From positions 1 to 41,228 of the IMG/VR virus record IMGVR_UViG_3300050821_002563: a stretch of DNA of 41,228 bases; one strand, 5' to 3'. A program made the position numbers and the translations under genes. This stretch comes from a virus. Positions 1-41,228 of this stretch are shown in pieces; within the stretch, counting starts at the first letter, position 1; each line of letters opens with the position of its first letter. The notes beneath the pieces were generated by a model. That model was given only the letters and a program-made list of their open reading frames with translations, was not told where the DNA came from and searched no databases.

Positions 1-243
1 TTAAATGGATTCCGTAAGATCGATAGACAAACGTAATGAATTGCTGACATCTCCAGAGAACAGAGAGAGCTGCTTTGTAGTAGGAATTTTTGGCTGGATC
101 GAGGACACATACCACCTAGAAGTAATGACCTTGTAGCCGTCTTCAAACTCCACCAGGGCGCTATTCATCTTCCCAAAAGCCAACACTTTACAAGGCTGCC
201 CGAAGCGTTCAGGGAGTCTTACCCTAACCCGCCAGTACATCAT
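1..243 (-). CDS. Small KOW/SH3-like phage protein
   Basis: 80 aa beginning MMYWRVRVRLPERFG. The stretch 'PERFGQPCKVLAFGKMNS' followed by 'VEFEDGY' and 'VTSRW'-like residues reads as a short all-beta barrel, a type of small protein I have seen in other phages without a known function. I chose the ATG at 243 because it overlaps the TGA of the upstream zinc-ribbon gene (ATGA). A longer reading to 282 would run into that gene. The stop codon lies at bases 1-3, so the gene is complete. If the genome is circular, the next gene on this strand is the AAA ATPase. Function unknown. Confidence 0.7.
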   Translation of the reverse strand: MMYWRVRVRLPERFGQPCKVLAFGKMNSALVEFEDGYKVITSRWYVSSIQPKIPTTKQLSLFSGDVSNSLRLSIDLTESI

Positions 244-371
244 GGAGCCAGCCTCTTGTCGCAGAATACGCAAAACAGCCAAACGGCCTTTTTCTTAAAG
301 GCTTCGGCTACTGTTTGCCACTTTCCACAAGCCCAACACTTAATCTTGACCTGAGACCAGTCAGTTGTCAT
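240..371 (-). CDS. 43-aa zinc-ribbon protein
   Basis: This short frame codes for MTTDWSQVKIKCWACGKW and ends CVFCDKRLAP. Two CxxC knuckles (C12/C15 and C34/C37) separated by 18 residues make a minimal zinc ribbon. It ends in an ATGA overlap with the downstream gene and starts 12 nt after the end of the upstream one, so it fills an apparent gap in the operon. Such tiny ribbons are often nucleic-acid or protein adaptors; here the role is unknown. Confidence 0.72.
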   Translation of the reverse strand: MTTDWSQVKIKCWACGKWQTVAEAFKKKAVWLFCVFCDKRLAP

Positions 372-383
372 TTATAGTCAAAC

Positions 384-680
384 CTATACGTCAGGTTCTA
401 GGGATATGAGCCCTAAACTCAATTGTTCTTCCTTAGAAGCCTTCTTTTTGGTCTTTACTTCTTCTCTAGGAGCCGTAACAGCGTAAGCCTTGAAGTTCGT
501 GTACCAATCAAAGAGAAACTCCTCGATTTCTTTCATTTCGCTTTCGCGCTCGGTCCAGTAAGTCCTTACCCAAGGGAAATGGTCTAATTCCCTCAGTATT
601 TGCACAGAAGCACGGAAAGAACCGGCCTCATCCTTACTACAGAGCAATTCCCAGAGCTTGGCAGCCTGTTTAGGGGTCAT
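384..680 (-). CDS. Hypothetical protein, 98 aa
   Basis: Soluble, charged and helix-rich. It opens MTPKQAAKLWELLCSKDEAGS and ends in an acidic tail after a KTKKKASKEEQ segment. There is no signal peptide or membrane segment and I recognise no family. Its ATG overlaps the TGA of the gene upstream (ATGA at 677-680), which fixes the start and implies translational coupling. Confidence 0.72.
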   Translation of the reverse strand: MTPKQAAKLWELLCSKDEAGSFRASVQILRELDHFPWVRTYWTERESEMKEIEEFLFDWYTNFKAYAVTAPREEVKTKKKASKEEQLSLGLISLEPDV

Positions 681-919
681 ATCAGTCCCGCCTCTTTTCT
701 TAGAAGGTTGTCGGGAACAGGATAGTCCAGAAGCTCAAGAACTTTCCTCAAACTTCCATAGCAATGTCGCTTAGCTTCTTCGCGAGCCATGATTATTGAT
801 TGATTGGCCACCTTGCCATGAGTGCTTTGAACCTGACAGTCGAGACGGTCGAAAGCAATGGCAGTTTGGGCATAGTCCATAATCGCCATAACAACAGCCA
901 CCTTGTTAATGCCGCTCAA
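677..919 (-). CDS. Hypothetical protein, 80 aa
   Basis: Helical protein (MSGINKVAVVMAIMDYAQTA...) with an Arg/Lys/His-rich middle and a C-terminal leucine-rich helix (LRKVLELLDYPVP). No known domain is recognised. It overlaps the end of the upstream ribbon-helix-helix gene by 14 nt and the next gene by 4 nt, so it belongs to the same leftward operon. Confidence 0.7.
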   Translation of the reverse strand: MSGINKVAVVMAIMDYAQTAIAFDRLDCQVQSTHGKVANQSIIMAREEAKRHCYGSLRKVLELLDYPVPDNLLRKEAGLI

Positions 920-1157
920 CTGGCTTCCCCCTGTAATTAATACGCATTTTGGGGTGTCTCAACTTCAATTGATATGCCATCCAGTAGAAAGGTCTCTGTT
1001 TCTTGAAAGGTTGTGCCACTACCTGTGATACCACGGAATTAACCAGAAGATTGAGGCTAACACCCTCTTTCTCCGCTCTCTGAGCCAATTCCATGTGTAA
1101 TTTACGCGGAATGCGCATGTTGAATATTACAGGTCCATGTTTTCTCGGTCTATTCAT
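906..1157 (-). CDS. Ribbon-helix-helix (Arc/HicB-type) DNA-binding protein
   Basis: 83 aa. Residues about 10-45 (VIFNMRIPRKLHMELAQRA, EKEGVSLNLLVNSVV) follow the RHH pattern: a short beta strand of alternating residues, then two helices split by the 'GVSLN' turn. Members bind operators as dimers through the strand. The tail from residue 50 is basic and aromatic. It is a candidate regulator for this phage. The start overlaps the upstream stop by 4 nt. Confidence 0.75.
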   Translation of the reverse strand: MNRPRKHGPVIFNMRIPRKLHMELAQRAEKEGVSLNLLVNSVVSQVVAQPFKKQRPFYWMAYQLKLRHPKMRINYRGKPVERH

Positions 1158-1324
1158 TCAATCACACACCCATTTAAATCAGTAGGCTCTATTCCCTGAT
1201 CTAACCAACTACAGTTGTCTGCGTCATTGAACTCTTCGGAAGTCATCACTTTCTCATCGCCCAAGACCAAGTACTGGGGCTCTTCTCCGTCTTTTACTCG
1301 TCTTTCTATCTTCCAGACTCTCAT
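1154..1324 (-). CDS. Hypothetical protein, 56 aa
   Basis: Starts MRVWKIERRVKDGEEPQYLVLG and is acidic toward the C-terminus (SEEFNDADNCSW). The ATG at 1324 sits in an ATGA overlap with the upstream membrane protein, which favours it over an in-frame ATG further upstream at 1396 that lies inside that gene. I recognise no family. Confidence 0.65.
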   Translation of the reverse strand: MRVWKIERRVKDGEEPQYLVLGDEKVMTSEEFNDADNCSWLDQGIEPTDLNGCVIE

Positions 1325-1485
1325 TTGTAATACCCCACGAGCATTCCGAGTAGTACAGCGCAGGCACCGTTGACGGTACCAATGATGAAAGTCCAATCGG
1401 GAAACTGGTGGGAGAATGCCAGTAACCCTATGGACATCGGGATACAGATCGTAAGACTAATCAATTGCTTCACGAATAAGCCCAT
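1321..1485 (-). CDS. Small two-helix membrane protein
   Basis: 54 aa, MGLFVKQLISLTICIPMSIG..., with two hydrophobic segments (about residues 8-26 and 34-51) separated by a short loop (SHQFPDW). The start is set by a TAATG overlap with the upstream 37-aa membrane peptide. Size and topology are holin-like, and an SGNH hydrolase is encoded just upstream, but the operon looks early rather than lytic, so I assign no function. Confidence 0.65.
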   Translation of the reverse strand: MGLFVKQLISLTICIPMSIGLLAFSHQFPDWTFIIGTVNGACAVLLGMLVGYYK

Positions 1486-1598
1486 TACCAGTGCCTCACA
1501 AGCCACACGCCCAGCATTAAAAGGACAACTACGTGGATAAGTTCTCCCAGATCAAAGGCAATCTTCTTGCCGAATGCCCACATTTCAACAATCATCAT
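1485..1598 (-). CDS. 37-aa single-span membrane peptide
   Basis: MMIVEMWAFGKKIAFDLGEL then a hydrophobic span (IHVVVLLMLGVWLV) and a short basic end (RHW). Its ATG overlaps the TGA of the SGNH hydrolase gene (ATGA) and its TAA overlaps the next ATG (TAATG), so it fits exactly between two genes. It may act together with the two-span protein that follows. No family recognised. Confidence 0.6.
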   Translation of the reverse strand: MMIVEMWAFGKKIAFDLGELIHVVVLLMLGVWLVRHW

Positions 1599-2413
1599 TC
1601 ACCAAACGCATCGTAGAAGGTCAGAGCAATGAGCCAGCTTCCTGTTGAGCTGTCGAAGTTGTTCTGGTCTGGAGGATTACCCGCAGTGCTACAAATGGGG
1701 TGTATACCCCAAGGAATATCGCCTGTCAGCACTCCCGTCTTGAGATTGGCAGGGTTGTAGTATGTGTCAGCGTCCACAATCATGCTGCGCATATCTACGA
1801 CAGGAATGTGGTTGTTAATACTAGTCTGGTTGACTACAGCAATGACATTGTAGATCTGGCTGTCATATACGTTCTGTCCGTTGCGCTTTTCCCCGAAACA
1901 CATGGGCGTGACCAACACTATCTGCCTGACAGAGGGAATGGCCCTAGCAGCGTCGATTATGTTTTGGAGATCGACTCCGTAAGCAGACATATCGAAATTG
2001 CCACCACCGGCCAGCATATTATCGATACCAATCCAGATAACGATAATGGTCGGATGGCTAGCAACAACGTACTGATTCCAGAAAGCACTACCATAACCAG
2101 GATAGTTGAGGATAGTGCTACAAAGATATCCATAGCCTGCGTTAACAGCCGTGAAATTGTAGCTCGGGTGGTAGGCTTGCTGGAGTTGTCTGAACTTGTT
2201 GATCCATCCATCGACGAACGGTGCTCCGTTAATTCCTGAACCATCGCCCCTACCAATGAGAGAGTCGCCAACAAAACAGATTACGTCATTCTGTTGTAGT
2301 GGCCCGGCAACCTGGACCTGTGTGTAGCCGCTCGCTGGCGGAGCGTAGCTCAAAGCCAGTTGGCAGGCTGCCCAGAGCCACGTGGCCGTTACGATTATCC
2401 ATCTCATTTTCAT
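1595..2413 (-). CDS. Exported SGNH/GDSL-family hydrolase
   Basis: 272 aa. Residues 1-29 form a Sec-type signal peptide (MKMRW, then a hydrophobic core, then SYAPPASG). The mature part shows SGNH blocks: block I GDSL with Ser51, block III 'IGIDN' with Gly129 and Asn132, and a late Asp232...His238-Pro. Family members hydrolyse esters or acetyl groups on polysaccharides and lipids. Export before lysis would place it in the envelope, so it may modify cell-wall or surface glycans. It sits among small membrane-protein genes rather than with tail genes, so I do not call it a virion depolymerase. Confidence 0.8.
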   Translation of the reverse strand: MKMRWIIVTATWLWAACQLALSYAPPASGYTQVQVAGPLQQNDVICFVGDSLIGRGDGSGINGAPFVDGWINKFRQLQQAYHPSYNFTAVNAGYGYLCSTILNYPGYGSAFWNQYVVASHPTIIVIWIGIDNMLAGGGNFDMSAYGVDLQNIIDAARAIPSVRQIVLVTPMCFGEKRNGQNVYDSQIYNVIAVVNQTSINNHIPVVDMRSMIVDADTYYNPANLKTGVLTGDIPWGIHPICSTAGNPPDQNNFDSSTGSWLIALTFYDAFGE

Positions 2414-2507
2414 TCGCTCCTTGTATAGAAGTAATCAAAAAGACTAGTGCCGAAAGCACCATAAGTATCATATATAGTACTACTAGCCAAGCTCTAGGTC
2501 TCGCCAT
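2286..2507 (-). CDS. Small membrane protein overlapping the SGNH gene
   Basis: 73 aa. The N-terminal part (MARPRAWLVVLYMILMVLSA) is one clear membrane span followed by a polar segment. The last 42 codons lie in another frame inside the SGNH hydrolase gene. The part upstream of that gene is the most protein-like, while the overlapped tail is low in structure. It follows the zinc-finger gene with a 14-nt overlap. A spanin-like arrangement is conceivable, but no lipobox is seen. Moderate confidence that it is real. Confidence 0.5.
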   Translation of the reverse strand: MARPRAWLVVLYMILMVLSALVFLITSIQGANENEMDNRNGHVALGSLPTGFELRSASERLHTGPGCRATTTE

Positions 2508-2709
2508 CTATAATCCACCATCCTGGTTTTAAGGGACCGCCCTTCTTGTTCTCAATCTCGGAAACAGCTTTCTGAGCCAAGGTCCAGAGGTTGCATCCAT
2601 TATCCATGTGTATTTGTAGGTATTCTTTCCCTCCGTAGATTTGGTGTCCGCAGAGAGTGCATTGGTGGTACTCATCGTGAGTATACTTTGTGTAGATGAA
2701 TTGCCTCAT
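2494..2709 (-). CDS. Small zinc-finger protein, 71 aa
   Basis: Contains C-x2-C (CTLCGHQ) followed by H-x4-C (IHMDNGC), a C2HC-like zinc-binding pattern spanning residues 17-39. Then comes a helix and a Trp-rich end (KPGWWIIDGE). The start overlaps the stop of the upstream gene by 4 nt. Such fingers bind nucleic acid or protein; the target is unknown. Confidence 0.68.
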   Translation of the reverse strand: MRQFIYTKYTHDEYHQCTLCGHQIYGGKEYLQIHMDNGCNLWTLAQKAVSEIENKKGGPLKPGWWIIDGET

Positions 2710-2933
2710 TTCCCCCTCAGCTCCGCTGCTTTCTTTTCAAACTCCGTCAGGGCTAGTTCCAGGGCCGTATCTTCCACGTAGAAGTAGTCGCCAGAGGTGC
2801 CAGGCCCTACACCGGCAAGCTTCATGGCGCTAATCATGAGTTGGAAGAGGCGCAGATCGTTGTTCTCAATCCAGCAATCTCTAAGCAGGAGCATGATCTT
2901 GTCTATCTTCTGTGCTTGTTTTGGGTCTCTCAT
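2706..2933 (-). CDS. Conserved small phage protein of unknown function
   Basis: 75 aa: MRDPKQAQKIDKIMLLLRDCW, then DLRLFQLMISAM, and near the end a DYFYVEDTALELAL segment. The pattern 'RIDKI..LLR..W....DLRL.QL...A....FYVED..LE.AL' is one I recognise from small phage and bacterial proteins with no assigned function. It has 4-nt overlaps with both neighbours. Confidence 0.7.
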   Translation of the reverse strand: MRDPKQAQKIDKIMLLLRDCWIENNDLRLFQLMISAMKLAGVGPGTSGDYFYVEDTALELALTEFEKKAAELRGK

Positions 2934-3118
2934 ATGTGCTCCGCTGGTTCCCAGAAGGTTCTGTCACGTCCGCAGTTGATGCACTTTCGGTCAGTTAGGC
3001 GGTCATCGTCCCAGATATTGGCACCGCATTCACAGATCCACTTGTATTTACCGAAGCGGATCTTAGTTTTGCCAGTTCTCAGGGCTTCGCGTATTTTCTT
3101 TCTTTCTTCGTCGTCCAT
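2930..3118 (-). CDS. Zinc-ribbon protein, 62 aa
   Basis: Basic N-terminal helix (MDDEERKKIREALRTGKTK) followed by a ribbon with CECG and CINCG knuckles and a C-terminal WEPAEH. It is the first gene after the tRNA His/Ile/Ala block; its start lies 14 nt from the CCA end of tRNA-His, so it is probably on the same transcript. Function unknown. Confidence 0.68.
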   Translation of the reverse strand: MDDEERKKIREALRTGKTKIRFGKYKWICECGANIWDDDRLTDRKCINCGRDRTFWEPAEHI

Positions 3119-3131
3119 ATCTACCTCAAGA

Positions 3132-3206
3132 TGGGAGCAGTAACGGGAATCGAACCCGTGTTACAGAGATCACAACCCTGTGTCTTACCATTAAACGATG
3201 CTGCTC
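3132..3206 (-). tRNA. tRNA-His (GTG)
   Basis: Full cloverleaf with CCA encoded. The anticodon stem CAGGG/CTCTG (one G-T) carries loop TTGTGAT with anticodon GTG. An extra G at position -1 faces C73, the tRNA-His identity element. The acceptor has one mismatch (C6-A67), the T arm is ACGGG-TTCGATT-CCCGT and the variable loop is TAAC. Last of the three tRNAs here in transcription order, 3 nt from tRNA-Ile. Confidence 0.93.
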
Positions 3207-3209
3207 AAG

Positions 3210-3283
3210 TGGTGCTCCAAACAAGAATCGAACTTGTGTCGCACGGTTATCAGCCGTGTGCTTTACCACTAAGCTACTGGAGC
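3210..3283 (-). tRNA. tRNA-Ile (GAT)
   Basis: Acceptor GCTCCAG/TTGGAGC with discriminator A and encoded CCA, D arm GCTT-AGTGGTA-AAGC, anticodon loop CTGATAA (GAT) on a perfect CACGG/CCGTG stem, T arm ACAAG-TTCGATT-CTTGT. Its first six bases are also the last six bases of the upstream tRNA-Ala. Confidence 0.95.
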
Positions 3284-3349
3284 CTAACGGAATCGAACCG
3301 TTGCCGCCTGGGTGCAAACCAAGTGCTCTACCAATTAAGCTAAGGCCCC
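3278..3349 (-). tRNA. tRNA-Ala (TGC), 3' end overlaps tRNA-Ile
   Basis: Acceptor GGGGCCT/AGGCTCC (7 pairs, one G-T), D arm GCTT-AATTGGTA-GAGC, anticodon loop TTTGCAC (TGC) on CTTGG/CCAGG, T arm AACGG-TTCGATT-CCGTT. The 3' acceptor strand and discriminator A run into the 5' strand of tRNA-Ile, sharing six bases (GCTCCA). CCA is therefore not encoded, and one primary transcript cannot give both complete tRNAs without end repair. Confidence 0.9.
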
Positions 3350-3439
3350 ATGTGAGACTCGCCAAGCCCGTCCTGGTCCCACCTCGCCCCTTCTGCCGGA
3401 CCATGCCTACCCCTGGCAGGACTGGCCTATCCAGGACTA
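3350..3439 (-). repeat. G-rich NNNGG-type spacer between tRNA-Gln and tRNA-Ala
   Basis: Read on the minus strand this 90-nt spacer is G-rich with GG about every five bases (ATAGG, GTAGG, CATGG, TCCGG, CGAGG, GGGAC). It has no ORF or cloverleaf. It matches in style the much longer tracts at 34208-34360 and 35034-35850, also on the transcribed strand and, in the longer case, also adjoining a tRNA. Confidence 0.6.
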
Positions 3440-3510
3440 TTCCCAGAGATGGATTCGAACCACCGTAAGCAGAATCAAAGTCTGCTGTCCTGCCGCTAGA
3501 CGATCTGGGA
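3440..3510 (-). tRNA. tRNA-Gln (TTG)
   Basis: Acceptor TCCCAGA/TCTGGGA, D arm GTCT-AGCGGCA-GGAC, anticodon stem GCAGA/TCTGC with loop CTTTGAT (TTG), variable TTAC, T arm GGTGG-TTCGAAT-CCATC, discriminator A, no encoded CCA. Its first base directly follows the TAA of the vWA gene with no spacer, so RNase P would have to cut at the stop codon of that mRNA. Confidence 0.93.
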
Positions 3511-4128
3511 TTATTTCTTGTCATCATCCGTCTCGTTGAGTTGATTGATATTACTCACCATTCCAGTAGAGGCGTAGTTAGAGCTGTAGACAGCATTACT
3601 TGTCATTAAATTAGTCACCTGTCCTTTACCAACGCTCATTGTTTGTGCTTGGAGGTTGCCATATCCAGAGGCTTGGTGCCAGTTGTCGAAGTCGATGCCC
3701 AGGAAGAGGACTTCGTAGCCGCGTTTGCGCATAGCTTCGAGCATGTCGCCAGCGGCTTTCTTGGTGACTTCGGTGCTAGCGTTTTCTTCTCCGTCGGTCA
3801 TGATAACGACAGAGGCGCGTTTAACGTTGGACTTCTCGACGATGCCGTTGAGTTTACCGATGGCGTCATTTAGAGGGGTGTTTCCGCGAGGTAGAAGTTC
3901 TGTGTCGCTAATGGGGTTCCAGTCTTTAGCGATGACGTTAGTGCGGATTACGTCAAAGCTAACGCTGTCGAAGACGGCGACAGTAATCGGTGCGTTCTTA
4001 GTGGCTTTCTCTTTGCCCAGACCTTCGGCGTAGGCGTTGACGCTTGCTACTGCTTCGGTCCAGCGAGTGGCCATGCTGGCTGAGCGGTCTAGAAGGACGA
4101 GGGCTGCGTAGTCGGTTTTCTTACTCAT
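3511..4128 (-). CDS. von Willebrand factor A (vWA) domain protein
   Basis: 205 aa, almost entirely one vWA domain. The MIDAS metal site is complete: D14-R-S16-A-S18, T84 in RGNTPLND, and D112 in IMTDGEEN. Hydrophobic strands lie between (YAALVLLD, ITVAVFD, ASVVIMTDG, EVLFLGID). The C-terminal 50 residues are Ser/Asn/Gln-rich. vWA proteins bind partner proteins through Mg2+ and often work with AAA+ ATPases; this genome has one at 39653-41137 in what would be the same leftward unit on a circular map. The start has a strong AAGGAGCAACAC leader. The role in the phage is unknown. Confidence 0.85.
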   Translation of the reverse strand: MSKKTDYAALVLLDRSASMATRWTEAVASVNAYAEGLGKEKATKNAPITVAVFDSVSFDVIRTNVIAKDWNPISDTELLPRGNTPLNDAIGKLNGIVEKSNVKRASVVIMTDGEENASTEVTKKAAGDMLEAMRKRGYEVLFLGIDFDNWHQASGYGNLQAQTMSVGKGQVTNLMTSNAVYSSNYASTGMVSNINQLNETDDDKK

Positions 4129-4159
4129 GTGTTGCTCCTTTGAGAGATATGGTGGAGGA

Positions 4160-4192
4160 CCGGATGTATCCTATCCGGCCCCCCGGATGTAT
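4160..4192 (-). other. Hairpin and 10-bp direct repeat upstream of the vWA gene
   Basis: CCGGATGTAT occurs at 4160-4169 and 4183-4192, and an intervening ATCCGG (4173-4178) can pair with the first CCGGAT. The element lies in the 82-nt spacer between the tRNA at 4211 and the vWA start. It could be a processing or attenuation hairpin. No U-run follows. Confidence 0.4.
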
Positions 4193-4210
4193 TTCTAGAT
4201 TTTCAAGGTC

Positions 4211-4285
4211 TAGTGCAACTGGGATTTGAACCCAGGATCTCTTGCTTTGACGGCAAGCGCTCTATCCAAACTGAGCTATTGCTGT
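4211..4285 (-). tRNA. Atypical tRNA with TCA (UGA-reading) anticodon
   Basis: D arm GCTC-AGTTTGGATA-GAGC, anticodon stem CTTGC/GCAAG, variable AGATC and T arm CTGGG-TTCAAAT-CCCAG are all sound. The anticodon loop is CGTCAAA, giving TCA at 34-36 with A37 A38 but G instead of the near-universal T at 33. The acceptor ACAGCAA/TTGCACT has two mismatches (C2-C71, A3-A70). It is either an opal-suppressor-like tRNA, a decaying tRNA, or one whose 5' end is changed by processing. CCA is not encoded. Confidence 0.6.
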
Positions 4286-4332
4286 TGGTTAGCCTCCCAT
4301 ACACTAACGGCGTTTAAACCGGCATATGATCT

Positions 4333-4407
4333 CTACAGACAGTCGTTCTACCGCTTAACTACATCGGGATGGACCCGATGCCAGGATTCGAACCTGGGTT
4401 TACTGTT
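4333..4407 (-). tRNA. Circularly permuted tRNA, probably Tyr (GTA)
   Basis: In transcription order the 3' half comes first: A38 (4407), ACAGT (39-43), AAAC, T arm CCAGG-TTCGAAT-CCTGG, acceptor CATCGGG (4380-4374), T73, CCA. After a single T comes the 5' half: acceptor CCCGATG (4368-4362), TA, D arm GTTA-AGCGGTA-GAAC, G26, ACTGT (27-31, 4343-4339), then CTGTAG (32-37). The acceptor pairs 7/7 and ACTGT pairs 5/5 with ACAGT; rejoined at 37/38 the molecule is a standard 74-nt tRNA with loop CTGTAGA. Flanks TGCC-GGTT (4324-4317) and AACC...GGCA (4423-4413) can pair and bring the ends together. No conventional partner for either half exists nearby. Confidence 0.78.
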
Positions 4408-4476
4408 GGTTTTGCCGATGGTTGAGATAGTGCTGGTGGATTTAGCTTGAGCTTCTCAGGAAGAACTTGAATTTCA

Positions 4477-4555
4477 GTAGGCGGGAATCCTCTAATCGCT
4501 GAGGTACCAGCCCGTGTGGTGGGCCGAGGGGGAGTCAAACCGCCCGACTTTTCCC
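4477..4555 (-). tRNA. Second circularly permuted tRNA, anticodon unresolved
   Basis: 3' half first: GGGAA (39-43, 4555-4551), a 6-nt variable region ending in CG, T arm GGCGG-TTTGACT-CCCCC (one C-C mismatch), acceptor TCGGCCC, A73, CCA. After linker CAC comes the 5' half: acceptor GGGCTGG (4513-4507), TA, D arm CCTC-AGCGATTA-GAGG, A26, TTCCC (27-31, 4487-4483), then GCCTAC. The acceptor pairs 7/7 with two G-T, and TTCCC pairs 5/5 with GGGAA. The usual G19-C56 contact is replaced by A19-T56, a compensatory pair linking D and T loops. The loop join is unclear: GCCTAC from one side, ATCTAA on the other. Confidence 0.68.
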
Positions 4556-4564
4556 TTAGATGCC

Positions 4565-4614
4565 GTATAAACTTAAGGTCTCAGCTTAAACTTGACTGAG
4601 ACCTCTAAGTATAC
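4565..4614 (-). terminator. Long hairpin between a CDS and the permuted tRNAs
   Basis: On the minus strand AGGTCTCAG (4604-4596) pairs with CTGAGACCT (4584-4576). The stem extends outward through CTTA/TAAG and GTATA/TATAC with a bulge. It follows the stop codon of the 178-aa gene by about 20 nt and precedes the first permuted tRNA half by about 10 nt. No T-run follows, so it may be a processing signal or mRNA 3' protection rather than a strict terminator. Confidence 0.5.
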
Positions 4615-4633
4615 CGCATATGGTGTGTTGTGA

Positions 4634-5170
4634 TCAAATTAGGGCGAGTTCTTTCTGTTCTTCTTGCTTGATCCCGGCTGGAAGTTTCTCTTTGACTGGG
4701 AATTTAGCGAAGATGGTTTGTTTCATCAAGTAGATGAGTTCCCTTTTTACCAAGAAGTGGTCTAATTTCCATGCGCTTGCATCATATTTAGCGATGAGGG
4801 CGTCAGAGAAGCCGGATCTTCCTGCCCAAGTATCGGTCATGTCCCGCATCTGGCAAGTGCTGTAGGGGCGTTTAGTGGTTGGGTGAGTCCATATGTGGCC
4901 AACGGGGTCGCTTTCAAAGCCGATGGCGGTCCAGAAGGCGGCCAGGAGGCAGCGCATGGGTCCGCTACAGTAGCAGCTTGTGGTTTTAGGGATGGCGTAG
5001 AAGCGGTCTATGTCTAGTGCTAGGTCTTGGAATGGGTGTGTATCCATGTTGCTGAAATCCTCTCTTGGGTATGCGAATGTTATGCCGGTCCAGATGCTTG
5101 GAAGGGTGCTTGGAAGGGGATATTTTATCGTCGCCAGTTCAGGTTTTGGTTCTCTCCAAAATGCGTCCAT
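4634..5170 (-). CDS. Paralogue A of a two-copy unknown family
   Basis: 178 aa. From residue 42 on it aligns with the protein at 5952-6392: HPFQDLALDIDRFY versus HIFDDLALNLQAFY, RCLLAAFWTAIGFE versus YCLLSAFWKAIGFK, and a shared 'FAKFP' near the end. This copy has an extra N-terminal 41 residues. The start at 5170 is supported by AAGGAGCAACAAC just upstream, the same leader type as the vWA gene. No known domain. The duplication flanks the DUF7873-like gene. Confidence 0.75.
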   Translation of the reverse strand: MDAFWREPKPELATIKYPLPSTLPSIWTGITFAYPREDFSNMDTHPFQDLALDIDRFYAIPKTTSCYCSGPMRCLLAAFWTAIGFESDPVGHIWTHPTTKRPYSTCQMRDMTDTWAGRSGFSDALIAKYDASAWKLDHFLVKRELIYLMKQTIFAKFPVKEKLPAGIKQEEQKELALI

Positions 5171-5182
5171 GTTGTTGCTCCT

Positions 5183-5938
5183 TTATTCAGCCAGTAGGTA
5201 GCCGAAGATATTTTTACCGAGGGTTCTGTCGATCACGGTGGCAGAGTTAGCGCGTTCTCGTGCTTGTTTAACGGCATCGAGGAGGCGGTTAACACGTTGC
5301 CACATGTGGAGTTTGTCTTCCACGGGGATGGCAGAGGTGGTCTTTGTGGTTTCCCAGTGGCCGATGATGATATCTTCGGTGGTGGTTTTCACTTGGGCGG
5401 GGTGTTTTTCGGTCGCTTCGTAGAGGACCAGAGGGCGTTCTACCTTTTTAGTTCTAGAGACTCGTTCAGGTTCGGTGCGGTAGATCATTGAGTTGCTCTT
5501 GTCCTGATCCCATTTCTCGGCGGTGTCGTGGATGGGCAGACCTTGGATGAAGGTTCTGAGATCTTCCAGTTCTTTCTCCAAGAAGATGAGGGTAGTGGCA
5601 GGTACTTCGGCAGCGATTACGGTCTCACCGATGATGATATCTGCGCGAGCGGTGGCGTTGGTCAAGTCTTTGCTCAGTTCGATGTCGAAGACTTCGGTGC
5701 GGAGGTCTACGTACTGGGTGATCATTTCGGGAGCGAAGGCTTGGATCTTCTTGTTTTCTGGTGGGAAGACTTCGGAGTCTTCGTGTAGGGGGAGCCATTT
5801 CTTGTGGTGGCCGTTGAAGAGATCGGTGCGAGGGAGGACGCGTTGCATCTCGCCAATTTTGTCGTAGGAGCGTTTCTTAACGCCCTTTTCGATGGCCAGT
5901 AGTTCGTGGAGTTTCTTAGTTTTAGTTTGAGTAGTCAT
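5183..5938 (-). CDS. DUF7873-like conserved phage protein
   Basis: 251 aa. The opening KKLHELLAIEKG, the central 'PATTLIFLEKELEDLRTFI' and 'LYEATEKHPAQVK', and the late 'RVNRLLDAVKQARERAN' with a 'GKNIFGYLL' end match a family I know from phages and actinobacteria, recently named DUF7873. The function is not known. Length and order of blocks look complete. It is soluble with mixed alpha/beta content. It lies between the two paralogues of another family, with spacers of 12-13 nt and a GGAAAAGCAAC leader. Confidence 0.75.
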   Translation of the reverse strand: MTTQTKTKKLHELLAIEKGVKKRSYDKIGEMQRVLPRTDLFNGHHKKWLPLHEDSEVFPPENKKIQAFAPEMITQYVDLRTEVFDIELSKDLTNATARADIIIGETVIAAEVPATTLIFLEKELEDLRTFIQGLPIHDTAEKWDQDKSNSMIYRTEPERVSRTKKVERPLVLYEATEKHPAQVKTTTEDIIIGHWETTKTTSAIPVEDKLHMWQRVNRLLDAVKQARERANSATVIDRTLGKNIFGYLLAE

Positions 5939-5951
5939 GTTGCTTTTCCTT

Positions 5952-6392
5952 TTACTTGAGGCTAATGATTGCGCAGTTTTCGTACTCGGTTACTGTCAGT
6001 TGCTTCTCCTCTAATTTAGGCAGGATGATGTTAGGGAATTTAGCGAAGAGGACATCTTCCATGAGGCGAAGTCCTTGGTTAGCTATTTCTCTTTCCATCT
6101 CTTTGTTCCAGTCGTCCTCGTGATCCCATTTTTCAATTACTGATTCAGAGAACCCTGTGTAGGTGAATTGGTCGGTCAGCATTTGCATCTCGTCTGTCGA
6201 GTATCCTTCACCTTTGCCATTGAGCCGCCATTCGAGCGTACCCATGAAGCTCTCTGCGCCTTTAAAGCCGATGGCTTTCCAGAAGGCAGAGAGGAGGCAA
6301 TACCTACGTCCTTCCTTAAAGGAGGAGGTACATTTAGGTGTGGTGTAGAAGGCTTGCAGATTTAGTGCGAGGTCATCAAATATGTGTGTCAT
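5952..6392 (-). CDS. Paralogue B of a two-copy unknown family
   Basis: 146 aa, starting at the level of residue 42 of its relative at 4634-5170 and sharing the LAL...FY, CLL.AFW.AIGF, M..(L/M)TD..(T/A)..(G/S)GFS and LM...(L/I)FAKFP blocks. Acidic and aromatic-rich, no membrane segment. The conserved CLLxAFWxAIGF suggests a structural core rather than a catalytic site. The ATG overlaps the upstream stop by 4 nt. Confidence 0.72.
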   Translation of the reverse strand: MTHIFDDLALNLQAFYTTPKCTSSFKEGRRYCLLSAFWKAIGFKGAESFMGTLEWRLNGKGEGYSTDEMQMLTDQFTYTGFSESVIEKWDHEDDWNKEMEREIANQGLRLMEDVLFAKFPNIILPKLEEKQLTVTEYENCAIISLK

Positions 6393-6784
6393 ACAGTTAC
6401 TAGCTCCTTTTGTTGTACTTTCTCAAGGGTTTGTCCTTCCCTAATCACGGTATGTCCAGCTTCTTCTAAGCGGGCTTGGAAGTCAGCTTCGGCCTGATCG
6501 AATTGCTTTGGGCTGTGCCGGGAGGTTTCTTCTACCTGGTCCCAAGTAATTCCCCATGAAGGGGAGATGTTCTCTTTGGCGTGGACATATGGGACTTCAA
6601 GCAGTGCAAAGACTTTTAACTTATGTAAGCCAATAGAGAGGTCTTGGATTTCCTTTCTGCGCTTCTCATCACACAAGGCTCGTACTGCACGGCCAATCAC
6701 ACAGCCATCGGGTTGATGGTCTCTTGCACCGTAGAGGTCGGCGTTCTTGCCCACGTCTTTTACTTTGTTGTAGTCAAATATCAT
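6389..6784 (-). CDS. Hypothetical protein, 131 aa
   Basis: MIFDYNKVKDVGKNADLYG, then an Arg/Cys segment (CVIGRAVRALCDEKRRKE) and a helical C-terminus rich in Glu/Gln. No domain recognised. ATGA-type overlaps link it to both neighbours. Confidence 0.68.
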   Translation of the reverse strand: MIFDYNKVKDVGKNADLYGARDHQPDGCVIGRAVRALCDEKRRKEIQDLSIGLHKLKVFALLEVPYVHAKENISPSWGITWDQVEETSRHSPKQFDQAEADFQARLEEAGHTVIREGQTLEKVQQKELVTV

Positions 6785-6963
6785 TTAGTGCTCCTTCTAA
6801 GGTTGCTACGTAGTTTCTTTATTTCAGCTCGTTGGCGGCGTATCTCTGCGATCATGCGTTGCATGACAGCTAGAGCTTGAGCGCCAGTCTCCAGGCTAAT
6901 GTTGGGCGAGGGATTTTTCTTTGTGTCCCACTGATCCAACTCTTGGTCTGTCAGGTGCAGCAT
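6781..6963 (-). CDS. Small basic coiled protein, 60 aa
   Basis: MLHLTDQELDQWDTKKNPSP, then a long helix with heptad-like spacing (LAVMQRMIAEIRRQRAEIKK) ending LRSNLRRSTK. The pattern suggests a short basic coiled coil. It overlaps the upstream gene by 68 nt in another frame, more than usual here, so the exact start is less certain. Confidence 0.58.
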   Translation of the reverse strand: MLHLTDQELDQWDTKKNPSPNISLETGAQALAVMQRMIAEIRRQRAEIKKLRSNLRRSTK

Positions 6964-7363
6964 ATTGTTCGCTCCGTGCTACTTCCAGTAATTCCTTTGA
7001 GAGTGCCAGGTCTTCCTTTCTAGGGACGGCCAGGCCAGCTTCTAAGACTAATTGGATAGCGAGCTTACGAATACGGTCGAGTTCAGCCTGAGTAGGAGCC
7101 CTGTCATTTAGGTAATGGATTTTGTGTTCTTTGCTTAAGAAGTCATGGATTCTGTAACCCAAAATAGTCAGTCGCCCAGAGGAGTAGAAGAGGTTCATTC
7201 CTTCTAGGATGGTGCCAATGGCACAGTATTGGTAGGAAGATTCTCCAGTTAGAAGATTCAGTCCGGCCAGAAAGCGAAGTTTCCCCCTTGTCATAGGGAG
7301 AGAAAGAGTCTTCTGGATGTCAATTACAGGAGGACGAGGACGCAGAAAATCGAAGATGGACAT
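6896..7363 (-). CDS. Hypothetical protein, 155 aa
   Basis: I start it at MSIFDFLRPRPPVIDIQ because GGAGGT stands 8 nt before that ATG; a longer frame to 7396 exists. Hydrophobic strands (FLAGLNLLTG, YCAIGTILEG) suggest an alpha/beta fold, followed by a helical charged C-terminus. No family recognised. Its 3' end overlaps the next gene by 68 nt. Confidence 0.66.
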   Translation of the reverse strand: MSIFDFLRPRPPVIDIQKTLSLPMTRGKLRFLAGLNLLTGESSYQYCAIGTILEGMNLFYSSGRLTILGYRIHDFLSKEHKIHYLNDRAPTQAELDRIRKLAIQLVLEAGLAVPRKEDLALSKELLEVARSEQYAAPDRPRVGSVGHKEKSLAQH

Positions 7364-7414
7364 AGATGGATTACCTCCAGCTTGAGTTACTAACACCCCT
7401 TAAGGTTACAACAC

Positions 7415-7702
7415 TTAGGGTGATGTTGTCTTATTAACTTTCTTTCTTTTCGCTGCGAATATTCGAGCAAAAAATTCTTCATCAGCCGGGGCTGAGAAAT
7501 CAATACGCCTCACTTTCGGCATTGAATGAATGGCACTAGAAGGCAGGGACTTCTTATTGGCAAGGTCAGCAATGAGTTTTTTTATTTCCCCTGGAGGAGC
7601 TATTCCCTCTTTACAGCTAGGCGGGCAAACAGGATGTCGAGGGGGCTTCTGATCTGTAGCACTTGGCCTCCAAATCAAAATCACCTTCTCTTTTCTTCTC
7701 AT
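7415..7702 (-). CDS. First gene of the leftward operon, unknown, 95 aa
   Basis: MRRKEKVILIWRPS, a Pro/Cys-rich stretch (PPRHPVCPPSCKEG) and a basic C-terminus (FAAKRKKVNKT). The Cys pair and basic ends could bind nucleic acid, but no domain is recognised. It lies next to the divergent control region, so it is probably the first gene expressed from the leftward promoter. Confidence 0.62.
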   Translation of the reverse strand: MRRKEKVILIWRPSATDQKPPRHPVCPPSCKEGIAPPGEIKKLIADLANKKSLPSSAIHSMPKVRRIDFSAPADEEFFARIFAAKRKKVNKTTSP

Positions 7703-7856
7703 AACAACCTCTTCTAAAAGTAGTTTGCCCTAACTGAGCGACACGGTTGTGCGGGAGCGAAGGGAGCGGAGCGAAGCTCTGCCCTAGTTTTCTACAGCCT
7801 CTCGGCTTCTTGACCTCCCCCAGGCCCCCTCTTAGTACATTCGGAGTCTAGAGATC

Positions 7857-7899
7857 GGCCAAACTCCGCGGAGCGTAAGAGATCAAACTTCGTTTGGCC
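7857..7899. other. GGCCAAAC/GTTTGGCC hairpin with inner palindrome
   Basis: GGCCAAAC (7857-7864) pairs perfectly with GTTTGGCC (7892-7899). The loop begins with the palindrome CTCCGCGGAG. The words GAGATCGGCC and GAGATCAAAC also repeat here. The location between divergent operons suggests a regulatory, terminator or replication element. Confidence 0.5.
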
Positions 7900-8120
7900 T
7901 TTAGAACCTTTAGAACATCGTGGCCCTACAAGTCATTCTTTAGCGCCGCCTCGACAGGCTCGGCTCCAATTGTTCTAATATTTAGGGTCGTTTCTTGACT
8001 TTTTTTTGTCAATTTACTTCTGCTTCATTTCTCTACTTTCTTAGTTTCTGCTAGGATGTAAGCACCTCAAAAGCGGAGTTTTGCTCTTTTTGGCTCTGCT
8101 CTCTTGGGTACTAACACACT

Positions 8121-8171
8121 GACCCCCCGATTTTTTCCCATGTTGCTTGGGTTTTCCTCCGGGGGGTTTTT
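8121..8171 (+). terminator. Rho-independent terminator
   Basis: CCCCCCG (8123-8129) pairs with CGGGGGG (8160-8166), an inner CCCA/TGGG hairpin shortens the loop, and five T residues follow. It would stop plus-strand transcripts arriving from the control region just before the packaging operon, so it may isolate that operon or act as an attenuator. Confidence 0.7.
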
Positions 8172-8220
8172 GTTGTACCATTCCATTCGACAATACGAAT
8201 GGTCAACAATATGTACAACA
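8171..8220. promoter_or_regulatory. Nested palindrome at the start of the packaging operon
   Basis: An inner palindrome CCATTCG (8183-8189) - ACAATA - CGAATGG (8196-8202) lies inside an outer inverted pair TGTTGTAC (8171-8178) / GTACAACA (8213-8220). The right arm overlaps the ATG of the first gene, so a bound protein or RNA hairpin would block its translation or transcription. The inner part contains copy 1 of the five-copy motif. Confidence 0.6.
8188..8202 (+). promoter_or_regulatory. Intergenic motif copy 1
   Basis: CGACAATACGAATGG, overlapping the start codon of the first rightward gene. It is one of five copies of a CGACARTACGAMW core seen between genes in this genome. Confidence 0.55.
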
Positions 8221-8723
8221 AGAAATACTATCCACCCCAAAGACCTAAAGAAACAGATCTCTCCCCTGTCAACGTCTACCCCAGTCCTAAAGTCGTCTAC
8301 AAGACTCCTGCAAACCTCTCAGAACAAATTGATTACCTTGAGCTTGCTGGTGGCAACCTCATCACCTTCCTCGCCGTCTATAGGGGCGTAGAGCCTAAAG
8401 AATATGAGTCCGTACTATTTGATCTATACAAGGATCTGAACAAGCCCGAGAACAAAGTCCTCAAAGACCGCTGGGACTTGGCTATCTCTCGCTCCAATCA
8501 ACTCAGACTTAAGCTCCTACAGTGCAGAGCACTACACCTTCTTGAGAACTTCTCTAACCCAAGTGATAAGTCTCCCAGTCCGATTGTCGCCTACTCTAAC
8601 CTCCTCTTGTCAGACATCTTGGCTTCTGCCAAAGGCTTGCCTATTGGCCAAGCACCCCAGATATCTGACGAGCAAGACGATATGGACAAGGATCTTGAAA
8701 TGCTGGAGAAAGAACCGGCATGA
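8199..8723 (+). CDS. Unknown packaging-operon protein, possible small terminase
   Basis: 174 aa. It begins with a Pro/Lys/Tyr-rich arm (MVNNMYNKKYYPPQRPKE), then a helical body (NLSEQIDYLELAGGNLITFL, LRLKLLQCRALHLLENF), and ends very acidic (DEQDDMDKDLEMLEKE). Position two genes before the large terminase, helical content and acidic tail fit a small terminase, but I see no clear helix-turn-helix, so this is inference from position. No good ribosome site precedes 8199 or 8211, and the ATG lies in a palindrome. Confidence 0.6.
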   Translation: MVNNMYNKKYYPPQRPKETDLSPVNVYPSPKVVYKTPANLSEQIDYLELAGGNLITFLAVYRGVEPKEYESVLFDLYKDLNKPENKVLKDRWDLAISRSNQLRLKLLQCRALHLLENFSNPSDKSPSPIVAYSNLLLSDILASAKGLPIGQAPQISDEQDDMDKDLEMLEKEPA

Positions 8724-9484
8724 GCAAATACACCGTCTCTGACATTCTGGAAGCTCGCGAAGCTCAAAAGAAAACCAAACACTTCTTAGACAAGCTTCCT
8801 ACTAAGAAGAACAAAACACGAGGACTGGCCGCTGATGATAAAGCCAAGATCGCTAGATTACTCCCTAGCAAAAAGGAAGAGTTCAAGAAAGCTGAAAAGC
8901 TCTCTCGCTTGTTTGACACCACTGCTCGCGCTGGCGCTGGTGGCACAAGGACAGGTGTGCCCGGTATCCGACCATCCGGTGGCAAAGAAGCCTCCGGGTT
9001 TCTTGAAACGTACACTGGAGTGGGTCGGTACAAAGCTCCCCCGGCTGCATTTACACAAAACCAAAGCTTCACCGGCTCCGCTACCTCCAGCGAAACCAAA
9101 AGGCCAAGTGTAGTCCTATACAAGAAGTGTATGGATTGTATGCAGCCTGTACGCAGGGATGATGCAATCCCGAATATGACAATCATTCCAGCTTCTGAGC
9201 ACCTGCACCCCATAGCAAGAGAGAAGTGGGAAACCGTCAAAATACGTCCAGGCTCTATTATTTGCTATCTTTTTTGCGGCGATTGCGTCCGCGCTGCTGT
9301 TGCTGTTTCTAAAGATCCCTCCAAGCAAATTCGTTTGATTAGTGGTGGTCAAGAAACCACTTTGGCTCGCTACGAACTTCAACAAAGAAGCCAAAAGATT
9401 TCCGATCAGGTCTTCGAGGCTATCAAGCGCGAGCGGGACAATCCCGAAAGCGATGTTTTCTATTCGGACGGTGTGCTTGATTAG
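8720..9484 (+). CDS. Zinc-binding protein next to the large terminase, unknown
   Basis: 254 aa with a basic N-terminal region (LDKLPTKKNKTRGL) and a Gly/Thr/Ala-rich linker (ARAGAGGTRTGVPGIRP). Four cysteines in two CxxC pairs (CMDCMQPVRR and, about 50 residues on, FCGDCVRAAV) imply a zinc knuckle, and a helical C-terminus follows. Overlaps the previous gene in an ATGA. It could help the terminase bind DNA, but no family is recognised. Confidence 0.68.
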   Translation: MSKYTVSDILEAREAQKKTKHFLDKLPTKKNKTRGLAADDKAKIARLLPSKKEEFKKAEKLSRLFDTTARAGAGGTRTGVPGIRPSGGKEASGFLETYTGVGRYKAPPAAFTQNQSFTGSATSSETKRPSVVLYKKCMDCMQPVRRDDAIPNMTIIPASEHLHPIAREKWETVKIRPGSIICYLFCGDCVRAAVAVSKDPSKQIRLISGGQETTLARYELQQRSQKISDQVFEAIKRERDNPESDVFYSDGVLD

Positions 9485-9555
9485 CCTCACCCCACCCAGC
9501 CAAGCCAAGACTAGCCCATACAGGCCATCCTCGTCTCGGTAAATATAGCATCGAT

Positions 9556-11424
9556 ATGGCAAGACACGCAAGTAAGTATGCTTTACTCCCCGACAATAGG
9601 CTAGACAGGATACGCTCTGCTGTTGCTTTACACCCTGACCGCTTTATTCAAGACAAGTTCTCAATCCCGTTAGACAAGTCCGGCGAGCTGGTTCCTTTTA
9701 GATATAACTGGACTCAGAGAACAGCCTATCAGATATATAAGGAGGAGCTTCACAGTGGCAAACCAATACGACTCTGGTTCCTTAAGGCTCGACGAGTGGG
9801 CCTCACCTCCGTATTCGCGGCGGACGATCTCGTGGATGCCTGGTCTAGAGATAACCGGCGTGTCGGTATCGTCGCCCACAACGATGATCGCGCCAGACGC
9901 ATCCTTGCCATGTGCAAAGCCTTCTACAAGCGTATGCCTGTCCGGTATCGACTCCCTCTCTCCAAGGATGCCACTGCCGGTCTTAAGTTTGAAACCCATG
10001 ACTCAGAACTCGTCATTGGAACCTGTAAGTTTCCAGAGAAGGTCAGAGGTGATGGCCTACACCGCGCTCACTTAAGCGAAGCCGCTTACTACAAAAATAA
10101 CTTTGGCCTCGTCATGAACGAGATTGCCACCACAATTGCCCCCGAAGCTGGAACTGCTTGCATCATTGAAACAACCGGCCGCAATAGGGGCTCTGCCTGC
10201 CACAAGCATTGGCAAGCTTCCTTCAATGGCGAGACCCAGTACAAAGCCGTCTTCCTCCCCTGGCTTCAAGACCCCGGATCAGTTAAGCCCTTTGATTCTG
10301 ACTTGCAGAAGCGCGTGGTCATGGACGAAATCACGAGCATTGAGCCTCGCCTAGATGCTAAGAATCGCTTCTTTAAACTCACTGCCGAACAATGCCACTG
10401 GGCTTACTGGCAATTCATCCATCGCTGTAACCTAGATTTCGAGTGGTTCTGCCACGAATTTCCTTACGACGTTGAAGAAGCATGGGCTTCCGCAGGCAGC
10501 TCATTCTTTGGTGACAACGAGATTACCGAGATGGCTAATCGCGTTGCTGAACCTTTGTTTTTCTCCTTTAAAGGCCGCTTCATCAACCAGATGTTCAAGT
10601 CCTTCTCAGACTTAGAACAGGTCAAAAAAGTAGATCTAGACGGCTCTCCCCTCTACATCAAGCTTTGGAAAGGACCAGAAGGCAACTCTCAATATGTGAT
10701 CGGAGCTGACGTTAGCTTGGGCGAAGCCGGATCTACCTTCTCAGCAGGTTATGTGATCGACAAGCGCACTAGACAAATGATGTGCTCCTATCACGGTCGC
10801 ATCCGTCCAGACGAACACGCCTTTATCCTAGCTAGCCTCGGCACCATCTACAACAATGCCAAACTCGCCCCGGAAGTAAACCCTGGCGGTGGTGGCATGT
10901 CCATCATCACCGACCTCTATCGCCTCGGTTATTACAACATTTACGAGTGGAGACTCAGAGATAGGATCGGCGGTCCCGAAATAAGTAAAGCAGCAGGCTG
11001 GTGGACAACGCAATCTACCCGGCCTACGATACTTACCGAACTCCGTAAGATGTTTCATGACTGCGCTAACCTCCGCTTCACAGATCCAGGCATGTTCAAG
11101 GACGCCTCGCTCATTGATGAAATGCGCTCCTTCCACGTTGATCCAGACAGCAACCGCGCCGAGGCCGCCGAAGATGCTTTCGATGATCGCATCATTGCCT
11201 TAGCTATCGCTCACCGAGTTGCAGGCGATGAGGTCATGTGGCAACCAGACGATATCTATTTAGCATACGAAAGCGACAAAGAGAAGACACCCGCGCAGAG
11301 ATATGTTGACCAAATCAACCAAATGATTGATGCTAATGAAGGCCGCGACCCCGTAGATGTAATGTCTCAGTTCAACAACCGAGGCTTCGATCTAATAGAC
11401 GGCAAGATTGAATGGCACGAATAG
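9556..11424 (+). CDS. terL: Terminase large subunit
   Basis: 622 aa. The N-terminal ATPase has the adenine-binding-type 'RYNWTQRTAYQI', a degenerate Walker A KARRVGLTS (77-85), Walker B LHRAHLSEAAY (169-179, catalytic E176) and coupling motif IIETTGR (205-210). The C-terminal RNase H-like nuclease shows 'YVIGADVSLGE' (Asp386), 'LAPEVN' (Glu441) and 'EDAFDDRIIALAIA' (late acidic pair). The enzyme cuts concatemeric DNA and pumps it into the prohead through the portal. Length and motif order are complete. The start at 9556 follows a 71-nt spacer. Confidence 0.93.
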   Translation: MARHASKYALLPDNRLDRIRSAVALHPDRFIQDKFSIPLDKSGELVPFRYNWTQRTAYQIYKEELHSGKPIRLWFLKARRVGLTSVFAADDLVDAWSRDNRRVGIVAHNDDRARRILAMCKAFYKRMPVRYRLPLSKDATAGLKFETHDSELVIGTCKFPEKVRGDGLHRAHLSEAAYYKNNFGLVMNEIATTIAPEAGTACIIETTGRNRGSACHKHWQASFNGETQYKAVFLPWLQDPGSVKPFDSDLQKRVVMDEITSIEPRLDAKNRFFKLTAEQCHWAYWQFIHRCNLDFEWFCHEFPYDVEEAWASAGSSFFGDNEITEMANRVAEPLFFSFKGRFINQMFKSFSDLEQVKKVDLDGSPLYIKLWKGPEGNSQYVIGADVSLGEAGSTFSAGYVIDKRTRQMMCSYHGRIRPDEHAFILASLGTIYNNAKLAPEVNPGGGGMSIITDLYRLGYYNIYEWRLRDRIGGPEISKAAGWWTTQSTRPTILTELRKMFHDCANLRFTDPGMFKDASLIDEMRSFHVDPDSNRAEAAEDAFDDRIIALAIAHRVAGDEVMWQPDDIYLAYESDKEKTPAQRYVDQINQMIDANEGRDPVDVMSQFNNRGFDLIDGKIEWHE

Positions 11425-12341
11425 AGGAAAATACATTGGTAAAACAACGCAGACCCGACATTACCGCTGACGACCTGAACCAAGTCATGCCACCAGTGCT
11501 CGACGACGACGCCCAAGTAACTCTGCATTCAGGCGAATACGTCCAAGCTACTCACAACACAGTCGGCCCAGGTATGGCAGATGTATTAGCCGCTGCCGGT
11601 ACAGGTGCCTCCGTCTTCAACCAGGATGCTGCCGTCCTTGAATACTACAGCCAAGGCGTAGTCGAACCACAAAACATAGCCTATACAGAACAACGCGCTA
11701 ACGAAATGCGCGGACTGGCCGAAGTCACAGCCGCCCTGCAATCTAGCGGTGTACAGAAGTATGCCGACCCGCAATACAAAGAACAGCTTAAACATATCGC
11801 TGCTAAATCTGCTAACCTCCCCGCACCGGATACAGTGGTACATGCAGACAACCAAAGGATTATCTTGAACCCACAAGTCCTGCAAGTTCCTGCTGCCTTT
11901 AACACTGAAAGAAAACGGGAAGAAGCCCTCGAAGTTCTGGAAACCATGATCGGCTACGAAGCCACCATCGAAGTCTGCGCCTGCGCTAGAACTGCCGGTG
12001 TCTGCTTTGTCGCCCTGCCCTTGCTGTGGCTCTCCCAACAGTTGGCAATAGAGTCAGCTAAGAACGAAACCTACGAAGACATCCCTCGCGACATGCCTTA
12101 CTTAGAAGGCGTTGACGACAAGATGACTCACACCATCCCAGAAGCCATCTCTAAGCTATTCTCAAACGCTACCGCAACACATATCCAACGGCTAGCAAGA
12201 ATCCACAGGGTGCCCATGATATATGTCTTGCGCTACCTGGTGGACAAGATCTGTAAAGGCCGTCGCGCTGTTGTTACTCCAGAAGCCTCGTCCGGCACCA
12301 AGTACAATGACCTCGTGCCGAAAATCAAAGGCGCGGCATAA
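11412..12341 (+). CDS. Unknown protein between terminase and portal
   Basis: 309 aa, acidic N-terminus (ITADDLNQVMPPVLDDDAQ), long helical middle, a Cys-containing hydrophobic stretch (VCACARTAGVCFVALPLLWL) and a C-terminus with a helix-turn-helix-like run (ATHIQRLARIHRVPMIYVLRYL). Overlaps the terminase stop by 13 nt. The last segment might bind DNA. No family assigned; it may be a head-assembly or packaging accessory. Confidence 0.68.
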   Translation: MARIEENTLVKQRRPDITADDLNQVMPPVLDDDAQVTLHSGEYVQATHNTVGPGMADVLAAAGTGASVFNQDAAVLEYYSQGVVEPQNIAYTEQRANEMRGLAEVTAALQSSGVQKYADPQYKEQLKHIAAKSANLPAPDTVVHADNQRIILNPQVLQVPAAFNTERKREEALEVLETMIGYEATIEVCACARTAGVCFVALPLLWLSQQLAIESAKNETYEDIPRDMPYLEGVDDKMTHTIPEAISKLFSNATATHIQRLARIHRVPMIYVLRYLVDKICKGRRAVVTPEASSGTKYNDLVPKIKGAA

Positions 12342-12342
12342 A

Positions 12343-12669
12343 GTGAGCGACATCCTGGTCTGCACCTTTCTTCTGATTCCTATTCTGGTCCTCGCAGTTC
12401 AGGCCTATGGAATCCGTAAATATATATCGGACATCGAAACTCACCTCGGCAGTGTTGAAGCTCGCATTAAGAATGCAGAGCTTAGACAAGAAGCCATGCT
12501 GGCAGAGATTCCACACGAGACTGTTTACGGTCCCGATCCCGAAGCCACTAACAGTGGCGGCATGATTAGCATTGAAAATATTTTTGGTGGCAACTATGAT
12601 ACGGATGCCGACTGGGAAGATATGGACAGGCTAAAAGCACGTGCCAACAGAATGGAAGCCGGGTTATAA
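12343..12669 (+). CDS. Small membrane protein with coiled coil
   Basis: 108 aa from a GTG at 12343, one nucleotide after the preceding stop. A longer in-frame reading from 12223 lies within the previous gene and is rejected. Residues about 3-22 (DILVCTFLLIPILVLAVQAY) form one membrane span, then a helix with heptad-like spacing (DIETHLGSVEARIKNAELRQ) and an acidic end. Small membrane coiled-coil proteins are unusual between terminase and portal. Overlaps the portal gene by 29 nt. Confidence 0.68.
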   Translation: MSDILVCTFLLIPILVLAVQAYGIRKYISDIETHLGSVEARIKNAELRQEAMLAEIPHETVYGPDPEATNSGGMISIENIFGGNYDTDADWEDMDRLKARANRMEAGL

Positions 12670-14596
12670 GTTCACACCAGATACTTATGCCTTATATGAG
12701 GACATGCGAGTCTGGGAACGCGACTCCCCAGACTGGGTAGGCGAAGACGGCAAACGCAGCTACCGCCAGCACTGGTCAAGTACAATAAATTCCTGGGTCC
12801 AACAGGCTCGCTCAACTCAAGACAAGCCTAAGAACACCGCCCGCAAAGCCCTACAGCAAGTCGAATACATAGAGGACGCTGCGCAGGTCGCATACAGTAT
12901 AGAGAGGTCGTTGGCGTACCAACCTCTAGCGCTTGCATATGCACAGATACAAGAACAGACAGCCCTTCTTTGTTCTAACCCACCGCGGGGTCATGTGGTG
13001 GCAATGCAAGAATCGGAAGCCGCATATGTGGGCGCTATAAATCAGGTCATAGATGCCGAGTTCAAAGCTAATAACTTTGACCAGACCCTATATGACACTG
13101 TCTATGATGGCGCGTTCTACAACGTCGGCTGGTGGAAAACATCCGTAGATTTTAGTCAGTATGGTGCCTTCGGACAGAAGGGTAAAATCTGCATTGATCG
13201 TGTCGATCCAGAAGACATGCACGTCGATCCTCGCGCTAAGCAACTCAGTTGGGAGTACATGGCATATGTCGTCCAGCAGATGGAGCTGGAGATAGGCGAG
13301 ATCAGGCAGATGTATCCCATCACTGGTTTTGATGTGCCTGATGAATATGAGTCAACCATGTACACAACCATGCAGGATCAGAAGGCTGAGGATACTATCA
13401 TCTCCCCTGTTCAAAAGCTTGCTCGTGGACAAGCTTGGAAGCGACAGAAGATCAAGGTTTATGAGGCTTGGTTTAAGGATACTCGGCTTAAGTTTGTTCC
13501 TGAGCGAGAAGACAAAACAACCATCAATGAACACGGTGAACAGCAATTCGAAAAGAATGTCCTCAAGCTTGACGATGACGGTTTTGTCCTGGGAGATTGG
13601 CTACCTGCTTATCCTAAAGGGCGCTGTATTGTGGTTTGCGAAGGGGTCGTTCTGGAAGATATGCCTAATCGCCTTCCGCATGGACATGCTCCGTATATCC
13701 CCGTCAAACAAGCCCCGTCTAAAAGTCTATTTATACCGGGTGATGCCTCCAGAATCGTTGACATCGCCATCAAAATGAACGATATCATTTCTCGCCTCCA
13801 CGCATATATGCAGAGCGAGATAGAGCGGCCCATGCACGCCTCTATGGGGGTATTTCCTAATGCACAATACTACAAGCGAGTCCCAAACAAATCCGACAGA
13901 ATCGTCTTCATCAACCCCCAAGGCATCTTTATCCGCCCGCCAGCAGTTGAACCGCCTCAAAGTACGTTTGTCTTACTGCAACAGTACCAGTCGTACATGG
14001 ACCTTATCTCGGGTTCAAGCGCCGTCATGCGTGGCACCATTAGTGACGGTGCTCAACTGTCTGCCGAAGCGCTGTCCTCTCTGCAAAACTTCGCTTCCAG
14101 CAGGCTGGCGCTTAAAGCCAAGTATCTGGCATCGGCTGTTAAGGAGCTTACGTATCAGATAATGTGGCTTGCTAGATATGTCATGGATGAGAAGGTGTCA
14201 GTACAAGTAGCTTTGCCTGACGGTACTTCTAAGACAATAGACTGGGAAGGTGATCGCGAAGTGTTTGAAAGCGGAGACGAACAGGCAATTACAGAACTAG
14301 TCTCTACCGAGAACTATGTAGTGGATATCCAAGTTGGTACTGGTACGCCTAATGCTCAGCAGGCACAACAGGCTACAATGGAGCGCTTGTACAATATGAA
14401 AGTGGTGCCACGACGGGTGGTGCTGGACGCTCACCAAGTCCCTGGACGCCAAGCTATTGTCAAGGAAATGGACGACAAGGAAAAACACGACCTGGCGGCA
14501 GAAGCTATGGGTCGCAAAGTGGGAATGCGCGTTGCCAAGATCGAGAAGATGGACGAAAAACCGGGACATCGAGACGGTGTTCCAACTGCAAGTTAG
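12641..14596 (+). CDS. Portal (head-tail connector) protein
   Basis: 651 aa from a GTG start. Long acidic/aromatic N-terminus, wing-type segments (YDTVYDGAFYNVGWWKT, DRVDPEDMHVDPRAKQLS), a stem region, then the clip/crown part with 'MNDIISRLHAYMQSEI', 'INPQGIFIRPP' and a late 'SAEALSSLQNFASSR' helix. This is the layout of podovirus-type portals of 550-700 aa. Twelve copies would form the DNA entry channel and dock the terminase. The C-terminus is highly charged. Placement between terminase and capsid genes supports the call. Confidence 0.85.
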   Translation: MPTEWKPGYKFTPDTYALYEDMRVWERDSPDWVGEDGKRSYRQHWSSTINSWVQQARSTQDKPKNTARKALQQVEYIEDAAQVAYSIERSLAYQPLALAYAQIQEQTALLCSNPPRGHVVAMQESEAAYVGAINQVIDAEFKANNFDQTLYDTVYDGAFYNVGWWKTSVDFSQYGAFGQKGKICIDRVDPEDMHVDPRAKQLSWEYMAYVVQQMELEIGEIRQMYPITGFDVPDEYESTMYTTMQDQKAEDTIISPVQKLARGQAWKRQKIKVYEAWFKDTRLKFVPEREDKTTINEHGEQQFEKNVLKLDDDGFVLGDWLPAYPKGRCIVVCEGVVLEDMPNRLPHGHAPYIPVKQAPSKSLFIPGDASRIVDIAIKMNDIISRLHAYMQSEIERPMHASMGVFPNAQYYKRVPNKSDRIVFINPQGIFIRPPAVEPPQSTFVLLQQYQSYMDLISGSSAVMRGTISDGAQLSAEALSSLQNFASSRLALKAKYLASAVKELTYQIMWLARYVMDEKVSVQVALPDGTSKTIDWEGDREVFESGDEQAITELVSTENYVVDIQVGTGTPNAQQAQQATMERLYNMKVVPRRVVLDAHQVPGRQAIVKEMDDKEKHDLAAEAMGRKVGMRVAKIEKMDEKPGHRDGVPTAS

Positions 14597-14625
14597 ACCT
14601 TGATAAATTTGGCACCTCGGGTAGT

Positions 14626-14640
14626 ATTGTCGTATTGTCG
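14626..14640 (-). promoter_or_regulatory. Intergenic motif copy 2
   Basis: On the plus strand ATTGTCGTATTGTCG, a tandem of TATTGTCG; its complement is CGACAATACGACAAT. It lies in the 60-nt gap after the portal gene, 16 nt before the next start. The surrounding 20 bases are identical to copy 4 at 33078. Confidence 0.6.
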
Positions 14641-14656
14641 AACCGAGGAGTAAAAC

Positions 14657-15196
14657 ATGCCTTCAACCCTTCCAGTCCTTACTACTCCGGGTCAAGGTAT
14701 CCGAAACACCGTCCCTGGTGCGGGTTTCACGTTCGGTATCGACGGCGGTGCCGCAACCGGCGTTTCAGAAATTATGCCTGGCAGCATTACTACTGCTGCG
14801 ATGTCGGCAAACCTTACTCAGCTTCAAGTCTTCAACCTTACAACCGCTAACATCCTTGGCATGTTTGCAACTCCGGTTGTGTTGATCCCGGCTCCTGGAG
14901 CTGGTAAGTCTATTGTCGTTGACTATATCCTATTTAGAATGATTGCTACAGCCACCTCATTTGCTTCTGGTGGTGTTGTCACCATTGGCTACAACGGCGG
15001 TGCCGCAGTAGCTAACACACTTGCTGCTGCCATTATCAACGCCGCAGGCCCTGGTACTGTAGACACGCTCGTTGTTACGGGCGCTTCGAACATCACCGCT
15101 ACTCAAAACGCTGCTGTCCAAATTTCAAATGCAACCGGCGCTTTCACCACCGGCACAGGTAACGCCAACATATTCATCTGGTACTCCATTGTATAA
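14657..15196 (+). CDS. Head decoration/structural-type protein
   Basis: 179 aa, low in charge and rich in Ala, Gly, Thr and Val (VVTIGYNGGAAVANTLAAA, TATQNAAVQISNATGAF). The beta-rich composition is typical of phage decoration or minor capsid proteins. It begins an operon segment just after motif copy 2 with GAGGAGTAAAAC as the ribosome site. A role on the capsid surface is inferred from position and composition. Confidence 0.7.
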   Translation: MPSTLPVLTTPGQGIRNTVPGAGFTFGIDGGAATGVSEIMPGSITTAAMSANLTQLQVFNLTTANILGMFATPVVLIPAPGAGKSIVVDYILFRMIATATSFASGGVVTIGYNGGAAVANTLAAAIINAAGPGTVDTLVVTGASNITATQNAAVQISNATGAFTTGTGNANIFIWYSIV

Positions 15197-15355
15197 ATGC
15201 CACTAGACAAAAGCGGTAGCAAAGAATCCGTTGGAACCAATATCAAGCGCGAAGAAGAAGCAGGCAAGAAACCCAAGCAAGCAATAGCGATTGCCTTGAA
15301 TGTACAACGTAAGGCTAGGGGTTTACCAGAACGCAGATCTAAACGAGGCCGCTAA
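15197..15355 (+). CDS. 52-aa basic head-region protein
   Basis: MPLDKSGSKESVGTNIKREE, then AGKKPKQAIAIALNVQRKAR and a basic end. The pattern 'S.E(S/V)V..NI..E..AGK..KQA(I/V)AIAL..(Q/A)RKA' is a recurrent small phage protein found near portal and capsid genes, function unknown. It starts directly after the previous stop and its TAA overlaps the next ATG. Confidence 0.8.
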   Translation: MPLDKSGSKESVGTNIKREEEAGKKPKQAIAIALNVQRKARGLPERRSKRGR

Positions 15356-15768
15356 TGGCAGTTCTTCCAGTAACAGCACAGCAGGCATATGTAAGTGTGC
15401 AAGCATACTTGGGCTTGCCGGACTACACTCACCAAACTGTCATTGATTTTGTCTCACAAACTACCTTTACGGCCAACGCGCCTTTGATTACAACTGTCAC
15501 TGTTCCAGCAAACACCACAGACCAATCAGTCAACCTGGCCACCACTTTCCCTGGCATAACAGCGGTGCTCTTTCTAAGCGTAGCCGATGTAACTAATCCT
15601 GGCCAACCCTTTAGCATCACAACCACTTCAGGTTCTGGAAGAATCCAAATAGCGGCAAGCTCTTGTGCTGCATATCTAACGAATAGCATAACTCCGCCCA
15701 CCCTATTTCTAACTAACCCTAGTGTCACCACCGCTAGTGTCATCTATATAGGTATTTTGACTAACTAG
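15355..15768 (+). CDS. Structural-type protein, 137 aa
   Basis: MAVLPVTAQQAYVSVQAYLG, then Thr/Val/Ala-rich beta-type sequence (TVTVPANTTDQSVNLATTF) ending IYIGILTN. Few charged residues, like the neighbour at 14657, suggesting a second capsid-surface or head-completion protein. No family recognised. Confidence 0.66.
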   Translation: MAVLPVTAQQAYVSVQAYLGLPDYTHQTVIDFVSQTTFTANAPLITTVTVPANTTDQSVNLATTFPGITAVLFLSVADVTNPGQPFSITTTSGSGRIQIAASSCAAYLTNSITPPTLFLTNPSVTTASVIYIGILTN

Positions 15769-15817
15769 ATCCGCCTATTTACTTAGGTTCAGCGACCGTG
15801 TAATTTAATCAGCAATA

Positions 15818-15832
15818 CGACTGTTCGAATGT
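15818..15832 (+). promoter_or_regulatory. Intergenic motif copy 3
   Basis: CGACTGTTCGAATGT, in the 77-nt gap between 15768 and 15846 and 14 nt before the next start codon. It is preceded by AATA as in copy 5. Confidence 0.5.
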
Positions 15833-15845
15833 ACGGAAGCTGATC

Positions 15846-16142
15846 GTGGATCTTTTCTCCCAACTTCAAAGCACCATGGCCGGTTCACAAGCAGGTGACA
15901 AGGCTATGGACAATGGCCTGATTCCTTCTTCTTCTCAGCCCCGTGGCTCACAACAGTTGTGGATTGCTGCAATAGCCGCAGTTAGAAGTGAGATTCTCAA
16001 CCTGAACAAATTGGCTGATTCACTGCGGCGTGTTGGCGAAGAACAATGCGACCGAGAAGTAATTGGCTGCACACACAAATTACAAGGTGTTCTCGACAAG
16101 CTCAAGACCAAGATGTCTGAGATGAATGAGAGCGCCACTTAA
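15846..16142 (+). CDS. Hypothetical helical protein, 98 aa
   Basis: Starts with GTG (MDLFSQLQSTMAGSQAGDKAMD). The C-terminal two thirds are helical and amphipathic (AAIAAVRSEILNLNKLADSL; LQGVLDKLKTKMSEMNE). It lies between head proteins and the scaffold with an 8-nt gap to the next gene. Possibly a small assembly factor; no family recognised. Confidence 0.66.
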   Translation: MDLFSQLQSTMAGSQAGDKAMDNGLIPSSSQPRGSQQLWIAAIAAVRSEILNLNKLADSLRRVGEEQCDREVIGCTHKLQGVLDKLKTKMSEMNESAT

Positions 16143-16150
16143 GGAGCACA

Positions 16151-17002
16151 ATGCCTGACGACGCCTTACAAGATAATCGCCCACAAATCCTCAAAGATCT
16201 CGACGACTTTAATACCGCTCCAGAATTTGGCATGATGGGCATTTTGCAAGAGCAGCTTAACGAGCAGGCTCCTGAGCCAGCCGAGCCTCCTAAAGAAGAC
16301 AAGCCCGCTGAACCCGCTAAACCGGAATACGATTACGAGAAAGCCTATGCTCCGCTTAACTCCACGATTCAAGAGTTGGGCTATCGCATGGATGCTCGCA
16401 TCGGTGATATTGAACGGAACCTCGCTCAGCAAAGACAGCAAGTACCACAGCCAGAACCTCAGTACGATCCTGAACAGCCGGTAACAATGGCTCAGTTGGT
16501 GGCTCTCCAGCAAGAAGTCCGCAACACAGGCAGACAATCAGAAGACGCGCAGCTTCGTTCTGAATATCTAAGAGCCCATTTAGAATACGAACGTTTCAAG
16601 CATCGCAATCCAGATTTCACTGTTACCCCCCAAGAGATTGATGCGGCTTTCAGTCGTCACATGGACTTGAATAGAGCCCGCAACACCAACTGGACTGGCC
16701 ACTTCGCCCAGATTTACGAACAAACAACCCAGCCGCGTATGAAGAACAGAATCGCGGAGCTGGAGAAACAAGTCGAGGAGCTTAGTAAGAAGGCTACCCG
16801 CGCCGAGGCCCCGCCCAAACCGATCTCACCTGCTACGGCTACCCAGCGTAGTGCCAGCGGGGCCACCTCTTCCAGAATTATTGAGTCGCCTGCTTCTGGC
16901 TCGCAGCTCGATATCGTCAATCTGCCCTCGTTCAAGAAAGGCAAGTCGTTCAAGACTTTTGCCAACGACATCAAGCGTCACTACGGAATTACGAATCGCT
17001 AG
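16151..17002 (+). CDS. Capsid scaffolding protein (inferred)
   Basis: 283 aa, very acidic and Pro/Glu-rich at the N-terminus (EPAEPPKEDKPAEPAKPEYD), followed by long Gln/Glu/Arg helices (MKNRIAELEKQVEELSKKA) and a basic C-terminal end (FKKGKSFKTFANDIKRHYG). Acidic coiled-coil body plus basic tail, placed immediately before the major capsid gene, is the standard scaffold layout; the basic tail normally contacts the coat protein. There is no protease domain, so it is probably released intact. Confidence 0.78.
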   Translation: MPDDALQDNRPQILKDLDDFNTAPEFGMMGILQEQLNEQAPEPAEPPKEDKPAEPAKPEYDYEKAYAPLNSTIQELGYRMDARIGDIERNLAQQRQQVPQPEPQYDPEQPVTMAQLVALQQEVRNTGRQSEDAQLRSEYLRAHLEYERFKHRNPDFTVTPQEIDAAFSRHMDLNRARNTNWTGHFAQIYEQTTQPRMKNRIAELEKQVEELSKKATRAEAPPKPISPATATQRSASGATSSRIIESPASGSQLDIVNLPSFKKGKSFKTFANDIKRHYGITNR

Positions 17003-17014
17003 GAGAAGTAAACA

Positions 17015-18046
17015 ATGCCAGTCGCCCTACAGCCAGATACCCTCAATAGCTCGATTCTTCCGTTCTTTAATAGAAAGCTCCGGGACAACTTCTTCGAGTC
17101 TTCGGTGGCGTTTGAACTGTTCAGCTCTCTAATTGAGCGGGTTGACGGTGGTGCCTACCTCCAAGACCAGATCATGTACAACTCCTCCCCGCAGGCAGAT
17201 GTCTGGGCTGGTGGTGTTGCTACAGCCTCGGCTGACTTCATCGGTAATACCACTTCTGCGGTGTTCAACCCCATCTACTATCTAGGAGCCATCGGCATCC
17301 CCGATACTTTTGCTATCTTGAACCAAGGGCAAGGAATGATCGTGGATCTAATCGCCGCACAATACGAGCAGATGCTTATGTCTCTCGTGGACAAGATCAA
17401 CGTGGATATGTTCGGTAACGGCGCAGCTCGGGTAGGAGTGCCAGTCTTGCAGGGTTTACAAGCGATCTGTACGTCGGCAGCCGACCCACCGGCCGGGGCA
17501 TATGGTGGTATCACCCGTAGTGGCAGCTCTGGAACCTATGCTAACCCTACAGGCAATGCCGCTTGGTGGAACGCAAACGTTTTAACAATCAACGGGGGCT
17601 CACAAAACGTCTGGACCGGCACAGTCAACACTGGCGTCAACACAGCCTCTTCATATGGTGCTTACTTTGCGTTCTTGATCGCATCAACAGTCGGTATGTA
17701 CAGACCGTTGGCCATCTTGGCTGACATCATTGCATACCAAGGCTACGGCAACTTGCTGGTTGCTACGGTGCGTCAAACACCGCTGGAGGGTACACTGCGC
17801 AATGGAGCCAGAGGGCTGTCCTTCGCAGACATCCCAATTATCCTGGATATCCACTGCCCCTCCGGCACCATATTCAGCGTCAACGATTTGCTCAAGTGGT
17901 GCATTTGGAAGAACGGAGCCTTCGTGGAGACCCCGTGGCGGCAACCGAGCAATGCGTTAGTAAATCTGAAATATGTAGTGCTGGTCAACGCTTTGAAGCA
18001 TGAGCGTCCCAACACCATGACCGTAATGTCGGGCATCTTGTCGTAA
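17015..18046 (+). CDS. Major capsid protein
   Basis: 343 aa. N-terminal arm 'LNSSILPFFNRKLRDNFFES', a long helix region (MIVDLIAAQYEQMLMSLVDK, INVDMFGNG), a Gly/Ser/Thr loop and a C-terminal domain ending 'HERPNTMTVMSGILS'. Size, single high-position gene after the scaffold and a strong AGGAGAAGTAAACA ribosome site fit an HK97-fold coat protein. Segments like 'GLQAIC' and 'GAYGGITRS' are typical of coat proteins of this kind. The delta-domain-like protease segment is absent. Confidence 0.85.
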   Translation: MPVALQPDTLNSSILPFFNRKLRDNFFESSVAFELFSSLIERVDGGAYLQDQIMYNSSPQADVWAGGVATASADFIGNTTSAVFNPIYYLGAIGIPDTFAILNQGQGMIVDLIAAQYEQMLMSLVDKINVDMFGNGAARVGVPVLQGLQAICTSAADPPAGAYGGITRSGSSGTYANPTGNAAWWNANVLTINGGSQNVWTGTVNTGVNTASSYGAYFAFLIASTVGMYRPLAILADIIAYQGYGNLLVATVRQTPLEGTLRNGARGLSFADIPIILDIHCPSGTIFSVNDLLKWCIWKNGAFVETPWRQPSNALVNLKYVVLVNALKHERPNTMTVMSGILS

Positions 18047-18060
18047 GGAGATAGATAACA

Positions 18061-18585
18061 ATGGCCTCAGCATGGATTTTCCCGACCAGCATATACGGTC
18101 AGTTGTCTGACGTGTATGGTACTGCCATCACGCAGTACAACACGGCACCAAACACTACAGGCTTCCCGCCTGGGGCAGGTTTGATACTCGGACAAAGAGG
18201 ACTCTTGTTTGACTTCACTGAGACTACTCTCTGTAGCATCGGCTCTGGTGGCTGCGCTCAGTTTAGTGCTCTGACTTACACCATTGCTCTCGGTAACGCC
18301 TTCTCCAGCTTGGTGACTACAACCACAGTCAACACCATCCCTATCGTCGCCATCGCTGACAGGTCTGGTGCAACAGCGCTAGTGCAGAACAACTATGCTT
18401 GGTGTACCACTCGTGGACTTGCCTCTTCGTTGGTGCTCACAGGTAAGACAGCTCCTGCGTTCTTGGTGTCTTCTGGTACAGCCGGGACTTTGACAGGTGC
18501 TACACCTGGTACCTCCTCACAAGCAAACATCTTCTTGCTCAGCACCACGACCTCTACTACTAACTGGCCCGTGCAAATCGTTTAA
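18061..18585 (+). CDS. Minor structural protein, 174 aa
   Basis: Thr/Ser/Ala-rich, few charges (TTVNTIPIVAIADRSGATA; GTAGTLTGATPGTSSQ), likely beta-structured. It directly follows the capsid gene with an AAGGAGATAGATAACA ribosome site and is probably a capsid or neck component. No family recognised. Confidence 0.68.
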   Translation: MASAWIFPTSIYGQLSDVYGTAITQYNTAPNTTGFPPGAGLILGQRGLLFDFTETTLCSIGSGGCAQFSALTYTIALGNAFSSLVTTTTVNTIPIVAIADRSGATALVQNNYAWCTTRGLASSLVLTGKTAPAFLVSSGTAGTLTGATPGTSSQANIFLLSTTTSTTNWPVQIV

Positions 18586-18591
18586 ACATGG

Positions 18592-19398
18592 ATGGGACTC
18601 ACTCTACGAGACGGCATATATCAAACTAGGACTCGCATTGGCGAGTTGATAGCCAACTTTTGGGTTGATGAAGATATCATCTATGACCTGAACTATGCTG
18701 CCCAGGACATGTGTTCCGAGGCGCAGTACTTAGAGACGGCTGTTCAGTTCCTCTGGCCTAACGTCCCTGGCACCAACGTACCCATTCAAGAAGCACCACT
18801 GCAACCTTGGGTGGATCAGATACTGAGCGTGGCTATCTATTCAGGGCAACTCTTCCAGTTGCAGTGTGTGGATGCAGCAGACGTACAGATAGCCAGCAGG
18901 GTCGGCAACATTCCGCTTCTCTTCTACACGAAGACAGGCAGCACCATCATGAGTCCACAGGGAACAAGTGGGCAGCCTGGCTCTGGGGATATATCACTGC
19001 TGCCGGTGATGCCAGCATTGCCCAATACCCCAGAGTTCACCACTGTACTTGGGCTGTGGCCAATACCCTCCTCTAACTATGACACCACAATCTGGTGTAC
19101 GCGCTTCCATCCCTTCATGGATAACCCACTGAGTATCTGTGCTATCCCGGCTAGATATTCACAGGGTTGGATTGCTTACGCAGTGGCTCGCTGTAAAGAG
19201 AAAGAGTCTGCCTTTGATGAAGCCACGTATTACCAAGGGATATATGACAAGCACAAAGCGGAGTTTGTTCAGTACTGCATCTCTCACAAGCAATTGAAGA
19301 CACCCCCTACCTATGGTGGCACTGTTTGGCCGTCGCTGGCTCGTGGTTCTTCCAGCATCATCTTCATCGACCAGCAGCCTACTGCTATCAATCCATAG
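18592..19398 (+). CDS. Head-to-tail adaptor-like protein
   Basis: 268 aa. The N-terminal helices 'RDGIYQTRTRIGELIANFW' and 'VDEDIIYDLNYAAQDMCSEA' resemble the start of gp11/gp4-type adaptors that attach under the portal. A beta-rich middle and a late helical segment (YSQGWIAYAVARCKEKESAF) complete the pattern. The gene comes right before the nozzle-like protein, as in podoviruses. Identification is by layout and pattern. Confidence 0.72.
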   Translation: MGLTLRDGIYQTRTRIGELIANFWVDEDIIYDLNYAAQDMCSEAQYLETAVQFLWPNVPGTNVPIQEAPLQPWVDQILSVAIYSGQLFQLQCVDAADVQIASRVGNIPLLFYTKTGSTIMSPQGTSGQPGSGDISLLPVMPALPNTPEFTTVLGLWPIPSSNYDTTIWCTRFHPFMDNPLSICAIPARYSQGWIAYAVARCKEKESAFDEATYYQGIYDKHKAEFVQYCISHKQLKTPPTYGGTVWPSLARGSSSIIFIDQQPTAINP

Positions 19399-19407
19399 GG
19401 GTGAGTC

Positions 19408-21150
19408 ATGGTTCGTAAAACCTCGGGCTCATTCGACGACAGCCTCGCTCAAATCAAGCTCACGGATTTCACTGGTGGCTTGAATACGATGGATGGGCCG
19501 TACTCGCTTGCCGCCAACCAGACACCTAACTGTCAGAACGTCATTGGCTTCCCCGGACGCTTGCTATACGTAGGAGGGTTCAATACCTTTTCTACATTGC
19601 CTTCTAGCAATGTGGACTCGACCTGGGAGTTCTATGACGTAAACAACAACCACCATCTCATGGTGTGGGCTAACGGCAACCTCTACGATTGCGTTAATGG
19701 TGCAGCCTCGCTGATAAAGGCTGGTGCATATACAGTCGGGCAGCAAATTGGGCGCGTCGATCTCGGTGGCATCTTGTACTACACAACCGTGACAGTTCCA
19801 CTCAGACAGTGGAATGGTACGACAGAGCAAGCAGTGGCTAACAGTGGTGGTGTTGGTACAGTGCCGCCGCCGTCTGGTACGGTGCTGGCTGCCTACGCCG
19901 GTTCCCTTATCTGCGGTAATCCCACCGTAAGCGCCGTCAACTATCCAGGCGGCTTTATCTACTGCAACGTCAACGATCCGACAACCTGGATCGGGGCGAA
20001 CCTGAACCAGTTGGGCAGCAATGAGTTCATCATGTGGATCATTCCCCTCGGTGTATCTGCTGCTGGTGTGCCGCCAACCGGCTCATTTATGATTGGTTGC
20101 GCTAACCAGATCTTTGTTTACCAAGGACCACTGAACGCCCTTACCCAGAAGATAGTCAACAGTCCTGTGGGTGCCCAAGACCCTAACTCTGCTCAGTTCG
20201 TTCCTTCGCAAGACCTATTCCCAGGCATCATCTTTCTAGGCAGTGATGGCCAGTTCTGGATTACCAACGGCATCACCACTGGTTGCATAAGCTTGAAGAT
20301 CCTCAACCTGGTCTACAACTTCACTCAGAACTCCAAGCTGATCTTTGCTAAGCCGCGTTACTTCGCTGGCTACAATGCCCGCTACCAATACTATATATGC
20401 GACTTCGGTTCTAATGTGCAGCTAGTGTATATGACACAGACCAAGTCGTGGTGGGTTATTAGTGGCTGGCCATCGGGATCGATCATAACTGGGCATGACA
20501 ATGCTGGGTTTCCAACCAACTTTATAGCCAACACAAACGTCGGTATTACGTCTGGACTATATCAGGTAGGTATAGACTTCACCACCTTTAATGGCGTGAA
20601 CCCTAATGTCTTCTATCAGACAGCTTACTTACACGGTGGCGATCCAGAGTTGTGGAAGGAATGGCAGTGGGTGTTCATAGGGACGCTGACTGTTCAGAGC
20701 ACCTATCAAGTTGTGGCTACAGGGTTGCCACTAGCAACTAACACTCAGCAATCGACCCAGCCTTTATTGTTTGGTAATCCGCTAGCACCAGGGACGCTAG
20801 TGGGAGCTATCTGGGATACGTCTTTGTGGGACCAAGCCCTCTGGACTGGTATTAATACCCTGCAAACTGTGCCCGACTTAGCGCACGGGATGCTATCGGT
20901 GGCGGTGCCTGTATCTAAGTGGGTGGCTAAACCTACAACGCAGCCGTTGCGCTCTAGTGCTGCAAGTTTTACTATTACTTGGGCGTTTGGTCTACCAAAC
21001 TCAGGGACTCCTGCCTTTGATATTAACCAGATCATTGCGAGATTCAATCCTCGTGGCCGCAAGCCAGTCGGCGGTGCTACCGGGACAGCTCAGGCAGGCA
21101 TATTACGTGCTGGTACTGATCCTTTTGTTGGCGTTAATCCTAATAGGTAA
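19408..21150 (+). CDS. Tail nozzle (gp12/gp10-like) protein
   Basis: 580 aa. It opens 'KLTDFTGGLNTMDGPYSLA' and 'NQTPNCQNVIGFPGRLLYVGG', the signature start of podovirus tail tube/nozzle proteins, which list DNA-conduit beta-propeller repeats. Recurrent beta segments follow (MIGCANQIFVYQGP, IIFLGSDGQFWITNG). The C-terminal Gly/Arg-rich end (FNPRGRKPVGG) is short. It extends the adaptor ring and closes the channel before ejection. A GGGGTGAGTC ribosome site precedes the ATG. Confidence 0.8.
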   Translation: MVRKTSGSFDDSLAQIKLTDFTGGLNTMDGPYSLAANQTPNCQNVIGFPGRLLYVGGFNTFSTLPSSNVDSTWEFYDVNNNHHLMVWANGNLYDCVNGAASLIKAGAYTVGQQIGRVDLGGILYYTTVTVPLRQWNGTTEQAVANSGGVGTVPPPSGTVLAAYAGSLICGNPTVSAVNYPGGFIYCNVNDPTTWIGANLNQLGSNEFIMWIIPLGVSAAGVPPTGSFMIGCANQIFVYQGPLNALTQKIVNSPVGAQDPNSAQFVPSQDLFPGIIFLGSDGQFWITNGITTGCISLKILNLVYNFTQNSKLIFAKPRYFAGYNARYQYYICDFGSNVQLVYMTQTKSWWVISGWPSGSIITGHDNAGFPTNFIANTNVGITSGLYQVGIDFTTFNGVNPNVFYQTAYLHGGDPELWKEWQWVFIGTLTVQSTYQVVATGLPLATNTQQSTQPLLFGNPLAPGTLVGAIWDTSLWDQALWTGINTLQTVPDLAHGMLSVAVPVSKWVAKPTTQPLRSSAASFTITWAFGLPNSGTPAFDINQIIARFNPRGRKPVGGATGTAQAGILRAGTDPFVGVNPNR

Positions 21151-22173
21151 ATGACAAACTTCGTACCACCTTTTGTATTCTCTCCCGGCACTGTCATTCA
21201 GTCTGCTCAGGTTAACTCTGACTTCACTGCGGCTGCCACCGTCATTAATGGCAACCTCGACCATACCAACCTGTCGTCTAGCGCTGGTATTACTGGCACA
21301 CAACTCTCTGCCACCGCTGGCATAGTTCAAGGACAACTTGCCCCCATTCTTGGCCCGGTCATGGGTGGTCGTTTAACTGGTGTGACTGGTGCTCCTTTTG
21401 GTGATACCAGTACAACGACAGCTACTATTTTCTATACACCTGCTTACTCTAGCTACATAGCGATACAGAATACAGGCAATAACCTGATAGTCGTGCAGAC
21501 ATTTACTCAAGCATCTCTTGCAGTTGGTGCTTTAACGACCAGTAGTATGTATGACGTATATGTCACCAGCACTAGTTCGACTACTGTAGCTCTGAATGCG
21601 GTGATATGGACTAACGCTACAACCCCCCCTACTCGTGGTGTGGATGTAGCAAACAGGCTGACTCAGAATGGAAACGCAGGAGCACTGTTAGTCGGGTCTA
21701 TATATATAGGTGATATTACAGCCAATACAACTAGTGATAATGGCGGTTCACGCTGTATAAACAATGTCTATAACAAGGTTCAGAAGCACATGTCCATGAA
21801 GTATAACGGAGGTGCTTCCACCGGCTCGGCTTCTTTTAGCGCTATGAATAGCACCAGAGGCACTGGGGCTTTCGGTTGGTGCTTTGCTTTAGCAGATACA
21901 GGGCTAGCAATGAATGCCTCTGTAAATGGTCAGGCAAGCGCAGTTAATCTGATTGCTGCTTTTGCGTTTGTAGACGCCAACTCGGTGCTAATACAGTCGG
22001 CTAGTTTTAGCTATCAAGCATATGTAATGAACTCGGCAGGATATGTACCAGTGTGCGCCACCGCCGCCCCTGCAACTGGGTATAATAATGCAACATTAGA
22101 AATTGCTGCCCCTGTTGGAGGCACAGCCAGTTGTCCTAACGGTGCTACGGCTGGTGCCTCTATAATGTGTTGA
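21151..22173 (+). CDS. Tail fibre/spike-type protein
   Basis: 340 aa. The N-terminus 'PGTVIQSAQVNSDFTAAATV INGNLD' (residues about 11-37) is the common virion-attachment segment of short tail fibres and appendages. The rest is Ser/Thr/Ala/Gly-rich beta sequence with no enzyme motif. The gene abuts the nozzle stop (TAA-ATG). It probably carries receptor binding. The distal part has no family I recognise. Confidence 0.75.
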   Translation: MTNFVPPFVFSPGTVIQSAQVNSDFTAAATVINGNLDHTNLSSSAGITGTQLSATAGIVQGQLAPILGPVMGGRLTGVTGAPFGDTSTTTATIFYTPAYSSYIAIQNTGNNLIVVQTFTQASLAVGALTTSSMYDVYVTSTSSTTVALNAVIWTNATTPPTRGVDVANRLTQNGNAGALLVGSIYIGDITANTTSDNGGSRCINNVYNKVQKHMSMKYNGGASTGSASFSAMNSTRGTGAFGWCFALADTGLAMNASVNGQASAVNLIAAFAFVDANSVLIQSASFSYQAYVMNSAGYVPVCATAAPATGYNNATLEIAAPVGGTASCPNGATAGASIMC

Positions 22174-22183
22174 TGGAGAAGGT

Positions 22184-22813
22184 ATGAATAGAGATTGGAA
22201 ATCACTAGCTATAACCGACAGAGCCTTAGATGCTTCTGTTGGATATATCGCTCCTTCTAAGAAGAAGATTGAAACTAGCGAGCGCTTTCAGTTCTCCCTT
22301 CAACCAAGTCAAAATGCCCAGAGTAGCCTGAGTGGAATCCAGAGTGTCAACACTGGTGGCAACTCTAGCCAGAGTCAATACAACCAATACAATCCCTACC
22401 AGAGCGGGCTTCAACCAGCACTGGGAGCAGGCTACGGCAATCTCTTGGCGGGCAATGTCCCGACTAGCTTTACTCAGAACCCGGATCTCGTTGGTGCCTA
22501 TACTACAGCCTTTAATCAGAATGCTCCATCTATGGCGTTCCAGGGTGGTGCTGGCTCACCGCAGATGCAGAGCAACTACGCAATGGGCTTGCAGCAATTG
22601 CTAGCTAACCAATACAACACAGGTATTTCTAACTACATGAATGCCTTGGGTGGTGCGGGCGGATACTCACTGACACCAGTAGGACAGATTGGTCAAGGCG
22701 GTTATTCTAGCAATACGCAGCAAGGCTTCCAGACTAGGGGTACTCAAAACATTCAACAGCCATTGGGCTTACTTCAAACTTTGTTAGGCGGCAGTCCTTT
22801 CGGGTTACAGTAA
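22184..22813 (+). CDS. Internal virion (gp14-type) protein
   Basis: 209 aa, Gln/Asn/Gly/Ser-rich (SGIQSVNTGGNSSQSQYNQY; NYAMGLQQLLANQYNTGIS). The N-terminal charged segment contains KKKIETSERFQFS. Size and composition resemble small ejection proteins of podoviruses, and it is followed by two progressively larger Gly/Gln-rich genes as in the gp14-gp15-gp16 set. Assignment by position and composition. Confidence 0.6.
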   Translation: MNRDWKSLAITDRALDASVGYIAPSKKKIETSERFQFSLQPSQNAQSSLSGIQSVNTGGNSSQSQYNQYNPYQSGLQPALGAGYGNLLAGNVPTSFTQNPDLVGAYTTAFNQNAPSMAFQGGAGSPQMQSNYAMGLQQLLANQYNTGISNYMNALGGAGGYSLTPVGQIGQGGYSSNTQQGFQTRGTQNIQQPLGLLQTLLGGSPFGLQ

Positions 22814-23353
22814 ATGCAAAGACTCCACAACGCTAGAAGCTGGAAGGCCCAGTTCGACATGGGAGGCTCGGACCCGTTTGGTTCGCTTGGGAATGATCTC
22901 ACTAACTTTACTTCCAACCCGTATCTGAGTTTGTTTGGTGGTGGCGGTAGCAGCACTCCATCCATACCAAGTAACTCCGATGTGTTTGGTTCCAATACAA
23001 CACCCAGTAGTGCGGGCGATCTCATCGCTGCCCCTGTCACTGGTGGTAAGGGTGGTGGTGGTGGCTTTGGTTTATTTGGTGGCGGTGGCGGTGGCGGTGG
23101 CGGTGGCGGCGCGTCTGAGTCCAATGCCCAGGCGAATAATGCAAACACTAACTCACTGACTAACTTCCAGCCATCATTTACTTTCGCGCCAAATGCGGGA
23201 ACTGCGTTTACGCCTGTTGCTCCACCTTCGGGAATACCTAACACTGCTAACCCCCCAGCGTTTTCTCCTGGTGTCTTTAATGGTGCTGGCTTTAACTATC
23301 ACCCTGTCTCTGCCCTGGATGTATTTGCCAATATGGCAAGAGGAGCGGGCTAG
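22814..23353 (+). CDS. Gly-rich virion protein sharing a module with the next gene
   Basis: 179 aa with a long glycine run coded by GGTGGC repeats (23079-23110). The second half (LTNFQPSFTFAPNAGTAF, then a PPSGIPN segment) matches the N-terminal part of the following 689-aa protein (VSNFQLSQTFAPNVGSTF, then PAPSGIPG), so the two share a duplicated module. It starts exactly after the previous stop (TAA-ATG). A low-complexity ejection or structural protein is likely. Confidence 0.62.
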   Translation: MQRLHNARSWKAQFDMGGSDPFGSLGNDLTNFTSNPYLSLFGGGGSSTPSIPSNSDVFGSNTTPSSAGDLIAAPVTGGKGGGGGFGLFGGGGGGGGGGGASESNAQANNANTNSLTNFQPSFTFAPNAGTAFTPVAPPSGIPNTANPPAFSPGVFNGAGFNYHPVSALDVFANMARGAG

Positions 23354-25423
23354 ATGACACAATTATTTGGCGGCATTGGCCAAGATGTTATCGGTGGCGG
23401 CATCGGATCAGATCTTCTCACGGGCGGTCTTACTGCTCTTGATCCGGTTGCTGGACTTCTCTCTGGCTTACTCGGTGGTCCTGGTGGTGCGGGTGGTCCT
23501 GGGGGTCAGGCTACATCAAGAGCAAATGCTAGCAACAGTAATCCACAGTCGGTCTCTAACTTTCAGTTGTCCCAGACCTTCGCGCCAAACGTTGGTTCAA
23601 CCTTTCAAGCTGTTCCCGCGCCTTCTGGTATTCCCGGCAGTGCTGTTCCCTTGCCTAATTTCGTTCCCGCATTACCGCCTACCACCTACAATCCTGCTCC
23701 TGTACAAAGTTCTAACCAGCCGCTAGAAGGCTTCGCTCAAATGTCTCGACAGGTATCATCCGGTGGAGGGCTTGCCCCACTTCTAGGAGGATTACCCACC
23801 GCTCCACAGACGCCCGGACAGCCTGCACAAGCACAGCAACAACCACCACAACAGCCATCTCAGCAGCCGCTTGCTAGCAGCTTGCAGCAATTAATTGGTC
23901 GTATGGCACAACCATCAGCAATGGCTGGAGGACAGAACCAACCTAACATGGCTCCTATCTGGCAGCAGATATCTCAACCACTTGCTCGTCCCGCTTTACC
24001 CGCTAGACTTGCTCGCCCCGCTGCTCGACCCGCCGCCCGTCCTGCTGCCGCTGGGCCAGTTGGCGGGGCTAGTGCTACTGTTCCGCCTGCCCCCCCTAAA
24101 GGCTGGAACGATCCTACAGTCCCAACAGCCGCTCAGCAGCTCTCGGCTCAGCAGGGCAAATTTGATTCTGTTGAAGCGCCTGCACCTCCAGAGGAAGGAG
24201 AGACGGAAACGATAGGCGACTTGGAAGCCTCTGAAATTACTCCCGATGAGCCAATAGTAGACGACTTAAACAAAGCTCTGCCGAAGAAAAATCGTACTCC
24301 CGAAATTGAACGAGTCATCAAGAATCTACCGGACAAGATTCAGAAAGCTGTCATTAAGAAGATTGGGACGGTTGATGAAGACGGCACCTTTGCCAGCAAT
24401 TTGGTTAAAGCAAAGAAGAAGCTAGACCGAGCTTCGGCAGACTACGACGAAATAGCGCAGCAAGCAAAAGGAGGACTCTCGCCTGACGAGCTGGCAAGAA
24501 TTGCTGGGCTGGCTAGAGAGAACTACGAACAGGCTAACCCGCCTCCCGTTATGCCAGAGGAAGACAAGCACAAGCCCACTGGAAGCGAGAGAGCCGAAGC
24601 TGCGATAGAAACATTCCATGCTGGTGGTGGCTTGATTGGTGCTGGCATAGCCGCCCTTACTGGTAAGCCAGAGAGAACTAAATACGAAGCCGCTAATGAA
24701 ACCGCAATCAAGAGAATACAGACCGGAACCTACAATGCCCAATACAGAATATGGGCCACTGGTATGCAAAGGAGTGTAGACGCTGCTGTTAGAGCTGCCA
24801 ACAATCGCATAGTAAATGGAGAGCGAGCTGCTAACCACGCTCTTACTGCCGCTCAAGCTCAGTGGCGCATTGCTCTAGGCGCTCAACAAAAGGCGTCTCA
24901 CGAAGCTGCTTACGAAGTTCTCGGGATAGCCGCTAAGGAGTTGACTGGTATTAAGGCAGAGAACAAGGCAGACCAAGACAAGTTCGACAGGGCCGACAGG
25001 ATAGTTAAAGCTGTCATTGCTAAAAAGCGCGAGAAAATAGCTGAGAGAAATAGTGAAATTTATGGAGAGATGAGCGAGTGGAAGCGCATTGATACTGATG
25101 CTAGGGTTAGACAGGCCAACGTTCAATCAGCTCTTGCTCCTCAGCGCGAACAGAATCTAGAAGATCAAGACGAACTCCTGCATCTAGAAGCAGACAACCC
25201 TGGCATTCTTGGACTACAAGGAACCCCTATTAGGAGAGCAAAAACCCCTGCTATCCAAGAGCCGCCAGTGGCACCGACCAGACCAAAGGCTGGAGCTGCC
25301 GAGGCTGCTGCGCCTCCTCCTTCTCTCACCAGAGAGCAGGCAAAAGCGAAGTATCTTGCTAAGCATCCAGACGCGAACCCGGCTAAGGTAGAGGCGATGT
25401 TGGATATCCTCTATGGGGAATGA
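23354..25423 (+). CDS. Internal virion (gp15-type) protein
   Basis: 689 aa. The N-terminal 250 residues are Pro/Gln/Ala/Gly-rich with the NFQxSxTFAPN module shared with the previous gene. The C-terminal half is long charged helices (KRIQTGTYNAQYRIWATGMQ; DRIVKAVIAKKREKIAERN) and it ends with a KHPDANPAKVEAMLD segment. Length and helical C-terminus fit a gp15-like ejection protein that forms a tube across the envelope. Start TAG-ATG abutting; the end overlaps the next gene by 11 nt. Confidence 0.65.
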   Translation: MTQLFGGIGQDVIGGGIGSDLLTGGLTALDPVAGLLSGLLGGPGGAGGPGGQATSRANASNSNPQSVSNFQLSQTFAPNVGSTFQAVPAPSGIPGSAVPLPNFVPALPPTTYNPAPVQSSNQPLEGFAQMSRQVSSGGGLAPLLGGLPTAPQTPGQPAQAQQQPPQQPSQQPLASSLQQLIGRMAQPSAMAGGQNQPNMAPIWQQISQPLARPALPARLARPAARPAARPAAAGPVGGASATVPPAPPKGWNDPTVPTAAQQLSAQQGKFDSVEAPAPPEEGETETIGDLEASEITPDEPIVDDLNKALPKKNRTPEIERVIKNLPDKIQKAVIKKIGTVDEDGTFASNLVKAKKKLDRASADYDEIAQQAKGGLSPDELARIAGLARENYEQANPPPVMPEEDKHKPTGSERAEAAIETFHAGGGLIGAGIAALTGKPERTKYEAANETAIKRIQTGTYNAQYRIWATGMQRSVDAAVRAANNRIVNGERAANHALTAAQAQWRIALGAQQKASHEAAYEVLGIAAKELTGIKAENKADQDKFDRADRIVKAVIAKKREKIAERNSEIYGEMSEWKRIDTDARVRQANVQSALAPQREQNLEDQDELLHLEADNPGILGLQGTPIRRAKTPAIQEPPVAPTRPKAGAAEAAAPPPSLTREQAKAKYLAKHPDANPAKVEAMLDILYGE

Positions 25424-28400
25424 TGGCACCGATCCTATTTCTGATCTCTTAGACGACGCTCCTACTCAGAAGGGTCAGATTAGTGTCTATACCCCGAAAA
25501 CCACCCCGGCTGATGACACCAGCTACTACTACAACCCGCCTGTAACTGGCAGCTACAAGCCTTCGGCGCTGTCGCCTGTTGACCAAGTGCCCATGCCACC
25601 CACTCAGCCAGATGTCTTTCCGCTTGAGAGCACTATCTTTGGCAAGCCATATCAGCCAGCACCAGTGTCGGTGCCAGGCAGAGAGGACAAGTTTTTTTCT
25701 GGGAAGAATGTGCGACAAGAACTTAGCCAGATACCGCATGACCTAGGTACTTTAAGTGCTGGTGCCGCCTCTCGTTTCAGTAGAGCCTTATGGCAAGCCG
25801 GTGGTGCAATGGGAGATCAGCCACAAGCTTTGCTTAGTAAGGAAGATTTAGACGAGCTTGGACAGATGGGGCGCTACGTTATCCCTGGTTTCTGGCACGG
25901 AGAGAGATATGCTCGCCCTCTTCTACACGGAGATGTCTCTACGATTGTTCGCAATACTGAGCGGGAGCCCATTAGTGCAACCCTAGATGCCTTGCCTATA
26001 CTTGGAGCATTCAAGGGTCCGCTTAAGAAAATGGGTCAGGCGATTCATGCAACCGAGGCAGGCAAGAACGCTCTCGGTGCGGCCAAGGTTGGTATTGCTA
26101 CCATTGCTAACAAGATACCCGAGATGGCTGCCGGGGCGGTCTTGAAGAAGGTGCTTGGCAAGATGACGCCAGAAGAGATTCAAGAACTGCGCAAGATGGA
26201 CGGCGAGTTACAGGGCGCGTGGAACAAGATAGACAAGAAGCATCGGCTGCATGTCATTGATGCACTTGAACAAACAGACCCCGCATATGCTCATCTGCTA
26301 GACGATCCGGCAGTGGCTAACTATCGCAATGTTCAGGACAAATGGCACAAGCTCTACTGGAAGAAGCTAGCAGATCGCAAGCTAGTAACAGATGCAGACA
26401 GGCTGGCTACCCAGGTCTTTCCTAGATATGCTGCGGCTGTAGCTCGCGGTGATATCCCTATGATGTTTCCTATTGATACTCTGCGTAGCGGGAGTGTCTA
26501 TGATCCTCTACACGGCGAGGCTTTACAGCGCGAGCTTAAACAGTTCGAGGCAGTAGAGAATGCTGTCGATCCAGAAGCGTTTAAAGGCTCCTACAATCCT
26601 GTGCTCTTTAAGAAGCAAGTTGCGGCCTTCGATCCGGCTGCACCCATTAAGCCTGGCGAACTCAAGAAACGAGTCGTCGGACAGAGGGAAGCGGCACATA
26701 TAGAGACCTCACATTATCCGAAGTTCTCAGACGAAGGGCTGCCAGAGATGCGCACCGGTATCGGTGGCAAAGAGCGCTCATTGGAAGCTGCTCAGAATAT
26801 GGCGCAGAAGCTGACTCAGACAGCACAATTTCTCAATCTATACGATAAGCTGGAATCTGTGTCTAACATACTAGACGCTCTGCCTCCTGCTGTGCGGCAG
26901 ATTGTAGCAGATGAAGTGATAAAGACCTTGGAGCCTTTGATGGCGGAAGTCGGCTTAGACGAAAGGCAGCTTAAGCACTACGCTCATATTTCCCAGGTGG
27001 CAGCTCAACAGCTAACAACAGCAGGTGCTACTTTCCGCAATTCTTTACGTTCTATCAAAGAAGGAATATCGGCTGCGGCTACTGGCTACAACTGGCTCTT
27101 TGGCTGGACGGCTTCTCTACAAAGAGGGCTAGCATTAGCCGGGGATATGACTTGGCCCTGGCTGCTCAGTACCCAGCAAGCCGTCTTGTGGTTCGGCACT
27201 AGTGACAAGACTCCGCGGTCTCTTCTTAACGGATTCATTGCCATGCGTCTTGCCTCTAATCCCAAAGTGTTTGAAAAGATACCAAGAGAGTTTCTTGAGA
27301 CCAGGAATATCCAGAGCAACCATCCCATTATCAATCTACTGAACAAGCCCACTCAGATGGGCTATGACATGGCCAACGGTGTTCGGGGTATGTCTTGCAT
27401 TCAAGAGTTCATGAATGAATACGACGCTTTAGAGAAGCCCGTGCAAGAGACGCTACTGAACAAGCTCGGCAAGGTATTCGACCTATCTGCTGCCTACAAT
27501 GACTTTCGACAAGTAGGTAAAGCAATAGAGGGTGGCAAGGGATTTGGTAGGACAAAGAAAGAGTGGGAGGCTTTTGTTCAGAAGGTAAAAGATACTCGCC
27601 GCGCCATCTTTGGGCATTACCAAGGACCATACACTAAGCTTCATCAGACAATGCGGACTACTAGCATCTGGTTCAACATGCAGGCCCACTTCGCTACACT
27701 GACTAAGCACATGTTAGAGAACTGTTCGTATGAGATTGGTGCTCTGCGTGGCTTAGCAAAGGTGTCTGGTGGCACCCAGATTATGGCGGGCAAATCTAAG
27801 GACTTGCCGGACTGGGCTATTAAACTAGGCGCTGTGCCTACTGGCATTCCATCTCCAGATGGTACAGCTATGGTGAACTATCCGCCTGGTCTAGACCTGG
27901 TACTAGAGGCGGTGCGGGCGTTAAGAATGGGCAATGCTGCTGCTGCGAAAATATTCAGGGACTCGCCAATAGAGATGCCTGACGAAGATGTTGAGCCTGA
28001 GATGCAATTGAATTTCTGGTTCACAGCTAAAGCTTTGTGGACAGGACACATGCCTAACGGACATCCGATTAGAAATCCGTTTCAGTTATCCTTATACGGT
28101 AAAACATATGACTTAAACGATGTAGCCAAGAAGCTCGAAGAGACTGGGCAGATGCCGCCGCTTGCAGGCGAGGTAGTTACCAGTCCCTACTCTCATTTCT
28201 TAGACAAGGTGTGGTCAACTGGACGGTATGGTTTATTTCCCAAGAAGGGAACCCAGCTTGAGCGGCTTAGTGAAATGGCTGGCGGCTATCAGGCAAGCAA
28301 TGTCTCTGTGCCATTCTTAGCTAATAGAGCCTACCCCAAAATCAACCTCAAGGAGGGTAAGTTAGAGCCTGGCTATCCACATTCGCCACTAGAGTTAGTG

Positions 28401-28619
28401 CCGGGTATGACACGGGTATTGCCGCACGTTGTTCCGACTAAGACGGAGTTTAACAAACAGATGCAGGATCGTAAAGAGCCGCCGCCATTCCGGTTTAACC
28501 GCAGACTGGGCAGGGCTTTACCAAGTAAGCAGTTGACTCCACAGGCGAAGGCATATCAAGCAGCTATACAACTGAACAAGATCAAGAAATCTGTCAGGGG
28601 CGAACTGTTGCCAAAATAA
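25413..28619 (+). CDS. Large internal virion/ejection protein (gp16-type)
   Basis: 1068 aa, the longest gene. A Pro-rich N-terminus with early segments such as LGTLSAGAASRFSRALWQAGG, then long amphipathic helical regions and a hydrophobic Trp-rich stretch about residues 550-590 (GYNWLFGWTASLQRGLALAG, MTWPWLL). I see no lytic transglycosylase signature at the N-terminus. Size and position at the end of the virion genes match gp16-like ejection proteins; large polyvalent-protein domains are an alternative. The C-terminus is basic (FRFNRRLGRALPSKQL). Confidence 0.68.
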   Translation: MGNDGTDPISDLLDDAPTQKGQISVYTPKTTPADDTSYYYNPPVTGSYKPSALSPVDQVPMPPTQPDVFPLESTIFGKPYQPAPVSVPGREDKFFSGKNVRQELSQIPHDLGTLSAGAASRFSRALWQAGGAMGDQPQALLSKEDLDELGQMGRYVIPGFWHGERYARPLLHGDVSTIVRNTEREPISATLDALPILGAFKGPLKKMGQAIHATEAGKNALGAAKVGIATIANKIPEMAAGAVLKKVLGKMTPEEIQELRKMDGELQGAWNKIDKKHRLHVIDALEQTDPAYAHLLDDPAVANYRNVQDKWHKLYWKKLADRKLVTDADRLATQVFPRYAAAVARGDIPMMFPIDTLRSGSVYDPLHGEALQRELKQFEAVENAVDPEAFKGSYNPVLFKKQVAAFDPAAPIKPGELKKRVVGQREAAHIETSHYPKFSDEGLPEMRTGIGGKERSLEAAQNMAQKLTQTAQFLNLYDKLESVSNILDALPPAVRQIVADEVIKTLEPLMAEVGLDERQLKHYAHISQVAAQQLTTAGATFRNSLRSIKEGISAAATGYNWLFGWTASLQRGLALAGDMTWPWLLSTQQAVLWFGTSDKTPRSLLNGFIAMRLASNPKVFEKIPREFLETRNIQSNHPIINLLNKPTQMGYDMANGVRGMSCIQEFMNEYDALEKPVQETLLNKLGKVFDLSAAYNDFRQVGKAIEGGKGFGRTKKEWEAFVQKVKDTRRAIFGHYQGPYTKLHQTMRTTSIWFNMQAHFATLTKHMLENCSYEIGALRGLAKVSGGTQIMAGKSKDLPDWAIKLGAVPTGIPSPDGTAMVNYPPGLDLVLEAVRALRMGNAAAAKIFRDSPIEMPDEDVEPEMQLNFWFTAKALWTGHMPNGHPIRNPFQLSLYGKTYDLNDVAKKLEETGQMPPLAGEVVTSPYSHFLDKVWSTGRYGLFPKKGTQLERLSEMAGGYQASNVSVPFLANRAYPKINLKEGKLEPGYPHSPLELVPGMTRVLPHVVPTKTEFNKQMQDRKEPPPFRFNRRLGRALPSKQLTPQAKAYQAAIQLNKIKKSVRGELLPK

Positions 28620-28689
28620 AGTCTGGTGCTATGATTGGGGCGCGAAGTCACGCGGCAGATAGAGTCTCATCTAGTTCGGGGAGAGAGTG

Positions 28690-28815
28690 ATGGCAGAGAA
28701 GAAGAAAGAAGAACACGGCTACATGAAGCACAAGAAGCATGAGCACAAAGCCGAGCACAAAAAAGAACATCACAAAGCCGAGCACCACAAAAAAGAACAC
28801 CGGAAGCACAAATGA
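28690..28815 (+). CDS. 41-aa Lys/His-rich peptide
   Basis: MAEKKKEEHGYMKHKKHEHK followed by repeated HKAE and HHKKEH units: about 40 percent Lys plus His with regular Glu. The ATG follows GGGGAGAGAGTG, and the TGA overlaps the next ATG (ATGA), both arguing that it is translated. It could bind metal ions or DNA, or act as a charge-neutralising virion peptide. No family. Confidence 0.6.
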   Translation: MAEKKKEEHGYMKHKKHEHKAEHKKEHHKAEHHKKEHRKHK

Positions 28816-29012
28816 AAACCGGCAAGATGTCTACTTATGCAAGCGCGATGAAGAAGCCCGCCGCAGGTATGTCTACCTATGGCTCTTCGATGAAAGAGAA
28901 GGCCGGTGAGGGCACAAGCATGTTCCGCGAAATGGGCTACGGAGATTTAGGTGGCGCAACTGGTCGGAAAGAGGGCAAGAAAGCCCGAGCACCAAGGATA
29001 GGGAGACGATAA
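28812..29012 (+). CDS. 66-aa basic protein with internal repeat
   Basis: Two copies of an MSTYxSxMKxK unit (MSTYASAMKKP; MSTYGSSMKEK) followed by a Gly-rich middle and a basic end (KKARAPRIGRR). Coupled to the preceding peptide by an ATGA overlap. Small, basic and repetitive, consistent with a DNA-associated or virion-internal peptide. No family. Confidence 0.62.
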   Translation: MKTGKMSTYASAMKKPAAGMSTYGSSMKEKAGEGTSMFREMGYGDLGGATGRKEGKKARAPRIGRR

Positions 29013-29252
29013 ATGTCAGGTGGAAGCGAGAACGAACGCGAAGATTTAAACGCAATCGGTAATCCTGAGACTGTATACCGCTCCGAAGAGGGCGGATTGC
29101 ACAGCGAAGGCCCGATTGGACAGGTTCGCCCGACTGGTATCTTGTCCAGAGGCACCCCCGATGGTGCTCTTTGGAATAGCAGAACTGGTGCTTGGCGAGG
29201 ACGTGGCTCAGAAGAGCGGTTGAGAAAGCTTCCGGGCAGACCTAACCGCTAG
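29013..29252 (+). CDS. Hypothetical protein, 79 aa
   Basis: MSGGSENEREDLNAIGNPET, then a Gly/Arg-rich C-terminus (GAWRGRGSEERLRKLPGRP). It begins directly after the preceding TAA. Probably a small virion-associated protein by position between ejection proteins and lysis genes. Confidence 0.6.
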   Translation: MSGGSENEREDLNAIGNPETVYRSEEGGLHSEGPIGQVRPTGILSRGTPDGALWNSRTGAWRGRGSEERLRKLPGRPNR

Positions 29253-29294
29253 GAACTCTCTGGACGCCATTGGCGTCTAACAGGATGCTAATGG

Positions 29295-29684
29295 ATGTCT
29301 GGGAGCGATGATGATTCTGCACGTATTAGCAGCTCTGCTGATGGGGGTAGCCCTGTTAGGTGTGGCAGTGGCTCACTATCTACAAAAGATTTAGACTACA
29401 ACCAGATTTTGATTCTAGCTAAAGCCTTTGCTTATGCTATGGGCATAGTTATTCTCTCTGCTGGCATCGTTATCTTAACGATTACGATGGCGGTGTTGTG
29501 TTTTCTATTCCCAGACAAGGCTAATGCTTTCTTGGTAATACTTGGCAGTCCTGTTGTCTGGTTGATAGTCAGGAATGCTTTCAAGATGGCCAGGATCATG
29601 AAAGATGCGGCTGAGGCTAAGTTAGAGGCGAAGGAGACCCGACGTTTAGTTGAGGAGCACCAGTCACAGTGTCCACCCAAGTAG
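29295..29684 (+). CDS. Two-span membrane protein, holin candidate
   Basis: 129 aa as drawn. Hydrophobic segments at about residues 39-67 (AFAYAMGIVILSAGIVILTI) and 70-92 (AFLVILGSPVVWLIV), then a charged helical tail (AAEAKLEAKETRRLVEEHQS). Membrane protein immediately upstream of the lysozyme with a 16-nt overlap fits a holin. The first 25-30 residues overlap another frame coding for a hydrophobic peptide and may not be translated; the true start could be further in. Confidence 0.66.
   Translation: MSGSDDDSARISSSADGGSPVRCGSGSLSTKDLDYNQILILAKAFAYAMGIVILSAGIVILTITMAVLCFLFPDKANAFLVILGSPVVWLIVRNAFKMARIMKDAAEAKLEAKETRRLVEEHQSQCPPK
29308..29394 (+). CDS. 28-aa membrane peptide overlapping the holin candidate
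   Basis: MMILHVLAALLMGVALLGVA followed by VAHYLQKI: a single clean membrane span with a short polar end, preceded by GGGAG. It occupies a different frame from the first part of the 129-aa gene. One of the two readings of 29295-29394 is probably the real one; the hydrophobic peptide looks more protein-like there. It could be a small lysis regulator. Confidence 0.45.
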   Translation: MMILHVLAALLMGVALLGVAVAHYLQKI

Positions 29685-30178
29685 AGTCGATTAGTCTTAG
29701 TCCGCAGGGAGCGCAGTTCATTTGTAGCTTCGAGGCATTTCGTTCTTACTTGTACCGGGACAGTGGCGGCATACTTACTATCGGATATGGGAGTACTGTT
29801 CGGGAGCTTGATGCTCATCTGTACAAAGATGGTATTACCAAAGAGCAGGGTGTGCAGATGATGGGGGCTTACGTTAAGCGGGAGACGGCGGCGTTGAGCA
29901 AGATGGCTGTGGCTGGATTGATGCAGCACCAGCAGGATGCGGTCATTTGTTTAGCGTATAACATTGGGCCGGCTGAGTTCGAAGCCAGCACCATTTACAA
30001 GCGTATCAGTGCGCGGTCAGTAGATCTTTATCCTTGGTTGTGGTTCATCAAGGATGCTAAGGGTGTGGCTCAGCCTGGGTTAGCGACGAGGCGGGCGAAA
30101 GAGTTGAAGCTATTCGTCTACGGGTTGTATTCGGACAAGCTTAGCCCGAGCCCCGCAGCGAGTTCGCCATCGAAGTGA
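29669..30178 (+). CDS. Endolysin, GH24 lysozyme (muramidase)
   Basis: 169 aa, GTG start. Catalytic triad Glu22-(8)-Asp31-(5)-Thr37 in FEAFRSYLY...DSGGILTIGYGST, the same spacing as T4 lysozyme E11/D20/T26. His of the usual GYGHT is Ser here. The C-terminal lobe has 'QHQQDAVICLAYNIGP' and 'ATRRAKELKLFVYG'. It cleaves the MurNAc-GlcNAc bond of peptidoglycan at lysis. No signal peptide, so it needs a holin; the membrane protein upstream is the candidate. Confidence 0.93.
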   Translation: MSTQVESISLSPQGAQFICSFEAFRSYLYRDSGGILTIGYGSTVRELDAHLYKDGITKEQGVQMMGAYVKRETAALSKMAVAGLMQHQQDAVICLAYNIGPAEFEASTIYKRISARSVDLYPWLWFIKDAKGVAQPGLATRRAKELKLFVYGLYSDKLSPSPAASSPSK

Positions 30179-30338
30179 GTTCTGCCCAGGCTTCTTTGAA
30201 GTGAGCTTTCGCTTCTGGTTCAAGCTTGCTCTCTTTAACAAAGGAGAGGCTTCCCATTGCTTTGCCTAGTTGGTAGGCGAGGGTTCCTTTCTGGAGTGCC
30301 CACTGTCTCTCTGGTGAGAGTCCCTTTACTTTCTTCAT
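30141..30338 (-). CDS. Hypothetical protein, 65 aa
   Basis: MKKVKGLSPERQWALQKGTL, helical, charged and ending NSLRGSG. The start at 30338 overlaps the TGA of the ERF gene (ATGA); a longer frame to 30425 would sit inside ERF. Its 3' end overlaps the end of the lysozyme gene by 38 nt in convergent orientation. No family recognised. Confidence 0.66.
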   Translation of the reverse strand: MKKVKGLSPERQWALQKGTLAYQLGKAMGSLSFVKESKLEPEAKAHFKEAWAELTSMANSLRGSG

Positions 30339-30907
30339 ATGGCCTCGTCTAGTTTTGCTTTGCAGGCTTTGCAGTAGTAACGAGCGCCGGGGTACATGCT
30401 GGGCATGACGGCGACGGCACCACATCTAGGGCAGGTCTTTAGGTCTGATGGTTTCTTTAGTGCTGGTTGAGGGTCTTCTATTTCATTGTCCATGCCTTCG
30501 CCGGTCTCGATGCAGAAGACTTGTTCAAGCATGGTCTTTACTGCTGAGGTCATGGCTTTTTTAGTGGCTTTGTCGCCTGAGTCCATGCCTTCGCCTACGG
30601 TGCTACAGAAGACATTGGAGCCGTCTGCTGCGTAGAAGTGGTATTGAACGGTGACGGTAACAAATGCCAACACGCCGCCTTCTCGGCCTGGTCGTTCTTC
30701 CCGTTGGATATTCTGTATTCCAGGGGCGAAGAATACACCATTATCGGCCAGGACTTTGTGTAGTGCTCCGAGGATGGCGTCGATGCTGCGGTAGTTGTAC
30801 CGTTGTATTGTGTTAGTTCCATCCTTGGCAATGGGCTCCAGGTCTGCCATGATCTTGCTCATCAGAGCATATATTTGGGGTGGTTTATCGCTCGTTGCTT
30901 GGGCCAT
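30335..30907 (-). CDS. erf: ERF-family single-strand DNA annealing protein
   Basis: 190 aa. The body shows the ERF pattern: 'IYALMSKIMADLEPIAKDG', 'YNYRSIDAILGALHKVLADN', 'ATKKAMTSAVKTMLEQVFCI', followed by acidic 'GEGMDNEIEDPQP'. The C-terminal 35 residues carry a zinc ribbon (CPRCG...CKAC). ERF proteins coat single strands and anneal complementary DNA for phage recombination and genome circularisation. It is the only clear DNA-metabolism gene in the window. The start overlaps the previous gene by 23 nt. Confidence 0.9.
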   Translation of the reverse strand: MAQATSDKPPQIYALMSKIMADLEPIAKDGTNTIQRYNYRSIDAILGALHKVLADNGVFFAPGIQNIQREERPGREGGVLAFVTVTVQYHFYAADGSNVFCSTVGEGMDSGDKATKKAMTSAVKTMLEQVFCIETGEGMDNEIEDPQPALKKPSDLKTCPRCGAVAVMPSMYPGARYYCKACKAKLDEAI

Positions 30908-31151
30908 TTTCTTCTTCCTTTTGTTTATCCCAGACGCGGTCGTATTCTTCGAACATCTTTTCTAGTTCGGCATCGGACATGGACGGAAAGCTACGAAGGA
31001 AAGCGAATAGAGCTACGTTGACTATACGAGAGATATTCCATCGCTTATCTTTACGCTTTAGGAACGGCAATATATCATTGATACCGTGATAAACACTGCT
31101 TGTTAGGCGTAGTGATATGTAGGGTTGATACTTAGGATTTGAGGCTGACAT
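30885..31151 (-). CDS. Small RHH-like or helical protein
   Basis: 88 aa. 'KYQPYISLRLTSSVYHGIND' followed by 'NISRIVNVALFAFLR' resembles strand-helix-helix (RHH) organisation, then an acidic C-terminus (ELEKMFEEYDRVWDKQKEEE). It starts 51 nt downstream of the end of the upstream gene with GGAG 7 nt before the ATG. Possibly a regulator acting with ERF. Its ATG lies 2 bp from the opposing ATG at 31154. Confidence 0.65.
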   Translation of the reverse strand: MSASNPKYQPYISLRLTSSVYHGINDILPFLKRKDKRWNISRIVNVALFAFLRSFPSMSDAELEKMFEEYDRVWDKQKEEENGPSNER

Positions 31152-31153
31152 AT

Positions 31154-31393
31154 ATGGGCTCCAAGAAGTCGATCACAGTAAAATTTCCGCCAGAGTTATT
31201 GGCTAAGATGCAGGCTTATGCGATTCGGAATCACTACAAGACTTTGCCTGAGTTACTTCGCGAATGGGCACGGCGCGGTTTAGCGGAGGCACCACAGGGC
31301 GGGGCAGCTCTACCTCCCAAGCCTTTTGTTCAGAGGCGATCTCATTCAGAAGCTGAGACAGGGCTGAGACAAGCCGCTTCTCCCGCTCAATAG
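31154..31393 (+). CDS. Ribbon-helix-helix protein encoded antisense to a leftward gene
   Basis: 79 aa from the ATG at 31154. Residues 6-44 'KSITVKFPPELLAKMQAYAI' and 'HYKTLPELLREWARRGL' are a clear CopG-type RHH: beta strand ITVKF, helix, then helix with conserved LPELLR. The rest is Pro/Arg/Ala-rich. It lies alone on the plus strand, overlapping antisense to 31203-31550 over about 190 bases. GAGG precedes the ATG at 9 nt. The match to RHH is strong, but expression is unproved. Confidence 0.5.
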   Translation: MGSKKSITVKFPPELLAKMQAYAIRNHYKTLPELLREWARRGLAEAPQGGAALPPKPFVQRRSHSEAETGLRQAASPAQ

Positions 31394-31550
31394 AGTACAA
31401 GACAGTAAAGATGATGCTTGTTATTGTGTCGCTATCCACGTCTCGTGTGGAGAGTTTGGTGCCTTCCGATGAGATGTTAGCGAGCATACGATTGAGATCG
31501 CTGCGGGCTATGTCGAGTTTAGCTGCGAGTCGGTAGAGATCTTGGCTCAT
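31203..31550 (-). CDS. Hypothetical helical protein, 115 aa
   Basis: MSQDLYRLAAKLDIARSDLN, then 'ITSIIFTVLYSIEREKRLVS' and 'ALSQLLNEIASEQKAWEVEL', all amphipathic helix. The last 35 residues have low structure and are exactly the part antisense to the RHH gene. The start overlaps the previous stop in an ATGA. No family recognised. Confidence 0.66.
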   Translation of the reverse strand: MSQDLYRLAAKLDIARSDLNRMLANISSEGTKLSTRDVDSDTITSIIFTVLYSIEREKRLVSALSQLLNEIASEQKAWEVELPRPVVPPLNRAVPIREVTQAKSCSDSESHKPAS

Positions 31551-32041
31551 GCGTTTTTCTCCAGGTTGTTGTAGAGGTATTTTTCTGGTTCGGGGTTTGT
31601 TTTGCGGCAGACTGCGGCTAGTCCCAGGGCGAAGTCGTGCATAGCTATCCAGTAGGAGGTAGCTTGTTTGATGTATTCGCCAAGGCTCAGGTATTGTTGT
31701 CCGATGGCTTCTGCGGCGGCTTTCTGAGCGGCCCAGTTAGGGATGCAGAGATCGGCGTAAGTGACCCAGCTCATTTCCTTTACTAAGTACGTGAGCATAT
31801 CTGTGAGGCCGCGGAGTGTTATTAGGTGTTCTATTCGTTCTTCCCTGTGGTAGTTGTTGAGGAACTTACTATACGAGCTAGCAAGTGCATCAATTGGTAC
31901 TTTAGCGAGGACGAGATCTGGGGCGTTGAGGACTTGTAGGGAGTTAACGAGTTGATTGAGGCTATTTATGTGCCATTCAATTGGAGGGAGTTTACCCAGA
32001 TCGGCTAATTCGTCCAGGGTTGGGCCTTTACGAATTTCCAT
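31547..32041 (-). CDS. Hypothetical protein, 164 aa
   Basis: Helix-rich (INSLNQLVNSLQVLNAP; HLITLRGLTDMLTYLVKEM), with Trp-containing segments (EMSWVTYADLCIPNWAAQK). No signal peptide or membrane span. The start region is 14 nt inside the previous gene and 4 nt overlap links it to the next. No family recognised. Confidence 0.68.
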   Translation of the reverse strand: MEIRKGPTLDELADLGKLPPIEWHINSLNQLVNSLQVLNAPDLVLAKVPIDALASSYSKFLNNYHREERIEHLITLRGLTDMLTYLVKEMSWVTYADLCIPNWAAQKAAAEAIGQQYLSLGEYIKQATSYWIAMHDFALGLAAVCRKTNPEPEKYLYNNLEKNA

Positions 32042-32219
32042 AGTTTCTGCCTTTCAGGTATTTTCTGCGTGTTTCGATAGCGGCGGTTGCCCATTCGCAG
32101 GAGTTTTCGCACCATTCTGTAATAGGTTCGCCAGCGCCCAGTGTTATGAAGCGCAGGTATATTTCGTCCCAAAGTTCACTTTCGTAGAAGTTTTCTGCTT
32201 CTTCTTTGCCACAGCCCAT
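32028..32219 (-). CDS. Hypothetical protein, 63 aa
   Basis: MGCGKEEAENFYESELWDEI, acidic, with two Cys around 'CENSCEWATAAI' and a basic C-terminus. The start has a near-perfect AAGGAGGAACAG ribosome site. Probably soluble. No family recognised. Confidence 0.68.
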   Translation of the reverse strand: MGCGKEEAENFYESELWDEIYLRFITLGAGEPITEWCENSCEWATAAIETRRKYLKGRNYGNS

Positions 32220-32278
32220 TTGCTGTTCCTCCTTGTAGCACTAACGCTCTAAGGATACAGCATATATTGTTCAGTTGT

Positions 32279-32494
32279 CTAGGCGGCGGCGGGAGGTTCT
32301 GGTCCCTCGATCACGTCTATCACGGCTTTGACTTCTGGGAATTTTGCTTCCAGGGCGGCAAATTCTGGTGAGTCTTCTATTTTGTCGGCAATTTTCAAGA
32401 GGGCCGCAAATTCTGGTGAATCTACGACTTTCTTAGCTTCGCTTTCAAGGGCGTTTGCCGCCAAGTGCTTCTTTAGAAAGTTGAAAAGTCCCAT
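32279..32494 (-). CDS. 71-aa protein with an internal repeat
   Basis: MGLFNFLKKHLAANALESEA followed by two copies of a DSPEFAALxxxxDKIE-like unit (VVDSPEFAALLKI; IEDSPEFAALEAK). The start at 32494 is chosen because GGAG precedes it by about 8 nt; the longer frame lacks a ribosome site. Acidic C-terminus. Function unknown. Confidence 0.68.
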   Translation of the reverse strand: MGLFNFLKKHLAANALESEAKKVVDSPEFAALLKIADKIEDSPEFAALEAKFPEVKAVIDVIEGPEPPAAA

Positions 32495-32499
32495 TGGTA

Positions 32500-33051
32500 T
32501 TACTCCTCTGTCCAGATTAGGTTGACGCACATTTGGAAGCCAGCGCCGAGGGCGGCTCCGTTGAGATTGACGTAGACGCCTTGGCCGCCTGTTCTCAGTG
32601 TAATTGGTTGTCCTTCGAAGTTGTCGTCCCAGAGGAGTTGATCGTCATCGGCTGAGAGGTTGGTGGGGGTAGTGGCGCTAGGGATGACGAGAGTGACGAG
32701 TTTGAGTAGTCCGGTGGTATTAACGGGGGTGCCGGGGGTGGGGTTAGTGGTTGAGTATTGGACGCAGGTGAGTTTGCTGGCGGCGGTAGATTGATCGGTG
32801 GTGATGGGGCGAATGGTGACTGGAGTTGAGCCGGTGTCGGCGGTGCTTCTCAGGAGGAGTTGGAAGTTCATCACAGCGGCACTAGTTATAGTGGCAGACA
32901 TGGTGATGCGGACGAGTTTGCCGGTTACGGATGTAGCGGAGCTATTAATCAGACCTACTACATCTGTGGGTGTGGCGACTGGTGTGAAGTAGCCAGAGCT
33001 AGCTGCGTAGGTGCCGCGGGAGTAGCCAACTTTTCTAGTTTCTACGGGCAT
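32500..33051 (-). CDS. Virion-type structural protein on the minus strand
   Basis: 183 aa, Thr/Ser/Ala/Val-rich: 'GKLVRITMSATITSAAVMNF', 'LLRSTADTGSTPVTIRP', 'PLTLRTGGQGVYVNLNGAAL'-like blocks near the end. This pattern (GKLVRI ... LRS.ADTG ... GVYVNLNG ... W(T/S)EE) is one I have seen in phage virion-associated proteins. It lies outside the plus-strand structural operon with motif copy 4 about 27 nt upstream. It may be a decoration or surface protein added late or separately. Confidence 0.7.
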   Translation of the reverse strand: MPVETRKVGYSRGTYAASSGYFTPVATPTDVVGLINSSATSVTGKLVRITMSATITSAAVMNFQLLLRSTADTGSTPVTIRPITTDQSTAASKLTCVQYSTTNPTPGTPVNTTGLLKLVTLVIPSATTPTNLSADDDQLLWDDNFEGQPITLRTGGQGVYVNLNGAALGAGFQMCVNLIWTEE

Positions 33052-33077
33052 GGACGGAACACCTGTCAGCCATTAGT

Positions 33078-33092
33078 ATTGTCGTATTGTCG
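33078..33092 (-). promoter_or_regulatory. Intergenic motif copy 4
   Basis: ATTGTCGTATTGTCG on the plus strand, identical over 20 bases with copy 2 near 14626. It lies between the divergent genes at 33051 and 33118, so one site could serve both. Confidence 0.6.
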
Positions 33093-33117
33093 ATAGTTTA
33101 CATAGGGGAGCGGGTCG

Positions 33118-33456
33118 ATGCAAGAAACATTCCATACAGTGGGAAGCCAAGACTACAAAGTAGATCACGAGGCCAAGAAGGTCTTCAAGAAGCAGTATTT
33201 ACCTACGCATATTCCTCCGGCAGAGCGTGACATGTTCCCAGAGGGATTTAGATGGCTTGACACTAATGGAGACTATGCGCAGTTTACTGCGAGATATTCT
33301 GCCCCGGTCAATGCTGAGCCTGTTGTCATGGAGGCAGTTGAGAAGCCAGAGCCGCCAGCGCCGGAAGTGGAGCCTGTGGAGCCCCCAGAGTATGACGTGA
33401 CGTTGACAGGGGGAGCAGACATACCGGATTACTCAGGCAAAAAACTGAGGCGCTAG
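33118..33456 (+). CDS. Hypothetical protein, 112 aa
   Basis: Basic N-terminal half (DYKVDHEAKKVFKKQYLPTH) and a Glu/Pro/Val-rich second half (EKPEPPAPEVEPVEPPEY) ending KKLRR. GGGGAGCGGGTCG stands before the ATG. The Pro/Glu linker suggests an extended arm, perhaps virion-associated like its divergent neighbour. No family recognised. Confidence 0.65.
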   Translation: MQETFHTVGSQDYKVDHEAKKVFKKQYLPTHIPPAERDMFPEGFRWLDTNGDYAQFTARYSAPVNAEPVVMEAVEKPEPPAPEVEPVEPPEYDVTLTGGADIPDYSGKKLRR

Positions 33457-33523
33457 ACAATACAACACATAACATGCTAACCTTTTACTCGTTAGTACTT
33501 AGGAGTGAAAAGGAGAGCAAGTT

Positions 33524-34207
33524 ATGGCATTTGGGAAAAAGACAGATGAAATCGCCGTCATTAAACCGGCGAATATTGTAGAGACCACTATAGCTATTCG
33601 AGGGACTGCGCCGTTAGTGCAGCACAAGTTTTCGGAGAAGGCCAAGACCATGATGATGGAGGCCATGACGAAGACTGCTGCGGAGCGGAAGAGTAAGGCC
33701 ACTAGAGATCCTCGGGATTTCAACAACGAGTTTGAGCAGAGCCAGCACAAGTCTACTGAGGGGTGGGTGGGTATTCCTTGTAGTGCGTTTCGGGCGGCGA
33801 TGATCGATGCTTGTCGAACCATTGGACTAGTAATGACGCGGGCCAAAATGTCAGTGTTTGTTCTGGCAGATGGGATTGACGCGGCAGAAGGTACGCCCTT
33901 AGTGCGCATTTACAGCAAGAAAGGTCCAGAAAAGCATACTGGTCTAGTTCGGCTAGAGACTGGGGTAGCAGATGTACGTGTTCGACCAATGTGGCGTGAG
34001 TGGGCATGTAAGGTACGTCTTCAATATGATGCGGACATGATAACAGGTGAGTCTGTTGTCAACCTTTTAGACAGAGCTGGCAAGCAGTGTGGAATCGGGG
34101 AGGGCAGAGCCTTTTCGAAGAACTCAGTTGGCCAGGGCTGGGGGTCTTTTGAGGTAGTTCAAGACGAGGATGAGCAGAAGGAAAGCCCGAAGAAGAAGTC
34201 CAAATAA
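33524..34207 (+). CDS. Conserved phage protein with RAMP-like glycine-rich loop
   Basis: 227 aa. Motifs: 'TTIAIRGTAPLVQHKFSEK' (strand), 'GWVGIPCSAFRAAMIDACR' (helix), 'DVRVRPMWREWACKVRLQYD' and a C-terminal 'CGIGEGRAF...VGQGWGSFEVV'. I recognise this set from uncharacterised proteins of many phages. The GxGxxx(n)GxGxGxF ending after a strand-helix layout resembles the G-rich loop of RAMP (Cas5/6/7-type RRM) proteins, so RNA binding is possible; this is inference. The C-terminus is acidic and then poly-Lys. A strong AAGGAGAGCAAGTT ribosome site precedes it. Confidence 0.72.
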   Translation: MAFGKKTDEIAVIKPANIVETTIAIRGTAPLVQHKFSEKAKTMMMEAMTKTAAERKSKATRDPRDFNNEFEQSQHKSTEGWVGIPCSAFRAAMIDACRTIGLVMTRAKMSVFVLADGIDAAEGTPLVRIYSKKGPEKHTGLVRLETGVADVRVRPMWREWACKVRLQYDADMITGESVVNLLDRAGKQCGIGEGRAFSKNSVGQGWGSFEVVQDEDEQKESPKKKSK

Positions 34208-34360
34208 TAGCAGCAGGCAGGAGGGGCTGGGCCAGTGATGGTTAGGATGGTTTGGTTTGGCAGACATGGCTATCCCTGGCGCGGAAGGTGTGGCCGGGAC
34301 GGGCAAGCGTCGGCTGGGCAATTCAAGGCAGACAAGTTAGGGCAGGCATACAAATCAAAA
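34208..34360 (+). repeat. G-rich NNNGG tract 1
   Basis: Non-coding, with GG every four to six bases (TTAGG, ATGG, TTTGG, CATGG, CGCGG, AAGG, TGTGG). It separates two conserved genes and contains copy 1 of a 36-bp exact repeat shared with the long tract at 35034-35850. No terminator or cloverleaf seen. Confidence 0.65.
34278..34313 (+). repeat. 36-bp exact direct repeat, copy 1
   Basis: Begins GGCGCGGAAGGTGTGGCC and ends GGGCAAGCGTCGG. Identical over 36 bases to 35575-35610, 1.3 kb away. Both lie in G-rich tracts, so they may mark recombination between tracts or a conserved core. Confidence 0.9.
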
Positions 34361-34370
34361 GGAGAAAAAT

Positions 34371-35033
34371 ATGCCAAAGGGACAATATGATCGAAGTAAG
34401 GTAGGTAGGAAGAGGCAAGTGACGGCTAAAGGAGGGCCAGTGAAGACAAGACCCATTGAAGATCTCTTTGATGAGGATGACAGTTTAGGGAATGACAAGC
34501 CATCTAACAAGATGGCGAAGGGTCATTTAGCTGCCAACAATCAGATCACTGCGAAGGTGACTGAGATTGAGGAAGTGAGGGACGAGTTAGCGCGTATTGC
34601 TGAGAACAATGATGGTCGGTTGAACCCGGACACTATTGTAGATGCGGCGAGATCGCGCAAGTCTATCCTTCACGACTATTTCCAGTGGGATGATTCTGTA
34701 GCGGGTGAGCAGTTTCGCCGCGCTCAAGCGATTGTCTTAATCAAGAAAATTCGTTTCACGATTGTGCTGCATGATCCAGAGACGAAGCAGATTGGTTTCA
34801 AGACGGTCAGGCAATATCAGTCGAGGCCCTCGCAGCGTGGTCCTGGTGGTGGGTACGAGGACATTGAGGACATCATGTCTGACAGTGAGAAGCGGACGGA
34901 GCTTTTACAAGCGGCGTTTGCTGAACTCTCGGCATTTCGCAGAAGGTACGAAGACTTAGAAGAGTTGTCTTCTGTGCTTATGGCGATAGATGAGGTATTG
35001 CCGCCGATTCGCAAGAAGCAGAGGAGGGCTTAA
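34371..35033 (+). CDS. Conserved phage protein of unknown function, 220 aa
   Basis: Basic N-terminus (MPKGQYDRSKVGRKRQVTA), acidic segment, then 'DGRLNPDTIVDAARSRKSI LHDYFQWDDSVAGEQFR' and 'RAQAIVLIKKIRF', a block I recognise from phages in which it often neighbours the preceding gene. The C-terminal half is helical (RTELLQAAFAELSAFRRRYE). AAAAGGAGAAAAAT precedes the ATG. Function unknown; nucleic-acid metabolism is suggested by the neighbour and by charge. Confidence 0.7.
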   Translation: MPKGQYDRSKVGRKRQVTAKGGPVKTRPIEDLFDEDDSLGNDKPSNKMAKGHLAANNQITAKVTEIEEVRDELARIAENNDGRLNPDTIVDAARSRKSILHDYFQWDDSVAGEQFRRAQAIVLIKKIRFTIVLHDPETKQIGFKTVRQYQSRPSQRGPGGGYEDIEDIMSDSEKRTELLQAAFAELSAFRRRYEDLEELSSVLMAIDEVLPPIRKKQRRA

Positions 35034-35850
35034 AGAAAGTAGGCAGTCCAGGCCGGGTTTGGCATTTATGCCGCGCCCAGGCGAGTAATGCCGGGTCAAG
35101 GCAGGATCGGAATGGCACTGCAATCAGCGGCGTGGTGTGGTCCGTAAGGGCAGACACGGCGTAGCTAGAAGAGTCACGGAGTGTAGCGGACTGGCAGACA
35201 AGGCAAGGCAATCATGGGTTGGTCAGGTCCGGGCCGGGTGAGGAAGGTCGAGGCAGACGAGGAGGGGTACTGCCGGGTACGCACCGGTGAGGCTAGGCAG
35301 GCACGGCAAGCTGGCGGTGGTTCGGTAGGGACTGGATGGTTTGGCCGTCTTGGAGGGGCGTGGTAAGCAGAGAAGTGGACTGGCAGTCTGGGCGAGGTGC
35401 GCCGCAACGCGAACTGGTCCGGCACTAAGGCAAGGCAGACTAGGCCCGGCGCGAGGAGGACTGGATGGTCGAGGCAGGTGCGGCATGGCTCGCAACGGTA
35501 CGGTAGGGCTTGCTGCGGAAGGGTTCGGATTGGCCGTCATGGAGAGGTTCGGCGTGGATGAGTAAGTAGTGGCAGGCGCGGAAGGTGTGGCCGGGACGGG
35601 CAAGCGTCGGTAAGTCGAGGCAGACATGTCCGGGCTCGGTATGGACAGGACTAGCGGGCATAGGCAAGGCAGACGAGGATAGTCAGGGTAAGGTGCGCCT
35701 TGGTGCAGCGTGGCAGGATTGGCACTCCTTGGGTTGGTCAGGCGCGGGTAGGATTGGCAGACACGGGAGTGTTCGGATAGGAGTGGTTAGGTCGGTCGTG
35801 GCAGTCGAGGATAGGCAGGGCAAGGTGCGGGTTGGTGCGGCAAGGTGAAT
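35034..35850 (+). repeat. Long G-rich NNNGG tract 2, non-coding
   Basis: 817 bases with G about twice as frequent as C, dominated by GG spaced roughly five bases apart (CAAGG, CAAGG, TCAGG, TCCGG, GCCGG, CGAGG, TACGG, TTCGG). Apparent open frames on either strand are side effects of few stop triplets and lack ribosome sites. It contains the second 36-bp repeat copy and runs straight into tRNA-Arg. It does not look like a structured RNA with long-range pairing, because complementary C-rich segments are scarce. Function unknown. Confidence 0.75.
35575..35610 (+). repeat. 36-bp exact direct repeat, copy 2
   Basis: Identical to 34278-34313. It lies inside the long G-rich tract; flanks differ completely, so the match is not part of a larger duplication. 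Confidence 0.9.
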
Positions 35851-35922
35851 GCCCTAGAAGCTCAATGGATGAGCGACACGCTACGAACGTGGAGGTTGCA
35901 GGTTCAAGTCCTGTCTAGGGCG
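35851..35922 (+). tRNA. tRNA-Arg (ACG)
   Basis: Acceptor GCCCTAG/CTAGGGC with discriminator G, D arm GCTC-AATGGAT-GAGC, anticodon stem ACACG/CGTGG (A27-G43 mismatch) with loop CTACGAA (anticodon ACG, decoding CGT/CGC after inosine change), T arm GCAGG-TTCAAGT-CCTGT. CCA is not encoded. It immediately follows the long G-rich tract. Confidence 0.92.
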
Positions 35923-35947
35923 TTTACTTTTACAAAAGGAGAAAGCA

Positions 35948-36118
35948 ATGAAAGCGAAGTTCCACGTCGAATGCCGACAAACCGTATTCGATTTGCTAGA
36001 CCACATCGAGGTATTGCAGCGAGCGCTAATGATGGCAGCGAAATACTGGACTGAGGATTTTCAGATAGAGCCAGCCGAAGCGACAGCGGAGCATTGGATT
36101 AAGGGGGCGCAGAAATGA
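35948..36118 (+). CDS. 56-aa protein, duplicated-family member 1
   Basis: MKAKFHVECRQTVFDLLDHI, then EVLQRALMMAAKYWTEDF and ending AEHWIKGAQK. The end matches the end of the next protein (IEVLKRAL...DHWIKKAEGAQK), so they share a C-terminal module. AAAAGGAGAAAGCA precedes the ATG, and the TGA overlaps the next ATG. Function unknown. Confidence 0.68.
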   Translation: MKAKFHVECRQTVFDLLDHIEVLQRALMMAAKYWTEDFQIEPAEATAEHWIKGAQK

Positions 36119-36453
36119 TTCTCTCCGACAGCGAACTCCGCGAGATCAGCGAAAGATGCTCTGCTGCCACCCCTGGAAAGTGGGAAGCCGGAAAAGGTTC
36201 AGAACAGAAGGGGTGGATAGAGACTTCGATTGGCACTTCTCGTCCAATAATAATCCAGACATCTGCTCATGCTGATGCTGTCTTCATCGCAGCCTCTCGA
36301 TCAGACATCCCGCGCCTGCTCGAAACGATTGAGGTGCTGAAGAGGGCGCTAACAATGTGTGCGAAAAATAGAAATAAGATAGCGGATTTGCAAACACTAC
36401 AGAGGTCGCCAGAGGACCATTGGATTAAGAAAGCAGAGGGGGCGCAGAAATGA
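36115..36453 (+). CDS. 112-aa protein, duplicated-family member 2
   Basis: MILSDSELREISERCSAATP, then WEAGKGSEQKGWIETSIGTS and the shared end 'IEVLKRALTMCAKN...DHWIKKAEGAQK'. The N-terminus is shared with the next gene (MILSDSELREI). It thus joins the head of gene 3 with the tail of gene 1. The nucleotide copies behind this are 44 bp exact at 36103 and 36438. Confidence 0.68.
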   Translation: MILSDSELREISERCSAATPGKWEAGKGSEQKGWIETSIGTSRPIIIQTSAHADAVFIAASRSDIPRLLETIEVLKRALTMCAKNRNKIADLQTLQRSPEDHWIKKAEGAQK

Positions 36454-36572
36454 TTCTCTCCGACAGCGAACTCCGCGAGATAAAAGAAAAATGCGAGAAG
36501 GCAATGAAAGAAGCCGAGCAGGACATCAAAGACGAGATACGCGCATTGAAAGCGAAGGAGAGATTGAAGTGA
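36450..36572 (+). CDS. 40-aa protein, duplicated-family member 3
   Basis: MILSDSELREIKEKCEKAMK followed by a charged helix (EAEQDIKDEIRALKAKERLK). The first 11 residues are identical to member 2. Starts in an ATGA overlap. Probably a shortened derivative formed by the tandem duplication. Confidence 0.6.
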   Translation: MILSDSELREIKEKCEKAMKEAEQDIKDEIRALKAKERLK

Positions 36573-36610
36573 GCATATTGTCCGATGCAGAGAATAAGGT
36601 GAAGAAATGA
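36569..36610 (+). CDS. 13-aa remnant, possible peptide
   Basis: GTG-initiated MSILSDAENKVKK sharing ILSDxE with members 2 and 3. It overlaps both neighbours by 4 nt, so it may only couple translation between genes. Could be a decayed copy of the same module. Confidence 0.35.
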   Translation: MSILSDAENKVKK

Positions 36611-36768
36611 CACCACAAGAAGAAATGGAATTGCTTAACGAATTGGTAGAAGTATTTGAGCGGCGATTCACACAATTAGAACCTAATGAGCAAGTGCGCA
36701 TCTGGAAATATCTACAGGACCGCTATATCACTCATGCAAACAAACGAAGAGAAGAGGCGAAGAAATGA
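36607..36768 (+). CDS. 53-aa helical protein
   Basis: MTPQEEMELLNELVEVFERR, then 'QVRIWKYLQDRYITHANKRR', a charged two-helix protein ending EEAKK. ATGA overlap with the preceding remnant. No family recognised. Confidence 0.6.
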   Translation: MTPQEEMELLNELVEVFERRFTQLEPNEQVRIWKYLQDRYITHANKRREEAKK

Positions 36769-36797
36769 GCTCGACAAAGCCAAAGAGGCATTGAAAG

Positions 36798-37097
36798 ATG
36801 GGCGCTAATGATGCACACGAAAAGAAGATCAAGAAGGCGAGTTGGAACAGAGGCAAACAAACCAAGTTCAAGCCCAACAAAAGGAAAGCCAGGATAAAGA
36901 TGACCTATTGGTGGCCATCCTGGGATGAGTCCGTCATGGGCAAATACTTCAAAGCCAAGAGAAAGCGCGATCCAGAAGCAGTAGCTAAAGCTAAAGCTCG
37001 TTTAGAGGAAATGCTCAAGAGATGGAAGGAAAGATTCAATGTCTACAAAAGCAAGAAAACACAAAGCAAGAATGAGAGCCCTAAGAAGACTGACTAG
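36798..37097 (+). CDS. Very basic protein, 99 aa
   Basis: MGANDAHEKKIKKASWNRGK followed by repeated basic segments (KFKPNKRKARIKMTYWW; KARLEEMLKRWKERF) and a Lys/Ser-rich end. Highly positively charged with aromatic residues, so a nucleic-acid-binding protein is plausible. No family recognised. Confidence 0.62.
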   Translation: MGANDAHEKKIKKASWNRGKQTKFKPNKRKARIKMTYWWPSWDESVMGKYFKAKRKRDPEAVAKAKARLEEMLKRWKERFNVYKSKKTQSKNESPKKTD

Positions 37098-37098
37098 G

Positions 37099-37200
37099 AT
37101 GAGCCAGGATATGGGATTCTACAAAATCACAAAGGACTCCTACAAAGAAATCCCCTGGAAACAAGGCCAGCCCACAGAAGAAAGAAAATATATCTCGTGA
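37099..37200 (+). CDS. 33-aa peptide
   Basis: MSQDMGFYKITKDSYKEIPW, then KQGQPTEERKYIS. It starts one base after the preceding TAG and is the last gene of this plus-strand run. The composition is protein-like, but the length gives limited support. Confidence 0.45.
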   Translation: MSQDMGFYKITKDSYKEIPWKQGQPTEERKYIS

Positions 37201-37907
37201 GGCAGTCAAGGCACGTATGGGAGGCATGTAGTAGCAGGACGTGGCGCGATATTACTACAACAACAGAACAAATATCCATCGAGCCTAATTGACACAAATC
37301 ACAACCATAACGAAAATGGACATCGTGAGTGTCGCGTGGTCCGCGGTAGCAGAACGCAGTTCCCTAGAAGCAACGCGACCTGGTGCGGTAGCACCACTCA
37401 GAAGTAGAATTATGTCTAGAACGCTCGGTAAGAACCTGAGAGGACGCCGGGGTTTCAGACTAACTCGGTTGACCGGCCGGTAACCACTCCGTAGTTCACG
37501 ATACCTCAAACCGAGCTGCATCTAAAAAAGAAACGAAGTTTCAGCCCTAAAAAAGAAAGCTCAAAGCACCGGCCAAAACCACAGAAACCCCAACAAAAGG
37601 ACGTGAAGGCTCGCGATAGCCCCTGGACCTAATACCGAATACCTCCCAATCATCCAACCCTCCTAACACAGTCGAACTTTAGTACATTCGATGTCATGTA
37701 CCAGCTTTCAGCACAGTACAAGACTATGGGTAGTTGCAAAGTAGAACTACACAACTTATTAGAGGATTGATGGGTGGTGGTTATAAAAGTCAAGATGAAT
37801 GCTTAAGGCCCGTGTATCAATTCGTATTAGGTAAGCTGGGCAGGCTGGGCGTCTTGGGCTAATGTGAGACGTGAATAATACGACAGTACGAATGCTTGTA
37901 TGAGATG
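37201..37907 (+). ncRNA. Non-coding structured region, candidate RNA
   Basis: About 700 bases without a credible gene. Several perfect hairpins occur close together: GTCGCGT (37331-37337) with ACGCGAC (37373-37379), TGGTGC-GGTA-GCACCA (37381-37396), and GGTT-G-ACCGGCCGGT-AACC near 37467-37485. A GTACAT...ATGTAC pair lies near 37682-37701. Short G-rich patches occur at 37201-37250 and 37830-37860. The dense pairing between 37330 and 37490 suggests a structured RNA, but it matches no class I can name. Confidence 0.4.
37881..37895 (+). promoter_or_regulatory. Intergenic motif copy 5
   Basis: CGACAGTACGAATGC preceded by AATA, upstream of the 38077 operon. Closest to copy 3 in its flanks. Confidence 0.5.
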
Positions 37908-37972
37908 GCAAGCGATACTTATGGGGTAGGTGGGAGAGAGAGTTAACCGACCTACTTATGGGGTAGCTTGCC
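37908..37972 (+). promoter_or_regulatory. Nested leader hairpin with 14-bp direct repeat
   Basis: GGCAAG (37908-37913) pairs with CTTGCC (37967-37972), and inside it GTAGGT (37926-37931) pairs with ACCTAC (37950-37955). TACTTATGGGGTAG occurs twice (37916-37929, 37953-37966). It lies just before the 98-bp repeat, in the leader of the 38077 operon. Confidence 0.5.
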
Positions 37973-37985
37973 TAAGTATATATTA

Positions 37986-38083
37986 CCTCATTCTAACCAT
38001 TGGTTACAACAGGTGTTGTGATAGGGTTAGTGGTACTGGCCCACGTGAGGCCAATACAAAGAGAGAGGTAGATATTATGGGTA
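37986..38083 (+). repeat. 98-bp inverted repeat, left copy, with promoter/leader and start codon
   Basis: Perfect reverse complement of 41131-41228. It holds two operator-like palindromes, TAACCA-T-TGGTTA (37994-38006) and ACAACA-GG-TGTTGT (38006-38019), a GGCC-CACGTGA-GGCC element, the ribosome site GAGAGAGGTAG and the ATG plus next codon of the gene at 38077. Identity ends right after the start codon, so the regulatory head, not the gene, is duplicated. Confidence 0.92.
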
Positions 38084-38490
38084 ATGAGACTAAAGAGAAG
38101 ATGCAAATGACTAGGCAAGGCTTGCTAGAAGTAGCGAAGCCTCGCACTATGTCAGACGGGATCAATGCTGCTTTGAACATGGCAGATACTGTCACTCAAT
38201 TGTTAGTCGAACAAATGATGGATGAGATACAAGAGGGCCATGAAAACCCAACAGAAGACTATGGCCTCACTGCTCAAATTGCCTGGGCCCCAGTGCTTAC
38301 ATTGTTCTGGCAACTAGGGATAACTCCCAAGCAACTTCTAGACAGTGGCACTATTCCCAATGGCACTAAGAATGAGATCTATCAGTGCTTTGTACGCTTG
38401 TCAGACATGCTCAATAAGATGGCAACTAAAGAGCCCAGACCGGCCGCCGGTCACGGGCCTGGATGTGATGGCAATTGTTCAGATAACTAG
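38077..38490 (+). CDS. Paralogue 1 of an unknown family, 137 aa
   Basis: MGNETKEKMQMTRQGLLEVA, then 'SDGINAALNMADTVTQLLVE' and 'APVLTLFWQLGITPKQLLDS', ending with Cys/His 'HGPGCDGNCSDN'. Helical. The middle aligns with the next gene (FWQLGI versus LWALGI; LSDMLNK versus LDMLARK). The start at 38077 is inside the repeat with GAGAGAGG upstream; a longer frame from 37930 would translate the leader and is rejected. Confidence 0.72.
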   Translation: MGNETKEKMQMTRQGLLEVAKPRTMSDGINAALNMADTVTQLLVEQMMDEIQEGHENPTEDYGLTAQIAWAPVLTLFWQLGITPKQLLDSGTIPNGTKNEIYQCFVRLSDMLNKMATKEPRPAAGHGPGCDGNCSDN

Positions 38491-38504
38491 GTAATCACTC
38501 AAAT
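38488..38504 (+). repeat. TAGGTAATCACTC spacer repeat, copy 1
   Basis: TAGGTAATCACTCAAAT directly over the stop codon of the 38077 gene; TAGGTAATCACTCTAAT recurs over the stop of the next gene (38917-38933). The same junction sequence after two paralogues suggests they arose by duplication including the spacer. Confidence 0.6.
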
Positions 38505-38520
38505 CATTGGAGCAACAACA

Positions 38521-38919
38521 ATGAAGTCTGTATTCGACAACTTAAACAAGGTAGCCTCGCCCAAGACCAAGATTGAACTGCTTAACGCTGCTATCGGTAT
38601 GGGTAATGCTGCTAGTCAGACTGTGCGCATAGCTTCGGCTAAAAGACTGAGCCCGCATGAAATGGAAAAACTAGTACTCACTGCCTATTCGCCTAACTTC
38701 GCTTTACTTTGGGCCTTAGGTATTGACGCTGAAACACTCAAGACATGCGTTCCTTTCGCGGGATCATTTGCTCTTGAGTTATTCGAAGGTCTCACTAGTG
38801 ATCTCGACATGCTAGCCAGGAAAAATAGCGGGAGTGAACAACTTCCCGAGAAACTAGAGGCACCAAATGTAGTGCCTATTGTTATGCCAGGTATCAAGGT
38901 AACACTGCCCGAAGCATAG
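38521..38919 (+). CDS. Paralogue 2 of an unknown family, 132 aa
   Basis: MKSVFDNLNKVASPKTKIEL, helical core 'LLNAAIGMGNAASQTV', 'SPNFALLWALGIDAETLKTC', 'LFEGLTSDLDMLARK', then a Pro/Val-rich end. Diverged copy of the preceding gene by pattern and position. Soluble. No domain recognised. Confidence 0.7.
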   Translation: MKSVFDNLNKVASPKTKIELLNAAIGMGNAASQTVRIASAKRLSPHEMEKLVLTAYSPNFALLWALGIDAETLKTCVPFAGSFALELFEGLTSDLDMLARKNSGSEQLPEKLEAPNVVPIVMPGIKVTLPEA

Positions 38920-38949
38920 GTAATCACTCTAATTTCAGAGGATAGGAAA

Positions 38950-39138
38950 ATGAACAAAGCAACAAAGCAACAACTAGACAATGCCGTCAAGGTAATTAAG
39001 GAGATCCCTGATATGGATGGAGTAGTTCAAGACTTTGTCATGAACATGCTTAACTCTGCCCTTACTGGGGAGTCCGCAGACTTTACAGACTGCACTGACG
39101 ATACTTGTGAGTCGAATTACAAGCCTCGCAAGCACTAA
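38950..39138 (+). CDS. Hypothetical protein, 62 aa
   Basis: MNKATKQQLDNAVKVIKEIP, a helical N-terminus, then Asp/Thr/Cys-rich end (DFTDCTDDTCESNY). The late C..C recalls the Cys-rich end of paralogue 1 in this operon. GAGGATAGGAAA precedes the ATG. Confidence 0.65.
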   Translation: MNKATKQQLDNAVKVIKEIPDMDGVVQDFVMNMLNSALTGESADFTDCTDDTCESNYKPRKH

Positions 39139-39194
39139 GGTAAGCACACTGAGAGGGTAGCAAGTCTGCCCTCTCTTCATTTGGAGTAGCAGCA

Positions 39195-39572
39195 ATGACA
39201 AAACTAAATTCAGAAGAACGAGAGGCAAGGCGAAAAAAAATGCAAATAGAGGCAAGAGGCCAGGCAATGCAAAAGCGCGCTAAGGAAAGCTTGGAGCCAG
39301 TAGCCTATCACTTAAGCGAAGCCGATCTAAGCGAGATCATATCTAACCTCTCAATTAAGGGTTATCCTGAATACACTCAAATCCCAGCCTATTCCTACAT
39401 TGGAGAAAGATACAAATACTATCGAGATACTGAATTACTTCCCTTTGGTATCTGCGAGCACCTGGCAAAACTCGACTGGCTTAAAAGATATCTTGTGCCT
39501 AAAGTGTTATCTGAGCCAATTAAAGACGGTGGAGATGGATTTGGAGGAGAAGGCCAACCATACGGAACATAA
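39195..39572 (+). CDS. Hypothetical protein, 125 aa
   Basis: Charged N-terminal helix (MTKLNSEEREARRKKMQIEA), then 'LSEADLSEIISNLSIKGYPE' and an aromatic middle (YSYIGERYKYYRDTE), ending in a Gly-rich tail (GGDGFGGEGQPYG). Last gene of the unit, 21 nt before the terminator. No family recognised. Confidence 0.68.
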   Translation: MTKLNSEEREARRKKMQIEARGQAMQKRAKESLEPVAYHLSEADLSEIISNLSIKGYPEYTQIPAYSYIGERYKYYRDTELLPFGICEHLAKLDWLKRYLVPKVLSEPIKDGGDGFGGEGQPYGT

Positions 39573-39593
39573 TCAACCAAATAACGCATAAAG

Positions 39594-39624
39594 AAAGACC
39601 TCATGTGTTGTGCATGAGGTCTTT
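39594..39624. terminator. Bidirectional hairpin terminator
   Basis: AAAGACCTCATG (39594-39605) and CATGAGGTCTTT (39613-39624) form a perfect 12-bp stem with a 7-nt loop, so each strand ends in a T-rich run. It lies between the convergent ends at 39572 and 39653 and serves both units. Confidence 0.88.
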
Positions 39625-39652
39625 CAGTTTAGGGGGTTAGGATTACCTTACC

Positions 39653-41137
39653 CTAGTTGTTATCTCTTCCCTCAAGAGCATATAGAGGCTTGTCATTAGG
39701 CGAGTCCTGGCTGACATGTCTTAAAAGCCTTGATCTAATGGCATTACTGCCAATATTCTCAAGAGCCCCTACTAGAGTGCTGCCGAAAGCAGCTCCAAAT
39801 TGTTCCGCTTCAGTCTTGGGCTGTTGTGCTTTCATTCGTAGTGCCTCCCGTTGCCCTCTCATGCCGATAGCCGCATGATAGAGATCGTCTACTGTCAGAC
39901 TGAGCTTATACTTATTACCACTAGTCGTAGCATTACCACGTCCGATAGCAGCAAGCTTGGCTTTCTCAACACATTCACCAATAACAGCCGGGATCTCTCC
40001 CTCTAATTCAGCGCCTACTCTTGAGAGATCGGCCTCAAGTGGGATAAGACCACGTCCGTATAAGCGGAGCAGCTTTTGCACGGCCTCAGCGTCCGGGGCA
40101 TGAACATGAATTAGAGCATCCATGCGGCCAGGCCGTAGCATTGCCCTAGTTATCTGCTCCAGGTGATTCGTAGTCAGCACAGTAATGATCTCGACTGCCT
40201 TAGAGTCGACTCCATCCAAGGTGTTGAGAATATCGTTAAGGTGCTGATCACGGTCTCCATTTGTGACAGTATCGATATCCTCACAAAATACAACAGCCGG
40301 ACTATAGGTCTTGATGAAATTAAGGGCCTCAGGTAATTCCGAAGCCTTGCGTATGTACACAAATGTCCAACCGTTATCCTCACAATGCTTGGCCGTATGA
40401 TATGCGGTGAGCGTTTTACCACACCCATATGGGCCAGCAAGCAATATCCCTCTCTTGAGAGGTATTTTGTGATTACGGCATTCTTGAGAATATTTGATCG
40501 GAGTGAACAAATTAGTCTCAATTGCTGCTTTCACGTCTTCCGCAAAGATAAGGCCCTCGCTCTCAACTTTTGAGAGATCAAGGAATTTAGGGTGAATCAT
40601 TTGAATCGGCTTCCCGTTGTCACTCCGAAACTCAACACGGAAAGCCTTACCACGATAGATAGACTCTGTTTTGACTATCGCTTTGATCTCATCAACTAGC
40701 TGATTGAATAGCGGTTGATATTTGCGCCTCATTTCTCCACCTAGGCTAAATACCATGCGGCCGTCTGTCATGTGAGTACCTGTACCAATGTATCCATCTT
40801 TGCCGAATTGAGAGATCTTGAATGTTCCCCAAGGCACCTGAACAGATGTCTTGTGTCCTGTCTCCACCGTGATCATTTGAGGCGGTGAGTCACCGAAGAA
40901 GCCAGGGGTTGGCACTGCAATACAGTAGCCAAATAGCTTCTCCATTGCTTTTACCATTGCTAGTGCGCCATCCCATACAAACGATTCAATCACTGCCCCG
41001 ACTCCAATGATCTGTTCATCTTCGTCAGACTTGCGATAGAGCATGTCGGCCGCTTCTCGATACTCTAATTTCTCAGGAACAATGAGCTTATCCCCAATCT
41101 TCTCAATTTCAGCCAATTTAATAGGTTTCATACCCAT
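39653..41137 (-). CDS. AAA+ ATPase (classic AAA family)
   Basis: 494 aa. The N-terminal 200 residues are a mixed beta-type adaptor domain. AAA module: Walker A GPYGCGKT (235-242), Walker B VVFCEDID (282-289), sensor 1 TTN (322-324) and arginine fingers in RPGRMD (335-340), the classic spastin/CDC48-like arrangement rather than MoxR. A short Gln/Lys-rich C-terminus follows. Such proteins form hexamers that remodel or unfold proteins. A partner could be the vWA protein at 3511. Transcription starts from the right copy of the 98-bp repeat, as for the opposing operon. Confidence 0.88.
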   Translation of the reverse strand: MGMKPIKLAEIEKIGDKLIVPEKLEYREAADMLYRKSDEDEQIIGVGAVIESFVWDGALAMVKAMEKLFGYCIAVPTPGFFGDSPPQMITVETGHKTSVQVPWGTFKISQFGKDGYIGTGTHMTDGRMVFSLGGEMRRKYQPLFNQLVDEIKAIVKTESIYRGKAFRVEFRSDNGKPIQMIHPKFLDLSKVESEGLIFAEDVKAAIETNLFTPIKYSQECRNHKIPLKRGILLAGPYGCGKTLTAYHTAKHCEDNGWTFVYIRKASELPEALNFIKTYSPAVVFCEDIDTVTNGDRDQHLNDILNTLDGVDSKAVEIITVLTTNHLEQITRAMLRPGRMDALIHVHAPDAEAVQKLLRLYGRGLIPLEADLSRVGAELEGEIPAVIGECVEKAKLAAIGRGNATTSGNKYKLSLTVDDLYHAAIGMRGQREALRMKAQQPKTEAEQFGAAFGSTLVGALENIGSNAIRSRLLRHVSQDSPNDKPLYALEGRDNN

Positions 41138-41228
41138 AATATCTACCTCTCTCTTTGTATTGGCCTCACGTGGGCCAGTACCACTAACCCTATCACAACA
41201 CCTGTTGTAACCAATGGTTAGAATGAGG
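41131..41228 (-). repeat. 98-bp inverted repeat, right copy
   Basis: Exact reverse complement of 37986-38083, carrying the same palindromes, leader and ATG, here for the AAA ATPase (ATG at 41137). It ends at the window edge. If the sequence is circular, base 1 extends the match by one T and then diverges, so the repeat would be 99 bp. Confidence 0.92.

What the first reader, a model, noticed from the sequence alone, without database searches (positions are those of the whole stretch)
4333..4407. Circularly permuted tRNA gene (probable tRNA-Tyr) in a phage
On the minus strand the T arm and acceptor 3' strand with CCA come before the acceptor 5' strand and D arm. Acceptor CATCGGG/CCCGATG pairs 7 of 7 across a one-base linker, and the anticodon stem ACTGT/ACAGT pairs 5 of 5 only if the outer ends are joined. 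The rebuilt molecule is a canonical 74-nt tRNA with loop CTGTAGA. Permuted tRNAs are known from some red and green algae and archaea, where a splicing endonuclease joins the ends; a phage one would need another route. I see no room for a group I intron.
Basis: partly seen in the sequence, partly recalled or inferred. Interest (0 to 1): 0.95.

Follow-up and report, generated by a model that had tools for sequence, protein, structure and literature searches.

The report
Phage Y RNAs that mimic tRNA
The apparent inside-out tRNA gene is real sequence, but it is best read as one of two phage-borne YrlA-type Y RNAs, a known class of small RNA that folds like a tRNA and does not have to be cut and rejoined.

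Summary
In detail: at 4339-4406 (minus strand) a T arm and 3' acceptor strand precede the 5' acceptor strand and D arm, with 7/7, 5/5, 5/5 and 3/4 pairs.

The interpretation as a permuted tRNA gene is not supported. Rfam's best match for 4316-4418 is YrlA, the bacterial Y RNA whose effector domain is a tRNA-like module in exactly this order, capped by a hairpin loop. A covariance model built from 20 similar modules in other viral contigs, without the window, finds module B at 50.4 bits and A at 36.6. Twelve of 18 viral records with such modules encode a Ro60-like protein (usually directly downstream of the RNA where positions were checked), against 0 of 20 control records. No split of the loop gives a splicing motif, and module A has no U33 under any join.

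Two features are less ordinary. Both window modules carry N-CCA in the acceptor loop (none of about 25 relatives do). The window also has no detectable Ro60; a vWA-only gene sits where Ro60 usually lies. No RNA data were available.

The parts
4339..4406 (-). Module B: permuted tRNA-like core of a YrlA-type Y RNA (anticodon-type stem 4406-4402/4343-4339, T arm 4397-4381, acceptor hairpin 4380-4374/4368-4362, D arm 4359-4345)
   Evidence: R1 model built without the window: 50.4 bits, E=4e-16; scanner; Rfam YrlA 28.3 bits
4369..4373 (-). Acceptor hairpin loop UCCAU of B (N-CCA at the tRNA 73-76 position plus one base)
   Evidence: read directly; N-CCA not seen in about 25 other viral modules
4413..4419 (-). 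5' strand AUCGGCA of the proposed outer (basal) stem of B
   Evidence: pairs 7 bp with 4324-4318 in the minimum free energy fold; not significant on its own, p about 0.1
4318..4324 (-). 3' strand UGCCGGU of the proposed outer stem of B
   Evidence: also paired in the Rfam YrlA alignment spanning 4316-4418
4483..4555 (-). Module A: second permuted tRNA-like core (stem GGGAA/UUCCC 4555-4551/4487-4483; T arm 4544-4528 with loop UUUGACU; acceptor UCGGCCC-ACCACAC-GGGCUGG 4527-4507; D arm 4504-4489)
   Evidence: scanner; R1 36.6 bits, E=3.5e-11; MFE and centroid fold equal the module; Rfam YrlA only 14.3 bits
4466..4577 (-). Possible extent of RNA A: GGC/GCC extension next to the module and a candidate outer stem CUUAAGUUU/AAAUUCAAG with one mismatch
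   Evidence: GGC/GCC in the fold; the outer stem was seen by eye and is not significant
4211..4285 (-). Normal-order tRNA with anticodon TCA between the Y RNAs and the vWA gene; loop CGUCAAA has no U33, acceptor has two mismatches
   Evidence: ARAGORN; Rfam tRNA 51.7 bits
3511..4128 (-). 205-aa von Willebrand factor A (vWA) domain protein, first protein gene downstream of the two RNAs
   Evidence: VWA_CoxE E=6.7e-6 and VWA_2 E=1.9e-4, both just below Pfam cut-offs; PHROG 7371 E=5e-28

Best explanation
Modules B and A are two tandem phage-encoded Y RNAs of the YrlA type. Each linear transcript folds into a tRNA-shaped effector module (T arm, hairpin-capped acceptor stem, D arm, closed by an anticodon-type stem) on a basal stem made by its two ends. 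The ends stay apart; nothing is circularised. By analogy with YrlA, the basal stem would bind a Ro60-type ring protein of the host, or the downstream vWA protein, while the tRNA-like module engages tRNA-binding or RNA-decay enzymes such as PNPase, or acts as a decoy. Shown here: architecture, fold, family match and genomic context. Inferred: expression, protein partners and function.
For: Rfam YrlA is the best family for 4316-4418 (28.3 bits, E=5e-4 on 531 bases, full length 1-114). Model R1, from 20 viral modules excluding the window, gives B 50.4 bits and A 36.6 bits; the best mis-spliced neighbour tRNA pair gives 31. The modules used to build R1 match YrlA at E down to 1e-10 and show strong covariation: 147 cells with both sides changed against 45 in shuffles, 95% of cells paired. 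Ro60-like genes (Pfam TROVE or profile A3) are in 12 of 18 records with modules and 0 of 20 control records, often as the next gene downstream of the RNA, 150-450 bp away. Layouts parallel to the window: L003 YrlB-YrlA-YrlA-vWA; L020 YrlA-Ro60-vWA; L005/L008 Ro60-vWA. Review text describes YrlA as a basal stem plus a domain resembling D, T and acceptor arms (PMC8394870); Y RNAs have been reported in mycobacteriophages and other phages (PMC12282133, PMC7765460).
Against: B scores below Rfam's YrlA gathering threshold (28 against 69), and A is far below (14.3). However, none of 15 viral loci with modules reached that threshold either. The basal stems are short and not significant alone. No Ro60 was found in this 41-kb record. 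The acceptor loops hold N-CCA, which the other viral modules lack. The vWA family also occurs in phages without nearby Ro60 or YrlA. Tandem ordinary tRNAs can score up to about 60 bits with R1, so the score of A counts only because neither half belongs to a recognisable normal tRNA.
Confidence: 0.82

Rival explanations
1. A true circularly permuted tRNA gene (or two): the transcript ends are joined in the anticodon loop, the short acceptor loop is cut out, and a canonical tRNA-Tyr(GUA) results.
For: 7/7 acceptor and 5/5 anticodon stem; ARAGORN calls the rejoined B a tRNA-Tyr; encoded CCA with a 1-nt linker is known for a Thermofilum pendens permuted tRNA gene (PMC3978253); both modules have N-CCA, unlike the ~25 other viral modules.
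Against: No BHB motif for any of the 8 ways to split the loop in A or B, and no join gives A a U33. Known permuted tRNAs are from algae and one archaeon, whereas the other tRNAs here look bacterial, and bacterial tRNA-Tyr has a long variable arm (own knowledge). Discriminator U73 does not fit Tyr. Same-order modules with non-CCA loops lie next to Ro60 genes.
Confidence: 0.06
2. Decayed tRNA array: tandem duplicated tRNAs lost their outer halves, leaving adjacent 3' and 5' halves without function.
For: The locus lies among other tRNA genes, the N-CCA looks inherited from tRNA 3' ends, and A has a mismatched T stem.
Against: The anticodon-type stems pair 5/5 in both modules although they are the outer ends; decay would not keep this twice. 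Position 19-56 in A is A-U instead of G-C, a compensatory pair. A folds exactly as the module. Related modules covary strongly.
Confidence: 0.1
3. A permuted group I intron (PIE) or other ribozyme excises and circularises the tRNA exon.
For: It would explain a permuted exon in a phage without a splicing endonuclease; no tool result supports it.
Against: No group I, group II or small ribozyme match in the window at gathering scores or around the locus at permissive E-values; the flanks of 30-75 nt are too short for a group I core.
Confidence: 0.02

Closest known systems
YrlA Y RNAs (Rfam RF02553), e.g. of the Salmonella rsr-yrlBA-rtcBA operon
   Same: Order T arm - acceptor-like hairpin - D arm inside a closing stem; ends form a basal stem; tandem RNAs next to a Ro/vWA gene; already reported in phages
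   Different: B is below the Rfam gathering score; 7-bp acceptor with N-CCA in the loop; weak basal stem; no Ro60 (TROVE) gene found in the record, only a vWA protein
Viral YrlA-Ro60 cassettes found here (L155, L193, L196, L124, L037, L020, L003)
   Same: Same module architecture; one or two modules before the protein gene; L003 has two modules before a vWA gene 38% identical to the window's
   Different: Most encode a full Ro60-like (TROVE or DUF2828-DUF7788) protein; acceptor loops are tetraloops or other non-CCA loops
Circularly permuted tRNA genes of Cyanidioschyzon, green algae and Thermofilum pendens
   Same: Half order, junction near the anticodon loop, and in T. pendens encoded CCA with a 1-nt linker
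   Different: No BHB motif at the junction, bacterial-type setting, no U33 in module A, hairpin-capped relatives

Membership tests
YrlA Y RNA (RF02553) | Permuted tRNA-like module: T arm, hairpin-capped acceptor-like stem, D arm, closing stem | tested here: met
   model R1 excludes the window
YrlA Y RNA (RF02553) | Score at or above the Rfam gathering cut-off (69 bits) | tested here: not met
   B 28.3 bits, A 14.3 bits; 15 other viral loci with modules also fail, so the cut-off seems too strict for phage members. Filed as YrlA-type, not as an Rfam-grade member
YrlA Y RNA (RF02553) | Basal stem between the RNA's 5' and 3' ends | tested here: inconclusive
   B: 7 bp in MFE and centroid, p about 0.1; A: short GGC/GCC extension
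YrlA Y RNA (RF02553) | Gene lies near a Ro60/Rsr gene | tested here: not met
   No TROVE or A3 profile match in the record; a vWA-only gene is there instead; the record may be incomplete
YrlA Y RNA (RF02553) | Binds Ro60/Rsr and PNPase; carries tRNA-type modifications | not testable with these tools
   needs bench work
Circularly permuted tRNA gene | 3' half before 5' half, full cloverleaf after joining | tested here: met
   B: ARAGORN tRNA-Tyr. A: no tRNA called with a loop made only of its own 5' flank (GCCTACT); called tRNA-Arg(tct) with loop CATCTAA, which lacks U33
Circularly permuted tRNA gene | BHB motif at the junction, cut by tRNA-splicing endonuclease | tested here: not met
   No split gives the 4-bp central helix with both flanking helices
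Circularly permuted tRNA gene | Circular intermediate and mature tRNA | not testable with these tools
   needs RNA sequencing
Permuted group I intron (PIE) | Group I core in the flanks | tested here: not met
   no match

The most novel reading that the evidence does not exclude
The two N-CCA-bearing modules are dual-purpose: YrlA-like transcripts that a phage or host nuclease-ligase pair can turn into real, chargeable tRNAs, which would be the first permuted tRNA genes in a bacterial virus known to me.
Probability: 0.05. Interest if true: 0.92.

Novelty: new member of a known kind. Interest (0 to 1): 0.36.

Why it matters
It resolves a striking permuted-tRNA signal in a phage into a known but under-annotated RNA class. 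Phage Y RNAs score well below Rfam's cut-off, so genome annotation misses them; a model built from phage members finds them readily, often next to Ro60-like genes. The window and L003 raise a testable question: can a vWA-only protein stand in for Ro60 as the Y RNA partner? Also, any survey of permuted tRNA genes in bacteria or phages must first exclude YrlA RNAs.

Tried and rejected
Relatives of the neighbouring proteins 4634-5170, DUF7873 (5183-5938) and the terminase in viral contigs, and DUF7873 in genome contigs: none found, so no close relative of this phage was available for direct conservation tests. DNA similarity of the locus in phages: only the ordinary tRNA matched. The exact acceptor pattern CATCGGG-N-CCA-CCCGATG in viral contigs gave 40 loci in which the scanner found no such module; 20 of their records served as the no-Ro60 control. 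Group I intron, BHB splicing and ribozymes: rejected. The idea that the window's vWA protein is a trimmed Ro60: its sequence does not match the vWA part of phage Ro60s beyond noise and it finds no Ro60 in the PDB, so it is only a positional guess. The vWA gene is not generally tied to Y RNAs.

Full report
Observation. On the minus strand, 4406-4339 reads ACAGT AAAC CCAGG TTCGAAT CCTGG CATCGGG TCCAT CCCGATG TA GTTA AGCGGTA GAAC G ACTGT. A scanner written for the purpose finds exactly two permuted modules in the window and none in 400 dinucleotide-preserving shuffles or 0.8 Mb of other viral sequence. In A the conserved tertiary pair G19-C56 appears to be replaced by A19-U56 (read from the sequence).

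What it is. A permissive Rfam search of the locus gave YrlA (RF02553, Y RNA-like A) for 4316-4418 at 28.3 bits, E=5e-4, over the whole model; module A matches the same family only weakly (14.3 bits). YrlA RNAs consist of a basal stem formed by the two ends and a domain resembling D, T and acceptor arms (PMC8394870). In the Rfam model the order is T arm, acceptor-like hairpin, D arm, which is the order seen here. The permuted order is therefore the normal order of a YrlA RNA.

Relatives. About 25 modules did not overlap normal tRNAs. Their acceptor hairpins are mostly capped by loops such as UUCG, GCAA, GCUUGC or CGAAAG. None of 15 such loci reached the Rfam gathering score for YrlA, but seven searched permissively all matched YrlA, at E down to 1e-10. 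Twenty modules, excluding the window, were aligned. The named structure shows 95% paired cells and 147 double-sided changes against 45 in shuffles; sliding the structure destroys it. Caveat: those modules were selected by the scanner for pairing, so the pairing percentage is inflated. Model R1 built from them finds B at 50.4 bits (E=4e-16) and A at 36.6 bits (E=3.5e-11). Genuine tRNA neighbours in the window give at most 31. In tRNA-rich contigs, tandem normal tRNAs can reach about 60 bits, so the score alone is not proof for A.

Context. Ro60/Rsr is the protein partner of Y RNAs. Of 18 viral records with modules, Pfam TROVE finds a Ro60-like gene in 8, and a broader profile, A3, raises this to 12. 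None of 20 control viral records matched with either. PHROG 850 (RNA-binding protein) unites the TROVE and DUF2828-DUF7788 forms. The Ro60-like gene is commonly the first gene downstream of the RNA, 150-450 bp away. In the window the first protein gene downstream of A and B is a 205-aa vWA protein (3511-4128). Its relatives sit directly downstream of Ro60 in L020 (YrlA-Ro60-vWA) and L005/L008, and directly downstream of two YrlA modules, preceded by a YrlB match, in L003. No Ro60 is detectable in the window, though the record is linear and may be incomplete. The same vWA family occurs in many phages without nearby Ro60 or YrlA, so the link is suggestive only.

Why not a permuted tRNA gene. Known permuted tRNA genes (algae, T. 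pendens) have BHB motifs at the junction (PMC3978253). All eight ways of dividing a 7-nt loop between the two ends were tested in A and B: none gives a BHB, and none gives A a U33. The anticodon of B is undetermined by sequence. Other tRNAs of the phage look bacterial: Arg ACG and Gln with U1-A72 (identity rules from own knowledge). Bacterial tRNA-Tyr is class II with A73, whereas rejoined B is class I with U73 (own knowledge). The linear RNAs fold unaided: A into exactly the module; B into its T arm, acceptor hairpin and a 7-bp basal stem, although B's MFE does not include the anticodon-type stem. Folding stability is modest (z = -2.4 for B, -0.2 for A).

What remains odd. Both window modules hold N-CCA in the acceptor loop (B U-CCA-U; A A-CCA-CAC), and none of about 25 other viral modules does. 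T. pendens has permuted tRNA genes with CCA and, in one, a 1-nt linker. This is why a small probability is kept for a functional permuted tRNA. A recent origin from duplicated tRNA genes explains it equally well.

Mechanism. Shown: order, pairing, fold, family resemblance, genomic neighbourhood in relatives. Inferred from YrlA work: the basal stem binds a Ro60-type protein and the tRNA-like module engages PNPase or tRNA-recognising enzymes (PMC8394870), or competes with an anticodon nuclease, a role proposed for YrlA in PMC7790460. In this phage the partner could be a host Rsr or the vWA protein.

Verdict. Real feature, known kind; the phage members are below Rfam's detection limit. No expression data were available.

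Noticed in passing
window 3210-3350 (minus): tRNA-Ala (3277-3350) and tRNA-Ile (3210-3283) overlap by 7 nt: the 3' acceptor end of Ala is also the 5' acceptor strand of Ile, so one transcript cannot give both complete tRNAs by ordinary processing.
   Followed up: no
window 4211-4285 (minus): tRNA called SeC/UGA-suppressor (TCA) with loop CGUCAAA (G33 instead of U33) and a mismatched acceptor; its body is 81% identical to tRNA-Arg of Bacteroides phages DAC15/DAC17.
   Followed up: partly
window 3392-3440 (minus): After tRNA-Gln the spacer can pair with the Gln acceptor (TCTGGGA-ATAG-TCCTGGA) and looks weakly like another permuted module (R1 26 bits); about 90 nt of structured spacer.
   Followed up: no
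window 4560-4625 (minus): Long near-perfect hairpin AGGTCTCAGTCAAGTTTAAGCTGAGACCT just upstream of module A, without a T run.
   Followed up: no
window 39653-41137 (minus): AAA+ ATPase of PHROG 10440, 41-46% identical to genes of N4-like and other phages; AAA+ and vWA proteins often work as pairs (MoxR/CoxE type), so it may partner the vWA protein.
   Followed up: no
L020 3969-4109: YrlA module with a 74-nt insertion in the acceptor hairpin loop, followed by Ro60-like and vWA genes.
   Followed up: partly
L172 and its record (G014): Viral record with ROOL RNA, a group I intron, many tRNAs and YrlA modules; its Ro60-like frame has an in-frame TAG, which may mean stop-codon reassignment.
   Followed up: no
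Viral-contig collection: YrlA-type RNAs in phages score 30-58 bits with Rfam RF02553 (cut-off 69) and are therefore missed by standard annotation.
   Followed up: yes
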